Assembly: GCA_020845895.1 (NCBI GenBank)
Contig: JADLEX010000117.1
Coordinates: 1 to 49,508, forward strand
Reading direction: 5' to 3'
Length of the DNA stretch: 49,508 nucleotides
DNA from: Deltaproteobacteria bacterium
Lineage (GTDB): Bacteria > Lernaellota > Lernaellaia > JACKCT01
Shown: positions 1 to 49,508 of the stretch, one piece after another
Layout of the letters: the number at the start of each line of letters is the position of its first letter
How positions within the stretch are numbered: the first letter of the stretch is position 1
Translations under genes and position numbers: made by a program
The notes under the pieces: generated by a model
What the model was told of the DNA's origin: nothing
The model's database searches: none
Seen by the model: only the letters and a program-made list of their open reading frames with translations

Positions 1-1
1 A

Positions 2-454
2 CTCGGCGTTTCGGTCGAGGACGTGACGGCGTTCGTGCTCGGCGGCCATGGCGACACCATGGTGCCGCTGACGCGATTCTCGTCGGTCGGCGGCATCCCC
101 GTCGAGGCGCTGATTTCCAAGGACCGGCTCGAAGCCATCGTGACGCGCACGCGAAACGCCGGGGCTGAAGTCGTGGCTCTGCTCAAGACCGGCAGCGCGT
201 TTTATTCGCCGGCGGCGAGCGCCGTGCAGATGGCCGAGGCGATTCTCAAGGATAAGAAGCGGGTACTGCCCTGCGCGGCGCTGCTCAAGGGCGAGTACGG
301 ATACACCGACCTGTTCATCGGCGTGCCGTGTCTGCTCGGAGCTGGCGGGCTCGAAAAGGTCTTCGAGATCGAACTCACGGCCGAGGAAAAGAAAGCGCTC
401 GACCACAGCGCGGACGCGGTTCGCGAACTGGTCGCAGTGCTCAAGCTCTCGTAA
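2..454 (+). CDS. mdh: Malate dehydrogenase, C-terminal part (5' end outside window)
   Basis: NAD-dependent malate dehydrogenase of the TCA cycle, interconverting malate and oxaloacetate in the cytosol. Only the last 150 residues are present; the frame is open to the window edge. The catalytic histidine loop GGHGDTMVP is visible near the start, followed by the substrate-pocket helix around [10 protein letters not shown] and the C-terminal [10 protein letters not shown] segment, which is typical of the LDH-like (type 3) MDH found in many bacteria. I prefer MDH over lactate dehydrogenase because of the GDTMVP loop and the overall resemblance to bacterial MDH, but the discriminating substrate residue near the N-terminus is outside the window. 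A hairpin terminator follows about 30 bases after the stop. Confidence 0.9.
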
Positions 455-483
455 TTCCTCGCATAATCAGCCGAGATCGAATC

Positions 484-511
484 GCGGGGGGCCTGCCGGG
501 TCCCCCGCTTT
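484..511 (+). terminator. Rho-independent-like terminator after mdh
   Basis: Perfect 7-bp stem GCGGGGG (484-490) with CCCCCGC (502-508), an 11-base loop, then TTT. It lies 29 bases after the mdh stop and before the hppA leader, so it probably ends the mdh transcript. Confidence 0.6.
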
Positions 512-553
512 CGTGTGGTCCTGACGATTGTCGAAAAATTCGCCAATTGCCCC

Positions 554-579
554 TTGTCGGGAGCGGTTTTTGTGATAAA
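554..579 (+). promoter_or_regulatory. Candidate hppA promoter (extended -10)
   Basis: An extended -10 element TGTGATAAA at 571-579 stands out in the GC-rich gap between the mdh terminator and hppA. A TTGTCG at 554-559 is only 14 bases upstream, too close for a normal -35, so the site would rely on the TGn extension. It would give a leader of about 105 bases holding a small GCCGCG/CGCGGC hairpin at 591-605. Confidence 0.3.
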
Positions 580-692
580 AGGACGCGGGCGCCGCGTCGC
601 GCGGCTCCGCTTCGTGCCCGATCTTCCGTTTTTCTTCTTTGCTCCGATGCGTTTGCGCCCGGCGGCGACTTGCGCATGATTTGGAGGAGTCC

Positions 693-3143
<2,451 letters not shown>

Positions 3144-3168
3144 TCGAATCCAAACTCCGACTTTCCTC

Positions 3169-3202
3169 GAAACCGGCGCCCTCGCGGCGCCGGTTTCTTT
3201 GG
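3169..3202 (+). terminator. Strong rho-independent terminator after hppA
   Basis: Perfect 12-bp stem GAAACCGGCGCC (3169-3180) / GGCGCCGGTTTC (3186-3197) with the five-base loop CTCGC, followed by TTT. It lies 26 bases after the hppA stop and upstream of the rpsO promoter. The best terminator in the window. Confidence 0.8.
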
Positions 3203-3228
3203 ATACGGAGCCCGAGCTTCCGACTTGC

Positions 3229-3256
3229 TTTACACCGCGACGCCGCCTGTGCTAAT
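3229..3256 (+). promoter_or_regulatory. Candidate sigma70 promoter of rpsO-pnp-dut
   Basis: -35 TTTACA (3229-3234, 5 of 6), 16-base spacer, -10 GCTAAT (3251-3256, 4 of 6) with a TGT extension directly upstream at 3248-3250. It follows the hppA terminator and leaves a leader of about 40 bases before rpsO, which is what a ribosomal protein operon promoter should look like. Confidence 0.55.
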
Positions 3257-3303
3257 TACCCGCCGGAATTCAAGACGAAGACATCGATGAGGAGTTTCGA
3301 GAG

Positions 3304-3573
3304 ATGTCCATCACCACCATCGAGAAGCAGGAGATCGTGACGAAATTCCGCTCGCACGAAGCGGACACGGGCTCCCCCGAGGTGCAGATCGCGCTGCTGT
3401 CGGCACGCATCACCCACCTGACCGAGCATTTCAAGACCCACAAGAAAGACCATCACTCCCGGCGCGGCCTTCTGAAAATCGTCAGCCAGCGGCGTTCCCT
3501 TCTGAACTACCTGAAGAAGAAGGACGTCGGCCGCTACAAGAAGGTCATCGGCGAACTCGGGATCCGCAAGTAA
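3304..3573 (+). CDS. rpsO: 30S ribosomal protein S15
   Basis: Primary 16S rRNA-binding protein of the 30S platform, needed for ordered assembly with S6, S18, S11 and S21. The 89-residue length is exactly that of the family, and the sequence shows the diagnostic features: [12 protein letters not shown] in the N-terminal helix, the [15 protein letters not shown] loop and the C-terminal [10 protein letters not shown]. The ATG lies shortly after a purine-rich GAGGAG. It is followed 90 bases later by pnp, the classical rpsO-pnp arrangement, with a structured intergenic region between them. Confidence 0.98.
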
Positions 3574-3590
3574 ACACACGCCCGCTCGCG

Positions 3591-3643
3591 AACGCGGCCC
3601 ACGCCCCGGCCTGTTGCCGGCGGTGCGGGTCGCCGTCCGCGTT
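3591..3643 (+). promoter_or_regulatory. Structured rpsO-pnp intergenic region
   Basis: AACGCGG (3591-3597) can pair with CCGCGTT (3637-3643), enclosing a GC-rich region with an inner GGC/GCC hairpin, about 20 bases before the pnp start. In Escherichia coli the equivalent region is an RNase III substrate through which PNPase controls its own mRNA. The stem here is seen directly; the regulatory role is by analogy only. No T-tract follows, so it does not look like a simple terminator. Confidence 0.4.
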
Positions 3644-3663
3644 TCGGCGCGAAGGAGAAGTCC

Positions 3664-5778
3664 ATGTCCGTTTTCAAACTCGAAGAAGATTTTCACGGTT
3701 CGACCATATCCATCGAAACCGGCCGCGTCGCCCGCCAGGCGCACGGCTCCATTCTGCTGACCTGCGGCGATACGATCGTCCTGGCGACCGCCGCCGTCTC
3801 TCCGTCCCCTCGCGAAGGCGTGGATTTTCTTCCGCTCACCTGCGACTACCTGGAGAAGACCTGGGCCGCCGGCAAGATCCCGGGGGGATTCTTCAAGCGC
3901 GAGGGTCGTCCGACCGAGCGTGAAGTGCTCGTGAGTCGCATGGTCGATCGTCCACTGCGCCCGCTGTTCCCCGAGGGCTTTCATCACGAACTTCAGGTCG
4001 TGGTGTCGGTCATCTCCAAGGACGAGGTGCATCCGGCGGACGTGCTCGCGATCACGGCGGCCTCGGCGGCGGTGAACCTGTCCAAGATTCCGTTCGGCGG
4101 CCCGCTGGCCGGCGTGCGCGTCGGTCGCGTCAACGGTCAGTTCATTTGCAACCCCACGCACGAACAGATCGACGCCGGCGATCTGGAGATGATTGTCGTC
4201 GGCACCGAGGACGCGGTCGTGATGGTCGAGGGCGGATCGAATTTCCTGCCCGAAAAAGAGATCGTCGACGCCATCATCTTCGGTCATAAGGCGATGCAGC
4301 CGTTGATCGCCCTGCAAAAGAGCCTGCGCGATGCGGCGGGCGTTCCCAAGATGGAGCATACGCCCCCGGCGCTCGACGCCGGTCTCGTGGCCGCGGTCGA
4401 GTCGATCGCGCTGCCGGCCCTGCGCGACGCGCTGAACACCAAGGTGAAGGCGGAGCGTTACGACAAACTCGCCCAGGTCAAGAAAGACCTTCAGGCAAAG
4501 ATCGCCGAAGGGAAGACGCCCGAGACGGCCCCCAATCCCAAGACCGTGTCGGCGGTGTGGGAAGACCTGAAATATCGCGAAATGCGTCGGCAGATTTTGG
4601 AAGAAAAGCGCCGGGTCGACGGCCGCGACTACAAGGAAATCCGCGACATCAACTGCGAGGTCGGATTCCTGCCGCGCCCGCACGGCAGCGCGCTCTTCAC
4701 CCGCGGCGAAACGCAGGCCCTGGTGGCCGTGACGCTCGGCACGCGTTCCGACGAGCAGAAGATCGAGGGCTTGTATCTCGAAGAGTGGCGGCGCTTCATG
4801 CTCCACTACAACTTCCCTCCGTTTTCGGTGGGCGAGGTCCGGCCCCTGCGTTCACCGGGCCGACGCGAAATCGGCCACGGCGCGCTCGCACGGCGCGGGC
4901 TCGAAAACATCCTGCCCACGAACGAGGACTTTCCGTACACGATTCGCATCGTCTCCGACATCCTCGAGTCGAACGGCTCGTCGTCGATGGCGACGGTGTG
5001 CGGCTCGTCGCTCGCGCTCATGCACGCCGGCGTGCCGGTGACCAAGCCGGTCGCGGGCATCGCGATGGGCCTCGTCAAGGAAGGCGAATCCTACGCGGTG
5101 CTTTCCGACATCCTCGGCGACGAGGATCACCTCGGCGATATGGACTTCAAGGTCGTCGGCAGCGCCGAGGGCGTCTCCGCCGTGCAGATGGACATCAAGA
5201 TCTCGGGCATCGATGAGGACATCCTGCGTCAGGCCATGGAGCAGGCGCGGACCGGTCGGTTGCACATCCTCGGGATCATGAACCAGACCATGTCGCAGCC
5301 CGCGGCGGACCTTTCCAAATACGCGCCGCGCATCACCACGGTTCAGATCCCCATCGAGCGCATCAAGGATCTCATCGGCCCGGGCGGCAAGACGATCCGC
5401 GCGATCATCGAGAAGACCGGCGTCAAGATCGACGTCGAGGACGACGGCCGCGTGCTGGTCTCCAGCCCGAATCAGGACGCCGCGCGCGAAGCGATCGGGC
5501 TCGTGCGTGCGTACACGTCCGAGGCCGAGGTCGGCAAATACTACATGGGGCGCGTCGTGCGGATCACCGACTTCGGCGCGTTTGTCGAGATCATGCCCGG
5601 CCAGGACGGTCTCGTGCACATCTCGCACATGGCCGAAGAGCGTATCCGCTCGGTGCGTGACGTGGTGAAGGAAGGCGACGAGATCCTCGTCAAGGTGCTC
5701 GAGATCGACCGCCAGGGCCGCATCCGGCTTTCGCGCAAGGAAGCCATGGACGTCAAACCTGAGGACGTGCTCGAGTGA
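3664..5778 (+). CDS. pnp: Polyribonucleotide nucleotidyltransferase (PNPase)
   Basis: Phosphorolytic 3'-5' exoribonuclease that degrades mRNA and, in reverse, adds tails; usually a trimer and a partner in the RNA degradosome. At 704 residues it is the usual length. Two RNase PH-like cores are visible, with the [22 protein letters not shown] signature near residue 80 and [17 protein letters not shown] near 400. A KH domain follows ([16 protein letters not shown], with the GPGG loop, near 565) and a C-terminal S1 domain ([15 protein letters not shown], near 625). The ATG is preceded by GAAGGAGAAG. The stop overlaps the GTG start of dut by four bases. Confidence 0.98.
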
Positions 5779-6233
5779 GCGGCGACCCCGTTCGGATCCT
5801 CGTGAAACGATTGCCGGGAGCGGAGGACATTCCGCTCCCGTCTTACATGACGCACGGCTCGGCGGGCATGGACGTGCGCGCGTGCGTCGATGGGGTGTTC
5901 GTGCTCGCGCCGGGTGAGCGCGCCGCCGTGCCGACGGGCCTGACGATCGCGGTTCCCGAAGGTTTCGAGGTGCAGGTCCGGCCACGCAGCGGGCTTGCGC
6001 TGAAAAACGGCGTCACCTGCCTCAACACGCCGGGAACGATCGACTCCGATTATCGCGGAGAGGTGCGCGTGATCCTCGCGAATCTCGGCGCGGACGCCTT
6101 CGAAATCCGTCGCGGCGATCGCATCGCGCAACTCGTGGTGGCCGCCGTCGCGCGCGCCGAACTGGAATCGGTCGAGGAATTACCCGTCTCGGATCGCGGA
6201 GAGGGCGGGTTCGGCCACACCGGGCATCGTTAG
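5775..6233 (+). CDS. dut: Deoxyuridine 5'-triphosphate nucleotidohydrolase (dUTPase)
   Basis: Hydrolyses dUTP to dUMP and pyrophosphate, keeping uracil out of DNA and feeding dTMP synthesis; a homotrimer. All five family motifs are visible in the 152 residues: [34 protein letters not shown] and the C-terminal arm [10 protein letters not shown], in which the usual Ser of GSTG is His. Start is GTG, giving a four-base overlap with the pnp stop; no better start exists upstream. Probably translationally coupled to pnp in an rpsO-pnp-dut operon. Confidence 0.95.
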
Positions 6234-6283
6234 AAGACGGTCGCGCATTGACCGCGTCGCCCGCTCCCATGCATGATGCCGTC

Positions 6284-7072
6284 ATGCGTATTCCGATCCT
6301 GCTTTTGTGTCTTGTACTTGCCGTCGCGGCGTGCGGAAAAGGGGACGACGCCCCTCCGCCCCCGCCGGGCCAGATCGTCGCGGATCCCGACGTCATCCGC
6401 TACGAAACGGTTAATCAGGGCGTGACGGTTCACGGTTCGTCCACGATCCGCAACACGGGTCAGACGACGCTGCTGCTCGGACCGATCCAGGTTTCGTGCC
6501 CGTGCACCAACGCGAGCGTCGAGCAGACGTATCTCCAGCCCGGCGAAGAGACGCGGCTCGAACTCACCTTCGATACGGCCAGCAATCCCGGCTCCGCGCG
6601 GCAATACATCACGGTCATGACCGATGATCCGCGAACGCCGCCGGCACTGATCCGTCTTGAAGGCACCGTCATGCCCGAACTTGTGATTTCGCCCGAGTTG
6701 CACCGGCTGGAATACGCCGAGCGAAACGACAAGACCTACACGGTTTCCAGCGAAATCCGAAACGCCCGCGCCGAACCGAAGCGCATCACGGCGGTCAAGT
6801 CGACGGGTGACGGCATCCTCGAGGCGCGAATCGAGGCCATGGAACTGCCCGCGACGATTGGGCCGAACGGATCGGTGAAGCTCGTCATCACGGCGAAATC
6901 GCCGAAGCGAAACGAACCGATTCGCGGACGGGTCTACGTGGAGACCGACACCGGGGTTATCAAATCCTACGCGGTGCTCGTCATGCAGGATGCGCAGCCG
7001 CTGGGCAGCGAAGAGGTCCCCGCCCCGGTGACCGCGCCGACGCCTCCGCCCCGCGAAGTCGCGCCGCAGTAA
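6284..7072 (+). CDS. DUF1573-domain lipoprotein
   Basis: Predicted exported lipoprotein of 262 residues. From the chosen ATG the product begins with a short signal peptide and a lipobox VAAC, with a Pro-rich linker after the cysteine. Residues about 50-140 form a DUF1573-type immunoglobulin-like domain: NQGVTVHGSSTIRNTG, a CPC pair, the LQPGEE turn and YITVMTDDP. A second beta-rich repeat follows to residue 250, then a Pro-rich tail. DUF1573 proteins are extracytoplasmic and of unknown function. Earlier in-frame starts (TTG at 6248, ATG at 6269) would put extra polar residues before the signal peptide, so the third start is preferred. A hairpin with one mismatch follows the stop. Confidence 0.8.
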   Translation: MRIPILLLCLVLAVAACGKGDDAPPPPPGQIVADPDVIRYETVNQGVTVHGSSTIRNTGQTTLLLGPIQVSCPCTNASVEQTYLQPGEETRLELTFDTASNPGSARQYITVMTDDPRTPPALIRLEGTVMPELVISPELHRLEYAERNDKTYTVSSEIRNARAEPKRITAVKSTGDGILEARIEAMELPATIGPNGSVKLVITAKSPKRNEPIRGRVYVETDTGVIKSYAVLVMQDAQPLGSEEVPAPVTAPTPPPREVAPQ

Positions 7073-7096
7073 CGCCCGTCGTGCGGACGAAGGGCG
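7073..7096 (+). terminator. Hairpin immediately after the DUF1573 gene
   Basis: CGCCC-G-TCGT (7073-7082) pairs with ACGA-A-GGGCG (7087-7096) around a GCGG loop, nine pairs with one G/A mismatch. There is no T-run after it, so termination is uncertain. The remaining gap to 7368 holds only the candidate promoter at 7270. Confidence 0.3.
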
Positions 7097-7269
7097 CCAG
7101 GCGGTCGGGCGGCTGGTGGAAACGACGGTTCGGACGGCCAAAATGAGCGTGAGCGATCCCCAATCGCGAAAGCGTTCGCAGCCCGATTCGGCGTGGCGCG
7201 AAACGAAACGCGCGAATATTTCCGGCGTCCTGTAACCTCTTGCACATACAACCGGCCCCGGTTCGGATT

Positions 7270-7275
7270 TATAAT
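7270..7275 (+). promoter_or_regulatory. Perfect -10 hexamer upstream of the radical SAM gene
   Basis: A perfect TATAAT lies 94 bases before the radical SAM start codon in otherwise GC-rich DNA. The sequence 17 bases upstream (TACAAC, 7247-7252) is a poor -35; a better TTGCAC (7240-7245) is 24 bases away, too far. A small GAGCC/GGCTC hairpin (7293-7308) lies in the resulting leader. Confidence 0.35.
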
Positions 7276-7368
7276 CGCACCCGTTGAGAGAAGAGCCGGT
7301 TATGGCTCGGGAAGATGCAATTGCTCACAGTCGCACACAGTGCGTGCTGAAATGATTGGCGAAGTCGA

Positions 7369-8595
7369 ATGGGTTCCCCGGTAAAGGAAAAACCGTTCTC
7401 GTACCGCTACGAAGCGTTCGGCGGAATCATCCAGCTCGAGCATCCGCAGGCGTTGCTCTATGTTGACCGCGAGTTCATGCGGCGCCTCGGTTACGCGGAA
7501 AGTCCACTCTGGACCGATCGCGTCTCGACCGAGTCGCTGTTGTCCGCGCCGACCGAGGTGCAGCTCTCGTTGACCAACCGCTGCGGCGCGGGTTGCCGCC
7601 ACTGTCACGCGGACAGTCGACCGGGCGACGGACCGGGCCGCGAGCTCGGGCGCGACGGCATGATCGCCGTGCTCGGCGAACTCGCCCGCATGCGCGTGTT
7701 CCATGTCACACTCGGCGGCGGCGAGAGCACCGAGTTGCCGTGGCTCTTCGAAATCGCGCATCTGGCCCGGGGGATGGGCGTCAATCCCAGTTTGACGACC
7801 AACGGATTCTTCGTGACCGAAGACAACGTCGTCGAATTCAACATCTTCGACCGCGTCAACGTCAGCCTCGACGGCGTGGGCGACCGATACGGCACGCACC
7901 GTGGCGTGAGCGGTTACGACCGGGCGGTCTCCGCATTGCGTTTGCTTCGCGACGAGGACATCCCCGTCGGGATTCACTGCGTTGTCTCGCGGGACAACTT
8001 CGATCACATCGACGAGGTGTTCCACCTCGGCCGCGAAATCGGCGTGCAGCAGCTCGAACTTCTCCGGTACAAACCGGCGGGAAGGGCGGGACGCGATCTG
8101 CTCGATTACCTGCGCCACGATCTCACCGATGAACAGGCATGGGACTTCTTCCCGCGCGTGATGCGCCTGGCGCAGGATCACCAGACGCCGCTCGCGCTCG
8201 ACTGCTCGTTTACCCCGTATCTCTACGCGCACGGACCCGACCCGAAGTTGATGGAACGGTACGGCGTGACCGGATGCCTGGGCGGCAACACGCTGTGCGG
8301 GGTCACGGCCGACGGCTTGGTGTCCGCGTGCCCGTTCTCGTCGTCCGAGGGCCGCTCCATCGATGACATGCACGACTGGTGGGGATCGGAGGACACGTTC
8401 TTTTCGTATCGCCACTGGATGGACGCCGCTCCCGAGCCGTGTCGAAGCTGCGACTACCTCTCCGTGTGCCGGGGCGGCTGCCACGCGGTCTCGAAATTCG
8501 TCTTCGGCGATGTTTACAGCCCGGATCCGGGTTGCCCGCTCGTCCGCCGTCACTACGCGCATTCCGGCCTGCACCGGGCGGTCGCGGCGGATTAG
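7369..8595 (+). CDS. Radical SAM/SPASM-domain enzyme, orphan
   Basis: Predicted radical S-adenosylmethionine enzyme of 408 residues. The 4Fe-4S motif CGAGCRHC gives Cys72, Cys76 and Cys79, followed by a TLGGGES strand and TTNG, as in PqqE-like proteins. The C-terminal third is a SPASM domain with the expected cysteine spread (TGCLGG, LCGVTADG, SACP, then CRSC, VCRGGC and PGC) for two auxiliary clusters. SPASM enzymes typically modify ribosomal peptides or make peptide-derived cofactors. The first 60 residues, including FGGIIQLEHPQALLYVD, precede the SAM core and are unassigned. No peptide precursor, PqqD-like or transporter gene lies next to it. Its stop codon overlaps that of the convergent gene. 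Substrate unknown. Confidence 0.88.
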   Translation: MGSPVKEKPFSYRYEAFGGIIQLEHPQALLYVDREFMRRLGYAESPLWTDRVSTESLLSAPTEVQLSLTNRCGAGCRHCHADSRPGDGPGRELGRDGMIAVLGELARMRVFHVTLGGGESTELPWLFEIAHLARGMGVNPSLTTNGFFVTEDNVVEFNIFDRVNVSLDGVGDRYGTHRGVSGYDRAVSALRLLRDEDIPVGIHCVVSRDNFDHIDEVFHLGREIGVQQLELLRYKPAGRAGRDLLDYLRHDLTDEQAWDFFPRVMRLAQDHQTPLALDCSFTPYLYAHGPDPKLMERYGVTGCLGGNTLCGVTADGLVSACPFSSSEGRSIDDMHDWWGSEDTFFSYRHWMDAAPEPCRSCDYLSVCRGGCHAVSKFVFGDVYSPDPGCPLVRRHYAHSGLHRAVAAD

Positions 8596-10370
8596 TCCCC
8601 CGGCGGCATCGTCCATTCCCACGTCAGCAGGGCGAAGTACGGCGGCGAATACAGCAGCGCGAACGCGACCAACGCCGCGGGCGCGGCGAACGAAAGCAGG
8701 ATCGCGTACATCGTCAGCGCCGCGAGAAATCTCGGAAACACCTCCACCAGACTGATCCCAAAATGTCGGCGCGATCGCCACGCGACGATGGCGAAACCCG
8801 TCGCGATGACCGCTGCGCCGACGAGGACGATCGGATCGGGAATCGGCGTCCACGAGATTCCCTTGAGCCCCGCGCGCCACGTGATCTGTAAGAGCAGGTG
8901 CGTGGAGATGAGCGCGACGAGCGGCATCGCGAAGACGCGCCGACCGGAGAGGAATTCCAGCGCGGCCAGTGCGCCCAGCGCGAAAAATGCCCACCCGAGC
9001 ATGCCGATCACGGGAACGCCGAAGATGCCGCGGCCTTCCCAGAACCAGAGCCCCGCGTTGGTGCAGACGGTCTCGATGAGAGACGCCTCGACGCCGACCA
9101 GCGCCGCGCCCGCGACCACGCCGCGCGCGCCGCGAAGCCCGAGGCGGCGAACGAACTCGCGCGCGTGAATGATGACGAGCGGCCAGATCAGCACGATCGC
9201 AATCGGCACATACCCAATGAACGCGTGCCAGTCGGGGCTGTACCGATAGAACCGGTAGACGGCGATGGCGCTGTGTTCGGCGGCCCAGGCGGAAATCGCC
9301 ACGAGCGCATAGGTGCGCGCGTATTCGCGGTCGCCGATCACGGACCGCATCCAGCGCCACGAAACGAGACCGATCGCGACGAGCGCACACTCCACGGCGA
9401 GCGGAACGGACCACGCGAAGGGCCAGCGCACGGGCAGCCCGACGATCACCCAGAACACCCAGATGAAATTCATCGCGGCGAAGGTCCACGTGATGGCGAC
9501 GACGTCGGCCTGCGTGAAACCCCGCCGCCGCCCCCGCACGAAGAGGGCGAGCTGCAACGCCGGGGCTGCGATGAGCACGAACTCCTGCAGATCGAAGAGC
9601 CGCGTGCACGCCCCGACGAGGATGCAAGCCGCGGACACGAGGTTGAGGACGATCACGATGCGCGAGGCGACGGTCTCGCCGTGGACGACGGGATAGGTGG
9701 CGATCCCAGCGCGGCGGTCGCCGTCCAGATCACGAAGGTCGTAGATGATCTCGAAGCCGACTTCGAGCGCGGCGAGGAATCCGGCTATCAGACCGATGTA
9801 GGCGACGCCGACGCCGTCGCGAAGCGCGAGCGAAGAGAGCGGGTAGGCAAACAGCGTCAGCAGAAAGCCGACGCACGAGGCGGTGTTCTTGAAGAAGTAG
9901 ACTTCCTTCAGGCGGAAGCGACGTCCGCGTCGGCGAAGGATCGGGAAATTGTAAACGAGACCGAGCAGGTGATAGGCGAGCCGCGGCCAGATCAGAGCCG
10001 GCATCCAGAAGAGGTGAACCGCGAATCCCGCGACGTAGAGCGCGATCGCGGCCAAGAGGATGGTCCGGGCGTTTTGCCGGGCGAAATCCGCGCCCGTCAC
10101 CCGGTTGGCGACATCCTCGGTTTGATCGACGACGCGGTTGACGATGTTGACGAGGAACCAGTCGATGGCGACGACGAGCGCGAAGGCGGGATGGAACGCG
10201 CCCGTGAGCATCTTGCCGAAGACCAGCGACCCGCCGGCCGCGATCAGCACGATGTGGAAGCGCGAGACGTGGTAGAGGTTTCGGAGCACGATCTTTCCGG
10301 GTTTGAATAATGCGAATCGCCGACAGCGGATTACCACGCCGCAACGGTCTTCGTCACGGGGATTCGTCAC
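8592..10370 (-). CDS. UbiA-family prenyltransferase fused to a CruF-like carotenoid synthesis domain
   Basis: A 592-residue integral membrane protein with two halves. Residues about 30-310 are UbiA-like: the first Asp-rich motif NRVVDQTED (Asn78, Asp82, Asp86) and the second DLRDLDGD (Asp211, Asp214, Asp218) are both intact, so prenyl-diphosphate binding looks possible. Residues about 320-590 resemble the CruF/DUF422 carotenoid hydratase family, with LWFWEGRGIFGVP and LGW at 441-460. In haloarchaea separate UbiA-type lycopene elongase and CruF act in sequence in bacterioruberin synthesis, so a fused C50-carotenoid or related enzyme is the leading idea. The GTG start overlaps the upstream pfkB-like gene by 17 bases; an internal GTG at 10337 is an alternative. 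No crtI or crtB is in the window. Confidence 0.75.
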   Translation of the reverse strand: MTNPRDEDRCGVVIRCRRFALFKPGKIVLRNLYHVSRFHIVLIAAGGSLVFGKMLTGAFHPAFALVVAIDWFLVNIVNRVVDQTEDVANRVTGADFARQNARTILLAAIALYVAGFAVHLFWMPALIWPRLAYHLLGLVYNFPILRRRGRRFRLKEVYFFKNTASCVGFLLTLFAYPLSSLALRDGVGVAYIGLIAGFLAALEVGFEIIYDLRDLDGDRRAGIATYPVVHGETVASRIVIVLNLVSAACILVGACTRLFDLQEFVLIAAPALQLALFVRGRRRGFTQADVVAITWTFAAMNFIWVFWVIVGLPVRWPFAWSVPLAVECALVAIGLVSWRWMRSVIGDREYARTYALVAISAWAAEHSAIAVYRFYRYSPDWHAFIGYVPIAIVLIWPLVIIHAREFVRRLGLRGARGVVAGAALVGVEASLIETVCTNAGLWFWEGRGIFGVPVIGMLGWAFFALGALAALEFLSGRRVFAMPLVALISTHLLLQITWRAGLKGISWTPIPDPIVLVGAAVIATGFAIVAWRSRRHFGISLVEVFPRFLAALTMYAILLSFAAPAALVAFALLYSPPYFALLTWEWTMPPGD

Positions 10371-11247
10371 CCGGCGCGGTCAGCATCCGCGCAAAGTCGT
10401 CATAGACCGACGACGCGAGCCCCAGCGCGCCGCTGACGGCGCACACCTCGGCCGCGAAGCGGGATGCGAGGTGCAGGGCGCCTGGCCAATTCAGACGCCT
10501 CATCATTCCCGCGATCACCACGGCGGCGAACGCGTCACCCGCGCCCACGGCGTCCACCCAAGCGCGGGGGGCGGTCGCTTCAACGTGATGAACCGTGTCG
10601 CTCGTCACGACATCCGCGCCGCGTTCGCCGCGCGTCATGATGATCGCTTCGCAGCCCCATTCGCTGCGCTGCCGCGCGGCGGTCTCGGTCCCCGAGTCGC
10701 CCCACAGGATCGTCGCTTCGTCCTCGTTGAGCTTGACCCAACGGGCATCCCGCGCGAGGGCGATCACCGCGTCGCGTTTCCACCACGGCGAGCGCAGATT
10801 CACGTCGAGAAAACGATTCACGGTGTGATCTTCCGTCAGCGCGGCAAACGCGTCGCGAGAGGACTCCGAACGCAGCGCGAGCGAGCCGTGATAGACGAGC
10901 CCGGGAGACCCGATCACCGCCGATCGGACCAGGACCGCATCGATGTGATCCCACGCGCGGTCGGGCACGATCTCGAACGTCGGCTGACCGTGATCGAGAC
11001 GCACCCGCACCTCGCCGGTGGGATGCACCGGATCGATCTGCACGCCCGCCGTGTCCATTCCCCAAGAACGCATGGCGGCGAGCGCCGCACGGCCGCGCTC
11101 GTCGTCTCCCACGCGCGAAATCATGAGCGGATCGAGGCCGAATCCGCGCAGGTGGCGGGCGACGTTGAACGGCGCGCCGCCGAGCACCGCGTGGCCGTCT
11201 GGGAATACGTCGTAAAGAAGCTCGCCGAAGACGACGGGACGCGTCAT
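10354..11247 (-). CDS. PfkB-family carbohydrate kinase
   Basis: ATP-dependent sugar kinase of the ribokinase/fructokinase fold, 297 residues. The N-terminal GGAPFNVARHL loop is the PfkB substrate region, and DAVGAGDAF near residue 240 is the second PfkB signature with the catalytic Asp. The sugar cannot be told from sequence; the GELLYDVFP start and length resemble bacterial fructokinase-like members. The ATG overlaps the stop of the upstream helical protein as ATGA, and the 3' end runs 17 bases into the UbiA-CruF gene, so all three are likely co-translated. An in-frame extension upstream is Arg-rich and lies inside the neighbour, so it is rejected. Confidence 0.88.
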   Translation of the reverse strand: MTRPVVFGELLYDVFPDGHAVLGGAPFNVARHLRGFGLDPLMISRVGDDERGRAALAAMRSWGMDTAGVQIDPVHPTGEVRVRLDHGQPTFEIVPDRAWDHIDAVLVRSAVIGSPGLVYHGSLALRSESSRDAFAALTEDHTVNRFLDVNLRSPWWKRDAVIALARDARWVKLNEDEATILWGDSGTETAARQRSEWGCEAIIMTRGERGADVVTSDTVHHVEATAPRAWVDAVGAGDAFAAVVIAGMMRRLNWPGALHLASRFAAEVCAVSGALGLASSVYDDFARMLTAPGDESP

Positions 11248-13268
11248 GATCGGACTTCCAGCGCGCGCGTCGCGCGAAGCATGCCGAGGGCGTAGAGCGA
11301 CGTGCCGCAGCCCCAATCGGGCGAGAGGTAACCGGCGGTCGGCTCATCGCGGCCTGTGTGCCCGTAGTTTTCGACGATCGCGCCGCGGTCCGAAGCGCGA
11401 AATCGCGCTATGTTGCCGGGAGCGATGCGGGCGTTGTCCTCGATCAGCATGAGCGAATAACACGCGCGCAGCGCCGCGAGGGCGCGCGCGCGAAACTCGT
11501 CGTCTCCGGTCGCTCGGAACAAATCCGCGAGCAGCGGGACGAAGAGCCCCTGACGGGCGTCGGAGAGTTCGGCATCGGTGTTCATGCACGCGAATCCGCC
11601 GAATGCCTCGTAACGCAGTCGTGGGATGTTGTGCGGCTGCTGAAACAGGCACAGGCGCGCCGCGAGGGTTCGCGCAAGGCGAAGGCCCTCCGGCCATGCG
11701 TCGGCGAGATCCAATGCGGCGCGGGCCGCCCAATAGATCGACATCGTGTTCGCGGCGCGCGTGCCGGTACGCGGATCGACCCCGGCGGGACGCCCCGCGC
11801 ACGACAGGGCGAGCTCGAAGTCGTTCCAGTCGTCGGTCGGTAGGATCTCGCGCTCGATATGCCGAAGCGCATCGATCGCCGCGTCGCGCCAGCGCGGATC
11901 GGCGTCGAATTTCGCGAATCGGGCGAGGAATAGGGCAGGCGCGGCGGACGCGGCCGATGCGCGCAGAAACGGATCGGCGATCCAACCCGTCGCGGTTCGG
12001 CGCACCCACGACGGAAACGTCGCGCCCTCGCGCACGCGAACCAGGAACTCGGCGATCTCGCGGCAACGCCTGGCGATGCGTGCGTCGGCGCAAACGTGCT
12101 CGTGCCATTCGAGCAGATGAAAGCCGGTGACGGCCATGTCGGGCAGGTGGTACGCGTCGGCAATCATCTCAAAGGCTCGTGTGCCGCGCAGCCAGCGCGG
12201 CGGCTCGCCGAGCAGCGCGACCGAGGGCGACGCGCCGTCCTCGAGCGGCGCCAAGAGTGCGAGTTCGACCATGGCCCCGGCGCGCCGCTCGGTTTCGGCG
12301 TCGCCGACTGACCGGGCGCAAAGCGCCGCGCCGAGCGCCGTGCGGACCTGATTGAACCACACACCGAAGGTCGCGATCGGCGCGACGGCCATGCGGCCCG
12401 AATGCAGGAGCGATGTGAGAAGCCGGTAGCCGTTCGGTCGCGTGAACATGTGCTTCTGCACGGCGGCCATGACGCCGAGCAATCTTTTCTGATGTCTCAG
12501 AAACCGGTCGAACTCGACGCGTGTCATCACGCGCGGCGACCGCTTTGCCGTCAGCGTCTGCGTCGTCATGCCCGCGACGCGGGCCGGGCCGCGATCCCAC
12601 TCGCGGTAGAGATCGTCGCGGAAAATCCGGTCCATGGCCGCATGCGCGAAGCGGTCGTACGCGGCGTCCGTCTCCAAGGGGACATCGATCGACGTGCGCG
12701 TCGCCCAGATCAACGTCGCCGCGCGTTCGTAGGCGTCTTCGAGCGAACAATCCGGCCACGCGGCGACGAGATGTGTCCAGGAGATGTCGCCGGCGGGAAG
12801 GCGGGCCGACGTCGCGCGCGCAAAGAACACATGGCCGCGCGTCGACACATCTCCGACGCCATGCCGGATCGTCAGACCGCGCCCGTCACGATCCAGATCG
12901 ACATAGCTCGCGATTTCGGGCGGCGCGCATGGGAGAATCGGGGCGAACATCGCGCAGCCCCGTTCGGTTTCGACGAGCACCGCCCCGTGGCGAAAGACGT
13001 GGTCGGCGATGACGTCGCCGGGCCGGGGAAGGAAATACGGCGTCGCCATTCGGGTGATCGCGGCGTTCCAGCGCCAACCGAATTCGAGGTGACGGGCGGA
13101 GGAACCCCGGCGTTCGCGAGACGCGACCACGACGCGCAGCGCGCCATCGCCGAACGATTCGCAGGACCGGACGATGCCCGTGCCGACGCGCTCCGGCGCG
13201 CACTCGATCCCGACGACGGCGAGCGGCGCGGCGGGAGAGGGCGTGAAGTGGTGCGCAAGATCCGGCAT
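11244..13268 (-). CDS. Uncharacterised large protein, probable (alpha/alpha) barrel enzyme
   Basis: I do not recognise a named family. The 674-residue product has no signal peptide or membrane span. Residues 1-170 look beta-rich. From about 190 on the sequence is a run of amphipathic helices with aromatic and acidic conserved-looking stretches (TDDWNDFELALS, YEAFGGFACMNTDAELS, ENYGHTGRDEPTAGYLSPDWGCG), the pattern seen in six-hairpin glycosidase-like toroids. A carbohydrate-active or isomerase role is inference, weakly supported by the PfkB kinase directly downstream (ATGA overlap). The start lies 52 bases after the end of an upstream lipoprotein gene; cysteines are few. Confidence 0.7.
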   Translation of the reverse strand: MPDLAHHFTPSPAAPLAVVGIECAPERVGTGIVRSCESFGDGALRVVVASRERRGSSARHLEFGWRWNAAITRMATPYFLPRPGDVIADHVFRHGAVLVETERGCAMFAPILPCAPPEIASYVDLDRDGRGLTIRHGVGDVSTRGHVFFARATSARLPAGDISWTHLVAAWPDCSLEDAYERAATLIWATRTSIDVPLETDAAYDRFAHAAMDRIFRDDLYREWDRGPARVAGMTTQTLTAKRSPRVMTRVEFDRFLRHQKRLLGVMAAVQKHMFTRPNGYRLLTSLLHSGRMAVAPIATFGVWFNQVRTALGAALCARSVGDAETERRAGAMVELALLAPLEDGASPSVALLGEPPRWLRGTRAFEMIADAYHLPDMAVTGFHLLEWHEHVCADARIARRCREIAEFLVRVREGATFPSWVRRTATGWIADPFLRASAASAAPALFLARFAKFDADPRWRDAAIDALRHIEREILPTDDWNDFELALSCAGRPAGVDPRTGTRAANTMSIYWAARAALDLADAWPEGLRLARTLAARLCLFQQPHNIPRLRYEAFGGFACMNTDAELSDARQGLFVPLLADLFRATGDDEFRARALAALRACYSLMLIEDNARIAPGNIARFRASDRGAIVENYGHTGRDEPTAGYLSPDWGCGTSLYALGMLRATRALEVRS

Positions 13269-13320
13269 GGATGACGTGAACCCGGGTCGGGTTAAGGGCG
13301 GGTTCGCCGCCGCGGCCCTG

Positions 13321-14223
13321 TCAGGGTTTTGGAATTTCTCGCAGCGAGAAGGACATCCGCACCGTCACCGCATTTACCGCCACGTTCGGTGCGGCCGGGC
13401 GAGCCTCGGCGGTGACATTGACCGAGCCTTCCTTCATGCAGTGACGTTTCGTGTCGTAAAGAAACGTCCCCGCGCCGTCCCCGTGAAAATCGAGCCGCTG
13501 GTCCAGATCCCTCGGCAGATTCAGCGTCGATTTCGCCTTGTTCAGCAGCTTCGCGACGATGCTCGAGTCGATCCGCAGTGTGGCGATCCCAGCATCGCTC
13601 ATCGACTCGACCTTCATTAAGGGGCCGAACTCGTCGTTCTCCAGATCCATCATGTAGCCAGCGGGCTTGTACGATTCGCCGACCTGGATCTTCTCGATCG
13701 GCATGACGGCCTGCGTGAGCATGAGGTGCGGCTCGACGAGAGCCTGCTGGAGCTGCTGCTCGGTGCGGGCGATGACCGCGTCGCGTCCGGGACCGGCGGG
13801 AAACGCGGCCGGGTCGGCGCGCAGCTTCAACACTCGTCCGCCGCGCGACGAACGCACGTCGATGGGGTGCTGGCCGAAGGCGCGCAGAATCTTGACCTCC
13901 GGGCCTTCATCGGACTGTTGCAACAGCGCGGTGCCGAAGATGTTTTGCACGCCTTCGCGGTTGGTGGCGGTGACGCGGTAGTCGAGCGGCGTGAACCGCA
14001 TTTCGACCTCGTTCTCGCCGACGGATACGATCTCCTGCCGGTACTTCAGCACCTCGCGCAGGTTGAGATTGAACTGAAAGATCGACAGGCCGACGGCCCG
14101 GGTCTGTTCATAATAGAACGTCGCCGGTGCGGATGGGTCGTAGGCGACGGTCTTCGCGCACGCGGCGCAGGCGATCACGGCAATCAGGCCGGCGAGCTGG
14201 ATCGAGCGCACAATACGGGACAT
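13321..14223 (-). CDS. Lipoprotein of unknown function
   Basis: 300 residues starting at the ATG that gives a compact signal peptide MSRIVRSIQLAGLIAVIA ending in a lipobox VIAC. The mature part is mixed alpha/beta with no cysteine-rich or catalytic motif I recognise; phrases such as YKPAGYMMDLEND and a C-terminal beta-rich half suggest a periplasmic or outer-membrane-anchored binding fold. A longer reading adds eight residues (MPCPGSPR) that spoil the signal peptide. It is the first gene of a possible four-gene minus-strand unit ending in the UbiA-CruF fusion, and a good promoter-like site lies 58 bases upstream. Confidence 0.75.
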   Translation of the reverse strand: MSRIVRSIQLAGLIAVIACAACAKTVAYDPSAPATFYYEQTRAVGLSIFQFNLNLREVLKYRQEIVSVGENEVEMRFTPLDYRVTATNREGVQNIFGTALLQQSDEGPEVKILRAFGQHPIDVRSSRGGRVLKLRADPAAFPAGPGRDAVIARTEQQLQQALVEPHLMLTQAVMPIEKIQVGESYKPAGYMMDLENDEFGPLMKVESMSDAGIATLRIDSSIVAKLLNKAKSTLNLPRDLDQRLDFHGDGAGTFLYDTKRHCMKEGSVNVTAEARPAAPNVAVNAVTVRMSFSLREIPKP

Positions 14224-14280
14224 TCGAGGACTCCCCGGGCAAGGCAAAAAGGTGTTGCGCCGTCGCGTATTTGACCCTAC

Positions 14281-14308
14281 GTTATGGGCCCCCTTGGGGA
14301 CGTGTCAA
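14281..14308 (-). promoter_or_regulatory. Candidate sigma70 promoter for the minus-strand lipoprotein unit
   Basis: On the minus strand a perfect -35 TTGACA (14303-14308) is followed after 16 bases by CATAAC (14281-14286, 4 of 6). The spacer holds the symmetric run CCCCAAGGGG. It is placed correctly to drive the lipoprotein gene and what follows. Confidence 0.45.
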
Positions 14309-14340
14309 CCGACGCACGACCTCTCACCACGGATGAAAAC

Positions 14341-15363
14341 ATGGACGCGACCATCATCGGTTTGCGGCAGTGCGGTAAGACCACGCTGCTCGAAGCGCTC
14401 GCGGGAGCCGAAACCCCCGGCTCGGGAATCGCCACGGTGCGTGTGCGCGACGATCGGGTCGATGCGCTGACGAAGATCTTCAATCCGAAGCGCACGGTGT
14501 ACGGCGAGATTCGGGTGCGCGAGGCCGCGTGGCCGGGCACCGGCGAGTCGGCCCGCAAGAGCGCGATGGAGCAGTACATCAACGCGATTCGCGGTTCGCG
14601 GCTCTTTCTGCACGTGGTGGCCGCCGCACGCACGCCGCTCATGACCGAGGAACCGAATCCGGCGCGCGATCTGAATCAGCTCGACGGCGAAATGATGTTC
14701 GCCGATCTGCTGGCGATCGACCGCATCCTGGAACGCTCGAAAAAAGCCCCGATCGATGGAAACCTGAAGGATCTGCTCGAACGGCTGAAGACGGAACTCG
14801 AATCCGAAAAGCCGCTGTGGACCCTCGGTCTTTCCGACGCGGAAAAAACCGCGCTGGCGGGATTCAACCTCATCACCGTCACGCCGCAGCTTGTCATCGT
14901 CAACACGGCGGAAGGGGTTGGCGAAATCGACTCCGCGGTGTTCGGCGTGCGGCTGCGCGGTCGTCACGTCGCGGCGATTTCGCTGCCCGTCGCCCGCGAG
15001 GTGAGCCTGCTGCCGACCCTGGAGCAGGACACCTTCGCGCGCGAGATGGGGCTCGACGGGCCCGCCGCGCCGAAGCTGTCGCGCGAGGCGTTCGCGCAGC
15101 TCGACCTCATCAGTTTCTTCACTGTCGGCGATGACGAGTGCCGCGCCTGGCCGATCACGCGCGGCACCGAGGCGCGTGCCGCGGCGGGCGTGATCCACTC
15201 GGACATCGAACGGGGTTTCATCCGCGCCGAGGTTGTGGCCTACGGCGAATTCATGGCGCGCAAAACGCTCAAGGCCTGCCGGGACGACGGCGTGCTGCGT
15301 CTCGAAGGCAAGACTTACGTGGTCGCCGACGGCGACATCATAAACTTCCGTTTCAACGTCTAA
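14341..15363 (+). CDS. Divergent YchF-like P-loop NTPase with C-terminal TGS-like domain
   Basis: A 340-residue relative of the ribosome-associated ATPase YchF/Ola1. The P-loop GLRQCGKTT (residues 7-15) replaces GLPNVGKST, and the nucleotide-specificity motif is NTAE (188-191), matching the NxxE of YchF that favours ATP over GTP. The C-terminal 70 residues, with the GVIHSDIERGFIRAEVV and TYVVADGDIINFRFNV segments, are a clear TGS/YchF-C end. The DxxG switch II motif expected near residue 60 is missing: the sequence there is EAAWPGTGES. It is therefore not the ordinary YchF but a diverged paralogue. The start is the ATG giving a P-loop close to the N-terminus; an upstream in-frame ATG adds 19 residues. 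Confidence 0.8.
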   Translation: MDATIIGLRQCGKTTLLEALAGAETPGSGIATVRVRDDRVDALTKIFNPKRTVYGEIRVREAAWPGTGESARKSAMEQYINAIRGSRLFLHVVAAARTPLMTEEPNPARDLNQLDGEMMFADLLAIDRILERSKKAPIDGNLKDLLERLKTELESEKPLWTLGLSDAEKTALAGFNLITVTPQLVIVNTAEGVGEIDSAVFGVRLRGRHVAAISLPVAREVSLLPTLEQDTFAREMGLDGPAAPKLSREAFAQLDLISFFTVGDDECRAWPITRGTEARAAAGVIHSDIERGFIRAEVVAYGEFMARKTLKACRDDGVLRLEGKTYVVADGDIINFRFNV

Positions 15364-15379
15364 ATCCGAGCCGAAGCCG

Positions 15380-16801
15380 TCACGCTTCGTCGAATGCCTT
15401 GGCGGCGACGTCGAACAGGCGCACGGCCTCATTCGAATCAAGGCGAAGCGGGGCGTTGGGAACGGCCCACGGGGCCATAGGTGCGGATCTCGCCGCGACC
15501 GCATCCAGATCCGTCGCCACCCACCCACGTTTGACCGCGCCGCCGCGACCCGCGTCGAGGCAAGTCCCGAGTGGTTTCGCCGCCGCAAAAAGTTCGAACC
15601 ATGAAATCGCCCGGCGAAACGACGCGTTGGTCCACACGGTGTCGCCGCCGATAGACGGCACGGGATCGAGGTACGTGCGTTCGGGCGCTGATGCGGCATG
15701 AAACGCGCCGTCCGCGTGCGTTCGCCCGCCGGAAAAGGCGAGATCCATTCCGAGCAGCACGAGCTGCGACGCGCCGAGAACATCGGCGAGCGCGGTCGCC
15801 GTGGTTCCGACGATTCCCCCCGAAGCCACGCGGCCGATTCGCCACAGATCGTCGAGCGCCTGCGCGACGGGGTCGAGATCGGGCAGGGCGGCCACGCGCG
15901 GCGCGGGCCAGTGTGCGGGCACGTCGGGATGCACCGAGGGCAGATAGACGAGCGGCGGCGCGGCGGTGAAGCCGTCGCACTGGCGGGCGTTCGCGTCGTA
16001 GGGGTCCACCGAGACCGCGAGATCGGCGCGGATCCCCGCCACCTCCAGCACCTCGACCGCCGCATCGACCGCGATGATTCGGACGCGATCACGAATTGCG
16101 CGCAGCTCTTCCACACCGACCGACAGCGACGGGCCCGCGCCGACGATGATCGCGGGCTCGTTTTTCCAGGCGCCGGCTAGCAGGCGGACGGGTGTGTCGG
16201 TGGCGAGGAGCGCGACGTTCGCGCGGAAATTCGCACGGATCTTCGCGCGGGACTCCGCCCCGACGCGACCGTACGTTGCGAGGTGATCGGCGAGGCGACG
16301 CGTCGGGAGCGCGTCCGCATCGCAGAAGCGCAGCTCGGCGTCGTCGGTCAGGATGCTTCCGTTCCCGGCGGCAAAAACCTCGTCCAGCGCCGCAAGCCCG
16401 CAGGCGTCGCCTCGCACGAACTCGACCCGTGGGTCGTCCAGAACCGCGTCGAACATTCCCTCGTCGAGCGCGGCCCGAAAAACGGACGCGTTCACGACGA
16501 CGCCCACGACGCGCCGGGCGTCGAACTCGGCCAGCAGCGCGACGAGTCGATGCCCCGCGCCGACGCCGAACAGCACGACCGGCGAGGCGGGGCGTTCGCC
16601 GAGGCGCGAGCGAATGACATCCCACGCCTCGCGCTGGGGATCGCGCGGGCTGAACAGGGTCACGGCGCGCCCGGCGTCGTCGATCAGCCGGATTGTTCGC
16701 CCGCCGGAAATCCGTATCCACGCCGCGGGCGGCGTCGAGTCCACGACATCGGCCAGAGCGGGCCAACGTCGTCGCAGGATTGCCGGTGCGCGGCTGGGCA
16801 T
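15380..16801 (-). CDS. Maf/DUF115-family (MAF_flag10) protein
   Basis: 473 residues with the hallmark of the motility accessory factor/DUF115 family, AIIVGAGPSLS near residue 220, followed by IAVDAAVEVL, a SVDPYD motif and LLGMDLAFSGGRTHAD. Family members transfer nonulosonic acid sugars to flagellin in several bacteria; archaeal relatives (MptE-like) act on pterins. Residues 1-200 are a less conserved N-terminal region with a Rossmann-like stretch (VVLFGVGAGHRLVAL). The divergent neighbour is a nucleotide-sugar 4,6-dehydratase-like gene, which favours the glycosylation reading. An upstream in-frame ATG at 16876 would add 25 basic residues and is less likely. Convergent with the YchF-like gene, 16 bases apart. 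Confidence 0.78.
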   Translation of the reverse strand: MPSRAPAILRRRWPALADVVDSTPPAAWIRISGGRTIRLIDDAGRAVTLFSPRDPQREAWDVIRSRLGERPASPVVLFGVGAGHRLVALLAEFDARRVVGVVVNASVFRAALDEGMFDAVLDDPRVEFVRGDACGLAALDEVFAAGNGSILTDDAELRFCDADALPTRRLADHLATYGRVGAESRAKIRANFRANVALLATDTPVRLLAGAWKNEPAIIVGAGPSLSVGVEELRAIRDRVRIIAVDAAVEVLEVAGIRADLAVSVDPYDANARQCDGFTAAPPLVYLPSVHPDVPAHWPAPRVAALPDLDPVAQALDDLWRIGRVASGGIVGTTATALADVLGASQLVLLGMDLAFSGGRTHADGAFHAASAPERTYLDPVPSIGGDTVWTNASFRRAISWFELFAAAKPLGTCLDAGRGGAVKRGWVATDLDAVAARSAPMAPWAVPNAPLRLDSNEAVRLFDVAAKAFDEA

Positions 16802-16977
16802 GCGGGCAACATAGCAGAAATGCGGCGTTCGGTATCGGCCGCGCCCGGTTGCCGGGGTGCGGGCGACATTCTCCATCGCCCCCCTGTTCGGGGCGTTCGG
16901 ATTTCCGCATACTGAGTCGCCGATCGGGTTGGGCGGATCGGCGTTTCGAGAATCGAAAACGAATGGGAGTGCGGAAG

Positions 16978-18114
16978 ATGGGGGAAAAGCCGAATCCGTA
17001 CGAGGCGTTCCGGTCCGCTGTCGACGGAAAGAACATCCTCGTCACGGGAGGAACCGGTACCGTCGGCTACGAATTGATCAAGGCGCTGCTCTCGCTTTCA
17101 CCCGGCGTCGTGCGCGTCTTTTCGCGGGACGAACAAAAGCAGTTCTACCTGCGCGAGGAATTCCGCCACTTCGAGAAACAGGTCCGGTTCCTGATCGGCG
17201 ACGTCCGCGATCGACCGCGTCTCGACCGCGCGCTCGAAAATGTCGACATCGTCTTCCACCTCGCCGCACTCAAACACGTCGAGAGCTGCGAGTACAACCC
17301 CTTCGAGGCGATCAAGACCAACATCAACGGCACGCAGCATCTCATCGACGCCGCGTTGATGCACGACATCGAGACGGTCATCTTCACCAGCAGCGACAAG
17401 GCGGTGAATCCGTCGAACGCCATGGGCGCGAGCAAGCTGATGGCCGAAAAGCTCATGGTCGCGGGCAATTTTCACAAAGGTCGTAAACGCACGCGGTTTT
17501 GCTCGGTGCGTTTCGGGAATGTGCTGGGCAGCTCGGGATCGGTCATTCCGACCTTCGTGAATCGCATCCGCCTGGGACTGCCGATCGAGATCACGCACCG
17601 CGACATGACGCGATTCGTCATCAGCTTTCGCGAGGCGAACGAATTGTTGCTCACAACCCTGCGCGACGGCGTCGGCGGCGAGATCTTCGTGCGCAAAATG
17701 CCGGTCGTGCGCATCTTCGATTTGGCCGAGGTTCTGATTGCCGAAACCGCGAAGATGTACGACCTCTCGCCGGTCCCCACGCGCGAGATTGGTGTGCGGG
17801 CGGGCGAAAAGCTCTACGAGGAGCTCGTCACCGAAGAGGAATCGGCCCGCACGTTCGATATCGGAGACTATCTTGTCATCCTGCCGCAACTCGGCGGGGC
17901 GTGGCCCGAACCGGCCGATGCGACGCCGCTTCACATCGGGTCGTATTCCAGCCGTTCCGAAGACGCGGTGAGCGCCGCGGACGTTCTGAAGATCCTCGAG
18001 TCGGACGGCACATTGCGAAATCCCAATCTGCTCCACGGCGTCCGCGCAACGCAGCCGCTCCAGCCCGGGGACCTGTTCGCCGGAGATTTCATGGAGTCCG
18101 TGAATGCCGGGTAG
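16978..18114 (+). CDS. Nucleotide-sugar 4,6-dehydratase-like SDR (CapD/PseB family)
   Basis: Extended short-chain dehydrogenase of 378 residues, similar to UDP-GlcNAc 4,6-dehydratases that begin pseudaminic-acid and bacillosamine-type pathways. The NAD-binding motif is VTGGTGTVG near residue 25; FHLAALKHV and SSDKAVNP follow. The catalytic segment reads SNAMGASKLMAEK, with methionine where most SDRs have tyrosine, giving a Ser-Met-Lys triad as in WbpM-type dehydratases rather than the Tyr form of FlaA1/PseB. There is no membrane domain, unlike WbpM or CapD. The second ATG is chosen because GGGAG lies eight bases before it; a start at 16963 is possible. The 3' end overlaps the next SDR gene by 11 bases. 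Confidence 0.85.
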   Translation: MGEKPNPYEAFRSAVDGKNILVTGGTGTVGYELIKALLSLSPGVVRVFSRDEQKQFYLREEFRHFEKQVRFLIGDVRDRPRLDRALENVDIVFHLAALKHVESCEYNPFEAIKTNINGTQHLIDAALMHDIETVIFTSSDKAVNPSNAMGASKLMAEKLMVAGNFHKGRKRTRFCSVRFGNVLGSSGSVIPTFVNRIRLGLPIEITHRDMTRFVISFREANELLLTTLRDGVGGEIFVRKMPVVRIFDLAEVLIAETAKMYDLSPVPTREIGVRAGEKLYEELVTEEESARTFDIGDYLVILPQLGGAWPEPADATPLHIGSYSSRSEDAVSAADVLKILESDGTLRNPNLLHGVRATQPLQPGDLFAGDFMESVNAG

Positions 18115-19075
18115 TCGCATTCTCGTCACCGGCGGCGCGGGTTTCATCGGCCGGTGGGTGGTGGCCGAATTGCTGGGGCGAACCGAGCCGGAGCACGGGG
18201 TCGTCGTTCTCGACAACCTTTCCAACGGCTCGCCGGAGAATCTGGAGGAGTTCCGCGACCATCCGCGATTCGTCGAGTTCGTCCAGGGCGACATCCGGGA
18301 CACGGCGACGATGCGCGCGTTGTTCGCGCGGCACGAATTCTCCACGGTGTTTCATCTCGCCGCTCGGATCAACGTTCAGGATTCGATCGACAATCCGCGC
18401 GACGTCTTCGACGCCGACGTGGCGGGCACGTTCGAGTTGCTCGAACTGTGCCGCGAATTCAGCGCCCGATTCGTCTTCACCAGCACGTGCATGGTGTACG
18501 ACCGGTGCATTTCGCCGGACGGAATCCGCGAGTCGGACCCGGTGAAACCGGCATCGCCCTACGCCGGCGCCAAGCTCGCGGGCGAAGACTTGGCGCTGTC
18601 GTATTTCCACGCATACGGTTTGCCGGTTGTGGTGCTGCGCCCGTTCAATACCTACGGACCGTTTCAGAAGTCGTCGGGCGAGGGCGGCGTGATCGCCATC
18701 TTTTGCAAAGCCGCCCTCGGTGGGAGCGAACTACGCATCTATGGCGACGGGACGCAGACGCGGGACTTCCTGTACGTCGAGGATTGCGCACGGTTCATCG
18801 TTCTGGCGGGATTCGATCCGAGGGCTGAGGGACGCGTACTGAACGCCGGGAGCGGCGCCGACGTGACGATCAACGAACTTGCGGACCTCGTCTCCGCCGG
18901 CCGTGCGTCGATCGTTCACGTTCCGCATATCCATCCGCAAAGCGAGATCATGAAGCTGCGTTGCGACGCGTCATTCGTGCGTTCGCTGCTCGGGTTCACA
19001 CCGTGCGTGGATTTGGCCGAGGGGATCGTGCGGACATCCGAATGGATCGCCGCACGCCTCGCGAGAACTTCATGA
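18104..19075 (+). CDS. NAD-dependent epimerase/dehydratase (extended SDR)
   Basis: 323-residue nucleotide-sugar epimerase or dehydratase. Visible are VTGGAGFIG at residue 8, the VLDNLSNG turn, FHLAARINV, the catalytic STC serine region and the YAGAK tyrosine-lysine pair, plus RPFNTYGP and the FLYVEDCA motif near the C-terminus, all standard for UDP-glucose 4-epimerase-like enzymes. The exact sugar cannot be assigned. It overlaps the preceding dehydratase by 11 bases and its stop overlaps the next start as ATGA, so the two sugar enzymes and the hybrid kinase are probably one operon. Confidence 0.9.
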   Translation: MPGSRILVTGGAGFIGRWVVAELLGRTEPEHGVVVLDNLSNGSPENLEEFRDHPRFVEFVQGDIRDTATMRALFARHEFSTVFHLAARINVQDSIDNPRDVFDADVAGTFELLELCREFSARFVFTSTCMVYDRCISPDGIRESDPVKPASPYAGAKLAGEDLALSYFHAYGLPVVVLRPFNTYGPFQKSSGEGGVIAIFCKAALGGSELRIYGDGTQTRDFLYVEDCARFIVLAGFDPRAEGRVLNAGSGADVTINELADLVSAGRASIVHVPHIHPQSEIMKLRCDASFVRSLLGFTPCVDLAEGIVRTSEWIAARLARTS

Positions 19076-20388
19076 CGACGGGTCCCCACGCTTCGGCCGG
19101 ATACATGCGCGATTGGGACGAACTGCCGATTCCCCTCGCGGTGACGGACCGTGAGTTTCGCGTCTTGGCGTCGAATGGCGCATGGAAGTCGGCCGGCGTG
19201 ACCCCGGACGGTCTCGTGACGCGATTTCCACTTCCCGGCGAAGGGCAAGCAAAGGGCGGGTATCTCCTTGTCGGTTCCCTCGAGACGAGCGGCGCCGAGG
19301 TGACGCACGCCCAATCGCAATCCGAAAAAATGGCGGCGCTCGCCATGCTCGCGGGCGGGATCGCGCATGAATTCAACAACCTGATGGGCGGGCTTCTCGG
19401 TTACGCGCAGCTCGCGGAAAAAACGGGCGAGACGGCGGACTACCGACGGGCTATCCAGGCCGTCTATCAATCGGCCACGAGGGCCCGGGACGTCGTCGGC
19501 GCGATGCTCGGATTCGTGGGACGACCCATGGATCGGTCGGACCCGACGACATTGACCGAAGTCGTGACGCCGATCCTGACGATGGTCGAGGCCGGGCTGC
19601 GTAACGAGAATATCGAGGTCGACACACGGATCGACGACGCGGGCGAGATCGTGCTCGATGTCGGACGCGCACAGCAGGTGCTGCTCAATCTTGTCATCCA
19701 CGCGCGGGCGCGGTTGCGGGACGCGGGTGGCGGCGTCGTGTCGGTCGCCGCCCGGGTGGAGGGTCGATTCGCCCTGATTCGAGTGGCGGATTCCCTGTCC
19801 GCGGAACCGAACGGCGCGGCGGCGAGAAGCATTTCGCTGGCGACGGGCCGGGCCGTGCTGCGGGAGATCGGCGGGGACATTCGGGAACACCAGGACGGTG
19901 CAAGGCTTTCGTTCGAGATGTTGTGTCCGGTTGGTCCGGCGGGAGACGCGGCGACGATCGATCCCGATCAGGAATTCGCTGGGGAGTCGGAGCCCGGAGG
20001 CCGGATCCTGGTGGTTGACGACGAAAGCATGGTGCGGGATCTTCTGGCGCACGTGCTCGGAATGCACGGGTACGAGACGCAAACAGCCTCGACGGGATTC
20101 TCCGGCGTGGAAAAAGCGCGCCATCTGGCGCCGGAACTCGTGAGTGTGGATGCGCAGATGCCGGGAATGTCGGGAATCGAAACCTGTGCGGCGATTCGGA
20201 AAGAGATTCCGAACTGCGCATTTCTCATGGTGACGGGCGCCGTCGGCGATGAACTGGAACGAATCGCCGGTTCCGCGGGCGGGCAAGGAATCGAAATCAT
20301 CGCCAAACCTTTTGAAATCGAGGCCGTGTTGGGGCATGTGCGGCGGTTGGTCGCGCTCGTCCGGGCGGCTTCGCGGGAGATGTCATGA
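19072..20388 (+). CDS. Hybrid histidine kinase with degenerate ATPase domain and C-terminal receiver
   Basis: 438 residues. A short PAS-like N-terminus is followed by an intact dimerisation H-box, GGIAHEFNNLMGG, with His99. The ATP-binding domain is eroded: the N-box reads VLLNLVIHAR with His210 where the Mg2+-binding asparagine belongs, and the glycine-rich G1 and G2 motifs (DxGxG, GxGLG) are absent, replaced by VADSLSAEPNG and SISLATGRAV. A receiver domain follows (VVDDES, phospho-acceptor Asp360 in VDAQMPGMSG, Lys412 in AKPF) and looks functional. It probably cannot phosphorylate itself and may act as a scaffold, phosphotransfer partner or phosphatase. Start codon overlaps the SDR stop; the end overlaps the next gene (ATGA). 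Confidence 0.85.
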   Translation: MTTGPHASAGYMRDWDELPIPLAVTDREFRVLASNGAWKSAGVTPDGLVTRFPLPGEGQAKGGYLLVGSLETSGAEVTHAQSQSEKMAALAMLAGGIAHEFNNLMGGLLGYAQLAEKTGETADYRRAIQAVYQSATRARDVVGAMLGFVGRPMDRSDPTTLTEVVTPILTMVEAGLRNENIEVDTRIDDAGEIVLDVGRAQQVLLNLVIHARARLRDAGGGVVSVAARVEGRFALIRVADSLSAEPNGAAARSISLATGRAVLREIGGDIREHQDGARLSFEMLCPVGPAGDAATIDPDQEFAGESEPGGRILVVDDESMVRDLLAHVLGMHGYETQTASTGFSGVEKARHLAPELVSVDAQMPGMSGIETCAAIRKEIPNCAFLMVTGAVGDELERIAGSAGGQGIEIIAKPFEIEAVLGHVRRLVALVRAASREMS

Positions 20389-21011
20389 AATTGTACGTGG
20401 ATGATCGTTTGCTGGGCGAGGCCGGCGGGGACACGCCGCTCAATCTCGACACCATTCTGGACCGACTTCAGGATCAGGGGCAGGTTCCCGAGGATCGGAT
20501 CATCATCGCGGTTCAGGTGGACAACCGACGGATCGACCCGGCGGTGGACGAAATCGGGCTCATGTCCGTCCTGCCCAACGACACGAAGATTTTTCGCGTG
20601 GTCACCGAGTCGGTGGCCGTGCTCCTGCGGGACGCGCTGGAGGACGGACGCGCCGCCTTCGAGGTGATCGCGAAGGCCAGCGTCGATGCCGTGAAGAAAT
20701 TGCGGGGCGGCAATATGCCCGATGCCCTGAAATTCTTCGGGAAATTGATGGAACGCATCCAGTCCACGATGGAGTACTGGACCGAACTTCGCGGTCAGCT
20801 CGAAGCCTATAACCCGAAATTTCGCTTCGAACCGGTCGAGGAACTGCTCGAGAAGTTTCGAAAGTGCCTCGGCGCCGCCGTCGGGTTTCAGCAGGACGGG
20901 GACTGGGTCATGCTCGCCGATACCGTGGAATATGAGTTCGTCGAGATTTTCGAGCAGTTTCAGAAACTTGTGGGCGGTTTTGCGAACGAGATAACCGACG
21001 GTTCTGGTTGA
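20385..21011 (+). CDS. Conserved-looking protein of unknown function, coupled to the degenerate kinase
   Basis: 208 residues, soluble, acidic, no signal peptide. The first 75 residues (LYVDDRLLGEAG, IAVQVDNRRIDP, LPNDTKIFRVV) look like a small beta-grasp or ferredoxin-like fold; residues 80-205 are helical and amphipathic, rich in Phe and Glu, with EVIAKASVDAVKKL, MEYWTELRGQLEAYN and EIFEQFQKLVGG. I do not recognise a family. The four-base ATGA overlap with the kinase gene implies production together and a possible protein partnership. The stop is followed by about 100 bases leading to a small FlgM-like gene. Confidence 0.75.
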   Translation: MKLYVDDRLLGEAGGDTPLNLDTILDRLQDQGQVPEDRIIIAVQVDNRRIDPAVDEIGLMSVLPNDTKIFRVVTESVAVLLRDALEDGRAAFEVIAKASVDAVKKLRGGNMPDALKFFGKLMERIQSTMEYWTELRGQLEAYNPKFRFEPVEELLEKFRKCLGAAVGFQQDGDWVMLADTVEYEFVEIFEQFQKLVGGFANEITDGSG

Positions 21012-21051
21012 AATTTGGCCGGAAATCGCGAAAATTCCCCGCCGGTCCCTT

Positions 21052-21077
21052 TAGAAATCTCTCCAAACCGCCGATGT
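21052..21077 (+). promoter_or_regulatory. Sigma28 (FliA)-like promoter candidate
   Basis: TAGA (21052-21055), 14 bases, GCCGATGT (21070-21077). The flagellar sigma28 consensus is TAAA-N15-GCCGATAA, so this has 3 of 4 and 6 of 8 matches with one base less spacing. GCCGAT is common by chance in GC-rich DNA; the position before a FlgM-like gene is what makes it worth noting. Confidence 0.3.
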
Positions 21078-21114
21078 AGAGACTGACGAACCGAATCCAC
21101 GGAAGGACGGCGGA

Positions 21115-21339
21115 TTGTCCATCAGCGCGGTCAGCATCAACAGCCTCCTGAGCCGGTATCATCGGGCGCTCGCCCGTTCCGAACCGCGTTCAGGGTCGAG
21201 TGGCGCCGCCCAACGGGCCGACCGCGTGGAAATCAGCTCTGAAGGACGCGAAGCCGGGTTGTCGGATCGCATCGGAGAAGCGGCCGTTCGCGCCCTTCGC
21301 GAACAGTCCGTCGACGAACTGATCAAAAAGTCGCGCTGA
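21115..21339 (+). CDS. Small FlgM-like / flagellar-associated protein
   Basis: 74 residues read from a TTG start preceded by GGAAGGA. The N-terminal SINSLLSRYHRALARSE, the basic and disordered middle, and ADRVEISSEGREAG followed by a helical C-terminus ending in VDELIKKSR resemble anti-sigma28 FlgM and the short FlgM-like proteins near deltaproteobacterial flagellar genes. FlgM binds FliA until the hook is complete. The match is by pattern only and the protein is shorter than typical FlgM (about 90-100 residues). A sigma28-like site lies about 40 bases upstream. Confidence 0.45.
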   Translation: MSISAVSINSLLSRYHRALARSEPRSGSSGAAQRADRVEISSEGREAGLSDRIGEAAVRALREQSVDELIKKSR

Positions 21340-21402
21340 CGATCGGCGTCGGTCGCCGTTATGTTGATGCTTACAGATGGATTGAGCCGGGAGGCTTGAC
21401 GT

Positions 21403-22101
21403 ATGACCGAACAGACGGAACCCAAACGGGCTCTGGTCGCGGACGACGAGGATGTTTTTTGCAAACTCCTCGCCAAGACCCTGAGTCTCGACGGGTTTCA
21501 GGTCGATACCGCAAACGACGGCATGGAGGCGATCGAGCTGCTCGACCGCCATCGCTACGCCGTCATTTTGACCGACCTGATGATGCCGCGGGCCGGCGGG
21601 CTCGAGGTGCTTCGCGCCGCGCGTCGTACCGACCCCGACGTGGCCGTGATCCTTGTGACGGGGTACGCGTCGCTCGATTCCGCGCTCGCCGCCATCAAGG
21701 AAGGGGCGTACGACTACATCACCAAGCCATTTCAGCTCGAGGAGATTCGGCTGACCGTCTCCAACGCGCTTGAGCGTCGTCGCTTGGTCGATGAAAACAA
21801 GTCGCTGCTCGAAAGCCTCGAAAAAGCCTACCGGCAAATCGACGACCTGATGAAGCGGCAGGTGTCAGCCGCCAGCGAGGTCGACCGCGAACTCGCGGCG
21901 CGGCAGAAGGAGATTTTCGACAAGATCCAAAGCGTGCGCACGCTGCGCGGAGCCACGGCTCCGATTCTCGCGACCGGCGAACTTCAAAAAAAAAATGAGG
22001 CTGAGCTGACCGACAGGCTCGAAGCCGTTTCCTCCACCCTGAATCGACAATTCGTTCGATCGGATGCGGGCTCTTCTCGTTCCAAAGCCGTCGGGTCGTA
22101 A
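21403..22101 (+). CDS. Response regulator with receiver domain and coiled-coil tail
   Basis: 232 residues. Residues 8-125 are a receiver domain: ADDED acidic pocket, phospho-acceptor in LTDLMMPRAGG, VTGYAS and the KPF lysine in YITKPFQ. Residues 125-180 are a coiled coil (ERRRLVDENKSLLESLEKAYRQ), and the Ser/Arg-rich tail has no DNA-binding or enzymatic domain, so output is probably by protein contact. GGGAGG precedes the ATG. Three bases separate it from the HD-GYP gene, suggesting a shared signal. A run of nine A residues at 21987-21995 encodes KKK in the tail. Confidence 0.9.
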   Translation: MTEQTEPKRALVADDEDVFCKLLAKTLSLDGFQVDTANDGMEAIELLDRHRYAVILTDLMMPRAGGLEVLRAARRTDPDVAVILVTGYASLDSALAAIKEGAYDYITKPFQLEEIRLTVSNALERRRLVDENKSLLESLEKAYRQIDDLMKRQVSAASEVDRELAARQKEIFDKIQSVRTLRGATAPILATGELQKKNEAELTDRLEAVSSTLNRQFVRSDAGSSRSKAVGS

Positions 22102-22104
22102 ATC

Positions 22105-23691
22105 ATGAAAATCGATGGGGCCAAACCCCGGTCTCGGATTCTGATTTTGGAAGACGAGGTCCCCATCCGCAATGCGCTCGCGCGCTATCTCGAACAGATC
22201 GGTTATGAAGTCGAGACCGCGGAAAACGGTCGCGTCGGACTTGAAACGCTCCGCGCGGGTCGATTCGATCTGGCGATCTCCGACATCATGATGCCCGACA
22301 TGGGCGGCATCGCGTTTCTCGAAAAAGCCAAGTCGGAGCGCCCCGATCTCGACGTCGTCATGGTGACGGGCTACGGCGACACGTCGATCGCCGTGGACGC
22401 CATGAAAAACGGCGCCTCGGACTTTGTCACGAAACCGTTCCAGTTCGATTACCTCGAAAGCATCGTCCGCAGATTGGTGGAGCGTCGGGAGAGTCGCGCC
22501 GGCCGTCCCCGGGACGTGGATGTCGAGCACCTCGAAGGCCGGCTGCGCGACAAGGTGCGCGAACTGTCGACCCTCTACTCGATCAACGAATCGCTCGACG
22601 AGGTCGAAGGCGTCGAGCCGGTTTTTACGCGCATGGCGCGACTCGCCGCGCAGTCGTGCGACGCCCGATCGGCGTCGGCGTACCTCTGGGAAGCCGATAC
22701 GCGCACGCTTGTGCTGCATTCCGTGTATCCTTCGGGCGCGGTGTCCGCCCGAGTCCCCCGAGTCCGGGCACCGGGCGTGTTCGTCGATCTGATGCGCAAG
22801 CCGCACGATCCCAAACGGTTTTCGGACCCGATGGGTTTGGCGATGCTCGAAACCCTCCTCGTCACTCCGGAGCGTCCGCCGTCCTCCGCCGTTCTCGCTC
22901 CGTTGTTCGTGCGTGGCGAGGCGTTCGGTGTCCTGTGCGTCGAGGGGAAATTCGGCGATGCGTCCTTCGGGGAGCCGGATCTCGGGTTCGTCCGGACGAT
23001 CCTGAAAAAAGCGGCCGTGATGATCGAACGGGCCGCGCTCTACGACACCATTCAGTCAAACCTCGTATCGACGTTGACCTCGCTCGTGCGCACGCTCGAG
23101 GCGAAGGACACCTACACGCGCTTTCACTCCGACCGGGTCACGAACCTCGCGATGCTGGTCGGGCGCGAGATGGGCGTTTCGCAGGCGGACCTCGAAGTTC
23201 TGCGTTTCGCGGGTCTTCTGCACGACATCGGCAAGATCGGCGTGTCCGACGCCATCCTGCAAAAAAAGGGCTCTCTGACGCCGGAGGAATTCGAGGCGAT
23301 CAAGGCGCATCCCATCATCGGGGAGCGCATTCTCGAACCGCTCGGCATGTTGCCCGACGAACGTGCGATCATCCGCCATCATCACGAGCGCTGGGACGGG
23401 CGCGGATATCCCGACGGCCTGGCGGGCAAGGACATCCCGTTTCTGGCGCGGGTGCTCACGCTCGCGGACTCGTACGACGCCATGACCTCCGATCGTGTTT
23501 ATCGCCTCGGGCTCAAGCACGATGTGGCGCTCGGAGAGGTGGTGCGTTACGCGGGCCGTCAATTCGATCCGAACGTCGTCGCGGCGTTCGAGTCGCTCTG
23601 CCGTCGTCACGCGCACGATCTCCTCGAACGGATGAACGCGGGGCTCGACAAGGAATCGATCCTCACGCAGCGGCTTCGCGCGGCGTCATAA
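22105..23691 (+). CDS. Response regulator with GAF and HD-GYP domains (probable c-di-GMP phosphodiesterase)
   Basis: 528 residues in three parts. Receiver, residues 11-125, with EDE, phospho-acceptor in ISDIMMPDMGG and TKPFQ. A GAF-like sensor, about 150-310 (ELSTLYSINESL, VLAPLFVRGEAFGVL). HD-GYP domain, about 325-510, with the metal-binding HDIGKIG and the signature HHERWDGRGYPDGL, both complete, followed by ADSYDAMTSDR. HD-GYP proteins hydrolyse cyclic di-GMP and often control motility and biofilm. It follows a receiver-only gene by three bases, and closes the run of genes that starts with the sugar dehydratase. Confidence 0.93.
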   Translation: MKIDGAKPRSRILILEDEVPIRNALARYLEQIGYEVETAENGRVGLETLRAGRFDLAISDIMMPDMGGIAFLEKAKSERPDLDVVMVTGYGDTSIAVDAMKNGASDFVTKPFQFDYLESIVRRLVERRESRAGRPRDVDVEHLEGRLRDKVRELSTLYSINESLDEVEGVEPVFTRMARLAAQSCDARSASAYLWEADTRTLVLHSVYPSGAVSARVPRVRAPGVFVDLMRKPHDPKRFSDPMGLAMLETLLVTPERPPSSAVLAPLFVRGEAFGVLCVEGKFGDASFGEPDLGFVRTILKKAAVMIERAALYDTIQSNLVSTLTSLVRTLEAKDTYTRFHSDRVTNLAMLVGREMGVSQADLEVLRFAGLLHDIGKIGVSDAILQKKGSLTPEEFEAIKAHPIIGERILEPLGMLPDERAIIRHHHERWDGRGYPDGLAGKDIPFLARVLTLADSYDAMTSDRVYRLGLKHDVALGEVVRYAGRQFDPNVVAAFESLCRRHAHDLLERMNAGLDKESILTQRLRAAS

Positions 23692-23726
23692 GACCGCGCA
23701 ACCCCGGATCCCGCCGGTCGAACCGT

Positions 23727-24101
23727 TCAGGAATTATTTTCCACGCTTTCGCCGGGCGCATACCGGAGGACCGTGACGTTTTCGAGCGTCACGAGACCCT
23801 CGCCCATCAGGGCGTCGAGGCGCGGCAGGACGCGGTCGATGTTTTCTCGGCTGTCGACGACCTCGATCACGATCGGCAGATCCTGCGAGAGGCGAAGCAG
23901 GTGCCCGGTGTGCAGGTGGCTCTTCGCTCCGAAGCCCAGGATCCCGCGCAGCACCGTCGCGCCGGCGATTTTTTCTTTGCGCAGCAATTCGACGATTTCC
24001 AGGCAGAGCGACTTGCGACCCGCACGGTCGTCCTCGCCGATGAAGATGCGCATCAACGTCTGTGTCCCGGTCAGCCGCCTCAACGTGCGAGTTTCGGTCA
24101 T
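23727..24101 (-). CDS. DUF190 family protein
   Basis: 124 residues of the DUF190 family, a PII-like ferredoxin fold often encoded beside crcB. Visible features are LMRIFIGEDDR at the start, an LVELLRKEKIAGATVLRG-like helix-strand region (GATVLRGILGFG) and LPIVIEVVDS. Biochemical function is unknown. The ATG overlaps the crcB stop (ATGA) and is preceded by GGGAGGCGGGAG on the coding strand. An upstream in-frame extension lies inside crcB and is rejected. Convergent with the HD-GYP gene. Confidence 0.88.
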   Translation of the reverse strand: MTETRTLRRLTGTQTLMRIFIGEDDRAGRKSLCLEIVELLRKEKIAGATVLRGILGFGAKSHLHTGHLLRLSQDLPIVIEVVDSRENIDRVLPRLDALMGEGLVTLENVTVLRYAPGESVENNS

Positions 24102-24487
24102 CTCCCGCCTCCCAAAAGGAATCGTGACAGGTGAACCGCCGCCGCGCAGGCCATCAGGCACAGCACGACGTTGAGACCGACATTCGCGCCCGCGCGCCAC
24201 CAGTCGCCGTCCTCGAGGTATTTCCACGTTTCATAGCTGAAGGTCGAAAACGTCGTGAACGCGCCGATGAATCCGATCCCGATCGCCGATCGCCATTCTG
24301 CGGAAATCCACGTGCTGCCGAGGCTGATTTCCATGATGGCGCCGAGCAGGAAAGACCCCAGCACGTTGACCGCCAGCGTGCCGTGGGCGAACGACGTTCC
24401 GAAGATCCGATAGACCGCACCGCTCATCGCGTAGCGTCCGATCGCGCCCAAGGCGCCGAATCCCCCAATCAGGAGCCAGATGCGCAT
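24098..24487 (-). CDS. crcB: Fluoride channel CrcB/FluC
   Basis: 129-residue four-helix membrane protein that exports fluoride as a dual-topology dimer. The family signatures are clear: GGFGALGAIGRY at the start, AVNVLGSF in helix 2, and GFIGAFTTFSTFSYE in helix 3 with the pore phenylalanines. The start has GGGAAGG nine bases upstream. It is coupled to a DUF190 gene, a common pairing. I looked for a fluoride riboswitch in the 5' region and found none; a symmetric site is present instead. Confidence 0.95.
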   Translation of the reverse strand: MRIWLLIGGFGALGAIGRYAMSGAVYRIFGTSFAHGTLAVNVLGSFLLGAIMEISLGSTWISAEWRSAIGIGFIGAFTTFSTFSYETWKYLEDGDWWRAGANVGLNVVLCLMACAAAVHLSRFLLGGGR

Positions 24488-24516
24488 CGCGTCCTTCCCG
24501 CCAATGGTAAATATTC

Positions 24517-24530
24517 GGGGTGTTCACCCC
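24517..24530. promoter_or_regulatory. Inverted repeat upstream of crcB
   Basis: GGGGTG-TT-CACCCC, perfect six-base arms with a two-base centre, 30 bases upstream of the crcB start codon. The loop is too short for an RNA hairpin, so an operator-like DNA site is more plausible. The rest of the 259-base gap to the next gene shows nothing convincing. Confidence 0.35.
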
Positions 24531-24746
24531 CTCGTACGGACGACCGGCGACTCGATCGCACCGACTCCCGCCGCGGTTCCGAAGCCGCGAGCGGGCATGC
24601 TCGTGTGCGTCATGCGCGGTGTCAACACACTTTCCACTTGCACGAACGGTCGCAAGTTCCTACACTGACGTTGTTGCGAATGCATTGACGCGGGATGATC
24701 GGCGAGCGGGTCAACACGTATTGGAATTTGACCTGAGGGGTACGCC

Positions 24747-25136
24747 ATGAAGGAACCATCGGTGTTGATCGTCGAGGACGACGAGGTCGCTGCGGAGATC
24801 CTTCAGCAATTCGTGCATCATCATCGTCCGCAGGCGCGCGTGGAGTGGTGCTGGAACGGATACGAAGCCCTCGTCCGGGTGCAGGATTTCCAGCCCGATC
24901 TGATTCTGCTTGATTACATGATGCCCAAACTCGACGGTCGCGAGTTCATCTCGACCCTCAGGACGCTCGACACCTGCCGGGGTTGCCACATCGCCGTGAT
25001 CTCGGCGTACGTCGATCGGATCAACGAGAAGGGATTTCTCGATCTTGGCGCGCAGGAAGTGCTGTCGAAACCGGTTAACTCGTCGCAGATCGCGGCGTTG
25101 CTCGACCGCGTCGCCGCCGAACGCAAGCCGACCTGA
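24747..25136 (+). CDS. Single-domain response regulator
   Basis: 129 residues forming one receiver domain: VEDDE acidic pocket, phospho-acceptor in LLDYMMPKLDG, Ser/Thr position in VISAYVD and the lysine in LSKPV. No output domain. GAGGGG lies a few bases before the ATG. Its stop is three bases from the stop of the convergent seven-PAS histidine kinase, which makes that kinase a natural candidate partner since it has no receiver of its own. Confidence 0.92.
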   Translation: MKEPSVLIVEDDEVAAEILQQFVHHHRPQARVEWCWNGYEALVRVQDFQPDLILLDYMMPKLDGREFISTLRTLDTCRGCHIAVISAYVDRINEKGFLDLGAQEVLSKPVNSSQIAALLDRVAAERKPT

Positions 25137-25139
25137 CGT

Positions 25140-28100
25140 TCAGTTTTCCGCGCCGCCGTTGTTCGGCGAATCCAGGTCGATCTCGAAGGCGAATCGGCTG
25201 CCGCGGCCCTCTTCGCTTCGGGCGGTGATCGCCCCGCCCATGAGTTCCACGAACTCCCGCGTGATCGCGAGTCCGAGCCCGGTGCCCTGGTACGCGCGCG
25301 TGGTGGAGTCGTCGGCCTGGTAGAACGCGTCGAAGATGTGCGGCAGGTGTTCCGCGGCGATGCCGATTCCCGTGTCGACGATCTCGAAACGCATGCGCTC
25401 TTCGCCGGACTCCGCGCGGCTCACGGCAAGGGTCACGCCGCCCGTTCCCGTGAATTTGATGGCGTTGCCGATCAGGTTGTTCAAAACCAGCTCCAGCATC
25501 ACGGGATCGCCTTCGACATCTTCCGGAACGCCCGGCCCGAAGTCGAGGCTGAACCCCAACGACTTGGCCGACGCCTGCGGTTCGTACCTCGCGAAGATAT
25601 CCTCGACGAGACCGCGCAGGGGAAACCGCGTCGGCTCGGGCGTGTACTTCCCGGCTTCGATTTTCGAGAGTTTCAGCAGATTGTTCACGATCAACAGGAG
25701 TGACTGAGCGGCCCGGCGGATGAGCGTCGTGTAGTGACTCCGCTTCTCGACGTTCATCCCGGGTTCGAGTTCCAACACCTCGACCAGGCCGATTACGGCG
25801 TTGAGCGGCGTGCGCAGTTCGTGACTCATGTTCGCGAGGAATCGGCCCTTGAGCAGGTCGGCTTCGCGCGCCTTTGCGAACGCGCTTCGCAGATCTTCGA
25901 GCGTCGCTCTTCGCTCGGTGTCGTCCTGGGCGATGACGATTCTCGCGACGGGTTCTCCGTCCGCCCCGAGGACGTTGGAGATCGTGGTGAGCGACGGAAA
26001 TGCGCCGTCACCCTCCCGGACGCGACCGAGTTCCCCGGTATGGGCTCCCGTGTCGTTCACCACGTGGAGGAACGGTAGGACTTCGTCGTTCCATTGATCG
26101 GTCGTGTGCAGGCGACGGATATTCACGTCGGCCAGTGCTCCCGGTTCGAATCCGTGCATCCGGTCCCACGCGGGATTCGAGAACGAGATCCGTCCGTCGA
26201 GCCCGACGACGGCGATGCCGTGCAACGACTGCTCGACCGCGCGCTGAAAGGTCCGCAGGTCGGCTTCGCGCGATTTGGTTTCGCGGATATCCGTCAGCAG
26301 AATGACCACGCCCGTCACCGTATCGTTGTTCTTCATCGGCGCCATGCGCGCCAGGTACCAGCCCCCGGTTCCGTCCCGCATGATAGCGCGCAGTTCGAGT
26401 TCGCGCGCGACGCCGTTCTCAAACGTTTCGCGGAACGCGGCGATCGCGGCCGGCCGGTCCGCCTCATCGATATATCGTTCGATCGACTGCCCGAGAACAT
26501 CGGTCGTGCTCGCGAGTTCGCCCGCGTTGACGAACTGGAGACGCATTTCGCCGTCCGCGATGACGACATGATCGGGAGAATTTTCGACGAGCGAACGGAA
26601 CCGGGTTTCGCTCTCCGCTTGCGCGATGCGGGCGTTTCGTTCGGCCGTCACGTCCGTGGAGATGATCATGACGCGCGCCTGTCCGTCCTGCGAGAACGGG
26701 ATGAAGCGGCTGAGCCACGACTGTTCGACATCGCCGATTCGAGTTTCGATTTCGAAGTGCGCGGCGACGCCGGATTTCGCGCTCGCCAGGGCGGCATCGA
26801 GAATGGGCCGATCCCCCGGGCGGGTGAAAACGCCGACGGGCTTTCCCAAAACGTCCTCGATTTTCGCGTCGGGCGCCGCAACGCGGTTGAGGTAGATGTA
26901 CCGGTCGTTCTCGTCGAGGACGCCGATGAAATCGGGAAGATTTTCGATGAGGGCGCGCAGAAACGATTCGGACCGAGCGATGCGGGAGAGCGATTCCCTC
27001 GAATCGGTGATGTTGCGGGCGGAAGCCAGGACGGTCTGGACGCGCCCGGCGGAGTCGATCTCGGGCATCAACAGCCAGTCGATCCAGATCCCCGACGGGA
27101 GCCGGAATTCGACGCGCTGCGTGTCGCCTTTTCGGAACGTTGCGCGAATCGCATCTTCCCAGACGTTCACGAGGTCGGCGGGAAATCCCAGATCCGAGTG
27201 CGTCCTCCCAATGAAAAGTCCCGGCGCGATTCCCGTTTGCTCCTCGACGACGGAGTTCACGTAGAGGTGTCGGCATTCCCGGTCGAAACGCATGATCGTG
27301 TCGCGGGAATTTTCCGCGAGCGTGCGAAAACGTTCCTCGGACGCGCGCAGGGCGTCCTCGGCTTTTTTCACCGCGGAAACATCCCGCGAGATGGAAATCG
27401 TCCCGACCATTTTTCCATGGCTGTCGTGCCACGGAAGCACCGTCGTGGCGAGCCAGACGGTCTCTTTTCCTCCGAATTGTCCCCGCTCGATCGCGTCGAT
27501 CTTGGCGTCGCCGGTTTGCAGGATCAGTTCTTCGTTCTTCCGGATGCGCGCCGCCGTCGGGGCGGGCACGAAATCGGCGTCGGTTCGCCCGAGCGCTTCA
27601 TGGCCGTCCTCGATTCCCAGCCAATGGGCCTGCGCGGAATTGACGCGCACGTATCGGCCATGCACATCCTTGAAGGAGATCGCGAACGGCGCGTTGTCGA
27701 GCAGCGCCTTCACGAGGTTCTGCTCGTGGCGAAGGTGGCGAGTCGACTCGTGATGCCGCTCGATTTCCTGGCGGAGCGTCTCGTTGGCGCCCGTCAGTTC
27801 GTCGGTCCGTCGCCGAACCTCGGCTTCAAGGTTGTCGAGCGTCTCCTGAAGACGCGCCCGCGCAAGAACCATGTCGTTCACGTCTCGGATCACGACGAAC
27901 GACCAGTCCGCATGCATGAACGGTGCACGCCGTCCCGAGATTTCCACATGGAACAGCGTTCCGTCCTTCCGCTTCGCGCGCGTAATGCAAGGGCGGGGCG
28001 AGTCTGCCATGGCTTTCGCGCGCAGGTCTTCGTGAACGTCCGCGGGAAAATACCGTAACGGATCCGTGCCGATCGCTTCTTTGGCGGCGTAGCCGAACAT

Positions 28101-28673
28101 CGCGCACAGGGCGGGATTCACTTCGAGGATGCGACCGTCCTTGAAGATGCACATGCCCTCGAACAGAGCGCTCGTCACGCCGCGATACCGCGCGGCCCAC
28201 AGATCGCAGGCGCGGCGCAGTTCCTCGAGCGGCTCTTCATTGTCCAGCAGCCAGAATTCGGATTCTGGCGGCACCTGGGGCAGGAGGATCGGACGGGCGA
28301 CGACGGTGACGTGCGATCCATGGTCCCGCGCAAGCCTCCGCCGGGTCGAAGAATCGGCCTGCTCCGCCGGCGAGGATTCCGCGCCATCGAAACGCAGCAA
28401 CTCCGCCTTGGGTGTGCCGACCAGCGCGTTGCCCGAAAGCGCTCCAAGCATTCGTGCGGCGGCCGAGTTCGCGCGGACACACGTCCCCGATCGAATTTCG
28501 AGCACGCCCTCGTCCAGCGCCTCGACGAGGGACCACAGGGTCTGCGAGTCGAAGCTCTGCGCCTTGATCCGCTCGTCGCGCTGTTCCAGCCGCTGCTCGA
28601 GTTCTCGGATACGCCCGCGAAGTTCCTCGAATTTCGCGAAGACTGTTTGATCCGCGTCTGGATCTGAATTCAT
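25140..28673 (-). CDS. Soluble multi-PAS sensor histidine kinase
   Basis: 1177 residues, no membrane span. After an N-terminal coiled coil (10-40) I count seven PAS-like units: about 45-150, 160-270, 320-435, 445-560, 568-680, 690-800 and 805-925, with a coiled coil at 270-325. Units 2-7 carry recognisable PAS starts such as ERFRTLAENSRD and TRFRSLVENSPD. The kinase core is complete: HisKA with FLANMSHELRTPLN (His951), N-box LVLNNLIGNAIKF, DTGIGIA and GTGLGLAI. No receiver follows, so it should pass phosphate to a separate partner, perhaps the adjacent receiver. PAS number suggests integration of several cytosolic signals such as redox or ligands; no haem or flavin residue could be picked out with confidence. 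Confidence 0.93.
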   Translation of the reverse strand: MNSDPDADQTVFAKFEELRGRIRELEQRLEQRDERIKAQSFDSQTLWSLVEALDEGVLEIRSGTCVRANSAAARMLGALSGNALVGTPKAELLRFDGAESSPAEQADSSTRRRLARDHGSHVTVVARPILLPQVPPESEFWLLDNEEPLEELRRACDLWAARYRGVTSALFEGMCIFKDGRILEVNPALCAMFGYAAKEAIGTDPLRYFPADVHEDLRAKAMADSPRPCITRAKRKDGTLFHVEISGRRAPFMHADWSFVVIRDVNDMVLARARLQETLDNLEAEVRRRTDELTGANETLRQEIERHHESTRHLRHEQNLVKALLDNAPFAISFKDVHGRYVRVNSAQAHWLGIEDGHEALGRTDADFVPAPTAARIRKNEELILQTGDAKIDAIERGQFGGKETVWLATTVLPWHDSHGKMVGTISISRDVSAVKKAEDALRASEERFRTLAENSRDTIMRFDRECRHLYVNSVVEEQTGIAPGLFIGRTHSDLGFPADLVNVWEDAIRATFRKGDTQRVEFRLPSGIWIDWLLMPEIDSAGRVQTVLASARNITDSRESLSRIARSESFLRALIENLPDFIGVLDENDRYIYLNRVAAPDAKIEDVLGKPVGVFTRPGDRPILDAALASAKSGVAAHFEIETRIGDVEQSWLSRFIPFSQDGQARVMIISTDVTAERNARIAQAESETRFRSLVENSPDHVVIADGEMRLQFVNAGELASTTDVLGQSIERYIDEADRPAAIAAFRETFENGVARELELRAIMRDGTGGWYLARMAPMKNNDTVTGVVILLTDIRETKSREADLRTFQRAVEQSLHGIAVVGLDGRISFSNPAWDRMHGFEPGALADVNIRRLHTTDQWNDEVLPFLHVVNDTGAHTGELGRVREGDGAFPSLTTISNVLGADGEPVARIVIAQDDTERRATLEDLRSAFAKAREADLLKGRFLANMSHELRTPLNAVIGLVEVLELEPGMNVEKRSHYTTLIRRAAQSLLLIVNNLLKLSKIEAGKYTPEPTRFPLRGLVEDIFARYEPQASAKSLGFSLDFGPGVPEDVEGDPVMLELVLNNLIGNAIKFTGTGGVTLAVSRAESGEERMRFEIVDTGIGIAAEHLPHIFDAFYQADDSTTRAYQGTGLGLAITREFVELMGGAITARSEEGRGSRFAFEIDLDSPNNGGAEN

Positions 28674-28901
28674 TCCATCTCCACGTCATACGCGACCGGT
28701 TGCATGTCGCGGGCGCTTCAACTCATCGCCTCGTGGGCCGCATCAAGAAACTGACACGCCACGCTCAAACGCAATCAAGGTCATTGATAATGGGTGAGCC
28801 TGATCGATGCAACGCCATCGATGAGGTGGGACAAACCGGGAGGAACCCGGGAGCGAGCCGGCGGACACGTCGGTCGCGACAACCGGTGAGAAATCGGGCG
28901 A

Positions 28902-29432
28902 CTAGCGCGCCTTGGGCCATGTGAGGCAGATGAATTCGGTGTCCTCGACGAATTTCATCTCGCTGTCTTCCGAGGCGTCGAAGCGAAGGGCGTTGCCGGC
29001 CGGCAATTCGTGGTCCTGGCCGAGCACCCGCGCGCGCAGTCGACCGTTCAAAACCCAGGCGATTTGAGAGGTCCCGACCGGCGGCGCGAAATTGAGCCCT
29101 TCGCCCGGCGCTCGGCGAAAAAGCCGCAGTTCGAGGTCGGGCCATCCGACGAATCGCGAACTGCCGTCGGTGAAGTCCTCGGGCGACTCGGTCACCTGGT
29201 GCGTCCTCGGCGTGGCGATCTCCAGCAACTGCGCGGGACGCATCCCAAAATACGTCGCGAGCGCCGAAAGCGTCGAAAGGCTGGGTTGATTCTGATTCGT
29301 TTCGATGCGGGTGAGCGTCGAGAAACTGATTCCAGTCGCATCCGAGAGCGACTCGAGGGTCACGCGACGTCGGCTGCGCAATTCACGCAGCACCGAAAAA
29401 TCGTACGAGTCCGGTTTGACGCGTCGTTCCAT
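28902..29432 (-). CDS. XRE-family transcriptional regulator with C-terminal cupin domain
   Basis: 176 residues. A helix-turn-helix of the Cro/C1 type occupies 10-75 (RRVTLESLSDATGISFSTLTR then a PSLSTLSALATYFGM helix). The C-terminal half is a cupin barrel (GTSQIAWVLNGRLRARV, LPAGNALRFDASEDSEM). Such regulators usually sense a small ligand in the cupin and bind near their own promoter. The chosen ATG follows AGAGGAG; an in-frame start 21 codons upstream is also possible but has no such site. The unusually AT-rich DNA upstream is a probable control region. Confidence 0.9.
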   Translation of the reverse strand: MERRVKPDSYDFSVLRELRSRRRVTLESLSDATGISFSTLTRIETNQNQPSLSTLSALATYFGMRPAQLLEIATPRTHQVTESPEDFTDGSSRFVGWPDLELRLFRRAPGEGLNFAPPVGTSQIAWVLNGRLRARVLGQDHELPAGNALRFDASEDSEMKFVEDTEFICLTWPKAR

Positions 29433-29624
29433 TGCGGCTCTCCTCTTTGTCCCTCTGTATCCTACTTTTGAACCGTTGTTTATGATGAAAGCCATCGATG
29501 TGCGGTTAAGAATTCGTTAGCGAAAATAATCAGTTATAGATTTATTTGAGGGTTAGCTCACGAAAATTGGCCCAGTCAATTTGGGAGGATTTCGAATCGC
29601 CGATTCAGCATGGACCGGATCACC
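29433..29624. promoter_or_regulatory. AT-rich control region between regulator and lipase genes
   Basis: 192 bases, clearly AT-richer than the surrounding chromosome. On the minus strand TATAAC (29533-29538) has a GTGAGC 17 bases upstream as a weak -35 for the XRE-cupin gene. The palindrome CATCGATG (29493-29500) lies downstream of it and could be an operator. Confidence 0.35.
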
Positions 29625-30545
29625 CTAGCAACCGCTCTCTCGCAGGAAGGCCGCGAGATCGAGATAGAAGTCCATGTAGGGGAAATCGATGAACCCAAGC
29701 GGATGTCCGACGATGCCGAAATGATCGGTCGGCAGCGCGCCGAGGTTCTCCCCGTACGTGGCGGAATCGCAGCCGATAATGCCGTCGTTGCAGCCTTCCA
29801 TCGACGCGATGATCGCGTGCGTGATTTCGAGCGGCGCGAAAATCTCCTCGCCGTTTCCGTGGAACGAAAAATACTTCACGCGCTCGTCGTCGGGATTCGC
29901 GGGATTGAAGACGTCGCGCACGTAGGGGCGCGTCACCTGAACCACGCCTTCCCAGTCCATGCCGAGCAGTTCGAGCACCGCGTCGGCCGCATCCTGGGCG
30001 ACGTCGGGCAGGATTCCCGTCGCGAAGTCGGCGATCGACGCACCCTGATGCGGCGTCGAGAGCGTGACAAGGCATGCGACGCGGTCGCCCCAACCGAGGG
30101 TGGAGATCAGATACCGGGCGTCGAGACCGCCCTGGCTGTGCGCGATGATGTTGATTTTCCGGCCCGGATAACGCGCGTCGATCTTGTTCGCGAGTTGGTT
30201 CGCTCGCGTTTCCATGGTGTTGATCGAGCTGACCCACGGCTCGAAGACGTCGTAGCCGAATGCCGCGTAGGTGTCCGCAACGAGATAGAAGTTCGACAGG
30301 GGTCCCAGGTATCCCCAGCCCATGAATCCGTGCGCGATGACAAGGGGGTACTTCGTCGGTCCCAACGCTTCCTCGGGCGGCGGAAGAGGCGCCCAGGTGT
30401 CGTCGTCGTCCCCAAGTTCGCCCGCGTCATCGTCATCGAGTTTGTCGTCGTCGTCATCGTCGTCACCGCTCACGCACGCGACGGCGAAAGCGCACGTCAG
30501 GACGACAATCGTCGCGAGGATCACAGATATCACCTTGGGGATCAT
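29625..30545 (-). CDS. Lipase-like alpha/beta hydrolase lipoprotein with Asp-rich linker
   Basis: 306 residues. A hydrophobic signal peptide ends in AVAC (Cys24, a slightly unusual lipobox), followed by an aspartate-rich linker, residues 28-49, with 15 Asp in 22. From residue 64 the sequence is a triacylglycerol-lipase-like fold: PLVIAHGFMGWG is the oxyanion-hole strand, IIAHSQGG carries the nucleophile Ser137, and later VTLSTPHQG, DGIIG and DHFGIVGHP supply the likely Asp and His regions, as in Pseudomonas/Burkholderia lipases. Probably an envelope-anchored lipase or esterase. The start is the ATG behind TGGAG; nine upstream codons are in frame but unlikely. No lipase foldase gene is adjacent. 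Confidence 0.85.
   Translation of the reverse strand: MIPKVISVILATIVVLTCAFAVACVSGDDDDDDDKLDDDDAGELGDDDDTWAPLPPPEEALGPTKYPLVIAHGFMGWGYLGPLSNFYLVADTYAAFGYDVFEPWVSSINTMETRANQLANKIDARYPGRKINIIAHSQGGLDARYLISTLGWGDRVACLVTLSTPHQGASIADFATGILPDVAQDAADAVLELLGMDWEGVVQVTRPYVRDVFNPANPDDERVKYFSFHGNGEEIFAPLEITHAIIASMEGCNDGIIGCDSATYGENLGALPTDHFGIVGHPLGFIDFPYMDFYLDLAAFLRESGC
30399..30464 (-). repeat. GAC/GAT triplet tract encoding the Asp-rich linker
   Basis: Runs of Asp codons (7, 4 and 4, separated by short spacers) inside the lipase-like gene. As a triplet repeat it could change length without breaking the frame. Confidence 0.7.
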
Positions 30546-30901
30546 CGTGGGCTCCATTGGGAACTCGGTCATTCATGACGGGACCAACGCACGGCGACAT
30601 CGAACCGCATTGCATCGGAAACGCTCCGTTAATTCCCTCGAATCGGAACGTCGAATGCGTTCAGTATCGATACGCCACGGCTTTCGTCCGGTCAATCCGG
30701 TGATGGTCGAAGAGCGCGATGGCACGATCGTGTCGCTTGGTCGCACGTGCCCGCACGACAGGGTCGACCGGCTTGAGGGGGACAGCCATGCCGCTGATTC
30801 CCCCGACGTCGCTATCGCTTCGCTCATGGCCGTTCAAACCGGCTTGTCGCGGAACCGACGTTTGACTTAAGATCCCCCAACGAATGAAGGGGATCGGTCA
30901 A
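30546..30901. other. 356-base divergent intergenic region
   Basis: Lies between the starts of the lipase-like and the small lipoprotein genes. It should hold both promoters, but I see no convincing -35/-10 pair on either strand; TTGACT at 30862 is too close to the downstream start. Short open frames here (for example minus-strand 30573-30827) are Arg/Ser-rich and unsupported. Confidence 0.5.
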
Positions 30902-31378
30902 ATGCGCGGGCGTGACGTGTCCTGGTTGTCGATGTTGTTGCTGTTGGCGGCGTCGTCGCTGTTGGCGGCGTTTACGGCCTGCACCGTGGACGCTGAATCG
31001 GACGACGAGGAGAACGATTGCGACGGAAACCGTGCGCCGCAGATCGCGGGTCCTTACCTGGTAACGGGCGGCGAGTTGGTCGACGAGGACACGGAGTTCT
31101 CGGTGAACGAGAAGATCGGCATCGCACTCGATTTTCAGGACAAGGACTGCAATCTCGGCAACGGGCAGATCTGGGCGTCCGTGGACGGCGAAGAGTACCG
31201 TCCGATGGTTCTCATTCGCGACAACATCGGGTGCTCCGGTTTCTTCCCCGATACGGTGCTCGGCTTCGACATCCGGCTCCAGTCCGGCACGCACGAAGTC
31301 CGCATGGCGCTGACCGACGCGTGCGGCCCGGGGTCCGAGGAGGACGTTTCGACGACGATCGACGTTGCGAACGACTGA
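30902..31378 (+). CDS. Small putative lipoprotein
   Basis: 158 residues. A hydrophobic leader (WLSMLLLLAASSLLAAFTAC) gives Cys27 as possible lipid anchor, though FTAC is a poor lipobox, and an acidic stretch ESDDEEND follows the cysteine as in the neighbouring lipase. The rest is a beta-rich, cysteine-containing domain (four Cys after the linker) with DLQ-like strands and a GTHEVRMALTDACG motif, perhaps an Ig-like fold. Function unknown. GAAGGGG precedes the chosen ATG; an ATG six codons upstream is the alternative. Confidence 0.65.
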   Translation: MRGRDVSWLSMLLLLAASSLLAAFTACTVDAESDDEENDCDGNRAPQIAGPYLVTGGELVDEDTEFSVNEKIGIALDFQDKDCNLGNGQIWASVDGEEYRPMVLIRDNIGCSGFFPDTVLGFDIRLQSGTHEVRMALTDACGPGSEEDVSTTIDVAND

Positions 31379-31387
31379 GTCAGGCGC

Positions 31388-32548
31388 TCACTCGAACATC
31401 GACCTGCGGCTGTTGATGTTGAGCAGCAGCGTCACGGCGACAAGCATCGTGAAGATCGCCGTTCGCCCGTAGGAAAAAAACGGCAGCACGACGCCCACGA
31501 CAGGCATGATCCCCAGCGCCATCCCCACGTTGATGAACACGTGCCAGAACAGGATCGAGACCATCCCGAAGGCGAGGATCGATCCGAAATTGTCCTTCGA
31601 TCTCGCCGCGACGGAAACGCCCCACACGATCAGGGCGAAAAACAGGATCAGCACGAATGCCGCGCCCAGAAAACCCCATTCTTCCGAGAGCACGCTGAAG
31701 ATGAAATCGGTGTGCTGTTCGGGAAGGAACTGAAGCCGGGTCTGCGTGCCGTGCAGGTAGCCTTTGCCGATGAACCGCCCGCTGCCGATGGCGATGAGCG
31801 ACTGGCGGATATGGTAACCGCTGCCCAGCGGGTCACTTTCCGGATCGAGCAGGGTGAGCACGCGCAGGCGCTGGTAGTCCTTCAGTCCGAAAAACCACAT
31901 GAGCGGCGCGGCGGCGATCGCGGAAAATCCGAGGCCGACCAGGGTCCGCGTGCGCAATCCCACGAAGACGCAAACGCTGGCGAAGATGAGCACGTGCAAC
32001 ATGGCGGTTCCCAGATCGGGCTGCATCAACATCAGGATCGTGGGCGCCGCGAGAAGGCCGAAGGGAATCGCCAGATCGCCGAGCCGATAGCCTTCGGTCT
32101 TCGGGTATTGCGAGAAGTACCTCGCCAGGCACAGCGCGAAGGCGATCTTCGATAACTCGGACGGTTGAAACGAGAAGAATCCGAGCTCGATCCAGCGCGA
32201 CGAACCCTTCGCCGTTTTTCCGACGAGGAGCACGAGAATCAGAAGCACGACGGCGGCACCGTAAAGCCAGTACGCGGCCGCGTCATAGAAGTGGTAGTTG
32301 ATCGCGAAGACGACGATCATCGCGAGACAACAAATCACGTACCACTGGACCTGCGTGGTGAAGAGCCCCGATTTCGCCGGCGAGCTCTCGACGGAGGAAT
32401 AGAGGTTGAGCAGCCCGAGGCCGATGATGAGCAGAATGACGAAGGCCATCGCAAAATCCAGGCGCGCGCCGACGCTGCGGTTCACGCGGCTCTGGAAGGG
32501 CTGATTGAAGAAGTGCGTGCCCTTGGGTTTACGCAGCAGCGGCGCCAT
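31388..32548 (-). CDS. rodA: Rod-shape peptidoglycan glycosyltransferase RodA
   Basis: SEDS-family glycosyltransferase that polymerises lipid II during cell elongation, working with PBP2. 386 residues and about ten membrane segments. Conserved SEDS motifs are present: FQPSELSK, LMQPDLGT, LPEQHTDFIFS with the catalytic aspartate, EEWGFLG and the C-terminal LPFFSYGRTAIF, in which FSYGRT replaces the more usual VSYGGS. Last gene of the mreB-mreC-mreD-mrdA-rodA cluster, 13 bases after mrdA, and convergent with a small lipoprotein gene. Confidence 0.96.
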   Translation of the reverse strand: MAPLLRKPKGTHFFNQPFQSRVNRSVGARLDFAMAFVILLIIGLGLLNLYSSVESSPAKSGLFTTQVQWYVICCLAMIVVFAINYHFYDAAAYWLYGAAVVLLILVLLVGKTAKGSSRWIELGFFSFQPSELSKIAFALCLARYFSQYPKTEGYRLGDLAIPFGLLAAPTILMLMQPDLGTAMLHVLIFASVCVFVGLRTRTLVGLGFSAIAAAPLMWFFGLKDYQRLRVLTLLDPESDPLGSGYHIRQSLIAIGSGRFIGKGYLHGTQTRLQFLPEQHTDFIFSVLSEEWGFLGAAFVLILFFALIVWGVSVAARSKDNFGSILAFGMVSILFWHVFINVGMALGIMPVVGVVLPFFSYGRTAIFTMLVAVTLLLNINSRRSMFE

Positions 32549-32561
32549 TCGTCATTCCGTG

Positions 32562-34526
32562 TCAGTCCGTGATCGATCCGTCGCCGGCCGCCGGTCCGGG
32601 TTCCTCCGCGACCGGCTCGAAGACGACCGCGTCTTCGTCGCCGATCTCCACGGCCTGGACGGATTCGGGTTCGGGCCGACCTTCGCGTTTTCGCTTGAGT
32701 TGAAAATAGGAGCCGAGCACCTGATTGGCAATCGGCGCGGCCATCACGCCGCCGTGGCCCGAGTGCTCGATGAGCACGGCCACGACGATCTCCGGATCTT
32801 CCGCGGGGGCGTAGCACGTGAACCACGCGTGGTCGCGGTGCTCGTAGGCGAGGGTGCTGACATGCTTGCGGACAGCGCCGATCGCGCGAACCTGACTCGT
32901 ACCGGTCTTGCCCGCGACGGTCACCGAGGCCATGCGCGCGCGCCCGCCGGTGCCGCCGGGATCGTTGACGACCCCGATCAGTCCGCTGTGAACGAGGCGC
33001 AGGTTCCGTTTGGAGACGTTGAGTTGGCGAATGACCTCGGGCTCGTAGCTCTTGATGATCTCTCCGTTGACGTCCTCGACGTGGTCGAGCAGTTGCGGCC
33101 GGTAGAGCGTGCCTCCGTTGGCGAAGACCGAGTACACGACGGCCATCTGCAACGGCGTCGCGAGCATCGAACCTTGGCCGATCGCCGCGGACAGCGTGTC
33201 GCCCGGCATCCAGCCCTGTTTGTAGGTCTCTTCTTTCCATTTTTTGTCGGGGACTAGACCGCCTTTCTCCCCGACGATGTCGAGCCCGGTCCGCGCTCCG
33301 AGTCCGAGCGCACGGGAATACTCGGCGATCACGTCGATCCCCATCTGAAAACCGACCTTGTAGAAATACACGTCGCACGAATGCACGATCGCACGATGCA
33401 AATCGACCGCGCCGTGGCCTTTCTCGTTGTGGCAGCGGAAGTCGCGACCGCCGAACTTCCACTTGCCCAGGCAAGTCACCTGCGACGACGCGGTCATTGC
33501 GCCGCTCTCCAACGCGGCGAGCGCGGTGACGACCTTGAAGGTAGAGCCCGGTGGATACATGCCCGCCGCGAACTTGTTTTGCAGCGGATGCTTCGGATCA
33601 TTCACGAGCTTGTCCCACACATCGTGCGGGATCGGTCGCGAGAAGATCGATGGCCCGAAGCTCGGATTCGAGAGCGCGACGATGACGCGGCCATCGCGGG
33701 GATCGAGAGCCACGACCGCCCCCGCCGAAGTCCCAAGCGCACGCTGCGCCGATTTCATCAGGTCCAGATCGACGTTGAGCACCAGATTGCGCCCGGCGAT
33801 GCCCTTCTCCACGGCGAGCTCCTGAATCGGGATGCCGCGCGCGTTGACCTCGACGCGCTTCCATCCGAAGACGCCCGCCAGGTATTCCTCGTAAGCTTCC
33901 TCGAGACCGGTTTTTCCGACCAGATCGCCCGGTCGATATCCCTCGTATTTCGGCAACTCGAGACGCGGTTTGTCGATCTCCGCCGTGTAACCCAGCAGAT
34001 GCGCGCCCATCGTGCCGTGCGGGTATTCGCGGATGCTCTCGACCTCGACCTCGAGCGGAAAATTTCGTCCGAAGGTCATACTGCGCGTCTTGATGATCGC
34101 GACTTCGTCCCGGGTGATGTCGGTTTTGATTTTGACCGGCTGGTTGTCGCGCGACGCTTCGTACCGCCGCTTCGCCGTCTCGAACTCGATGTCGTATTCC
34201 TTGCACGCGGTTTCCAAGAACGGGAGGCGCTCCTCCTTAGGCAAGGATGCGTAATGAAAGAACAGATTGTAGCTGGGGCGATTTTGCGCCAGCACTTCTT
34301 TGTTTCGATCCAGAATGATCCCTCGCGCGGCGGGGATGCGATGATCGCGGATCCGGTGGCGGTCGGACTGGTCGGCGAGCTCCGTTCCCTGAATGACCTG
34401 AAGATACCAGAGTTTGGAGAGCAAAATGAGGAACGCGATGATGATCGCCACGTAGTACGGAGTGGGGTTGCGTTCCTGGTCCTCGGCGAATCCGCCCTGT
34501 TCCCCCGACGGTTTACCGATAATCAT
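32562..34526 (-). CDS. mrdA: Penicillin-binding protein 2 (transpeptidase)
   Basis: Class B transpeptidase of the elongasome, 654 residues, anchored by one N-terminal membrane segment (23-45). A pedestal domain occupies about 60-230 (SDRHRIRDHRIPAARG, ILDRN). The transpeptidase motifs are STFK (Ser328, Lys331), SCD (383-385, the SxD form typical of PBP2) and KTGT (540-543). The insert CLGKWKFGGRDFRCH at 352-366 precedes the SCD motif. Its start overlaps the end of mreD by 14 bases; the earlier in-frame codons are Arg-rich and internal to mreD. The C-terminal 35 residues are acidic and low-complexity. Confidence 0.96.
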   Translation of the reverse strand: MIIGKPSGEQGGFAEDQERNPTPYYVAIIIAFLILLSKLWYLQVIQGTELADQSDRHRIRDHRIPAARGIILDRNKEVLAQNRPSYNLFFHYASLPKEERLPFLETACKEYDIEFETAKRRYEASRDNQPVKIKTDITRDEVAIIKTRSMTFGRNFPLEVEVESIREYPHGTMGAHLLGYTAEIDKPRLELPKYEGYRPGDLVGKTGLEEAYEEYLAGVFGWKRVEVNARGIPIQELAVEKGIAGRNLVLNVDLDLMKSAQRALGTSAGAVVALDPRDGRVIVALSNPSFGPSIFSRPIPHDVWDKLVNDPKHPLQNKFAAGMYPPGSTFKVVTALAALESGAMTASSQVTCLGKWKFGGRDFRCHNEKGHGAVDLHRAIVHSCDVYFYKVGFQMGIDVIAEYSRALGLGARTGLDIVGEKGGLVPDKKWKEETYKQGWMPGDTLSAAIGQGSMLATPLQMAVVYSVFANGGTLYRPQLLDHVEDVNGEIIKSYEPEVIRQLNVSKRNLRLVHSGLIGVVNDPGGTGGRARMASVTVAGKTGTSQVRAIGAVRKHVSTLAYEHRDHAWFTCYAPAEDPEIVVAVLIEHSGHGGVMAAPIANQVLGSYFQLKRKREGRPEPESVQAVEIGDEDAVVFEPVAEEPGPAAGDGSITD

Positions 34527-35034
34527 GCAGGTATCCGCCGTCGCGCGAGCCCGTGTCGGTCGCCTCGTGGATTCGGAAGAGAATGGGAAAGAAAACGATC
34601 GCCGCGCCGAGATTGATCGCCGTCTGGAGCGGCAACGTGGCGAACAGGGCCGACGCCATGTGCGCACCGCGCCCGAAAAACGTCAGCAGGAACCAGCGGA
34701 CGGTCGGCCACAACACGCTGGCGATCACGGTGACCAGAAACAGCGACGACAGGCTCCGCATGTAGAGGAACCGACTGAGCGCAATGACCGCAACGCACAC
34801 CATCGTGAAGGCGATCGCTCCGAAACCCGGAACCGTGGAGACGAGCGCGTCGGTCAGATACCCAAACCCGAAGGCGAGCGCGAGATGTCGGACCGGCGTC
34901 TCGCCGAGGCCCAGAAACGCCACGAACAGAAGCGTGAACTGCGGCCCGCAACCGTGGATCGGGACGTGGATCACGGCGAAGTTTTCGAGGACCAGACCGA
35001 CGAGGCCGGCGACGAAATAGAGAAACCAGCGCAT
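34513..35034 (-). CDS. mreD: Rod shape-determining protein MreD
   Basis: Small integral membrane protein of the elongation machinery, 173 residues with about five hydrophobic segments. MreD is poorly conserved; the assignment rests on length, topology (LYFVAGLVGLVLENFAV at the start, GYLTDALVSTVPGFGA in the middle) and position between mreC and mrdA. The start codon is three bases beyond the mreC stop. Confidence 0.88.
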   Translation of the reverse strand: MRWFLYFVAGLVGLVLENFAVIHVPIHGCGPQFTLLFVAFLGLGETPVRHLALAFGFGYLTDALVSTVPGFGAIAFTMVCVAVIALSRFLYMRSLSSLFLVTVIASVLWPTVRWFLLTFFGRGAHMASALFATLPLQTAINLGAAIVFFPILFRIHEATDTGSRDGGYLHDYR

Positions 35035-35037
35035 GGG

Positions 35038-35895
35038 TCAGTTTCCCGTATCGAGCGGCGAGGCGATCGCGGGCGGGGGCGCGGCGCCCGGCAACAGGAT
35101 GACTTCCTCGAGATTTTCGAAGACGACCGAGGGCGTGATCTCCACGACGAGGAACATGTCCGAGGCTTCGCGGTCGACGATCGACACCCGACCGATGGGG
35201 TGTCCCGCGGTGAAGATGCCGCCAATCCCGGAAGTCACGATCAGGTCGCCGTTTTCGATGTCCTCGGTGCGCGCGAGGAAATCGAACGTGCACATGTTCT
35301 GGCTGCGTCCCTTGACGATGCCGGCCGCGCGTGTGCGTTGCACGACCGCGTCGACGACGGATGCCGCGTCGGTGATGAGCAGGATCTTCGCGGCGTTTCC
35401 GGCGACGGCATGCACGTGCCCGACCAGCCCGCCGGGCGCAAGCGCGATCATGTTGCGGTTCACGCCGTCGTCCGTGCCCTTGTCGATGACCATCGTGCGG
35501 AACTCCGGCGACGTCGAGCGCGCGATGATGCGCGCATAGACGGGCGCCGCCTTCGTCGGGGTTCTGAACTTCAACAGTTCGTGAAGGCGATCATTTTCCG
35601 CCTGAATCGACGAGAGCTGCGCCACCTGTGCGAGCAGGGCGTCGTTGTCGCGGCGCAGGATATCGTTTTCGGCACGCAGCCCCACGAGCGCGAAGTAGCG
35701 ATGAAAAATCGAAGAGGTTTTCGTGAACGGCCAGGAAACGACGCGGTGGATGGGAGAGTAGATCGCCAAAACCACGCGGCCGACGGGGCCGGTTTCCTCG
35801 CCGCGGTTGAGCGCGGACGAAGCGATGTGAAGACCCAGCAAAATGAGGGCGATGAGGGCCAGCAGGACCCGGTATTGCCGAAAAAAATCTCTCAT
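35038..35895 (-). CDS. mreC: Cell shape-determining protein MreC
   Basis: Single-pass inner-membrane protein of 285 residues that scaffolds the elongasome in the periplasm and activates PBP2. A membrane span occupies residues 8-27, a coiled coil 70-110 (RAENDILRRDNDALLAQVAQLSS), and the two beta-barrel lobes follow, with ARIIARSTS and GLVGHVHAV typical of MreC. The C-terminal tail is Pro/Ala-rich. It is separated from mreB by 85 bases containing a hairpin. Confidence 0.95.
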   Translation of the reverse strand: MRDFFRQYRVLLALIALILLGLHIASSALNRGEETGPVGRVVLAIYSPIHRVVSWPFTKTSSIFHRYFALVGLRAENDILRRDNDALLAQVAQLSSIQAENDRLHELLKFRTPTKAAPVYARIIARSTSPEFRTMVIDKGTDDGVNRNMIALAPGGLVGHVHAVAGNAAKILLITDAASVVDAVVQRTRAAGIVKGRSQNMCTFDFLARTEDIENGDLIVTSGIGGIFTAGHPIGRVSIVDREASDMFLVVEITPSVVFENLEEVILLPGAAPPPAIASPLDTGN

Positions 35896-35938
35896 CGCGC
35901 CGCGTTGCCGCCGGACCCGAAACGAAACCCCGACTTAC

Positions 35939-35965
35939 CCGCACCGGCCCCTCGCCACGGTGCGG
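35939..35965 (-). terminator. Hairpin between mreB and mreC
   Basis: Perfect 8-bp stem CCGCACCG/CGGTGCGG (35939-35946 with 35958-35965) around 11 bases, in the 85-base gap after mreB. There is no T-run, so it may act as a partial terminator or mRNA stabiliser that keeps mreB in excess of the downstream genes. Confidence 0.35.
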
Positions 35966-35980
35966 CCCCCCCTATCCGAC

Positions 35981-37079
<1,099 letters not shown>

Positions 37080-37269
37080 GGCCACGGCGGCGCGCGCGGC
37101 GGATCGCCTTCCGACAAAAAAACCCTTGAAATTCGCAATTTTACGCGGGATTGGTGCGAGGCGCGGAATCTCCGGCTCAACGTGGGACTGGGGAAATTTC
37201 GGATTGTGGAATGGATGGAGGTTTCTCAATTCGGCCGCGTCCCGATGTCTGACTTTCGGTCAGTGCGTC

Positions 37270-37300
37270 TTGACGAAAAAAACGGTCGGTTCACTATATG
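37270..37300 (+). promoter_or_regulatory. Candidate promoter for the small membrane protein gene
   Basis: TTGACG (37270-37275, 5 of 6) with TATATG (37295-37300, 4 of 6) at a long 19-base spacing, 28 bases before the start codon. It is the other side of the divergent gap shared with mreB; the centre of that gap shows nothing else. Confidence 0.3.
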
Positions 37301-37327
37301 GCGGAGTCGAGACACCAGGGAGACGAC

Positions 37328-37726
37328 ATGGTCACGCTTCTGTTTGGCCCGAGTGCGGGTCTTCGCGCCGAGTGGTTTTTGACGCAGAGCGTCGGGGATT
37401 TTCTGACATCAAACTGGGCCAAGCTCGTGACCGCGGCGACCGAACGCAACGCGATGGAGTTTTTGCTCAACCCCTACATCATTGCGGTCAGCGTCCTGTT
37501 CGTGATCGCGGCGTTCGCCCGAAAGAACAGCAAGCCCCTGATCGTCCCCATCGCCGCGTGGGGCTACGGACTCGCTTACCACTACAGCCTCGGCTCGACC
37601 AACGTGGACGTGACCAACTACATGGAGCAGGGGACGACCAAGCTGGTGCCGTTGCTCACCTTCATTGTCGGCTTCTTCGTCGTGACCGCGATCATCTTGT
37701 ATCTTTGGATCCAGGATAATAATTAG
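37328..37726 (+). CDS. Small membrane protein of unknown function
   Basis: 132 residues with hydrophobic segments at about 45-62 (IIAVSVLFVIAAFA), 68-85 and 105-127 (VPLLTFIVGFFVVTAIILYLW). No known domain recognised. GGGAG lies six bases before the chosen ATG; an ATG ten codons earlier is also open. It precedes rimO by 63 bases on the same strand. Confidence 0.7.
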   Translation: MVTLLFGPSAGLRAEWFLTQSVGDFLTSNWAKLVTAATERNAMEFLLNPYIIAVSVLFVIAAFARKNSKPLIVPIAAWGYGLAYHYSLGSTNVDVTNYMEQGTTKLVPLLTFIVGFFVVTAIILYLWIQDNN

Positions 37727-37789
37727 GCGGCGCGCCGGAGTGCTCGGTCGGACGAACCGCCTCGCGAGCCGGCCAAGACGGAAAACGCC

Positions 37790-39178
37790 ATGACGACGGA
37801 ACTGACGGACGCGCCCGCGCGGCGGCGCACCATGCGCATGGTTGCGCTGGGCTGCGCCAAGAATCTCGTGGATTCGGAGCGCGTTGCCGGCAATTTCGCG
37901 CGCTCGGGGTATCGCCTCATCGAGACCGGTCCCGCCGACGTGGTCGTCGTGACGACCTGCGGATTCATCGCGGCGTCGGCGCAGGAATCGGTGGACACGC
38001 TGCTCGAGGAAATCGAGTTCAAGAAACGCGGTGACACCACGCTCCTTGTCGCCGCGGGATGCCTGCCCGATCGCTACCGCACCGAACTCGTTGACGAACT
38101 CACCGATCTGGATCTCGTGATCGGCGTCCGCGAGATGACCAAGCTGGCGGAGCTCGCCGACCAGTGGTTTCTCGAGCGGCATCGGCTCTGGGAGTTTTCG
38201 AGCCGCGGTCTCAACGACCCGGTCGAGGGTGAGCGGCTTTTGTCAGGCCCGTTTTGGGCGACCTATCTGAAGATCTCCGATGGCTGCAACCAGGGCTGCA
38301 CGTTTTGCACGATTCCACGCATCCGCGGCGCGCAGCGGTCGATTCCCATTCCCGAACTCGTCGCCGAGGCTCGATCGCTCGCCGATCAGGGCGTCGTCGA
38401 ACTCTCGCTCGTCGCGCAGGATCTCACCTCGTACGGCATCGATCTCGACGGACGCCGTCAGCTCGTGGCGCTTCTCGACGAGTTGGCAATGGTCGAGGGG
38501 TTGCGCTGGGTGCGTCTCATGTATGCGCATCCGGCGGAGTTCGGCGATGAGGTGATCGATGCCATCGCGTCGAACCCCGTCGTCGTGCCGTACCTCGACG
38601 TACCGTTCCAGCACATCGCCGATCCGATGCTGGCGTCGATGAACCGGCACATGGATCGCGCCGGGCATGAACGCCTTCTCGCACGTCTGCGCGAACGCGT
38701 CCCCGGCATCGCGATTCGCACCACGCTCGTCGTCGGCGCACCCGGCGAATCCGAAGCCGACTTCGAGGATCTGCTCGCATTCGTCGAAAGGGCGCGTTTC
38801 GATCACCTCGGCGCGTTCGCCTACAGCCGCGAAGAGCACACGCCCGCCTACCGCATGACGCCGCAGATCGATCCCGACATCGCGAAGGAGCGACTCGACC
38901 GGTTGATGCGTCTGCAACAACGCGTCTCGGCCGAAAAACTGGCCGAGCGAGTGGGGCAGGAGGTCGAGATCCTCGTTGAGGAAGAACTCGCGGCTGAGCG
39001 CGGCGATCGATATCGCTATGCCGGGCGCTGCGTCTTTCAGGCGCCGGATATCGACGGCATCACGTTCCTCGCCGCGCCGCGAGGCGTGATGCTCGAACCG
39101 GGCGACATCGTTCGCGGACGGATCGACGACTCCAGCGAATACGACCTCTTCGCCACGGTCACCTCGAGCGCGGATTGA
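37790..39178 (+). CDS. rimO: Ribosomal protein S12 methylthiotransferase RimO
   Basis: Radical SAM enzyme that adds a methylthio group to the conserved aspartate of ribosomal protein S12 using two 4Fe-4S clusters. The N-terminal MTTase domain supplies Cys22 (LGCAKNLVDSE), Cys57 (TTCGFI) and Cys91 (AGCLP). The radical SAM motif is CNQGCTFC (Cys166, Cys170, Cys173). LGCAKNLVDSE and SDGCNQGC are RimO-type rather than MiaB-type. The C-terminal TRAM-like domain ends near residue 460. At 462 residues it is slightly longer than typical. Confidence 0.96.
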   Translation: MTTELTDAPARRRTMRMVALGCAKNLVDSERVAGNFARSGYRLIETGPADVVVVTTCGFIAASAQESVDTLLEEIEFKKRGDTTLLVAAGCLPDRYRTELVDELTDLDLVIGVREMTKLAELADQWFLERHRLWEFSSRGLNDPVEGERLLSGPFWATYLKISDGCNQGCTFCTIPRIRGAQRSIPIPELVAEARSLADQGVVELSLVAQDLTSYGIDLDGRRQLVALLDELAMVEGLRWVRLMYAHPAEFGDEVIDAIASNPVVVPYLDVPFQHIADPMLASMNRHMDRAGHERLLARLRERVPGIAIRTTLVVGAPGESEADFEDLLAFVERARFDHLGAFAYSREEHTPAYRMTPQIDPDIAKERLDRLMRLQQRVSAEKLAERVGQEVEILVEEELAAERGDRYRYAGRCVFQAPDIDGITFLAAPRGVMLEPGDIVRGRIDDSSEYDLFATVTSSAD

Positions 39179-39188
39179 AAGCCCCGCA

Positions 39189-39217
39189 TTGCGCCGTGGG
39201 TGCGCGCGCGATATAAC
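39189..39217 (+). promoter_or_regulatory. Candidate promoter of the FadL-type porin gene
   Basis: TTGCGC (39189-39194), exactly 17 bases, TATAAC (39212-39217, 5 of 6). It lies just after the rimO stop and 70 bases before the porin start, so the porin is probably transcribed separately. Confidence 0.45.
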
Positions 39218-39286
39218 TCGGGCGCGTTCTCGCGGCGAATTTCATCGAATTTTCCGGGACCACGACAGGGCTTCCGGCGCGGTGTC

Positions 39287-40930
39287 ATGATCAGGCGCGT
39301 TTCCTTATTCACGTTTTTCGGATTTCTGGTCTACGCGCTGGCGCGATCAACGTCTGCCGTCGCAAGTCCTCTCGATTCCTACGGATTCGGCGCTCGCGCC
39401 CGGGGCATGGGCGGCGCCTACACTGCGGTGGCCGACGACGTTTCGGCGCTCTACTATAATCCCGCCGCGCTCTCGCAACGCCACGAGAACCTCATGCAGG
39501 TCGGTCTCTTCGTGGCGAAACCGCATGCCGACCTGCAACTCGATCCCGCCCCCGGCATCTCGCGGCGAAAGCGCGACTCGCTCGAAAATCTGGAGAGAAA
39601 AAAGACCGACCTGCCCGACGTGCAGGGCACGGAGTTCGGCGTCGTGCTCTCCCCGCACGAGCGCTTCAAGGCGGCGATGGGGTTCTACGCCCCGCAGCAA
39701 TCCGCCGTGACGCTGCGTCCCCTGAGCACGCACGAACCCAACTTCATCCGCTACGATCACTATCCCGAGCGCGGGACGGCGTTTCTCGGTGCGTCGGTGA
39801 CGATCGTCCCCGGACTGGCGATCGGATTCGGCACGACGGTGTTCATCAAGGTGGATGGCGATCTCTACATTCCCCTCGAAGTGCGGGATCAAAAAGATCA
39901 GACCACCTCTTCATCGGAACTTGAAAACAACAGCGAACTCACCATCGAGTTTCCGTGGACCACGCAGCCGTTCGCGGGAGTGTTCTATCAGCCGAATCCG
40001 CGCTGGCGATTCGGCGCGAGTTACCGCGCCCAGTTCGAGTGGGACGTGAAAGTGGACGCCGCGGCCGACGTGATCCTGCGCGACTACGAGGTCGATCTTT
40101 CGCAACTGCAGCTCGCGAGTGCGGACAATCCCATCAAGACCGTCGTTCAGATCCACATCCCCGCCTTGGGGGACGATCCGCTTGAAATTCCGCTCGAGAT
40201 CGCGTCGATCGAAGGGTCGGTGATCGCGAGCGCGCAGGCGTCGCTGCAGGGGACGCTCGCCATGGTGGACTTCTGGGCGCCGCAGCAGACCACGGTGGGC
40301 GGGGCTTACGACCCGACGGACCAGTGGACGGTGTCGCTCGACGCCACGTGGGCCGACTGGTCCGAAATGGAAAGCCCCGAGATGGAGATTCTGATCGACG
40401 ACCTGAACGTCAACATCCAGACGCTTCCGGCGAACGTGCGCGCGCGCATCCAGAATCTCACGATCCCGGTTCTCGGCACGGTCGGACCGGTGCCGCCGGT
40501 CTCGATCGCGATTCCCGGAATGGACGCCTCGCTTTCAATTCCCGTGAAGTTTCGCGCGCCGCTGCGTCCACCGGTCCACGACGTGATCCATCCGAAACTC
40601 GGCGCGGAATATCGCTTTTTGCCCATGCGCGGGCCGTGGTGGACGGGCACGCTCGACCTGAAGATCCGGGGCGGCTATGCGTATGAGCCGAGCCCGTTCG
40701 AGATGAGCCGGGGATATGTGAACCTCGTCGATCCGGACCGTCACACCGCGTCGCTCGGACTCGGCGCATCGTTCAACGAGCGTTTTCACCTTGACACCTT
40801 CTTTCAATACCGATACCTCGAACCCGTGCGCTGGTCGAAGGATCTAATCGATGCCGACATGCCCTTCGAGCGCGTACGCGCGGCGGGCTATGTGACGGCC
40901 GGCGGACTTCAGGCGGGCGTCTCGTGGTGA
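39287..40930 (+). CDS. OmpP1/FadL-family outer-membrane transport protein
   Basis: 547-residue outer-membrane beta-barrel. A signal peptide (MIRRVSLFTFFGFLVYALA) is followed by SPLDSYGFGARARGMGGAYTAV-like N-terminal hatch sequence with GARARGMGGAYTAVADD and ALYYNPAAL, the hallmark of the FadL/TodX superfamily that imports hydrophobic compounds. Alternating strand patterns run to the C-terminus, which ends in GVSW, a terminal aromatic expected for barrel assembly. A large central insert (about 285-420) is rich in Ile/Val and Pro. Substrate unknown; fatty acids or other hydrophobics are the family norm. The next gene is phasin-like. Confidence 0.88.
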   Translation: MIRRVSLFTFFGFLVYALARSTSAVASPLDSYGFGARARGMGGAYTAVADDVSALYYNPAALSQRHENLMQVGLFVAKPHADLQLDPAPGISRRKRDSLENLERKKTDLPDVQGTEFGVVLSPHERFKAAMGFYAPQQSAVTLRPLSTHEPNFIRYDHYPERGTAFLGASVTIVPGLAIGFGTTVFIKVDGDLYIPLEVRDQKDQTTSSSELENNSELTIEFPWTTQPFAGVFYQPNPRWRFGASYRAQFEWDVKVDAAADVILRDYEVDLSQLQLASADNPIKTVVQIHIPALGDDPLEIPLEIASIEGSVIASAQASLQGTLAMVDFWAPQQTTVGGAYDPTDQWTVSLDATWADWSEMESPEMEILIDDLNVNIQTLPANVRARIQNLTIPVLGTVGPVPPVSIAIPGMDASLSIPVKFRAPLRPPVHDVIHPKLGAEYRFLPMRGPWWTGTLDLKIRGGYAYEPSPFEMSRGYVNLVDPDRHTASLGLGASFNERFHLDTFFQYRYLEPVRWSKDLIDADMPFERVRAAGYVTAGGLQAGVSW

Positions 40931-40958
40931 CGACGCCGTGGGATTCGCGGAGGACGAT

Positions 40959-41513
40959 ATGGATTTCCGGGGCGCGTTGAATTCGGTCAAGGAACTTCGC
41001 GGGAAGAAACCCGCCGTTGTCGCGATGACGCTGCTCGCGTCGCCGACCGGCATGAAGATCGTTCAGGGGGCGATGAAGACGAAGGCGAAGGTCGATCGCA
41101 ACCTTCGCGAGGTCTGGGACTTTCTCGGCGTGCCGTCGTTCTCCGATCACGACAAGGTCGAGCGAACGATCGGAAAGGTGCAGGGCCGTTTTCGCGACGT
41201 CGAGGCCGATCTCGATCGCGTCTCGTGGCTCGTGGACGAACTCGAATCCGCCGTCGAGTCCGCCTCGGTACGACCGACCATGCCCGCGTCGAAGCCCGTG
41301 TTAACGACCAAGGAAACGCACCGCGATCCGGCGTCGCTCACGCGCGGGATCGATCTTCTCAAACCGAAGCCCGCGCGCAGGAGCGCACCAAAACCCGTCG
41401 CCCCGGTGACGCCGCCGACGAAGTCCGCGACGCCGACCAAGCCGCTCCTCACGGAAAAGCCGAAATCGGGATCGGCGGCTTCGATGCTGGATCTGCGTTT
41501 GAAGAAGGCGTGA
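40959..41513 (+). CDS. Phasin-like protein with Lys/Pro/Ala-rich tail (tentative)
   Basis: 184 residues from the ATG preceded by GGAGG; a GTG start seven codons upstream is open but has no such site. Residues 1-60 hold a helical region rich in Lys and Ala, then REVWDFLGVPSFSDHDKVER followed by a coiled-coil-like stretch to about 105. The LGVPS-then-coiled-coil pattern resembles PhaF/PhaI-type phasins that coat polyhydroxyalkanoate granules, as does the basic Pro/Lys/Ala-rich tail (PKPARRSAPKPVAPVTPP). No PHA synthase is nearby, so this is pattern-based only. Confidence 0.5.
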   Translation: MDFRGALNSVKELRGKKPAVVAMTLLASPTGMKIVQGAMKTKAKVDRNLREVWDFLGVPSFSDHDKVERTIGKVQGRFRDVEADLDRVSWLVDELESAVESASVRPTMPASKPVLTTKETHRDPASLTRGIDLLKPKPARRSAPKPVAPVTPPTKSATPTKPLLTEKPKSGSAASMLDLRLKKA

Positions 41514-41541
41514 CGGCGCGGAGCCGATTCGCCCCGCGCCG
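41514..41541. terminator. Hairpin between convergent genes
   Basis: Perfect 8-bp stem CGGCGCGG/CCGCGCCG (41514-41521 with 41534-41541) around a 12-base loop, directly after the phasin-like stop and facing gcvPB. It could serve both strands; no T-tract on either side. Confidence 0.4.
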
Positions 41542-41552
41542 ATCCCGGATAC

Positions 41553-42992
41553 TCAGAGATCCGCCGTCAGCCGCATCCGTTTCGCCGCCTGCACGTCGTT
41601 GAGTCGCGTGACCGGTGCGTGATGCGGCGCTTCGTGGATCATGTCCGGATTCGTCTCGGCGTCTCGGCGGATTTCCTTCATCGCCTCGATGAACCGGTCG
41701 CAGTTTTCGAGACTCTCCGTCTCGGTGGGCTCGATCATGATCGAGCCCTTGACGATCAGCGGGAAATACACCGTCGGCGGGTGGAATCCGTAGTCCATCA
41801 GGCGCTTCGCGATGTCCATCGTCGTCACGCCGCCGGGCATGCCCTTGTCGGACAGCACGCACTCGTGCATGCACGGTTCGTCGTACGCGAGGTGATAGAC
41901 GTCCTTCAGCGACTCCTTGATGTAGGTGGCGTTGAGCACGGCCATCGCGGAGACCTTCGCGAGCCCCTTGGCTCCCATCTCGCGGATGTACGTGTACGCG
42001 CGCACCAGCATGCCGAAGTTGCCGAAAAAGGCGTGCACCTTGCCGACGGAATCGGGCCGGTCGTAGTCCCAATCGTAGCCGTTCGCGGTTTTCACGATGG
42101 CCGGAACCGGCAGGAAGGGCGCGAGAAAATCGCGCACCGCGACGGGACCCGCGCCGGGACCGCCGCCGCCGTGAGGGGTGGTGAAGGTCTTGTGCAGGTT
42201 GATGTGCATGACGTCGGCGCCGAAATCGCCCGGGCGCGTGATGCCGAGAATCGCGTTCAGATTCGCGCCGTCGCAATACACGAGGCCGCCGCGATCGTGA
42301 ACGATCTTCGCGGCTTCGGCGATGCGCGACTCGAAGAGCCCGAGCGTGTTCGGGTTCGTGATCATCAGCGCGGCCACGTCTTCGTTCATCTTCGCCGCGA
42401 GCGCGTCGAGGTCGATGCCGCCGTGCGCGTCGCTGCCGACCGTCTCGACCTCGTAATTACAGATCGTGCTCGACGCCGGGTTGGTGCCGTGCGCGGTATC
42501 TGGGATCAGCACCTTTTTGCGCGGATTCCCGTTCTTGGTGTGATATGCGCGGATCACCATCAGGCCGGTCATCTCGCCGTGCGCGCCGGCGGCAGGCTGG
42601 AGCGAAACGGCGCCCAAGCCCGAAATCTCGGCGAGCATGTTCTGAAGTTCGTGCATCAGCGCGAGCGCGCCCTGGGCCTGCGTCGGCGGTGTGTGCGGGT
42701 GCAACTTCGCGAAGCCGGAATACCGCGCGGTCGCCTCGTTGATGCGCGGGTTGTACTTCATGGTGCAACTGCCGAGCGGATACATCCCGAGATCGATGCC
42801 GAAATTGCGCTGCGACAGTCGCGTGTAGTGGCGGACGACGTCGACCTCGGACAACTCCGGCAGTTCCACGGCCGTCTCGCGCGCGAGTTCGGCGGGCAGA
42901 TCGCTCGCCGAAGCGGCGCACGTGGGAATCGAGTACCCCGTGCGGCCCGGTCGCGACTTTTCGAAGAGCGTGGGTTCATGCGTGGTCGTCAT
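41553..42992 (-). CDS. gcvPB: Glycine dehydrogenase (decarboxylating) subunit 2
   Basis: C-terminal half of the split P-protein, 479 residues, which with GcvPA decarboxylates glycine and passes the aminomethyl group to lipoyl-GcvH. The PLP lysine is Lys268 in HINLHKTFTTPHGGGGPG. LGSCTMKYNPRINE and HGTNPASS are further family signatures. The ATG is three bases after the gcvPA stop with GGGAGG upstream; a longer frame reaching into gcvPA is not used. Confidence 0.97.
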   Translation of the reverse strand: MTTTHEPTLFEKSRPGRTGYSIPTCAASASDLPAELARETAVELPELSEVDVVRHYTRLSQRNFGIDLGMYPLGSCTMKYNPRINEATARYSGFAKLHPHTPPTQAQGALALMHELQNMLAEISGLGAVSLQPAAGAHGEMTGLMVIRAYHTKNGNPRKKVLIPDTAHGTNPASSTICNYEVETVGSDAHGGIDLDALAAKMNEDVAALMITNPNTLGLFESRIAEAAKIVHDRGGLVYCDGANLNAILGITRPGDFGADVMHINLHKTFTTPHGGGGPGAGPVAVRDFLAPFLPVPAIVKTANGYDWDYDRPDSVGKVHAFFGNFGMLVRAYTYIREMGAKGLAKVSAMAVLNATYIKESLKDVYHLAYDEPCMHECVLSDKGMPGGVTTMDIAKRLMDYGFHPPTVYFPLIVKGSIMIEPTETESLENCDRFIEAMKEIRRDAETNPDMIHEAPHHAPVTRLNDVQAAKRMRLTADL

Positions 42993-42994
42993 GG

Positions 42995-44329
42995 TCAGCC
43001 CTCCCGCACGATTCGCGCGAGGCGGTCGATGTCGTCGGTGGTGTTGAGCTCGGTCACGCACACCAGCAGGTCGCGGTCGTCGAAGCCGTCGAGCCCCGCG
43101 AGCGGCAGACCCGGAATCAATCCCTGTTTCCGCGAGGCCGCGACCACGTCGGCGGCCGAACGCGGCAGACGCATGACGAATTCGTTGAAGGTCGGTGCGG
43201 CGAACCGGAGCGCCGCGCCGGCCGCGGTGAGTTTCGCCTTGGCGGTTTGGGCGAGATCGCGATTGAGTTTCGCGAGGGCGGGAAGACCGGCCTTGCCGTG
43301 GAGCGACAGGTAGATCGACGCCGCGAGCGCACACAGTGCCTGATTCGTGCAGATATTGCTGGTGGCCTTTTCGCGGCGGATGTGCTGCTCGCGCGTGGAG
43401 AGCGTGAGCACGTAGCCGCGCTCGCCGCGCGTGTCGACCGTTTCGCCCGCGAGGCGGCCGGGCATGGAGCGGACGAACTCTTTTTTCGTCGCGAACAGGC
43501 CCAGATAGGGACCGCCGAAGCTCGTGGCGAGGCCGAAGCTCGCGCCCTCGCCTGCTGCGATATCCGCGCCGCACGCACCGGGCGGACGCAGCATCGCGTA
43601 CGCTAAAGGTTCCGAAAACGAAACGACAAATATCGCATCGCCGTTGACGGCGGCCCGCAGAGCGGCGAGATCCTCGATCACGCCGAAGAAGTTGGGCGAT
43701 GCGACCACCACGGCGCACGCCTCGGCGACGGGCATCGACGCGAGGGCATTGCGATCAATGCGGCCGTCCGCACCAAAGGGGATCGTGACGAGTTCGAGGT
43801 CGCCGAATTGCGTGTAGGTCTCGATGACGGCGCGATACGATGGGTTGAGCGATCCCGCGACGAGCACCTTGCGGCCCTTGCGCAGACGCGCGGCCATCAG
43901 CACGGCCTCGGCCGTCGCCGATGCGCCGTCGTACATCGATGCGTTCGCGACATCGAGACCAAACAGGCGCGAGATCATCGTCTGGAACTCGAAGATCGCC
44001 TGAAGCGTCCCCTGCGCGACCTCGGCCTGATACGGGGTGTAGGCCGTGAAAAACTCGCCGCGCAGCAAAAGCTGGTTGATCGCCGCGGGCGAATGATGCC
44101 GATACGCGCCGCCGCCGAGAAACGAGGTCATCGTCGCGCCGTCGTTGAGTTCGGCGAGATTCGACAAGTGGCGTTCGAGTTCGGGTTCCGATAGCGGCGG
44201 GGGAAGATCGAGATCGCGCTGGAGCTGGAGGGCCTTGGGGATGCAGTCGAACAGGGTGGAAACGTCGGCCAGACCGATGCGCGACAACATCACCCGGATG
44301 TCGTCATCGGTGTGCGGAATGTAACGCAT
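42995..44329 (-). CDS. gcvPA: Glycine dehydrogenase (decarboxylating) subunit 1
   Basis: N-terminal half of the split P-protein, 444 residues, normal for the two-subunit form found in many anaerobes and deltaproteobacteria. MRYIPHTDDDIRVML at the start, FLGGGAYRHHSPAAI and TAYTPYQAEVAQGTLQ are characteristic. It follows gcvH by 24 bases and is two bases from gcvPB, so one operon. Confidence 0.97.
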   Translation of the reverse strand: MRYIPHTDDDIRVMLSRIGLADVSTLFDCIPKALQLQRDLDLPPPLSEPELERHLSNLAELNDGATMTSFLGGGAYRHHSPAAINQLLLRGEFFTAYTPYQAEVAQGTLQAIFEFQTMISRLFGLDVANASMYDGASATAEAVLMAARLRKGRKVLVAGSLNPSYRAVIETYTQFGDLELVTIPFGADGRIDRNALASMPVAEACAVVVASPNFFGVIEDLAALRAAVNGDAIFVVSFSEPLAYAMLRPPGACGADIAAGEGASFGLATSFGGPYLGLFATKKEFVRSMPGRLAGETVDTRGERGYVLTLSTREQHIRREKATSNICTNQALCALAASIYLSLHGKAGLPALAKLNRDLAQTAKAKLTAAGAALRFAAPTFNEFVMRLPRSAADVVAASRKQGLIPGLPLAGLDGFDDRDLLVCVTELNTTDDIDRLARIVREG

Positions 44330-44353
44330 GGAAAAAATCCCGGGAGTGGGGGT

Positions 44354-44740
44354 TCAGCTCTCCTCGGACAGCAGCTTTTCGTAATCGGCGGGGGCAAGAA
44401 GCGCGGCGGTCTCGGCGGGATCGGACAGTTTTACCTGGATCATCCAGCCATCGCCGTAAGGGTCGCGGTTCACGGTTTCGGGCGTATCGACGAGGGCCTT
44501 GTTGACGGCGGCCACGACGCCCGACAGCGGCGCGAACAGGTCGCTCACCGCCTTGACGCTCTCGACCGATCCGAAGGTACCGCCCGCGGCGATCGTGCGG
44601 CCGACCTCGGGCAACTCGACGAAGACGATCTCACCCAGCGAGTCCTGCGCGTAGTGCGTGACTCCGATGCGCGCGGTGTCGCCCTCGATCCGGGCCCATT
44701 CGTGATCCTTGGTGAAGAGCAGGTCGGCAGGGACGCTCAT
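44354..44740 (-). CDS. gcvH: Glycine cleavage system H protein
   Basis: 128-residue lipoyl carrier that shuttles the aminomethyl intermediate between P, T and L proteins. The lipoylated lysine is Lys63 in GSVESVKAVSD, and HEWARIEGD and DPYGDGWMI flank it as expected. The start is the ATG giving MSVPADLLF; 15 upstream codons are Arg-rich. It normally follows gcvT, but here the gene before it is an FmdB-like zinc ribbon. Confidence 0.97.
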   Translation of the reverse strand: MSVPADLLFTKDHEWARIEGDTARIGVTHYAQDSLGEIVFVELPEVGRTIAAGGTFGSVESVKAVSDLFAPLSGVVAAVNKALVDTPETVNRDPYGDGWMIQVKLSDPAETAALLAPADYEKLLSEES

Positions 44741-44811
44741 GAAAATCTCCCGGGCAAAGCCCCCGCGACAAAGGCGGGAGCGCATTCACGAAAAATCAGG
44801 ATTTCAAACGG

Positions 44812-45126
44812 TCACGCGTCGGCGGTGCAAGCCGCGCAGGCCCCTTGGCCGCAGGCGGGAGCGGCATCGCTCTTCGTTTCGGACGAGGACTCCGACTTGG
44901 TTGAGACGCTGTCCTTCGCGTCCGCGGTGTCCTTTGCGCCCGCGCGGGCGTAATCGGTTGTGTACCAGCCGCCGCCCTTGAGGTGGAAGCTGGATCGGCT
45001 GATCAGTTTCTTCAGCGAACCGGGGTCTTCGCACGAGGGGCACGTCGTCAGCGGGGCGTCGCTGATCCGCTGGTTCACCTCGAGGATCCGGTCGCATTTT
45101 TCGCAGTGGTATTCGTAAATCGGCAT
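44812..45126 (-). CDS. FmdB-family zinc-ribbon protein with cysteine-rich C-terminal tail
   Basis: 104 residues. The N-terminal 40 residues are a classic FmdB/CxxC_CxxC regulatory-type zinc ribbon: MPIYEYHCEKC (Cys8, Cys11) and CPSC (Cys29, Cys32). A linker rich in Ser, Lys, Asp and Thr follows, and the last 14 residues contain a second cluster, ACGQGACAACTADA. Function of the family is unsettled; FmdB was described as a putative regulator. It is the first gene before gcvH and probably shares its promoter. Confidence 0.88.
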   Translation of the reverse strand: MPIYEYHCEKCDRILEVNQRISDAPLTTCPSCEDPGSLKKLISRSSFHLKGGGWYTTDYARAGAKDTADAKDSVSTKSESSSETKSDAAPACGQGACAACTADA

Positions 45127-45139
45127 CGGTGGTCTCCGC

Positions 45140-45178
45140 GTTGAAACAGGTCATTCGTATGGATGAACGGGTTTCAAC
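45140..45178 (-). promoter_or_regulatory. Long stem-loop in the FmdB-gcv leader
   Basis: GTTGAAAC (45140-45147) and GTTTCAAC (45171-45178) form a perfect 8-bp inverted repeat; inside it TCAT (45151-45154) can pair with ATGA (45163-45166). The element sits 14 bases before the FmdB start and downstream of the candidate promoter, so it would be in the mRNA leader. It does not match the glycine riboswitch consensus. Confidence 0.45.
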
Positions 45179-45214
45179 CGGCGCGTGGGTGTCGCCCAGC
45201 GCGGCTCGCGCACA

Positions 45215-45242
45215 AACATAGTCACTTCAGGGGCCAAGTCAA
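45215..45242 (-). promoter_or_regulatory. Candidate sigma70 promoter of the FmdB-gcvH-gcvPA-gcvPB genes
   Basis: Minus strand: TTGACT (45237-45242, 5 of 6), 16 bases, TATGTT (45215-45220, 4 of 6). It would give a leader of about 80 bases containing the stem-loop at 45140-45178. Confidence 0.5.
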
Positions 45243-45318
45243 GCGACGTGGACCCCCTTTTGCTTCGAGAAATCAACGAATTGCGTGGCGTGAACGCAAG
45301 GGGAAAAGTTCCGTGAAA

Positions 45319-45744
45319 TCACCAGCTTCGGGCGATCTGACCGGCCCAGTTGAGGATCAGGATCGCCGCCGCCGCGACGCGAATCCACGGGCGATCGCGA
45401 AGGTAGTCCTCGACGGGCCATCGCGGCGCGTTGGTCGCGATCAGCACGGCGAGCACGCCCAGAGTGATTACCGAGGCCGCCATCATCGCGGGACCGAGCG
45501 GATTGGCGAGGAGAGCCGGGAACCAATCGCCGTGCGCGGTGAACACGCACGCGCGCGTCATGCCGCAAGCCGGGCATGGCAGGTTCGTGAGATGGAAGAA
45601 CGGGCAGGTTCGGTGTCGAAAGACGCCCTCCCACGGAATGAACAACGCGGCGAACCAACCCGCGAGGATGAGGCCGACCCACATCCCGCGCAGCGCGTTC
45701 GGGCTCACGGGCCGGGCGACGGCTCTCGCGACAGGAACGCTCAA
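45319..45744 (-). CDS. DUF2752 membrane protein
   Basis: 141 residues with three or four hydrophobic segments. The DUF2752 signature is clear: CPFFHLTNLPCPACGMTRA, with the CPxCGMTR core, followed by FTAHGDWFPALLANPLG. Function unknown. I choose a TTG start that overlaps the upstream stop (TTGA) because GGAG lies seven bases before it; the first ATG (45684) would begin directly in the membrane segment with no ribosome-binding site. Last gene of the envelope operon beginning at 48841. Confidence 0.8.
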   Translation of the reverse strand: MSVPVARAVARPVSPNALRGMWVGLILAGWFAALFIPWEGVFRHRTCPFFHLTNLPCPACGMTRACVFTAHGDWFPALLANPLGPAMMAASVITLGVLAVLIATNAPRWPVEDYLRDRPWIRVAAAAILILNWAGQIARSW

Positions 45745-46808
45745 GAAGCCGCTCCGGCGAATCCGGCGACGGCCCCCATGACGACGAACGCGATGAGCGC
45801 GGCGCTGCAACAACAGAATACGAAGGGGATCAACACGGCGGCGACGGCCTTCCAGCCGGGAATCCGGTGGACGCGGGAGAGTCCGATGGAGACGACGACC
45901 ACGTTCCAGACATATCCGACGAGCGGACCGAGAAACGGCACGAGATGCGCGACCGATGTCGCGCCTCCGTATCCGACGACGCGAATCGTATCCTCCATCT
46001 TCGCGTTCGCGCCGCCGAGCATCATGAGCATCAGGTGCGTGATCGCGCCGTTGATGAAAAAGCCGATGAACGCGCCGACGGGGACGAAGAGGATGTAGAA
46101 GAAACTGTACGCGATCGAGGACGCGGTCGAAGCCCCGGCGCCGGTCGTGAACTGGGACTTGAATTCGTCCGGAATGTCGATGTTCAGGGTCGCCAGGGTG
46201 TCGATCAGATTCGTCTGGAAGAGCATGTTGCTCAGGTTCGTGACGATGCCGCCGGGCACCGCCATAATGACGCCGAAGACGATCGCGGGCCACAATGGCC
46301 CCGGCACACGAAGACGGCTGAAGAACTCGGCCGGTCGAAACACGATCTCTCGAAGCGTCGGCAGCAGCATCGGCAGGAACGTGGACGAAGTCATCTCGTC
46401 GAATTCGACGCCCGCTTCTTGGTAACACGCCGCGCAACCCGCGAGCGATGGCGAGGGATACGCCGCGCAGACCTCGCAGACCAGGCGGTGGCATGCTGCA
46501 CAGGCGCGCACGGCGGGGCGTTGCCCGCAAGCTTCGCAAGCGTCCGGCATGGATTCGACACGGGCGACGACCGGGCCGACGGCTTCCACCACCGGTGCGA
46601 TGACGGGCGCGACCGGGGCCCGGGGCGCGGCGGTCTCGCCTTTCGCGATCAGATCCTCGATCACGTCGTCGTTCGCCAGATGCACTCCGCTTTCCCACGG
46701 GAATTGCTCGGCCAAAACGTGAAAGACGTGGCCGCAGGCCGGGCAGGTCCGGTCTCCCGGCTTGTCGACCTCGACGCTCGAACCGCAGGCGGGGCAGGGC
46801 GAGTGCAT
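45741..46808 (-). CDS. Zinc-finger Yip1-domain membrane protein
   Basis: 355 residues. Residues 1-30 are a zinc ribbon (CPACGSSVEV...TCPACGHVF). Residues about 85-135 form a second, B-box-like finger with CEACG, CAACHRLVCEVC and CAACYQEAG. From about 140 the protein is a Yip1-type integral membrane domain with five hydrophobic segments, including FRPAEFFSRL at its start and FCCCSAALIAFVVMG near the end. Such zinc-ribbon plus Yip1 proteins are seen in deltaproteobacteria and are uncharacterised. The ATG is preceded by GAGGG; a GTG one codon earlier is possible. It overlaps the DUF2752 start. Confidence 0.85.
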   Translation of the reverse strand: MHSPCPACGSSVEVDKPGDRTCPACGHVFHVLAEQFPWESGVHLANDDVIEDLIAKGETAAPRAPVAPVIAPVVEAVGPVVARVESMPDACEACGQRPAVRACAACHRLVCEVCAAYPSPSLAGCAACYQEAGVEFDEMTSSTFLPMLLPTLREIVFRPAEFFSRLRVPGPLWPAIVFGVIMAVPGGIVTNLSNMLFQTNLIDTLATLNIDIPDEFKSQFTTGAGASTASSIAYSFFYILFVPVGAFIGFFINGAITHLMLMMLGGANAKMEDTIRVVGYGGATSVAHLVPFLGPLVGYVWNVVVVSIGLSRVHRIPGWKAVAAVLIPFVFCCCSAALIAFVVMGAVAGFAGAAS

Positions 46809-46818
46809 CACGGACCCT

Positions 46819-48132
46819 CTAAGGCGATGGCGATTGACGCGCGGCCGTCTGCGCCTTTTGCATCAGCGACGTGGCGGCCTCAAACAGCATCTTCTTCGTA
46901 TTCTCGTTGTCCGGGTAGACGGGAACGGTCGGAAAATCTCTGTCGAATCCGTCGAGTATCGAAATGGTCTGGCGGGGATTGTCGAGTCGGTCGAGATAGA
47001 TGGCCGCGCGGTGCAGCCGGGCGTACGCCTGCGTCGCGGGCCGGTCTCCGCGTTCCTTGGCGACGGTTTCCATGTCCGACAGGATCAGGACGATCTTGTC
47101 GAATTGTTTCGACGTCTTCGTGTACAGATCGACGACGCGCACCACCGCGCGCGGCCCCGCCGCCTCGCCGCCGCGCGTCGTGCGGATGGGCAGATCGCCG
47201 AACCGCTCGACGATCTCGCGGTAGTCGCGCTCGGCGAGGGCGATGTCGTCCTGCGACCCGAATTCCCGAAAGTTCTTCTCGTGCAGTTTCGCCCGGATGA
47301 ACCGGCCCTCGGCGAGGGCGAGCTGGCTCGTCGAGAGGCGAAGCGCCTCCTCCAGTTCGGCGAGCTTTTTCGCGAGACTCGCCGGCATCTCATCGAGGAC
47401 GATTCCCAGGCGTTCCATCACCGCGGCGTCGATCGGCAGGAGGCCGGCCGCCGAGCCGACGTGGTCGCCGCGAAACTCGCCGAGCGCGAGGCGCAGGCTC
47501 ATGATCGCGTCGTTGTAGAGCCCCGACACCGACTGCGCCTCGGCCATTTTGAGCAGAACAATGGCGCCGACCTGCCCGTAGTAGGTGTCCTTTTCGCTCA
47601 CGAGGCCGACGTACGCGCCCGGACGTCGCGACGGAAGGCTGCGCAATTGCCCGATCGCGGCCTCCGGAGACTGAAAGTACCGCGAATACAGCATGGCCTG
47701 TTCCACGTCCGCCGTGGCGTGCATGTGGATCGGCTTGCCGCCCTCGTAACCGAACGGATGGTCCACGACCGAGTCGTGCCGATACGACTTGTAAATGAGA
47801 CGCAGCGCCGCGAGCGCCGATGTGGGATCGCCGGCCTTGAGGCAGCTCAGATACGACTCCCACACCGCGAGCTTGCCCATTTGGTCCTGCGGAAATAGCG
47901 CGAAGACCGCGTGATAGAGTCCCGCGACCTCGCGCCAATCGGGCGTGGGCAGCGCGCGAAGTCGGGTGATCTCGTTCTGAAGCAGCTGCGCCTGCTGGCG
48001 GCGTTTCTGGAGCGTGACGTCGTCCGCCGACTCGGGCGTGGGTTCTTCGGAGATCTGCGCTCCGGCGCAAACCGGATACGCTCCGATGATGAGCGCGAAG
48101 AGCGCCGCGATGATCTTCGAAATCGGATTCAT
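46819..48132 (-). CDS. Secreted helical-repeat protein of unknown function
   Basis: 437 residues with a Sec signal peptide (MNPISKIIAALFALIIGAYPVCAGAQ). The mature protein is mostly helical, with TPR-like spacing of Ala, Leu and Tyr: ALFPQDQMGKLAVWESYLS, DPTSALAALRLIYKSY, YNDAIMSLRLALGEF and YDRLDNP-type turns (IYLDRLDNPRQTISIL). Probably periplasmic. The start codon overlaps the stop of the upstream lipoprotein gene (ATGA), and only ten bases separate its end from the Yip1 gene, so the five genes 48841-45319 look co-transcribed. Confidence 0.8.
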   Translation of the reverse strand: MNPISKIIAALFALIIGAYPVCAGAQISEEPTPESADDVTLQKRRQQAQLLQNEITRLRALPTPDWREVAGLYHAVFALFPQDQMGKLAVWESYLSCLKAGDPTSALAALRLIYKSYRHDSVVDHPFGYEGGKPIHMHATADVEQAMLYSRYFQSPEAAIGQLRSLPSRRPGAYVGLVSEKDTYYGQVGAIVLLKMAEAQSVSGLYNDAIMSLRLALGEFRGDHVGSAAGLLPIDAAVMERLGIVLDEMPASLAKKLAELEEALRLSTSQLALAEGRFIRAKLHEKNFREFGSQDDIALAERDYREIVERFGDLPIRTTRGGEAAGPRAVVRVVDLYTKTSKQFDKIVLILSDMETVAKERGDRPATQAYARLHRAAIYLDRLDNPRQTISILDGFDRDFPTVPVYPDNENTKKMLFEAATSLMQKAQTAARQSPSP

Positions 48133-48446
48133 TGGCCGGGATGCGCCGGGTTTCGGCCGCCCGGCGGGCAGTTTTTCACGTATTCGAGCGCGCGGGCGTA
48201 CTGCGCCTCGGCGATGTCGAGGTGATGCGTGGCCGATCGATAGCGCCGCGCGGCGACGTCCCTCACTGCCATCTCGTAGTGATCCGTCACGTCGGCCCAT
48301 TCCACGGGGGCGCAACGGCGGAAAGACAACACGTCACCGGAGTGCGCCCACTCGCCCACGCGATGGAGCCTCGCGTCCGAATGAACGGACGCGCAGCCCG
48401 TCAAGGCGACGGAAACGACGAACGCGGCGAGGGCGCGAATCGTCAA
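48129..48446 (-). CDS. Small lipoprotein
   Basis: 105 residues. Signal peptide MTIRALAAFVVSVALTGC with a good LTGC lipobox at Cys18. The mature part is a single helical hairpin (VTDHYEMAVRDVAARRYRSATHHLDIAEAQYARALEYV), resembling the DUF4398-like neighbour in composition. Start is TTG, overlapping the previous stop (TTGA), with GGAGGGG eight bases upstream. Confidence 0.75.
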   Translation of the reverse strand: MTIRALAAFVVSVALTGCASVHSDARLHRVGEWAHSGDVLSFRRCAPVEWADVTDHYEMAVRDVAARRYRSATHHLDIAEAQYARALEYVKNCPPGGRNPAHPGQ

Positions 48447-48841
48447 GGCTCGTCCCCCTCCATTCGGTTTTCGACATCATCATCCCGTGGTGAGGATGGT
48501 TCGGGCGGCGGCGGACCGACGGGCTGATCGGTGCCGTATCGCTTCGCGACGAATAGAGCCGCATTCGCCTGACCCTCGGCGAACTGGGCGTAGCTTTGCG
48601 CCGCGTCGTGATCCGCCGCGCGCAGCCGCACATGCGCCTCGGCGAGCCAGTTCTCGGCGCTGCGAAACTCGCCCGGCGCGAGATAGTCGGCGTGCGCCTC
48701 ACGCGCCATGGCGAGCGCCGCTTCGGCGTCGCGGATCGCCCGGTCGCTCGCGCACGCGGTCGCCAACATGCCGGCGACGATCAGGAGCACAATCGTTGCG
48801 GGAATACGACGCACGAACAGGTAATGGATTGTGGAAGTCAT
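48443..48841 (-). CDS. DUF4398-like lipoprotein
   Basis: 132 residues. Signal region IPATIVLLIVAGMLATAC gives a probable lipid-anchored cysteine. The mature domain is an Ala-rich helical hairpin, AIRDAEAALAMAREAHADYLAPGEFRSAENWLAEA-type pattern (ASDRAIRDAEAALAMAREA, then EFRSAENWLAEAHVRL), typical of DUF4398, whose members are envelope lipoproteins near OmpA genes. A Pro/acidic tail follows. First gene of the five-gene envelope operon. Confidence 0.72.
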   Translation of the reverse strand: MTSTIHYLFVRRIPATIVLLIVAGMLATACASDRAIRDAEAALAMAREAHADYLAPGEFRSAENWLAEAHVRLRAADHDAAQSYAQFAEGQANAALFVAKRYGTDQPVGPPPPEPSSPRDDDVENRMEGDEP

Positions 48842-48881
48842 CTCGCCCGACAGACTGAATCGCGTCCTGTGCGAAGTCAAT

Positions 48882-49508
48882 TCACCCGGACGCCAGTTCG
48901 GCCAACGCATCGTTCAGCTTCGCCGCCGTGCGCGGGCCGGGAGAGACGGTGCGCTCGTAGTGGTAGTTGTCGTCGTCGAAATACGGCGCGGGCATCAGGT
49001 AGCCGAGTTCGTCGTTGCACAGGCTGACGAGCATCGATCTTTCGCGGCCCGTGATTGCCTTGAGCGCGAGACCGAGTTCCGGGCAGACCTCACCCGGCGC
49101 GCCGATGAGCCGAACGTTGCCGATCTCAACCAGCCCCACGCTCGTGCGCACGCCCTGCCAGTTCCACGGGCGGTCGAACACGCCGAGCGAGCTGATAAAG
49201 CGAAGTTGCACGTTGTCGAGCGGAACCACGATCTCCTTCTCGCGCACGCGCACCGTCGGTTTCGCGACCGGCGTCGCGCCCGCCGCGCTCTTCACCGCCA
49301 TTTGCGCGATCTTGCGCCCGTAGTGCGCGTAACGCTCGAGCCGCTCGTCGAGCCCGGTCTCCTCGGCGATGCCCGGCGTCACCATCGCGCCCAGTGCGCC
49401 GTTGGCGAAGATCGAGACGCCGCCGAGGTCCTTCTCGATGACCTTGTGCAGACCCACGACCCAGTCCGGCGAAACGCCCGTGTTCGCCGACCACAGATAT
49501 TCCGGGTG
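48882..49508 (-). CDS. Neutral/alkaline ceramidase-like protein, C-terminal part (5' end outside window)
   Basis: The last 208 residues; the frame is open to the window edge. Near the edge HPEYLWSANTGVSPDW and then GGVSIFANGALGAMVTP match the neutral ceramidase-like superfamily, where this region contributes metal and substrate contacts (compare the family pattern N-x-x-VSxDxxG and FxNGAxGD). The C-terminal section includes VGLVEIGNVRLIGAPGEVCPELGLAL, also typical. The usual NGAQGD aspartate position is here Ala-Met (NGALGAM). Whether ceramide is the substrate is unknown. Downstream operon starts 40 bases after the stop. Confidence 0.7.
   Translation of the reverse strand, partial: HPEYLWSANTGVSPDWVVGLHKVIEKDLGGVSIFANGALGAMVTPGIAEETGLDERLERYAHYGRKIAQMAVKSAAGATPVAKPTVRVREKEIVVPLDNVQLRFISSLGVFDRPWNWQGVRTSVGLVEIGNVRLIGAPGEVCPELGLALKAITGRERSMLVSLCNDELGYLMPAPYFDDDNYHYERTVSPGPRTAAKLNDALAELASG

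What the first reader, a model, noticed from the sequence alone, without database searches (positions are those of the whole stretch)
8592..10370. Single-chain UbiA prenyltransferase + CruF-like carotenoid domain
Seen: both Asp-rich UbiA motifs (82/86 and 211/214/218) are intact in the N-half, and the C-half has the W-W-E-G/GVP/LGW pattern of CruF/DUF422. Known: in haloarchaea lycopene elongase (UbiA family) and CruF act consecutively on bacterioruberin precursors, as separate proteins. Inference: one fused enzyme could do elongation and hydration of a C40 carotenoid or similar lipid in this bacterium, and may define an unrecognised C50 carotenoid or isoprenoid pathway.
Basis: partly seen in the sequence, partly recalled or inferred. 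Interest (0 to 1): 0.6.

Follow-up and report, generated by a model that had tools for sequence, protein, structure and literature searches.

The report
Prenyltransferase fused to CruF-like partner
This bacterium joins into one protein two membrane enzymes that in about 30 other sampled species are separate but almost always inherited together, which points to an undescribed isoprenoid-lipid pathway that does not need carotenoid precursors.

Summary
The fusion is real. The 592-codon frame on the minus strand (probable start 10289, 565 aa) has a UbiA half (PF01040, E=1e-13) with both Asp motifs, and a C-half that misses PF04240 directly. Seven of 22 C-half relatives do match PF04240 (best 3e-12), and profile-profile comparison gives Prob 98%, E about 1e-14, while shuffled, reversed and unrelated controls fail. 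So the C-half is a remote CruF-superfamily member. It keeps most invariant residues, but an Asn invariant in 20/20 canonical members is Gly in 22/22 of this branch.

The fusion is one form of a conserved two-gene module. In 284 Myxococcota genomes the halves co-occur 29 times, UbiA alone 0, C-half alone 1, neither 254 (p=8e-39). They lie within 3 kb in 23 of 29: tandem, convergent, divergent or fused.

The C40/C50 carotenoid reading is not supported: no phytoene/squalene synthase (PF00494) in this 99.5%-complete genome, in six class relatives, or in 7 of 30 other carriers.

Best reading: a prenyltransferase plus CruF-type partner acting successively on a non-carotenoid prenyl lipid. Shared pathway: well supported. 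Hydration: inferred. Substrate: unknown.

The parts
8592..10289 (-). Fused UbiA + CruF-like gene, most likely extent (GTG start, 565 aa; stop codon included)
   Evidence: Relatives' N-termini align near residue 28-35; GGAAAG upstream of GTG 10289
10290..10370 (-).
   Evidence: No ribosome-binding-like sequence before GTG 10370; no counterpart in relatives
9432..10289 (-). N-half: UbiA prenyltransferase domain (about residues 28-313), motifs N78xxxD82xxxD86 and D211xxD214xxxD218
   Evidence: PF01040 E=1.1e-13; motif residues invariant in 32 family members
8595..9431 (-). C-half: CruF-superfamily (PF04240-like) membrane domain (about residues 314-592)
   Evidence: hhalign Prob 98.3 with negative controls; 7/22 family members match PF04240; AlphaFold2 pLDDT 89.4
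9003..9005 (-). Codon of G456, the position at which 20 of 20 canonical PF04240 proteins have Asn and 22 of 22 members of this branch have Gly
   Evidence: Profile alignment column counts

Best explanation
A membrane-embedded two-step isoprenoid-lipid enzyme. The UbiA half moves a prenyl group from a prenyl diphosphate, bound through Mg2+ at its two Asp motifs, to an acceptor that is not a C30/C40 carotenoid or squalene product. The CruF-like half then modifies the product or its prenyl end. By analogy with CruF this would be acid-catalysed addition of water to a terminal isoprene double bond, using the conserved Glu/Asp residues (E365, E428, E433). Fusion, or in most species adjacency, would keep a hydrophobic intermediate in the membrane between the two sites. 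Shown: domain identities, retained motifs, co-inheritance, independence from PF00494. Inferred: shared pathway, order of steps, hydration. Unknown: acceptor and prenyl chain length.
For: UbiA domain with both motifs. C-half homologous to CruF/PF04240 with controls, same order of predicted helices and strands as a canonical PF04240 protein, and shared invariants E, Y.Y, P, D/E, D/E, W, P, W. Co-occurrence in 284 Myxococcota genomes 29/0/1/254, p=8e-39. C-half gene found in 10 of 10 genomes that carry the UbiA half, including several where it is not in the same locus. Adjacency within 3 kb in 23 of 29, in every orientation. No other recurrent neighbour. Fused copies in two lineages form one clade. 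No PF00494 in the class. Two prenyl diphosphate synthases are present to supply donors.
Against: The Asn invariant in canonical PF04240 proteins is Gly throughout this branch, so the CruF hydration chemistry may not be conserved. No member has been tested. No third gene points to a substrate. The N-half is far below every NCBIfam equivalog cut-off, so its acceptor cannot be named. Co-inheritance in related genomes is not phylogenetically independent.
Confidence: 0.5

Rival explanations
1. The C-half is not a hydratase. It is a CruF-fold protein that isomerises, reduces or cyclises the prenyl product, or a non-catalytic partner that binds, stabilises or delivers substrate for the UbiA enzyme.
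For: Invariant Asn replaced by Gly in 22/22, and branch-specific invariants H491, W498, R547; obligate pairing would suit a subunit; CruF-fold proteins occur widely in this PF00494-less class, so the fold is not tied to carotenoid hydration.
Against: The acidic and aromatic core of the family is retained, which argues for a retained active site.
Confidence: 0.3
2. One reading: a fused lycopene elongase and CruF making a C50 (or other C40-derived) carotenoid.
For: LyeJ (UbiA family) and CruF act in succession on bacterioruberin precursors in Haloarcula japonica (PMC11946383, PMC9258230); 23 of 30 other carriers do have PF00494 genes.
Against: No PF00494 in the host genome, in six class relatives or in 7 of 30 other carriers. 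Of 22 C-half relatives only one reaches the archaeal CruF model TIGR03460, and weakly (7.6e-4). The UbiA gene beside PF04240 genes in G123 groups with a chlorophyll-synthase-like paralogue, not with this family, in a tree with long branches.
Confidence: 0.04
3. The module makes a modified respiratory quinone: a prenyl quinone whose side chain is then hydrated.
For: UbiA enzymes commonly prenylate quinone precursors; housekeeping-like, neighbour-free distribution.
Against: Another UbiA paralogue in the same genome is MenA-like (110 bits), and two are haem O synthases. The module is present in only about a tenth of sampled Myxococcota, so it is not the general quinone enzyme; a tailoring role is not excluded.
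Confidence: 0.12

Closest known systems
LyeJ + CruF (haloarchaeal bacterioruberin pathway; also in some actinobacteria)
   Same: A UbiA-family prenyltransferase and a PF04240 protein encoded close together and acting in succession on an isoprenoid
   Different: Separate genes there; obligate C40 substrate; the present C-half lacks the invariant Asn of PF04240; PF00494 absent from this genome; both proteins are distant from NCBIfam models
PF04240 Caroten_synth (CruF, gamma-carotene 1',2'-hydratase and bisanhydrobacterioruberin hydratase)
   Same: Predicted order of helices and short strands; invariant E, Y.Y, P, D/E, W, P, W
   Different: About 17% identity to the representative canonical member; invariant Asn replaced by Gly; host without a C30/C40 synthase
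UbiA families around digeranylgeranylglyceryl-phosphate synthase and chlorophyll synthase
   Same: Both Asp motifs; best solved relative 6m31 (MjDGGGPS), E=0.002; NCBIfam PRK12884 matched by 32/32 members
   Different: Best NCBIfam match (4.6e-15) is to a generic prenyltransferase model; window copy scores 33 bits against a cut-off of 269; no acceptor-specific assignment
IspH-UbiA Rosetta-stone fusions (PMC4746011)
   Same: Isoprenoid enzyme fused to an uncharacterised UbiA domain; one also occurs in this genome
   Different: Different partner; that UbiA domain is only weakly related to this one

Membership tests
UbiA prenyltransferase (PF01040) | Profile match above the curated cut-off | tested here: met
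   51.5 bits against 34.2
UbiA prenyltransferase (PF01040) | Two Asp-rich metal/diphosphate motifs intact | tested here: met
   N78/D82/D86 and D211/D214/D218, invariant in 32 members
UbiA prenyltransferase (PF01040) | Prenyl transfer activity | not testable with these tools
   No assay possible
PF04240 superfamily (CruF-like) | Direct match of the window protein to PF04240 | tested here: not met
   No hit at E<=1 for the fused protein or at E<=0.1 for the isolated C-half
PF04240 superfamily (CruF-like) | Homology by family profile | tested here: met
   7/22 members match PF04240, best 3e-12; hhalign 98.3%, E 2.5e-14, controls negative
CruF hydratase proper | All six residues invariant in the canonical set (E, P, D, W, N, W) | tested here: not met
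   Asn is Gly in 22/22; the D position is Glu in the window copy; the other four present
CruF hydratase proper | Host makes a C40 carotenoid substrate (PF00494 synthase present) | tested here: not met
   also absent in 7 of 30 other carriers
CruF hydratase proper | Hydratase activity | not testable with these tools
   No assay possible
Lycopene elongase (LyeJ/CrtEb) | Match to a lycopene-elongase equivalog model above its cut-off | tested here: inconclusive
   No NCBIfam model that names lycopene elongase appears among the matches; no LyeJ reference sequence was in hand

The most novel reading that the evidence does not exclude
An undescribed bacterial prenyl-lipid pathway, shared by the host's class, part of the Myxococcota, a Desulfobacterales bin and a Planctomycetota bin, in which a distinct UbiA subfamily and a distinct CruF-superfamily branch make a hydroxylated (or otherwise tailored) non-carotenoid isoprenoid membrane lipid or cofactor.
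Probability: 0.4. Interest if true: 0.75.

Novelty: new variant of a known kind. Interest (0 to 1): 0.52.

Why it matters
It supplies a tightly co-inherited gene pair, present in culturable myxobacteria, whose product is unknown and could be found with a single knockout and lipidomics. It also suggests that CruF-type proteins, usually annotated as carotenoid biosynthesis proteins, have functions outside carotenoids, so that annotation may be misleading in many genomes.

Tried and rejected
Single-sequence scan of 85k genomes found nothing, fixed by an alignment query. Direct PDB sequence searches with the single protein (spurious ubiquitin-fusion hits) and with three-member alignments gave nothing useful. 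Foldseek of the C-half against PDB and viral models gave no match with E below 0.1; the most probable PDB fold match, the Insig homologue MvINS (prob 0.80-0.82), recurs for a canonical CruF model (0.87) but with E of 0.8-2, so it is only a hint. A mixed alignment of halves (A5) misaligned C-halves onto the N-half and was dropped, so the full-length fusion was not modelled. Considered and rejected: chance resemblance of the C-half motif (controls); a one-off fusion artefact (second fused genome and conserved pairing); frameshifts in the G002 copy as evidence of decay (other genes of that assembly are also split); the neighbouring PfkB and radical-SAM genes as partners (not conserved).

Full report
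What is there. The frame 8592-10370 lies on the minus strand. GTG 10370 overlaps the end of a PfkB sugar-kinase gene; relatives begin near residue 28-35, and GTG 10289 follows a GGAAAG, so the protein is probably 565 aa. The N-half matches PF01040 (E=1.1e-13) and carries both Asp motifs. The C-half does not match PF04240 directly.

Is the C-half CruF-like? Yes, remotely. Searching relatives gave separate C-half genes in G004 and G005. An alignment query then gave 31 UbiA-half loci, most of them with a C-half gene nearby. Of 22 aligned C-half proteins, 7 match PF04240, best E=3e-12. Profile-profile comparison with 27 PF04240 proteins gives Prob 98.3, E=2.5e-14, while five column shuffles, one reversal and the UbiA family give nothing. 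AlphaFold2 gives pLDDT 89.4 for the C-half and 82.3 for a canonical PF04240 protein, with the same order of helices and two short strands. Residues E365, Y375, Y377, P389, E428 (Asp in the other 21 members), E433, W442, P453 and W460 correspond to invariant or nearly invariant positions of canonical members. The Asn invariant in 20/20 canonical proteins is Gly in 22/22 here. I therefore call it a CruF-superfamily branch, not CruF.

The pair is a module. In a sample of 284 genomes from the phylum of Minicystis rosea, 29 have both families, none has only the UbiA half, one has only the C-half and 254 have neither (Fisher p=8e-39). The test ignores shared ancestry. Thresholds used were E<1e-80 for the UbiA family and E<1e-20 for the C family; weaker hits (1e-16 and above for UbiA, 1e-10 and above for the C family) were taken as generic relatives. 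In 10 of 10 genomes picked from UbiA-half loci, including those with no C-half gene in the locus, the C-half gene is present somewhere; in Minicystis rosea the two are about 226 kb apart. Of the 29 genomes, 23 have the pair within 3 kb: 10 tandem UbiA first, 6 convergent, 5 divergent, 1 tandem reversed, 1 fused; 5 are on separate contigs and 1 is far apart. The arrangements largely follow clades on the UbiA-half tree (11 changes), and the two fused proteins, from the window and from G590, are sisters with SH-aLRT 99, nearest by path length to the tandem clade. No other neighbour recurs. In the window's own class, G000 and G002 carry the fusion, G004 and G005 the separate genes; the protein search and the C-half search found neither half in the other three. 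The G002 copy is frameshifted, as are other genes in that assembly.

Not carotenoid here. PF00494, which holds phytoene and squalene synthases, has no match in the host genome (99.5% complete) or in six class relatives, although the control genomes respond as expected. It is also missing in 7 of 30 other carriers. All six class relatives without PF00494 also carry other PF04240 proteins, so the superfamily is not a carotenoid marker in this class. CrtI was not tested.

What the UbiA half is not. The host has nine UbiA-domain genes: two haem O synthases, two decaprenyl-phosphate phosphoribosyltransferase-like, one chlorophyll-synthase-like, one IspH-UbiA fusion, one unassigned, one MenA-like and this one. 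This subfamily matches all NCBIfam models weakly. Its best solved relative is an archaeal DGGGP synthase, E=0.002.

Mechanism. Shown: two membrane enzyme domains with retained catalytic signatures, co-inherited and often adjacent. Inferred: sequential action on a prenyl lipid, prenyl transfer first, then a CruF-like step such as water addition. Not known: acceptor, chain length, and whether the C-half is catalytic. Literature searches in an open-access library found no description of this pair; absence there is not proof of novelty.

Setting. G002 is deposited as 'Deltaproteobacteria bacterium FR_14, FR-FEN-1099', so the host class is probably the FEN-1099/Lernaellota group; this is inferred from a record title and my own knowledge.

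Noticed in passing
L024 8784-10529 (-), host genome contig C57: IspH fused to a UbiA domain (PF02401 + PF01040). This fusion kind is already described (PMC4746011), there only in sulfate-reducing anaerobes; this host also has cytochrome-oxidase-linked haem O synthases.
   Followed up: partly
L027 7919-8611 (-), host genome contig C59: A second, very divergent CruF-like gene (E=7e-7 to a PF04240-member profile, no Pfam-level hit) beside glycosyltransferases and an ABC transporter; G006 has a PF04240 gene beside a similar-looking ABC transporter pair.
   Followed up: partly
L062, L063, L066, L067, L069: PF04240 proteins of about 330-350 aa in class genomes that lack PF00494, some in a run with ATP-grasp-like and ABC-transporter genes: another apparently non-carotenoid CruF-like branch.
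   Followed up: no
L072 6710-8160 and L073 7190-8907: Two different PF04240 genes lying convergently with overlapping ends, in two unrelated genomes; in L072 a UbiA gene follows.
   Followed up: no
L024, L025, L026, L028, L029, L031 and window 29625-31378: Many putative lipoproteins with a long poly-Asp stretch right after the lipobox-like Cys (CGDDDDDD), a lineage trait of unknown role.
   Followed up: no
window 23727-24487 (-): DUF190 gene (PF02641) next to a small membrane protein that looks like a CrcB fluoride channel.
   Followed up: no
window 11244-13268 (-): 674-aa protein with no Pfam or NCBIfam match, upstream of the PfkB kinase on the same strand as the fused gene.
   Followed up: no
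models m2b3408f1432b and mf653ff26da12: The C-half and a canonical CruF model share the same most probable PDB fold match, the Insig homologue MvINS (prob 0.8-0.87, E 0.8-2): a weak hint of a shared fold.
   Followed up: partly

Follow-up and report, generated by a model that had tools for sequence, protein, structure and literature searches.

A 438-residue protein encoded at positions 19072–20388 (+ strand) of the window, the 49,508-nucleotide stretch of DNA analysed here, raises the question of what a hybrid histidine kinase might do once its ATP site has been lost. An earlier note on this DNA described it as a pseudokinase, unable to autophosphorylate, that may act as a phosphorelay scaffold or an allosteric regulator of another kinase. 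Dead hybrid histidine kinases are already known, and what this locus adds is that intact and eroded forms share one conserved operon slot. The reading that we favour, with moderate confidence, is that the protein is an autokinase-dead hybrid kinase kept as a phosphate-handling partner of flagellum-linked receivers.

Loss of the ATP site

The open reading frame, its translation and its Pfam matches showed the domain order of a hybrid kinase. The N-terminal region (residues 14–68, 19111–19275) is PAS-like, as judged by alignment and by the strands in its AlphaFold model, but has no Pfam match to PAS and is shortened by a gap of about 50 residues relative to two orthologues from the same family (genomes G001 and G002). 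It is followed by a dimerization and histidine phosphotransfer (DHp) domain (residues 74–150, 19291–19521), modelled as two long helices and carrying the motif H99-E100-F-N-N103. This domain is of the HisKA type, as PF00512 matched residues 92–146 at 27.7 bits (cut-off 26.9). The C-terminal receiver (residues 309–430, 19996–20361; PF00072 at residues 312–422, 66.7 bits) retains all its catalytic residues: D316, D317, D360 (20149–20151), T388 and K412 (20305–20307). The earlier note had placed His99, Asp360 and Lys412 correctly.

The catalytic and ATP-binding (CA) domain between them (residues 151–290, 19522–19941) is eroded. The N-box Asn is replaced by His (H210, 19699–19701), and the sequence D240-S-L-S-A stands where the DxGxG of the G1 box is expected, so that the Asp survives without either glycine. 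The G2 box is absent, with all three of its glycines lost. H210 and the loss of the glycine motifs are as the earlier note had read them. D240 is the G1 Asp, which we take to be the adenine contact. The protein also has no ATP lid, as only 11 residues separate G1 from G2, compared with 24–30 in the other 51 HisKA proteins that this genome encodes. The earlier note had recorded neither this deletion, nor the survival of D240, nor the shortening of the PAS region. The set of N, G1 and G2 boxes plus lid that marks an active HATPase_c domain is therefore broken, and Pfam gave no HATPase_c match to the protein at E ≤ 0.1. As the N-box, the glycines and the lid are all missing, Mg-ATP binding is not expected, and from these three separate kinds of loss the protein should not be able to autophosphorylate, as had been proposed.

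A frameshift or sequencing error does not account for the loss, since neither of the two other forward frames of the region contained ATPase motifs and the frame runs on into an intact receiver. Nor is broad variation of the ATP site the norm in this organism, as shown by a control on all 52 HisKA places of the genome (E ≤ 0.001; 30 loci, 21 further stretches and the window gene, none dropped). Seven residues were scored after alignment to an intact orthologue: the N-box Asn, the G1 Asp, two G1 glycines and three G2 glycines. All seven were kept at 43 places, six at 6, five at 1, two at 1 and one at 1, this last and lowest being the window protein. The third G2 glycine was retained at 50 of the 52 places and the second G1 glycine at 49. 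A second eroded HisKA protein with two of the seven residues lies elsewhere in the same genome (L199:1375–3312, − strand; G000:C130; C130:16590); it has a receiver, and its HATPase_c match scored just 17.7 bits.

A conserved operon with intact and eroded kinases

The kinase gene lies between genes for sugar-modifying enzymes and genes for receivers, and the earlier note's view that it is read in the same operon as the former holds. Upstream are a PseB-like UDP-GlcNAc 4,6-dehydratase (16978–18114, +; PF02719, 322 bits; 321.8 bits against TIGR03589, under its cut-off of 407.75) and an NAD-dependent sugar epimerase/dehydratase (18104–19075, +; PF01370), both conserved in 6/6 genomes. Four-base ATGA overlaps join the epimerase stop to the kinase start, and the kinase stop to the start of the next gene, which encodes a 208-residue protein (20385–21011, +). 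A 74-residue ORF (21115–21339, +) with a VxISxEG motif comes next; it has no Pfam match, a homologous ORF occupies the same place in 6/6 genomes, and we presume that it resembles FlgM-type proteins. The operon continues with a receiver with a C-terminal extension (REC1; 21403–22101, +; PF00072, 97.9 bits), in which no output domain was found, and a REC-GAF-HD-GYP protein (22105–23691, +; PF00072, PF01590, PF13487). The receiver at 21403 has its acidic pocket in 6/6 genomes, the phospho-Asp of the in-operon receivers is present in all six, and the HDIGK and GxGYP motifs of the HD-GYP protein are likewise intact in 6/6, which makes it a likely c-di-GMP phosphodiesterase.

In a comparison of seven genomes of the phylum, with the operon marked by the 208-residue protein after the kinase, the whole gene order (dehydratase, epimerase, kinase, 208-residue protein, small ORF, REC, REC-GAF-HD-GYP) was found in six. 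FliD was found in exactly these six genomes, and the seventh, G003, lacked both. In G004, the genes for flagellin and FliD come immediately upstream of the operon, and in both G002 and G004 it is followed downstream by a sigma-54 regulator that has a receiver. The best match to this G002 regulator, which is of the NtrC type, sits close to the operon in G001, G002, G004 and G006, and in G000 and G005 on a different contig. Divergent from the operon in the window is an MptE-like gene (15380–16876, −; PF01973, 105.8 bits), which matched the flagellin-modification model FlagModPseD at 30.7 bits, far under its cut-off, and a gene of this kind also adjoins the G002 operon. In G001, an additional stretch of about 2.6 kb follows the 208-residue gene. 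The G002 operon (L109) has frame breaks in the epimerase, REC and HD-GYP genes, perhaps from sequencing errors; the kinase gene there reads as a single unbroken frame.

The 208-residue protein, conserved in 6/6 genomes, was modelled (pLDDT 86.7) as a beta-rich N-terminal part and a four-helix bundle. It had no Pfam or NCBIfam match and no Foldseek match at E ≤ 0.001, the list holding only general four-helix bundles. Its family, which is without a name, was matched in 58 of 386 genomes, those of the phylum included. Among the 30 loci listed, six were the phylum's own and 24 (L120–L143) lay outside it; a rescan at E ≤ 1e-8 recovered the protein in 20 of these 24. Five of the 24 adjoin an MptE-like gene, and a kinase match was found near only one, as a short receiver ORF. 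Across the 24 outside loci checked, linkage of the 208-residue gene to the kinase was thus observed only within the phylum. Since none of 78 kinase relatives in named genomes has the 208-residue neighbour, these were counted as general hybrid kinases and left out of the orthologue set. No entry returned by our searches of open-access literature named this operon or protein.

The earlier note had asked whether orthologues share the loss, and took intact ones as a refutation of its reading, in favour of recent decay. Two of the five orthologues, those of G001 and G002, are indeed intact, with 7/7 ATP-site residues, HATPase_c matches of 81.9 and 76.1 bits, and a C-terminal receiver. The other three, from another family (G004, G005 and G006), have no C-terminal receiver; they keep 4, 5 and 4 of the seven residues and score 41.4, 52.8 and 57.7 bits. 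The second G1 glycine and the third G2 glycine are gone from each of them. As part of what they lack is also missing from the window protein, its loss cannot be put down solely to a single recent accident. With these HATPase_c scores they may still bind ATP, and we describe them as partly eroded rather than dead; the distance from G1 to G2 is normal in them (27–31). The simplest history, given intact proteins in G001 and G002 and partial erosion in G004–G006, would be an intact ancestor followed by at least two erosions, complete in the window lineage and partial in the other family. Residues H99, E100, N102 and N103 are invariant in 6/6 orthologues. The G004 (L110:8653–9828) and G006 (L112:9103–10701) proteins have N-terminal receivers, that of G004 being partly matched and degenerate by eye.

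Uneven constraint and the possibility of decay

The main rival to a retained role is that the gene is decaying: the role would have been lost in this lineage, and the reading frame would persist through translational coupling between the epimerase and the 208-residue protein. We consider this unlikely, although several observations fit it, beginning with the intact orthologues in two genomes of the same family. The flanking enzymes of these genomes and the window are near-equidistant (66–68% identity between the window and G001 or G002, 69–72% between G001 and G002; by enzyme, 66–69% for the PseB-like protein and 66–72% for the epimerase). The kinase of the window is more diverged, which points to acceleration over the whole protein in the window lineage. 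Against G001 and G002, its identity is 85% in helix alpha-1 (residues 92–117), 57% in the DHp domain, 35% in the N-terminal half of the CA domain, 25 and 20% in its C-terminal half, and 45 and 49% in the receiver. The corresponding values between G001 and G002 are 100, 87, 60, 62 and 67%. The acceleration is thus strongest in the half that binds ATP and weakest near the phospho-His.

The shortened PAS region also fits decay, as does codon composition. The second codon positions have a GC content of 0.55 in the PAS region and of 0.50–0.51 in the CA domain, compared with 0.46 in DHp, 0.44 in the receiver and 0.33–0.46 in five neighbouring genes. This somewhat raised GC hints mildly that constraint has relaxed in these two parts. 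Moreover, long open frames come cheaply in a window of 64% GC, where an antisense ORF of 473 codons overlaps the kinase gene. Against decay, H99-E100-N103, helix alpha-1 and every catalytic residue of the receiver survive, and the gene has no stop or frameshift. In addition, the three relatives from the other family also combine eroded ATP sites with a kept H-box. That the exact state of the window protein is found in one genome only counts, however, against the reading of a retained role.

Known kinase-dead systems and a proposed phosphate-handling role

The AlphaFold model of the window protein, built on a six-sequence alignment, had a mean pLDDT of 76 and a pTM of 0.48, a value that leaves the domain arrangement uncertain. 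The CA part was still modelled as folded, as a sheet with helices and without a lid. Foldseek matched the model to many histidine kinases, to DivL (4q20) and to 4fpp, a 'Bacterial phosphotransferase' which we take to be ChpT (TM-score by target 0.58, rmsd 5.6, 217 columns). The matches from VIA-align were receivers, which filled the list and made it uninformative on the DHp-CA part. By sequence, the closest solved structures for DHp-CA were 5idj (the best, E 1.4e-11), presumably CckA, and ZraS. The best NCBIfam matches were CckA models, far under their cut-offs, and matches to solved RetS were not significant (E 0.36 for 6dk7, 0.4 for 6dk8).

In its motifs, the window protein is of the RetS kind, with the H-box kept, the G-boxes lost and a functional-looking fused receiver. 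RetS of Pseudomonas aeruginosa likewise has a HisKA domain with an intact H-box, a degenerate HATPase without G-boxes and a C-terminal receiver, and is reported to show transmitter phosphatase activity while being unable to autophosphorylate (PMC5992135). It differs in having two receivers, while the window protein instead belongs to a flagellar and HD-GYP operon. PhyT of Sphingomonas, which also has a degenerate ATPase, is described as relaying phosphate between receivers (PMC5898713); the His that is live in PhyT is retained here. PhyT has an HRxxN motif and a predicted membrane anchor, in contrast to the HisKA domain and fused receiver of the window protein. ChpT of Caulobacter is, like Spo0B, a dimeric DHp protein, and it also carries an ATPase-like domain, one that makes no use of ATP. 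Its lid is replaced, and its crystals were reported without bound ATP or ADP (PMC3433190). Unlike the window protein, it has no fused receiver and belongs to PF10090, which did not match the window protein at E ≤ 0.1 and stayed below its cut-off of 22.9 bits in the orthologues from G004 (20.0) and G006 (21.7). For RetS, PhyT and ChpT, the precedents come with activity assays, and by analogy they may extend to the window protein. CckA, by contrast, is described as an active kinase, the hybrid kinase of the CtrA phosphorelay (PMC3433190).

Taken with these precedents, the sequence suggests how the protein might work. Its ancestor would have been a PAS-HisKA-HATPase-REC hybrid kinase that has since lost Mg-ATP binding and autophosphorylation. 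His99, together with E100 and N103, would serve as a dimeric phosphotransferase or as a transmitter phosphatase on receivers. The likeliest partners would be its own C-terminal receiver, the receiver at 21403 and the REC-GAF-HD-GYP protein at 22105. Any phosphate that enters would be supplied by another kinase, and the output would be c-di-GMP breakdown tied to flagellum assembly or flagellin glycosylation. Action as a phosphatase or in phosphotransfer is suggested by the kept HExxN motif, and phosphate handling on the in-operon receivers is favoured by the phospho-Asp residues and HD-GYP motifs intact in all six genomes and by the RetS and PhyT precedents. The regulatory role suggested in the earlier note can thus be refined, as the HExxN motif and receiver point to a phosphotransferase or phosphatase rather than a mere scaffold, although sequence cannot separate these roles. 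Work on CrdS by Willett and Kirby reported that in HisKA proteins the T/N residue is needed only for phosphatase activity and the E/D residue only for kinase activity (PMC3510030). The retention of E100 therefore counts against phosphate handling of this kind, and would fit a recent loss or trans phosphorylation by a partner kinase.

Such a partner is the core of a second alternative, which we regard as doubtful and place behind decay: the window protein would inhibit or tune an intact histidine kinase, or His99 would be phosphorylated in trans by the CA domain of that kinase within a heterodimer. RetS is reported to act on GacS in three ways (PMC5992135), and DivL of Caulobacter, which has the kinase fold, to sense DivK~P without kinase or phosphatase activity (PMC4211667). 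DivL, however, has Tyr in place of the His, and the presence of H99 sets the window protein apart from that kind. E100, required for kinase chemistry in the CrdS work, would be explained. An intact PAS kinase is encoded at G000:C66, close to the G000 gene that corresponds to the NtrC-type regulator (L195), and is a candidate by position only. Against this, we saw no sign of a pair or heterodimer, and the receivers within the operon are simpler partners. That the protein has remained active as an autokinase, using an ATP site of an unusual kind, is very improbable, even though D240 is kept and the model still shows a folded CA domain, since the N-box Asn, all G1 and G2 glycines, the lid and any HATPase_c match are missing, and since RetS without G-boxes is reported unable to autophosphorylate (PMC5992135) and lid-replaced ChpT is reported without nucleotide (PMC3433190).

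Returning to phosphate handling on the in-operon receivers, a fuller scenario is more speculative. On at least two occasions, a flagellum-linked hybrid kinase at one operon slot would have lost its kinase activity and become a handler of phosphate. The outcome in the window lineage would be a phosphotransferase with a fused receiver, which either takes phosphate from another kinase or is trans-phosphorylated as the substrate half of a heterodimer, and which controls the HD-GYP c-di-GMP enzyme together with flagellin glycosylation. We give this extended version little weight as a whole. Of dead kinases like RetS, PhyT and ChpT, it is usually just the finished form that is available for study. 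At this locus, related genomes carry intact and eroded versions in one operon slot, so that the conversion of a kinase into a phosphotransferase or phosphatase could be tested directly. A further suggestion from the operon is that, in this little-known phylum, the synthesis of flagellin sugars and the breakdown of c-di-GMP are linked under the control of phosphate.

Considered as a direct test of a relay, the occurrence of Hpt domains followed no clear pattern, with four places in the window's own genome and none in two of the seven genomes, G003 and G006, the latter despite its operon. Just downstream of the operon in the window, a single receiver (24747–25136, +) and a multi-PAS histidine kinase with a HATPase_c match (25140–28673, −) converge, 4 bases apart.
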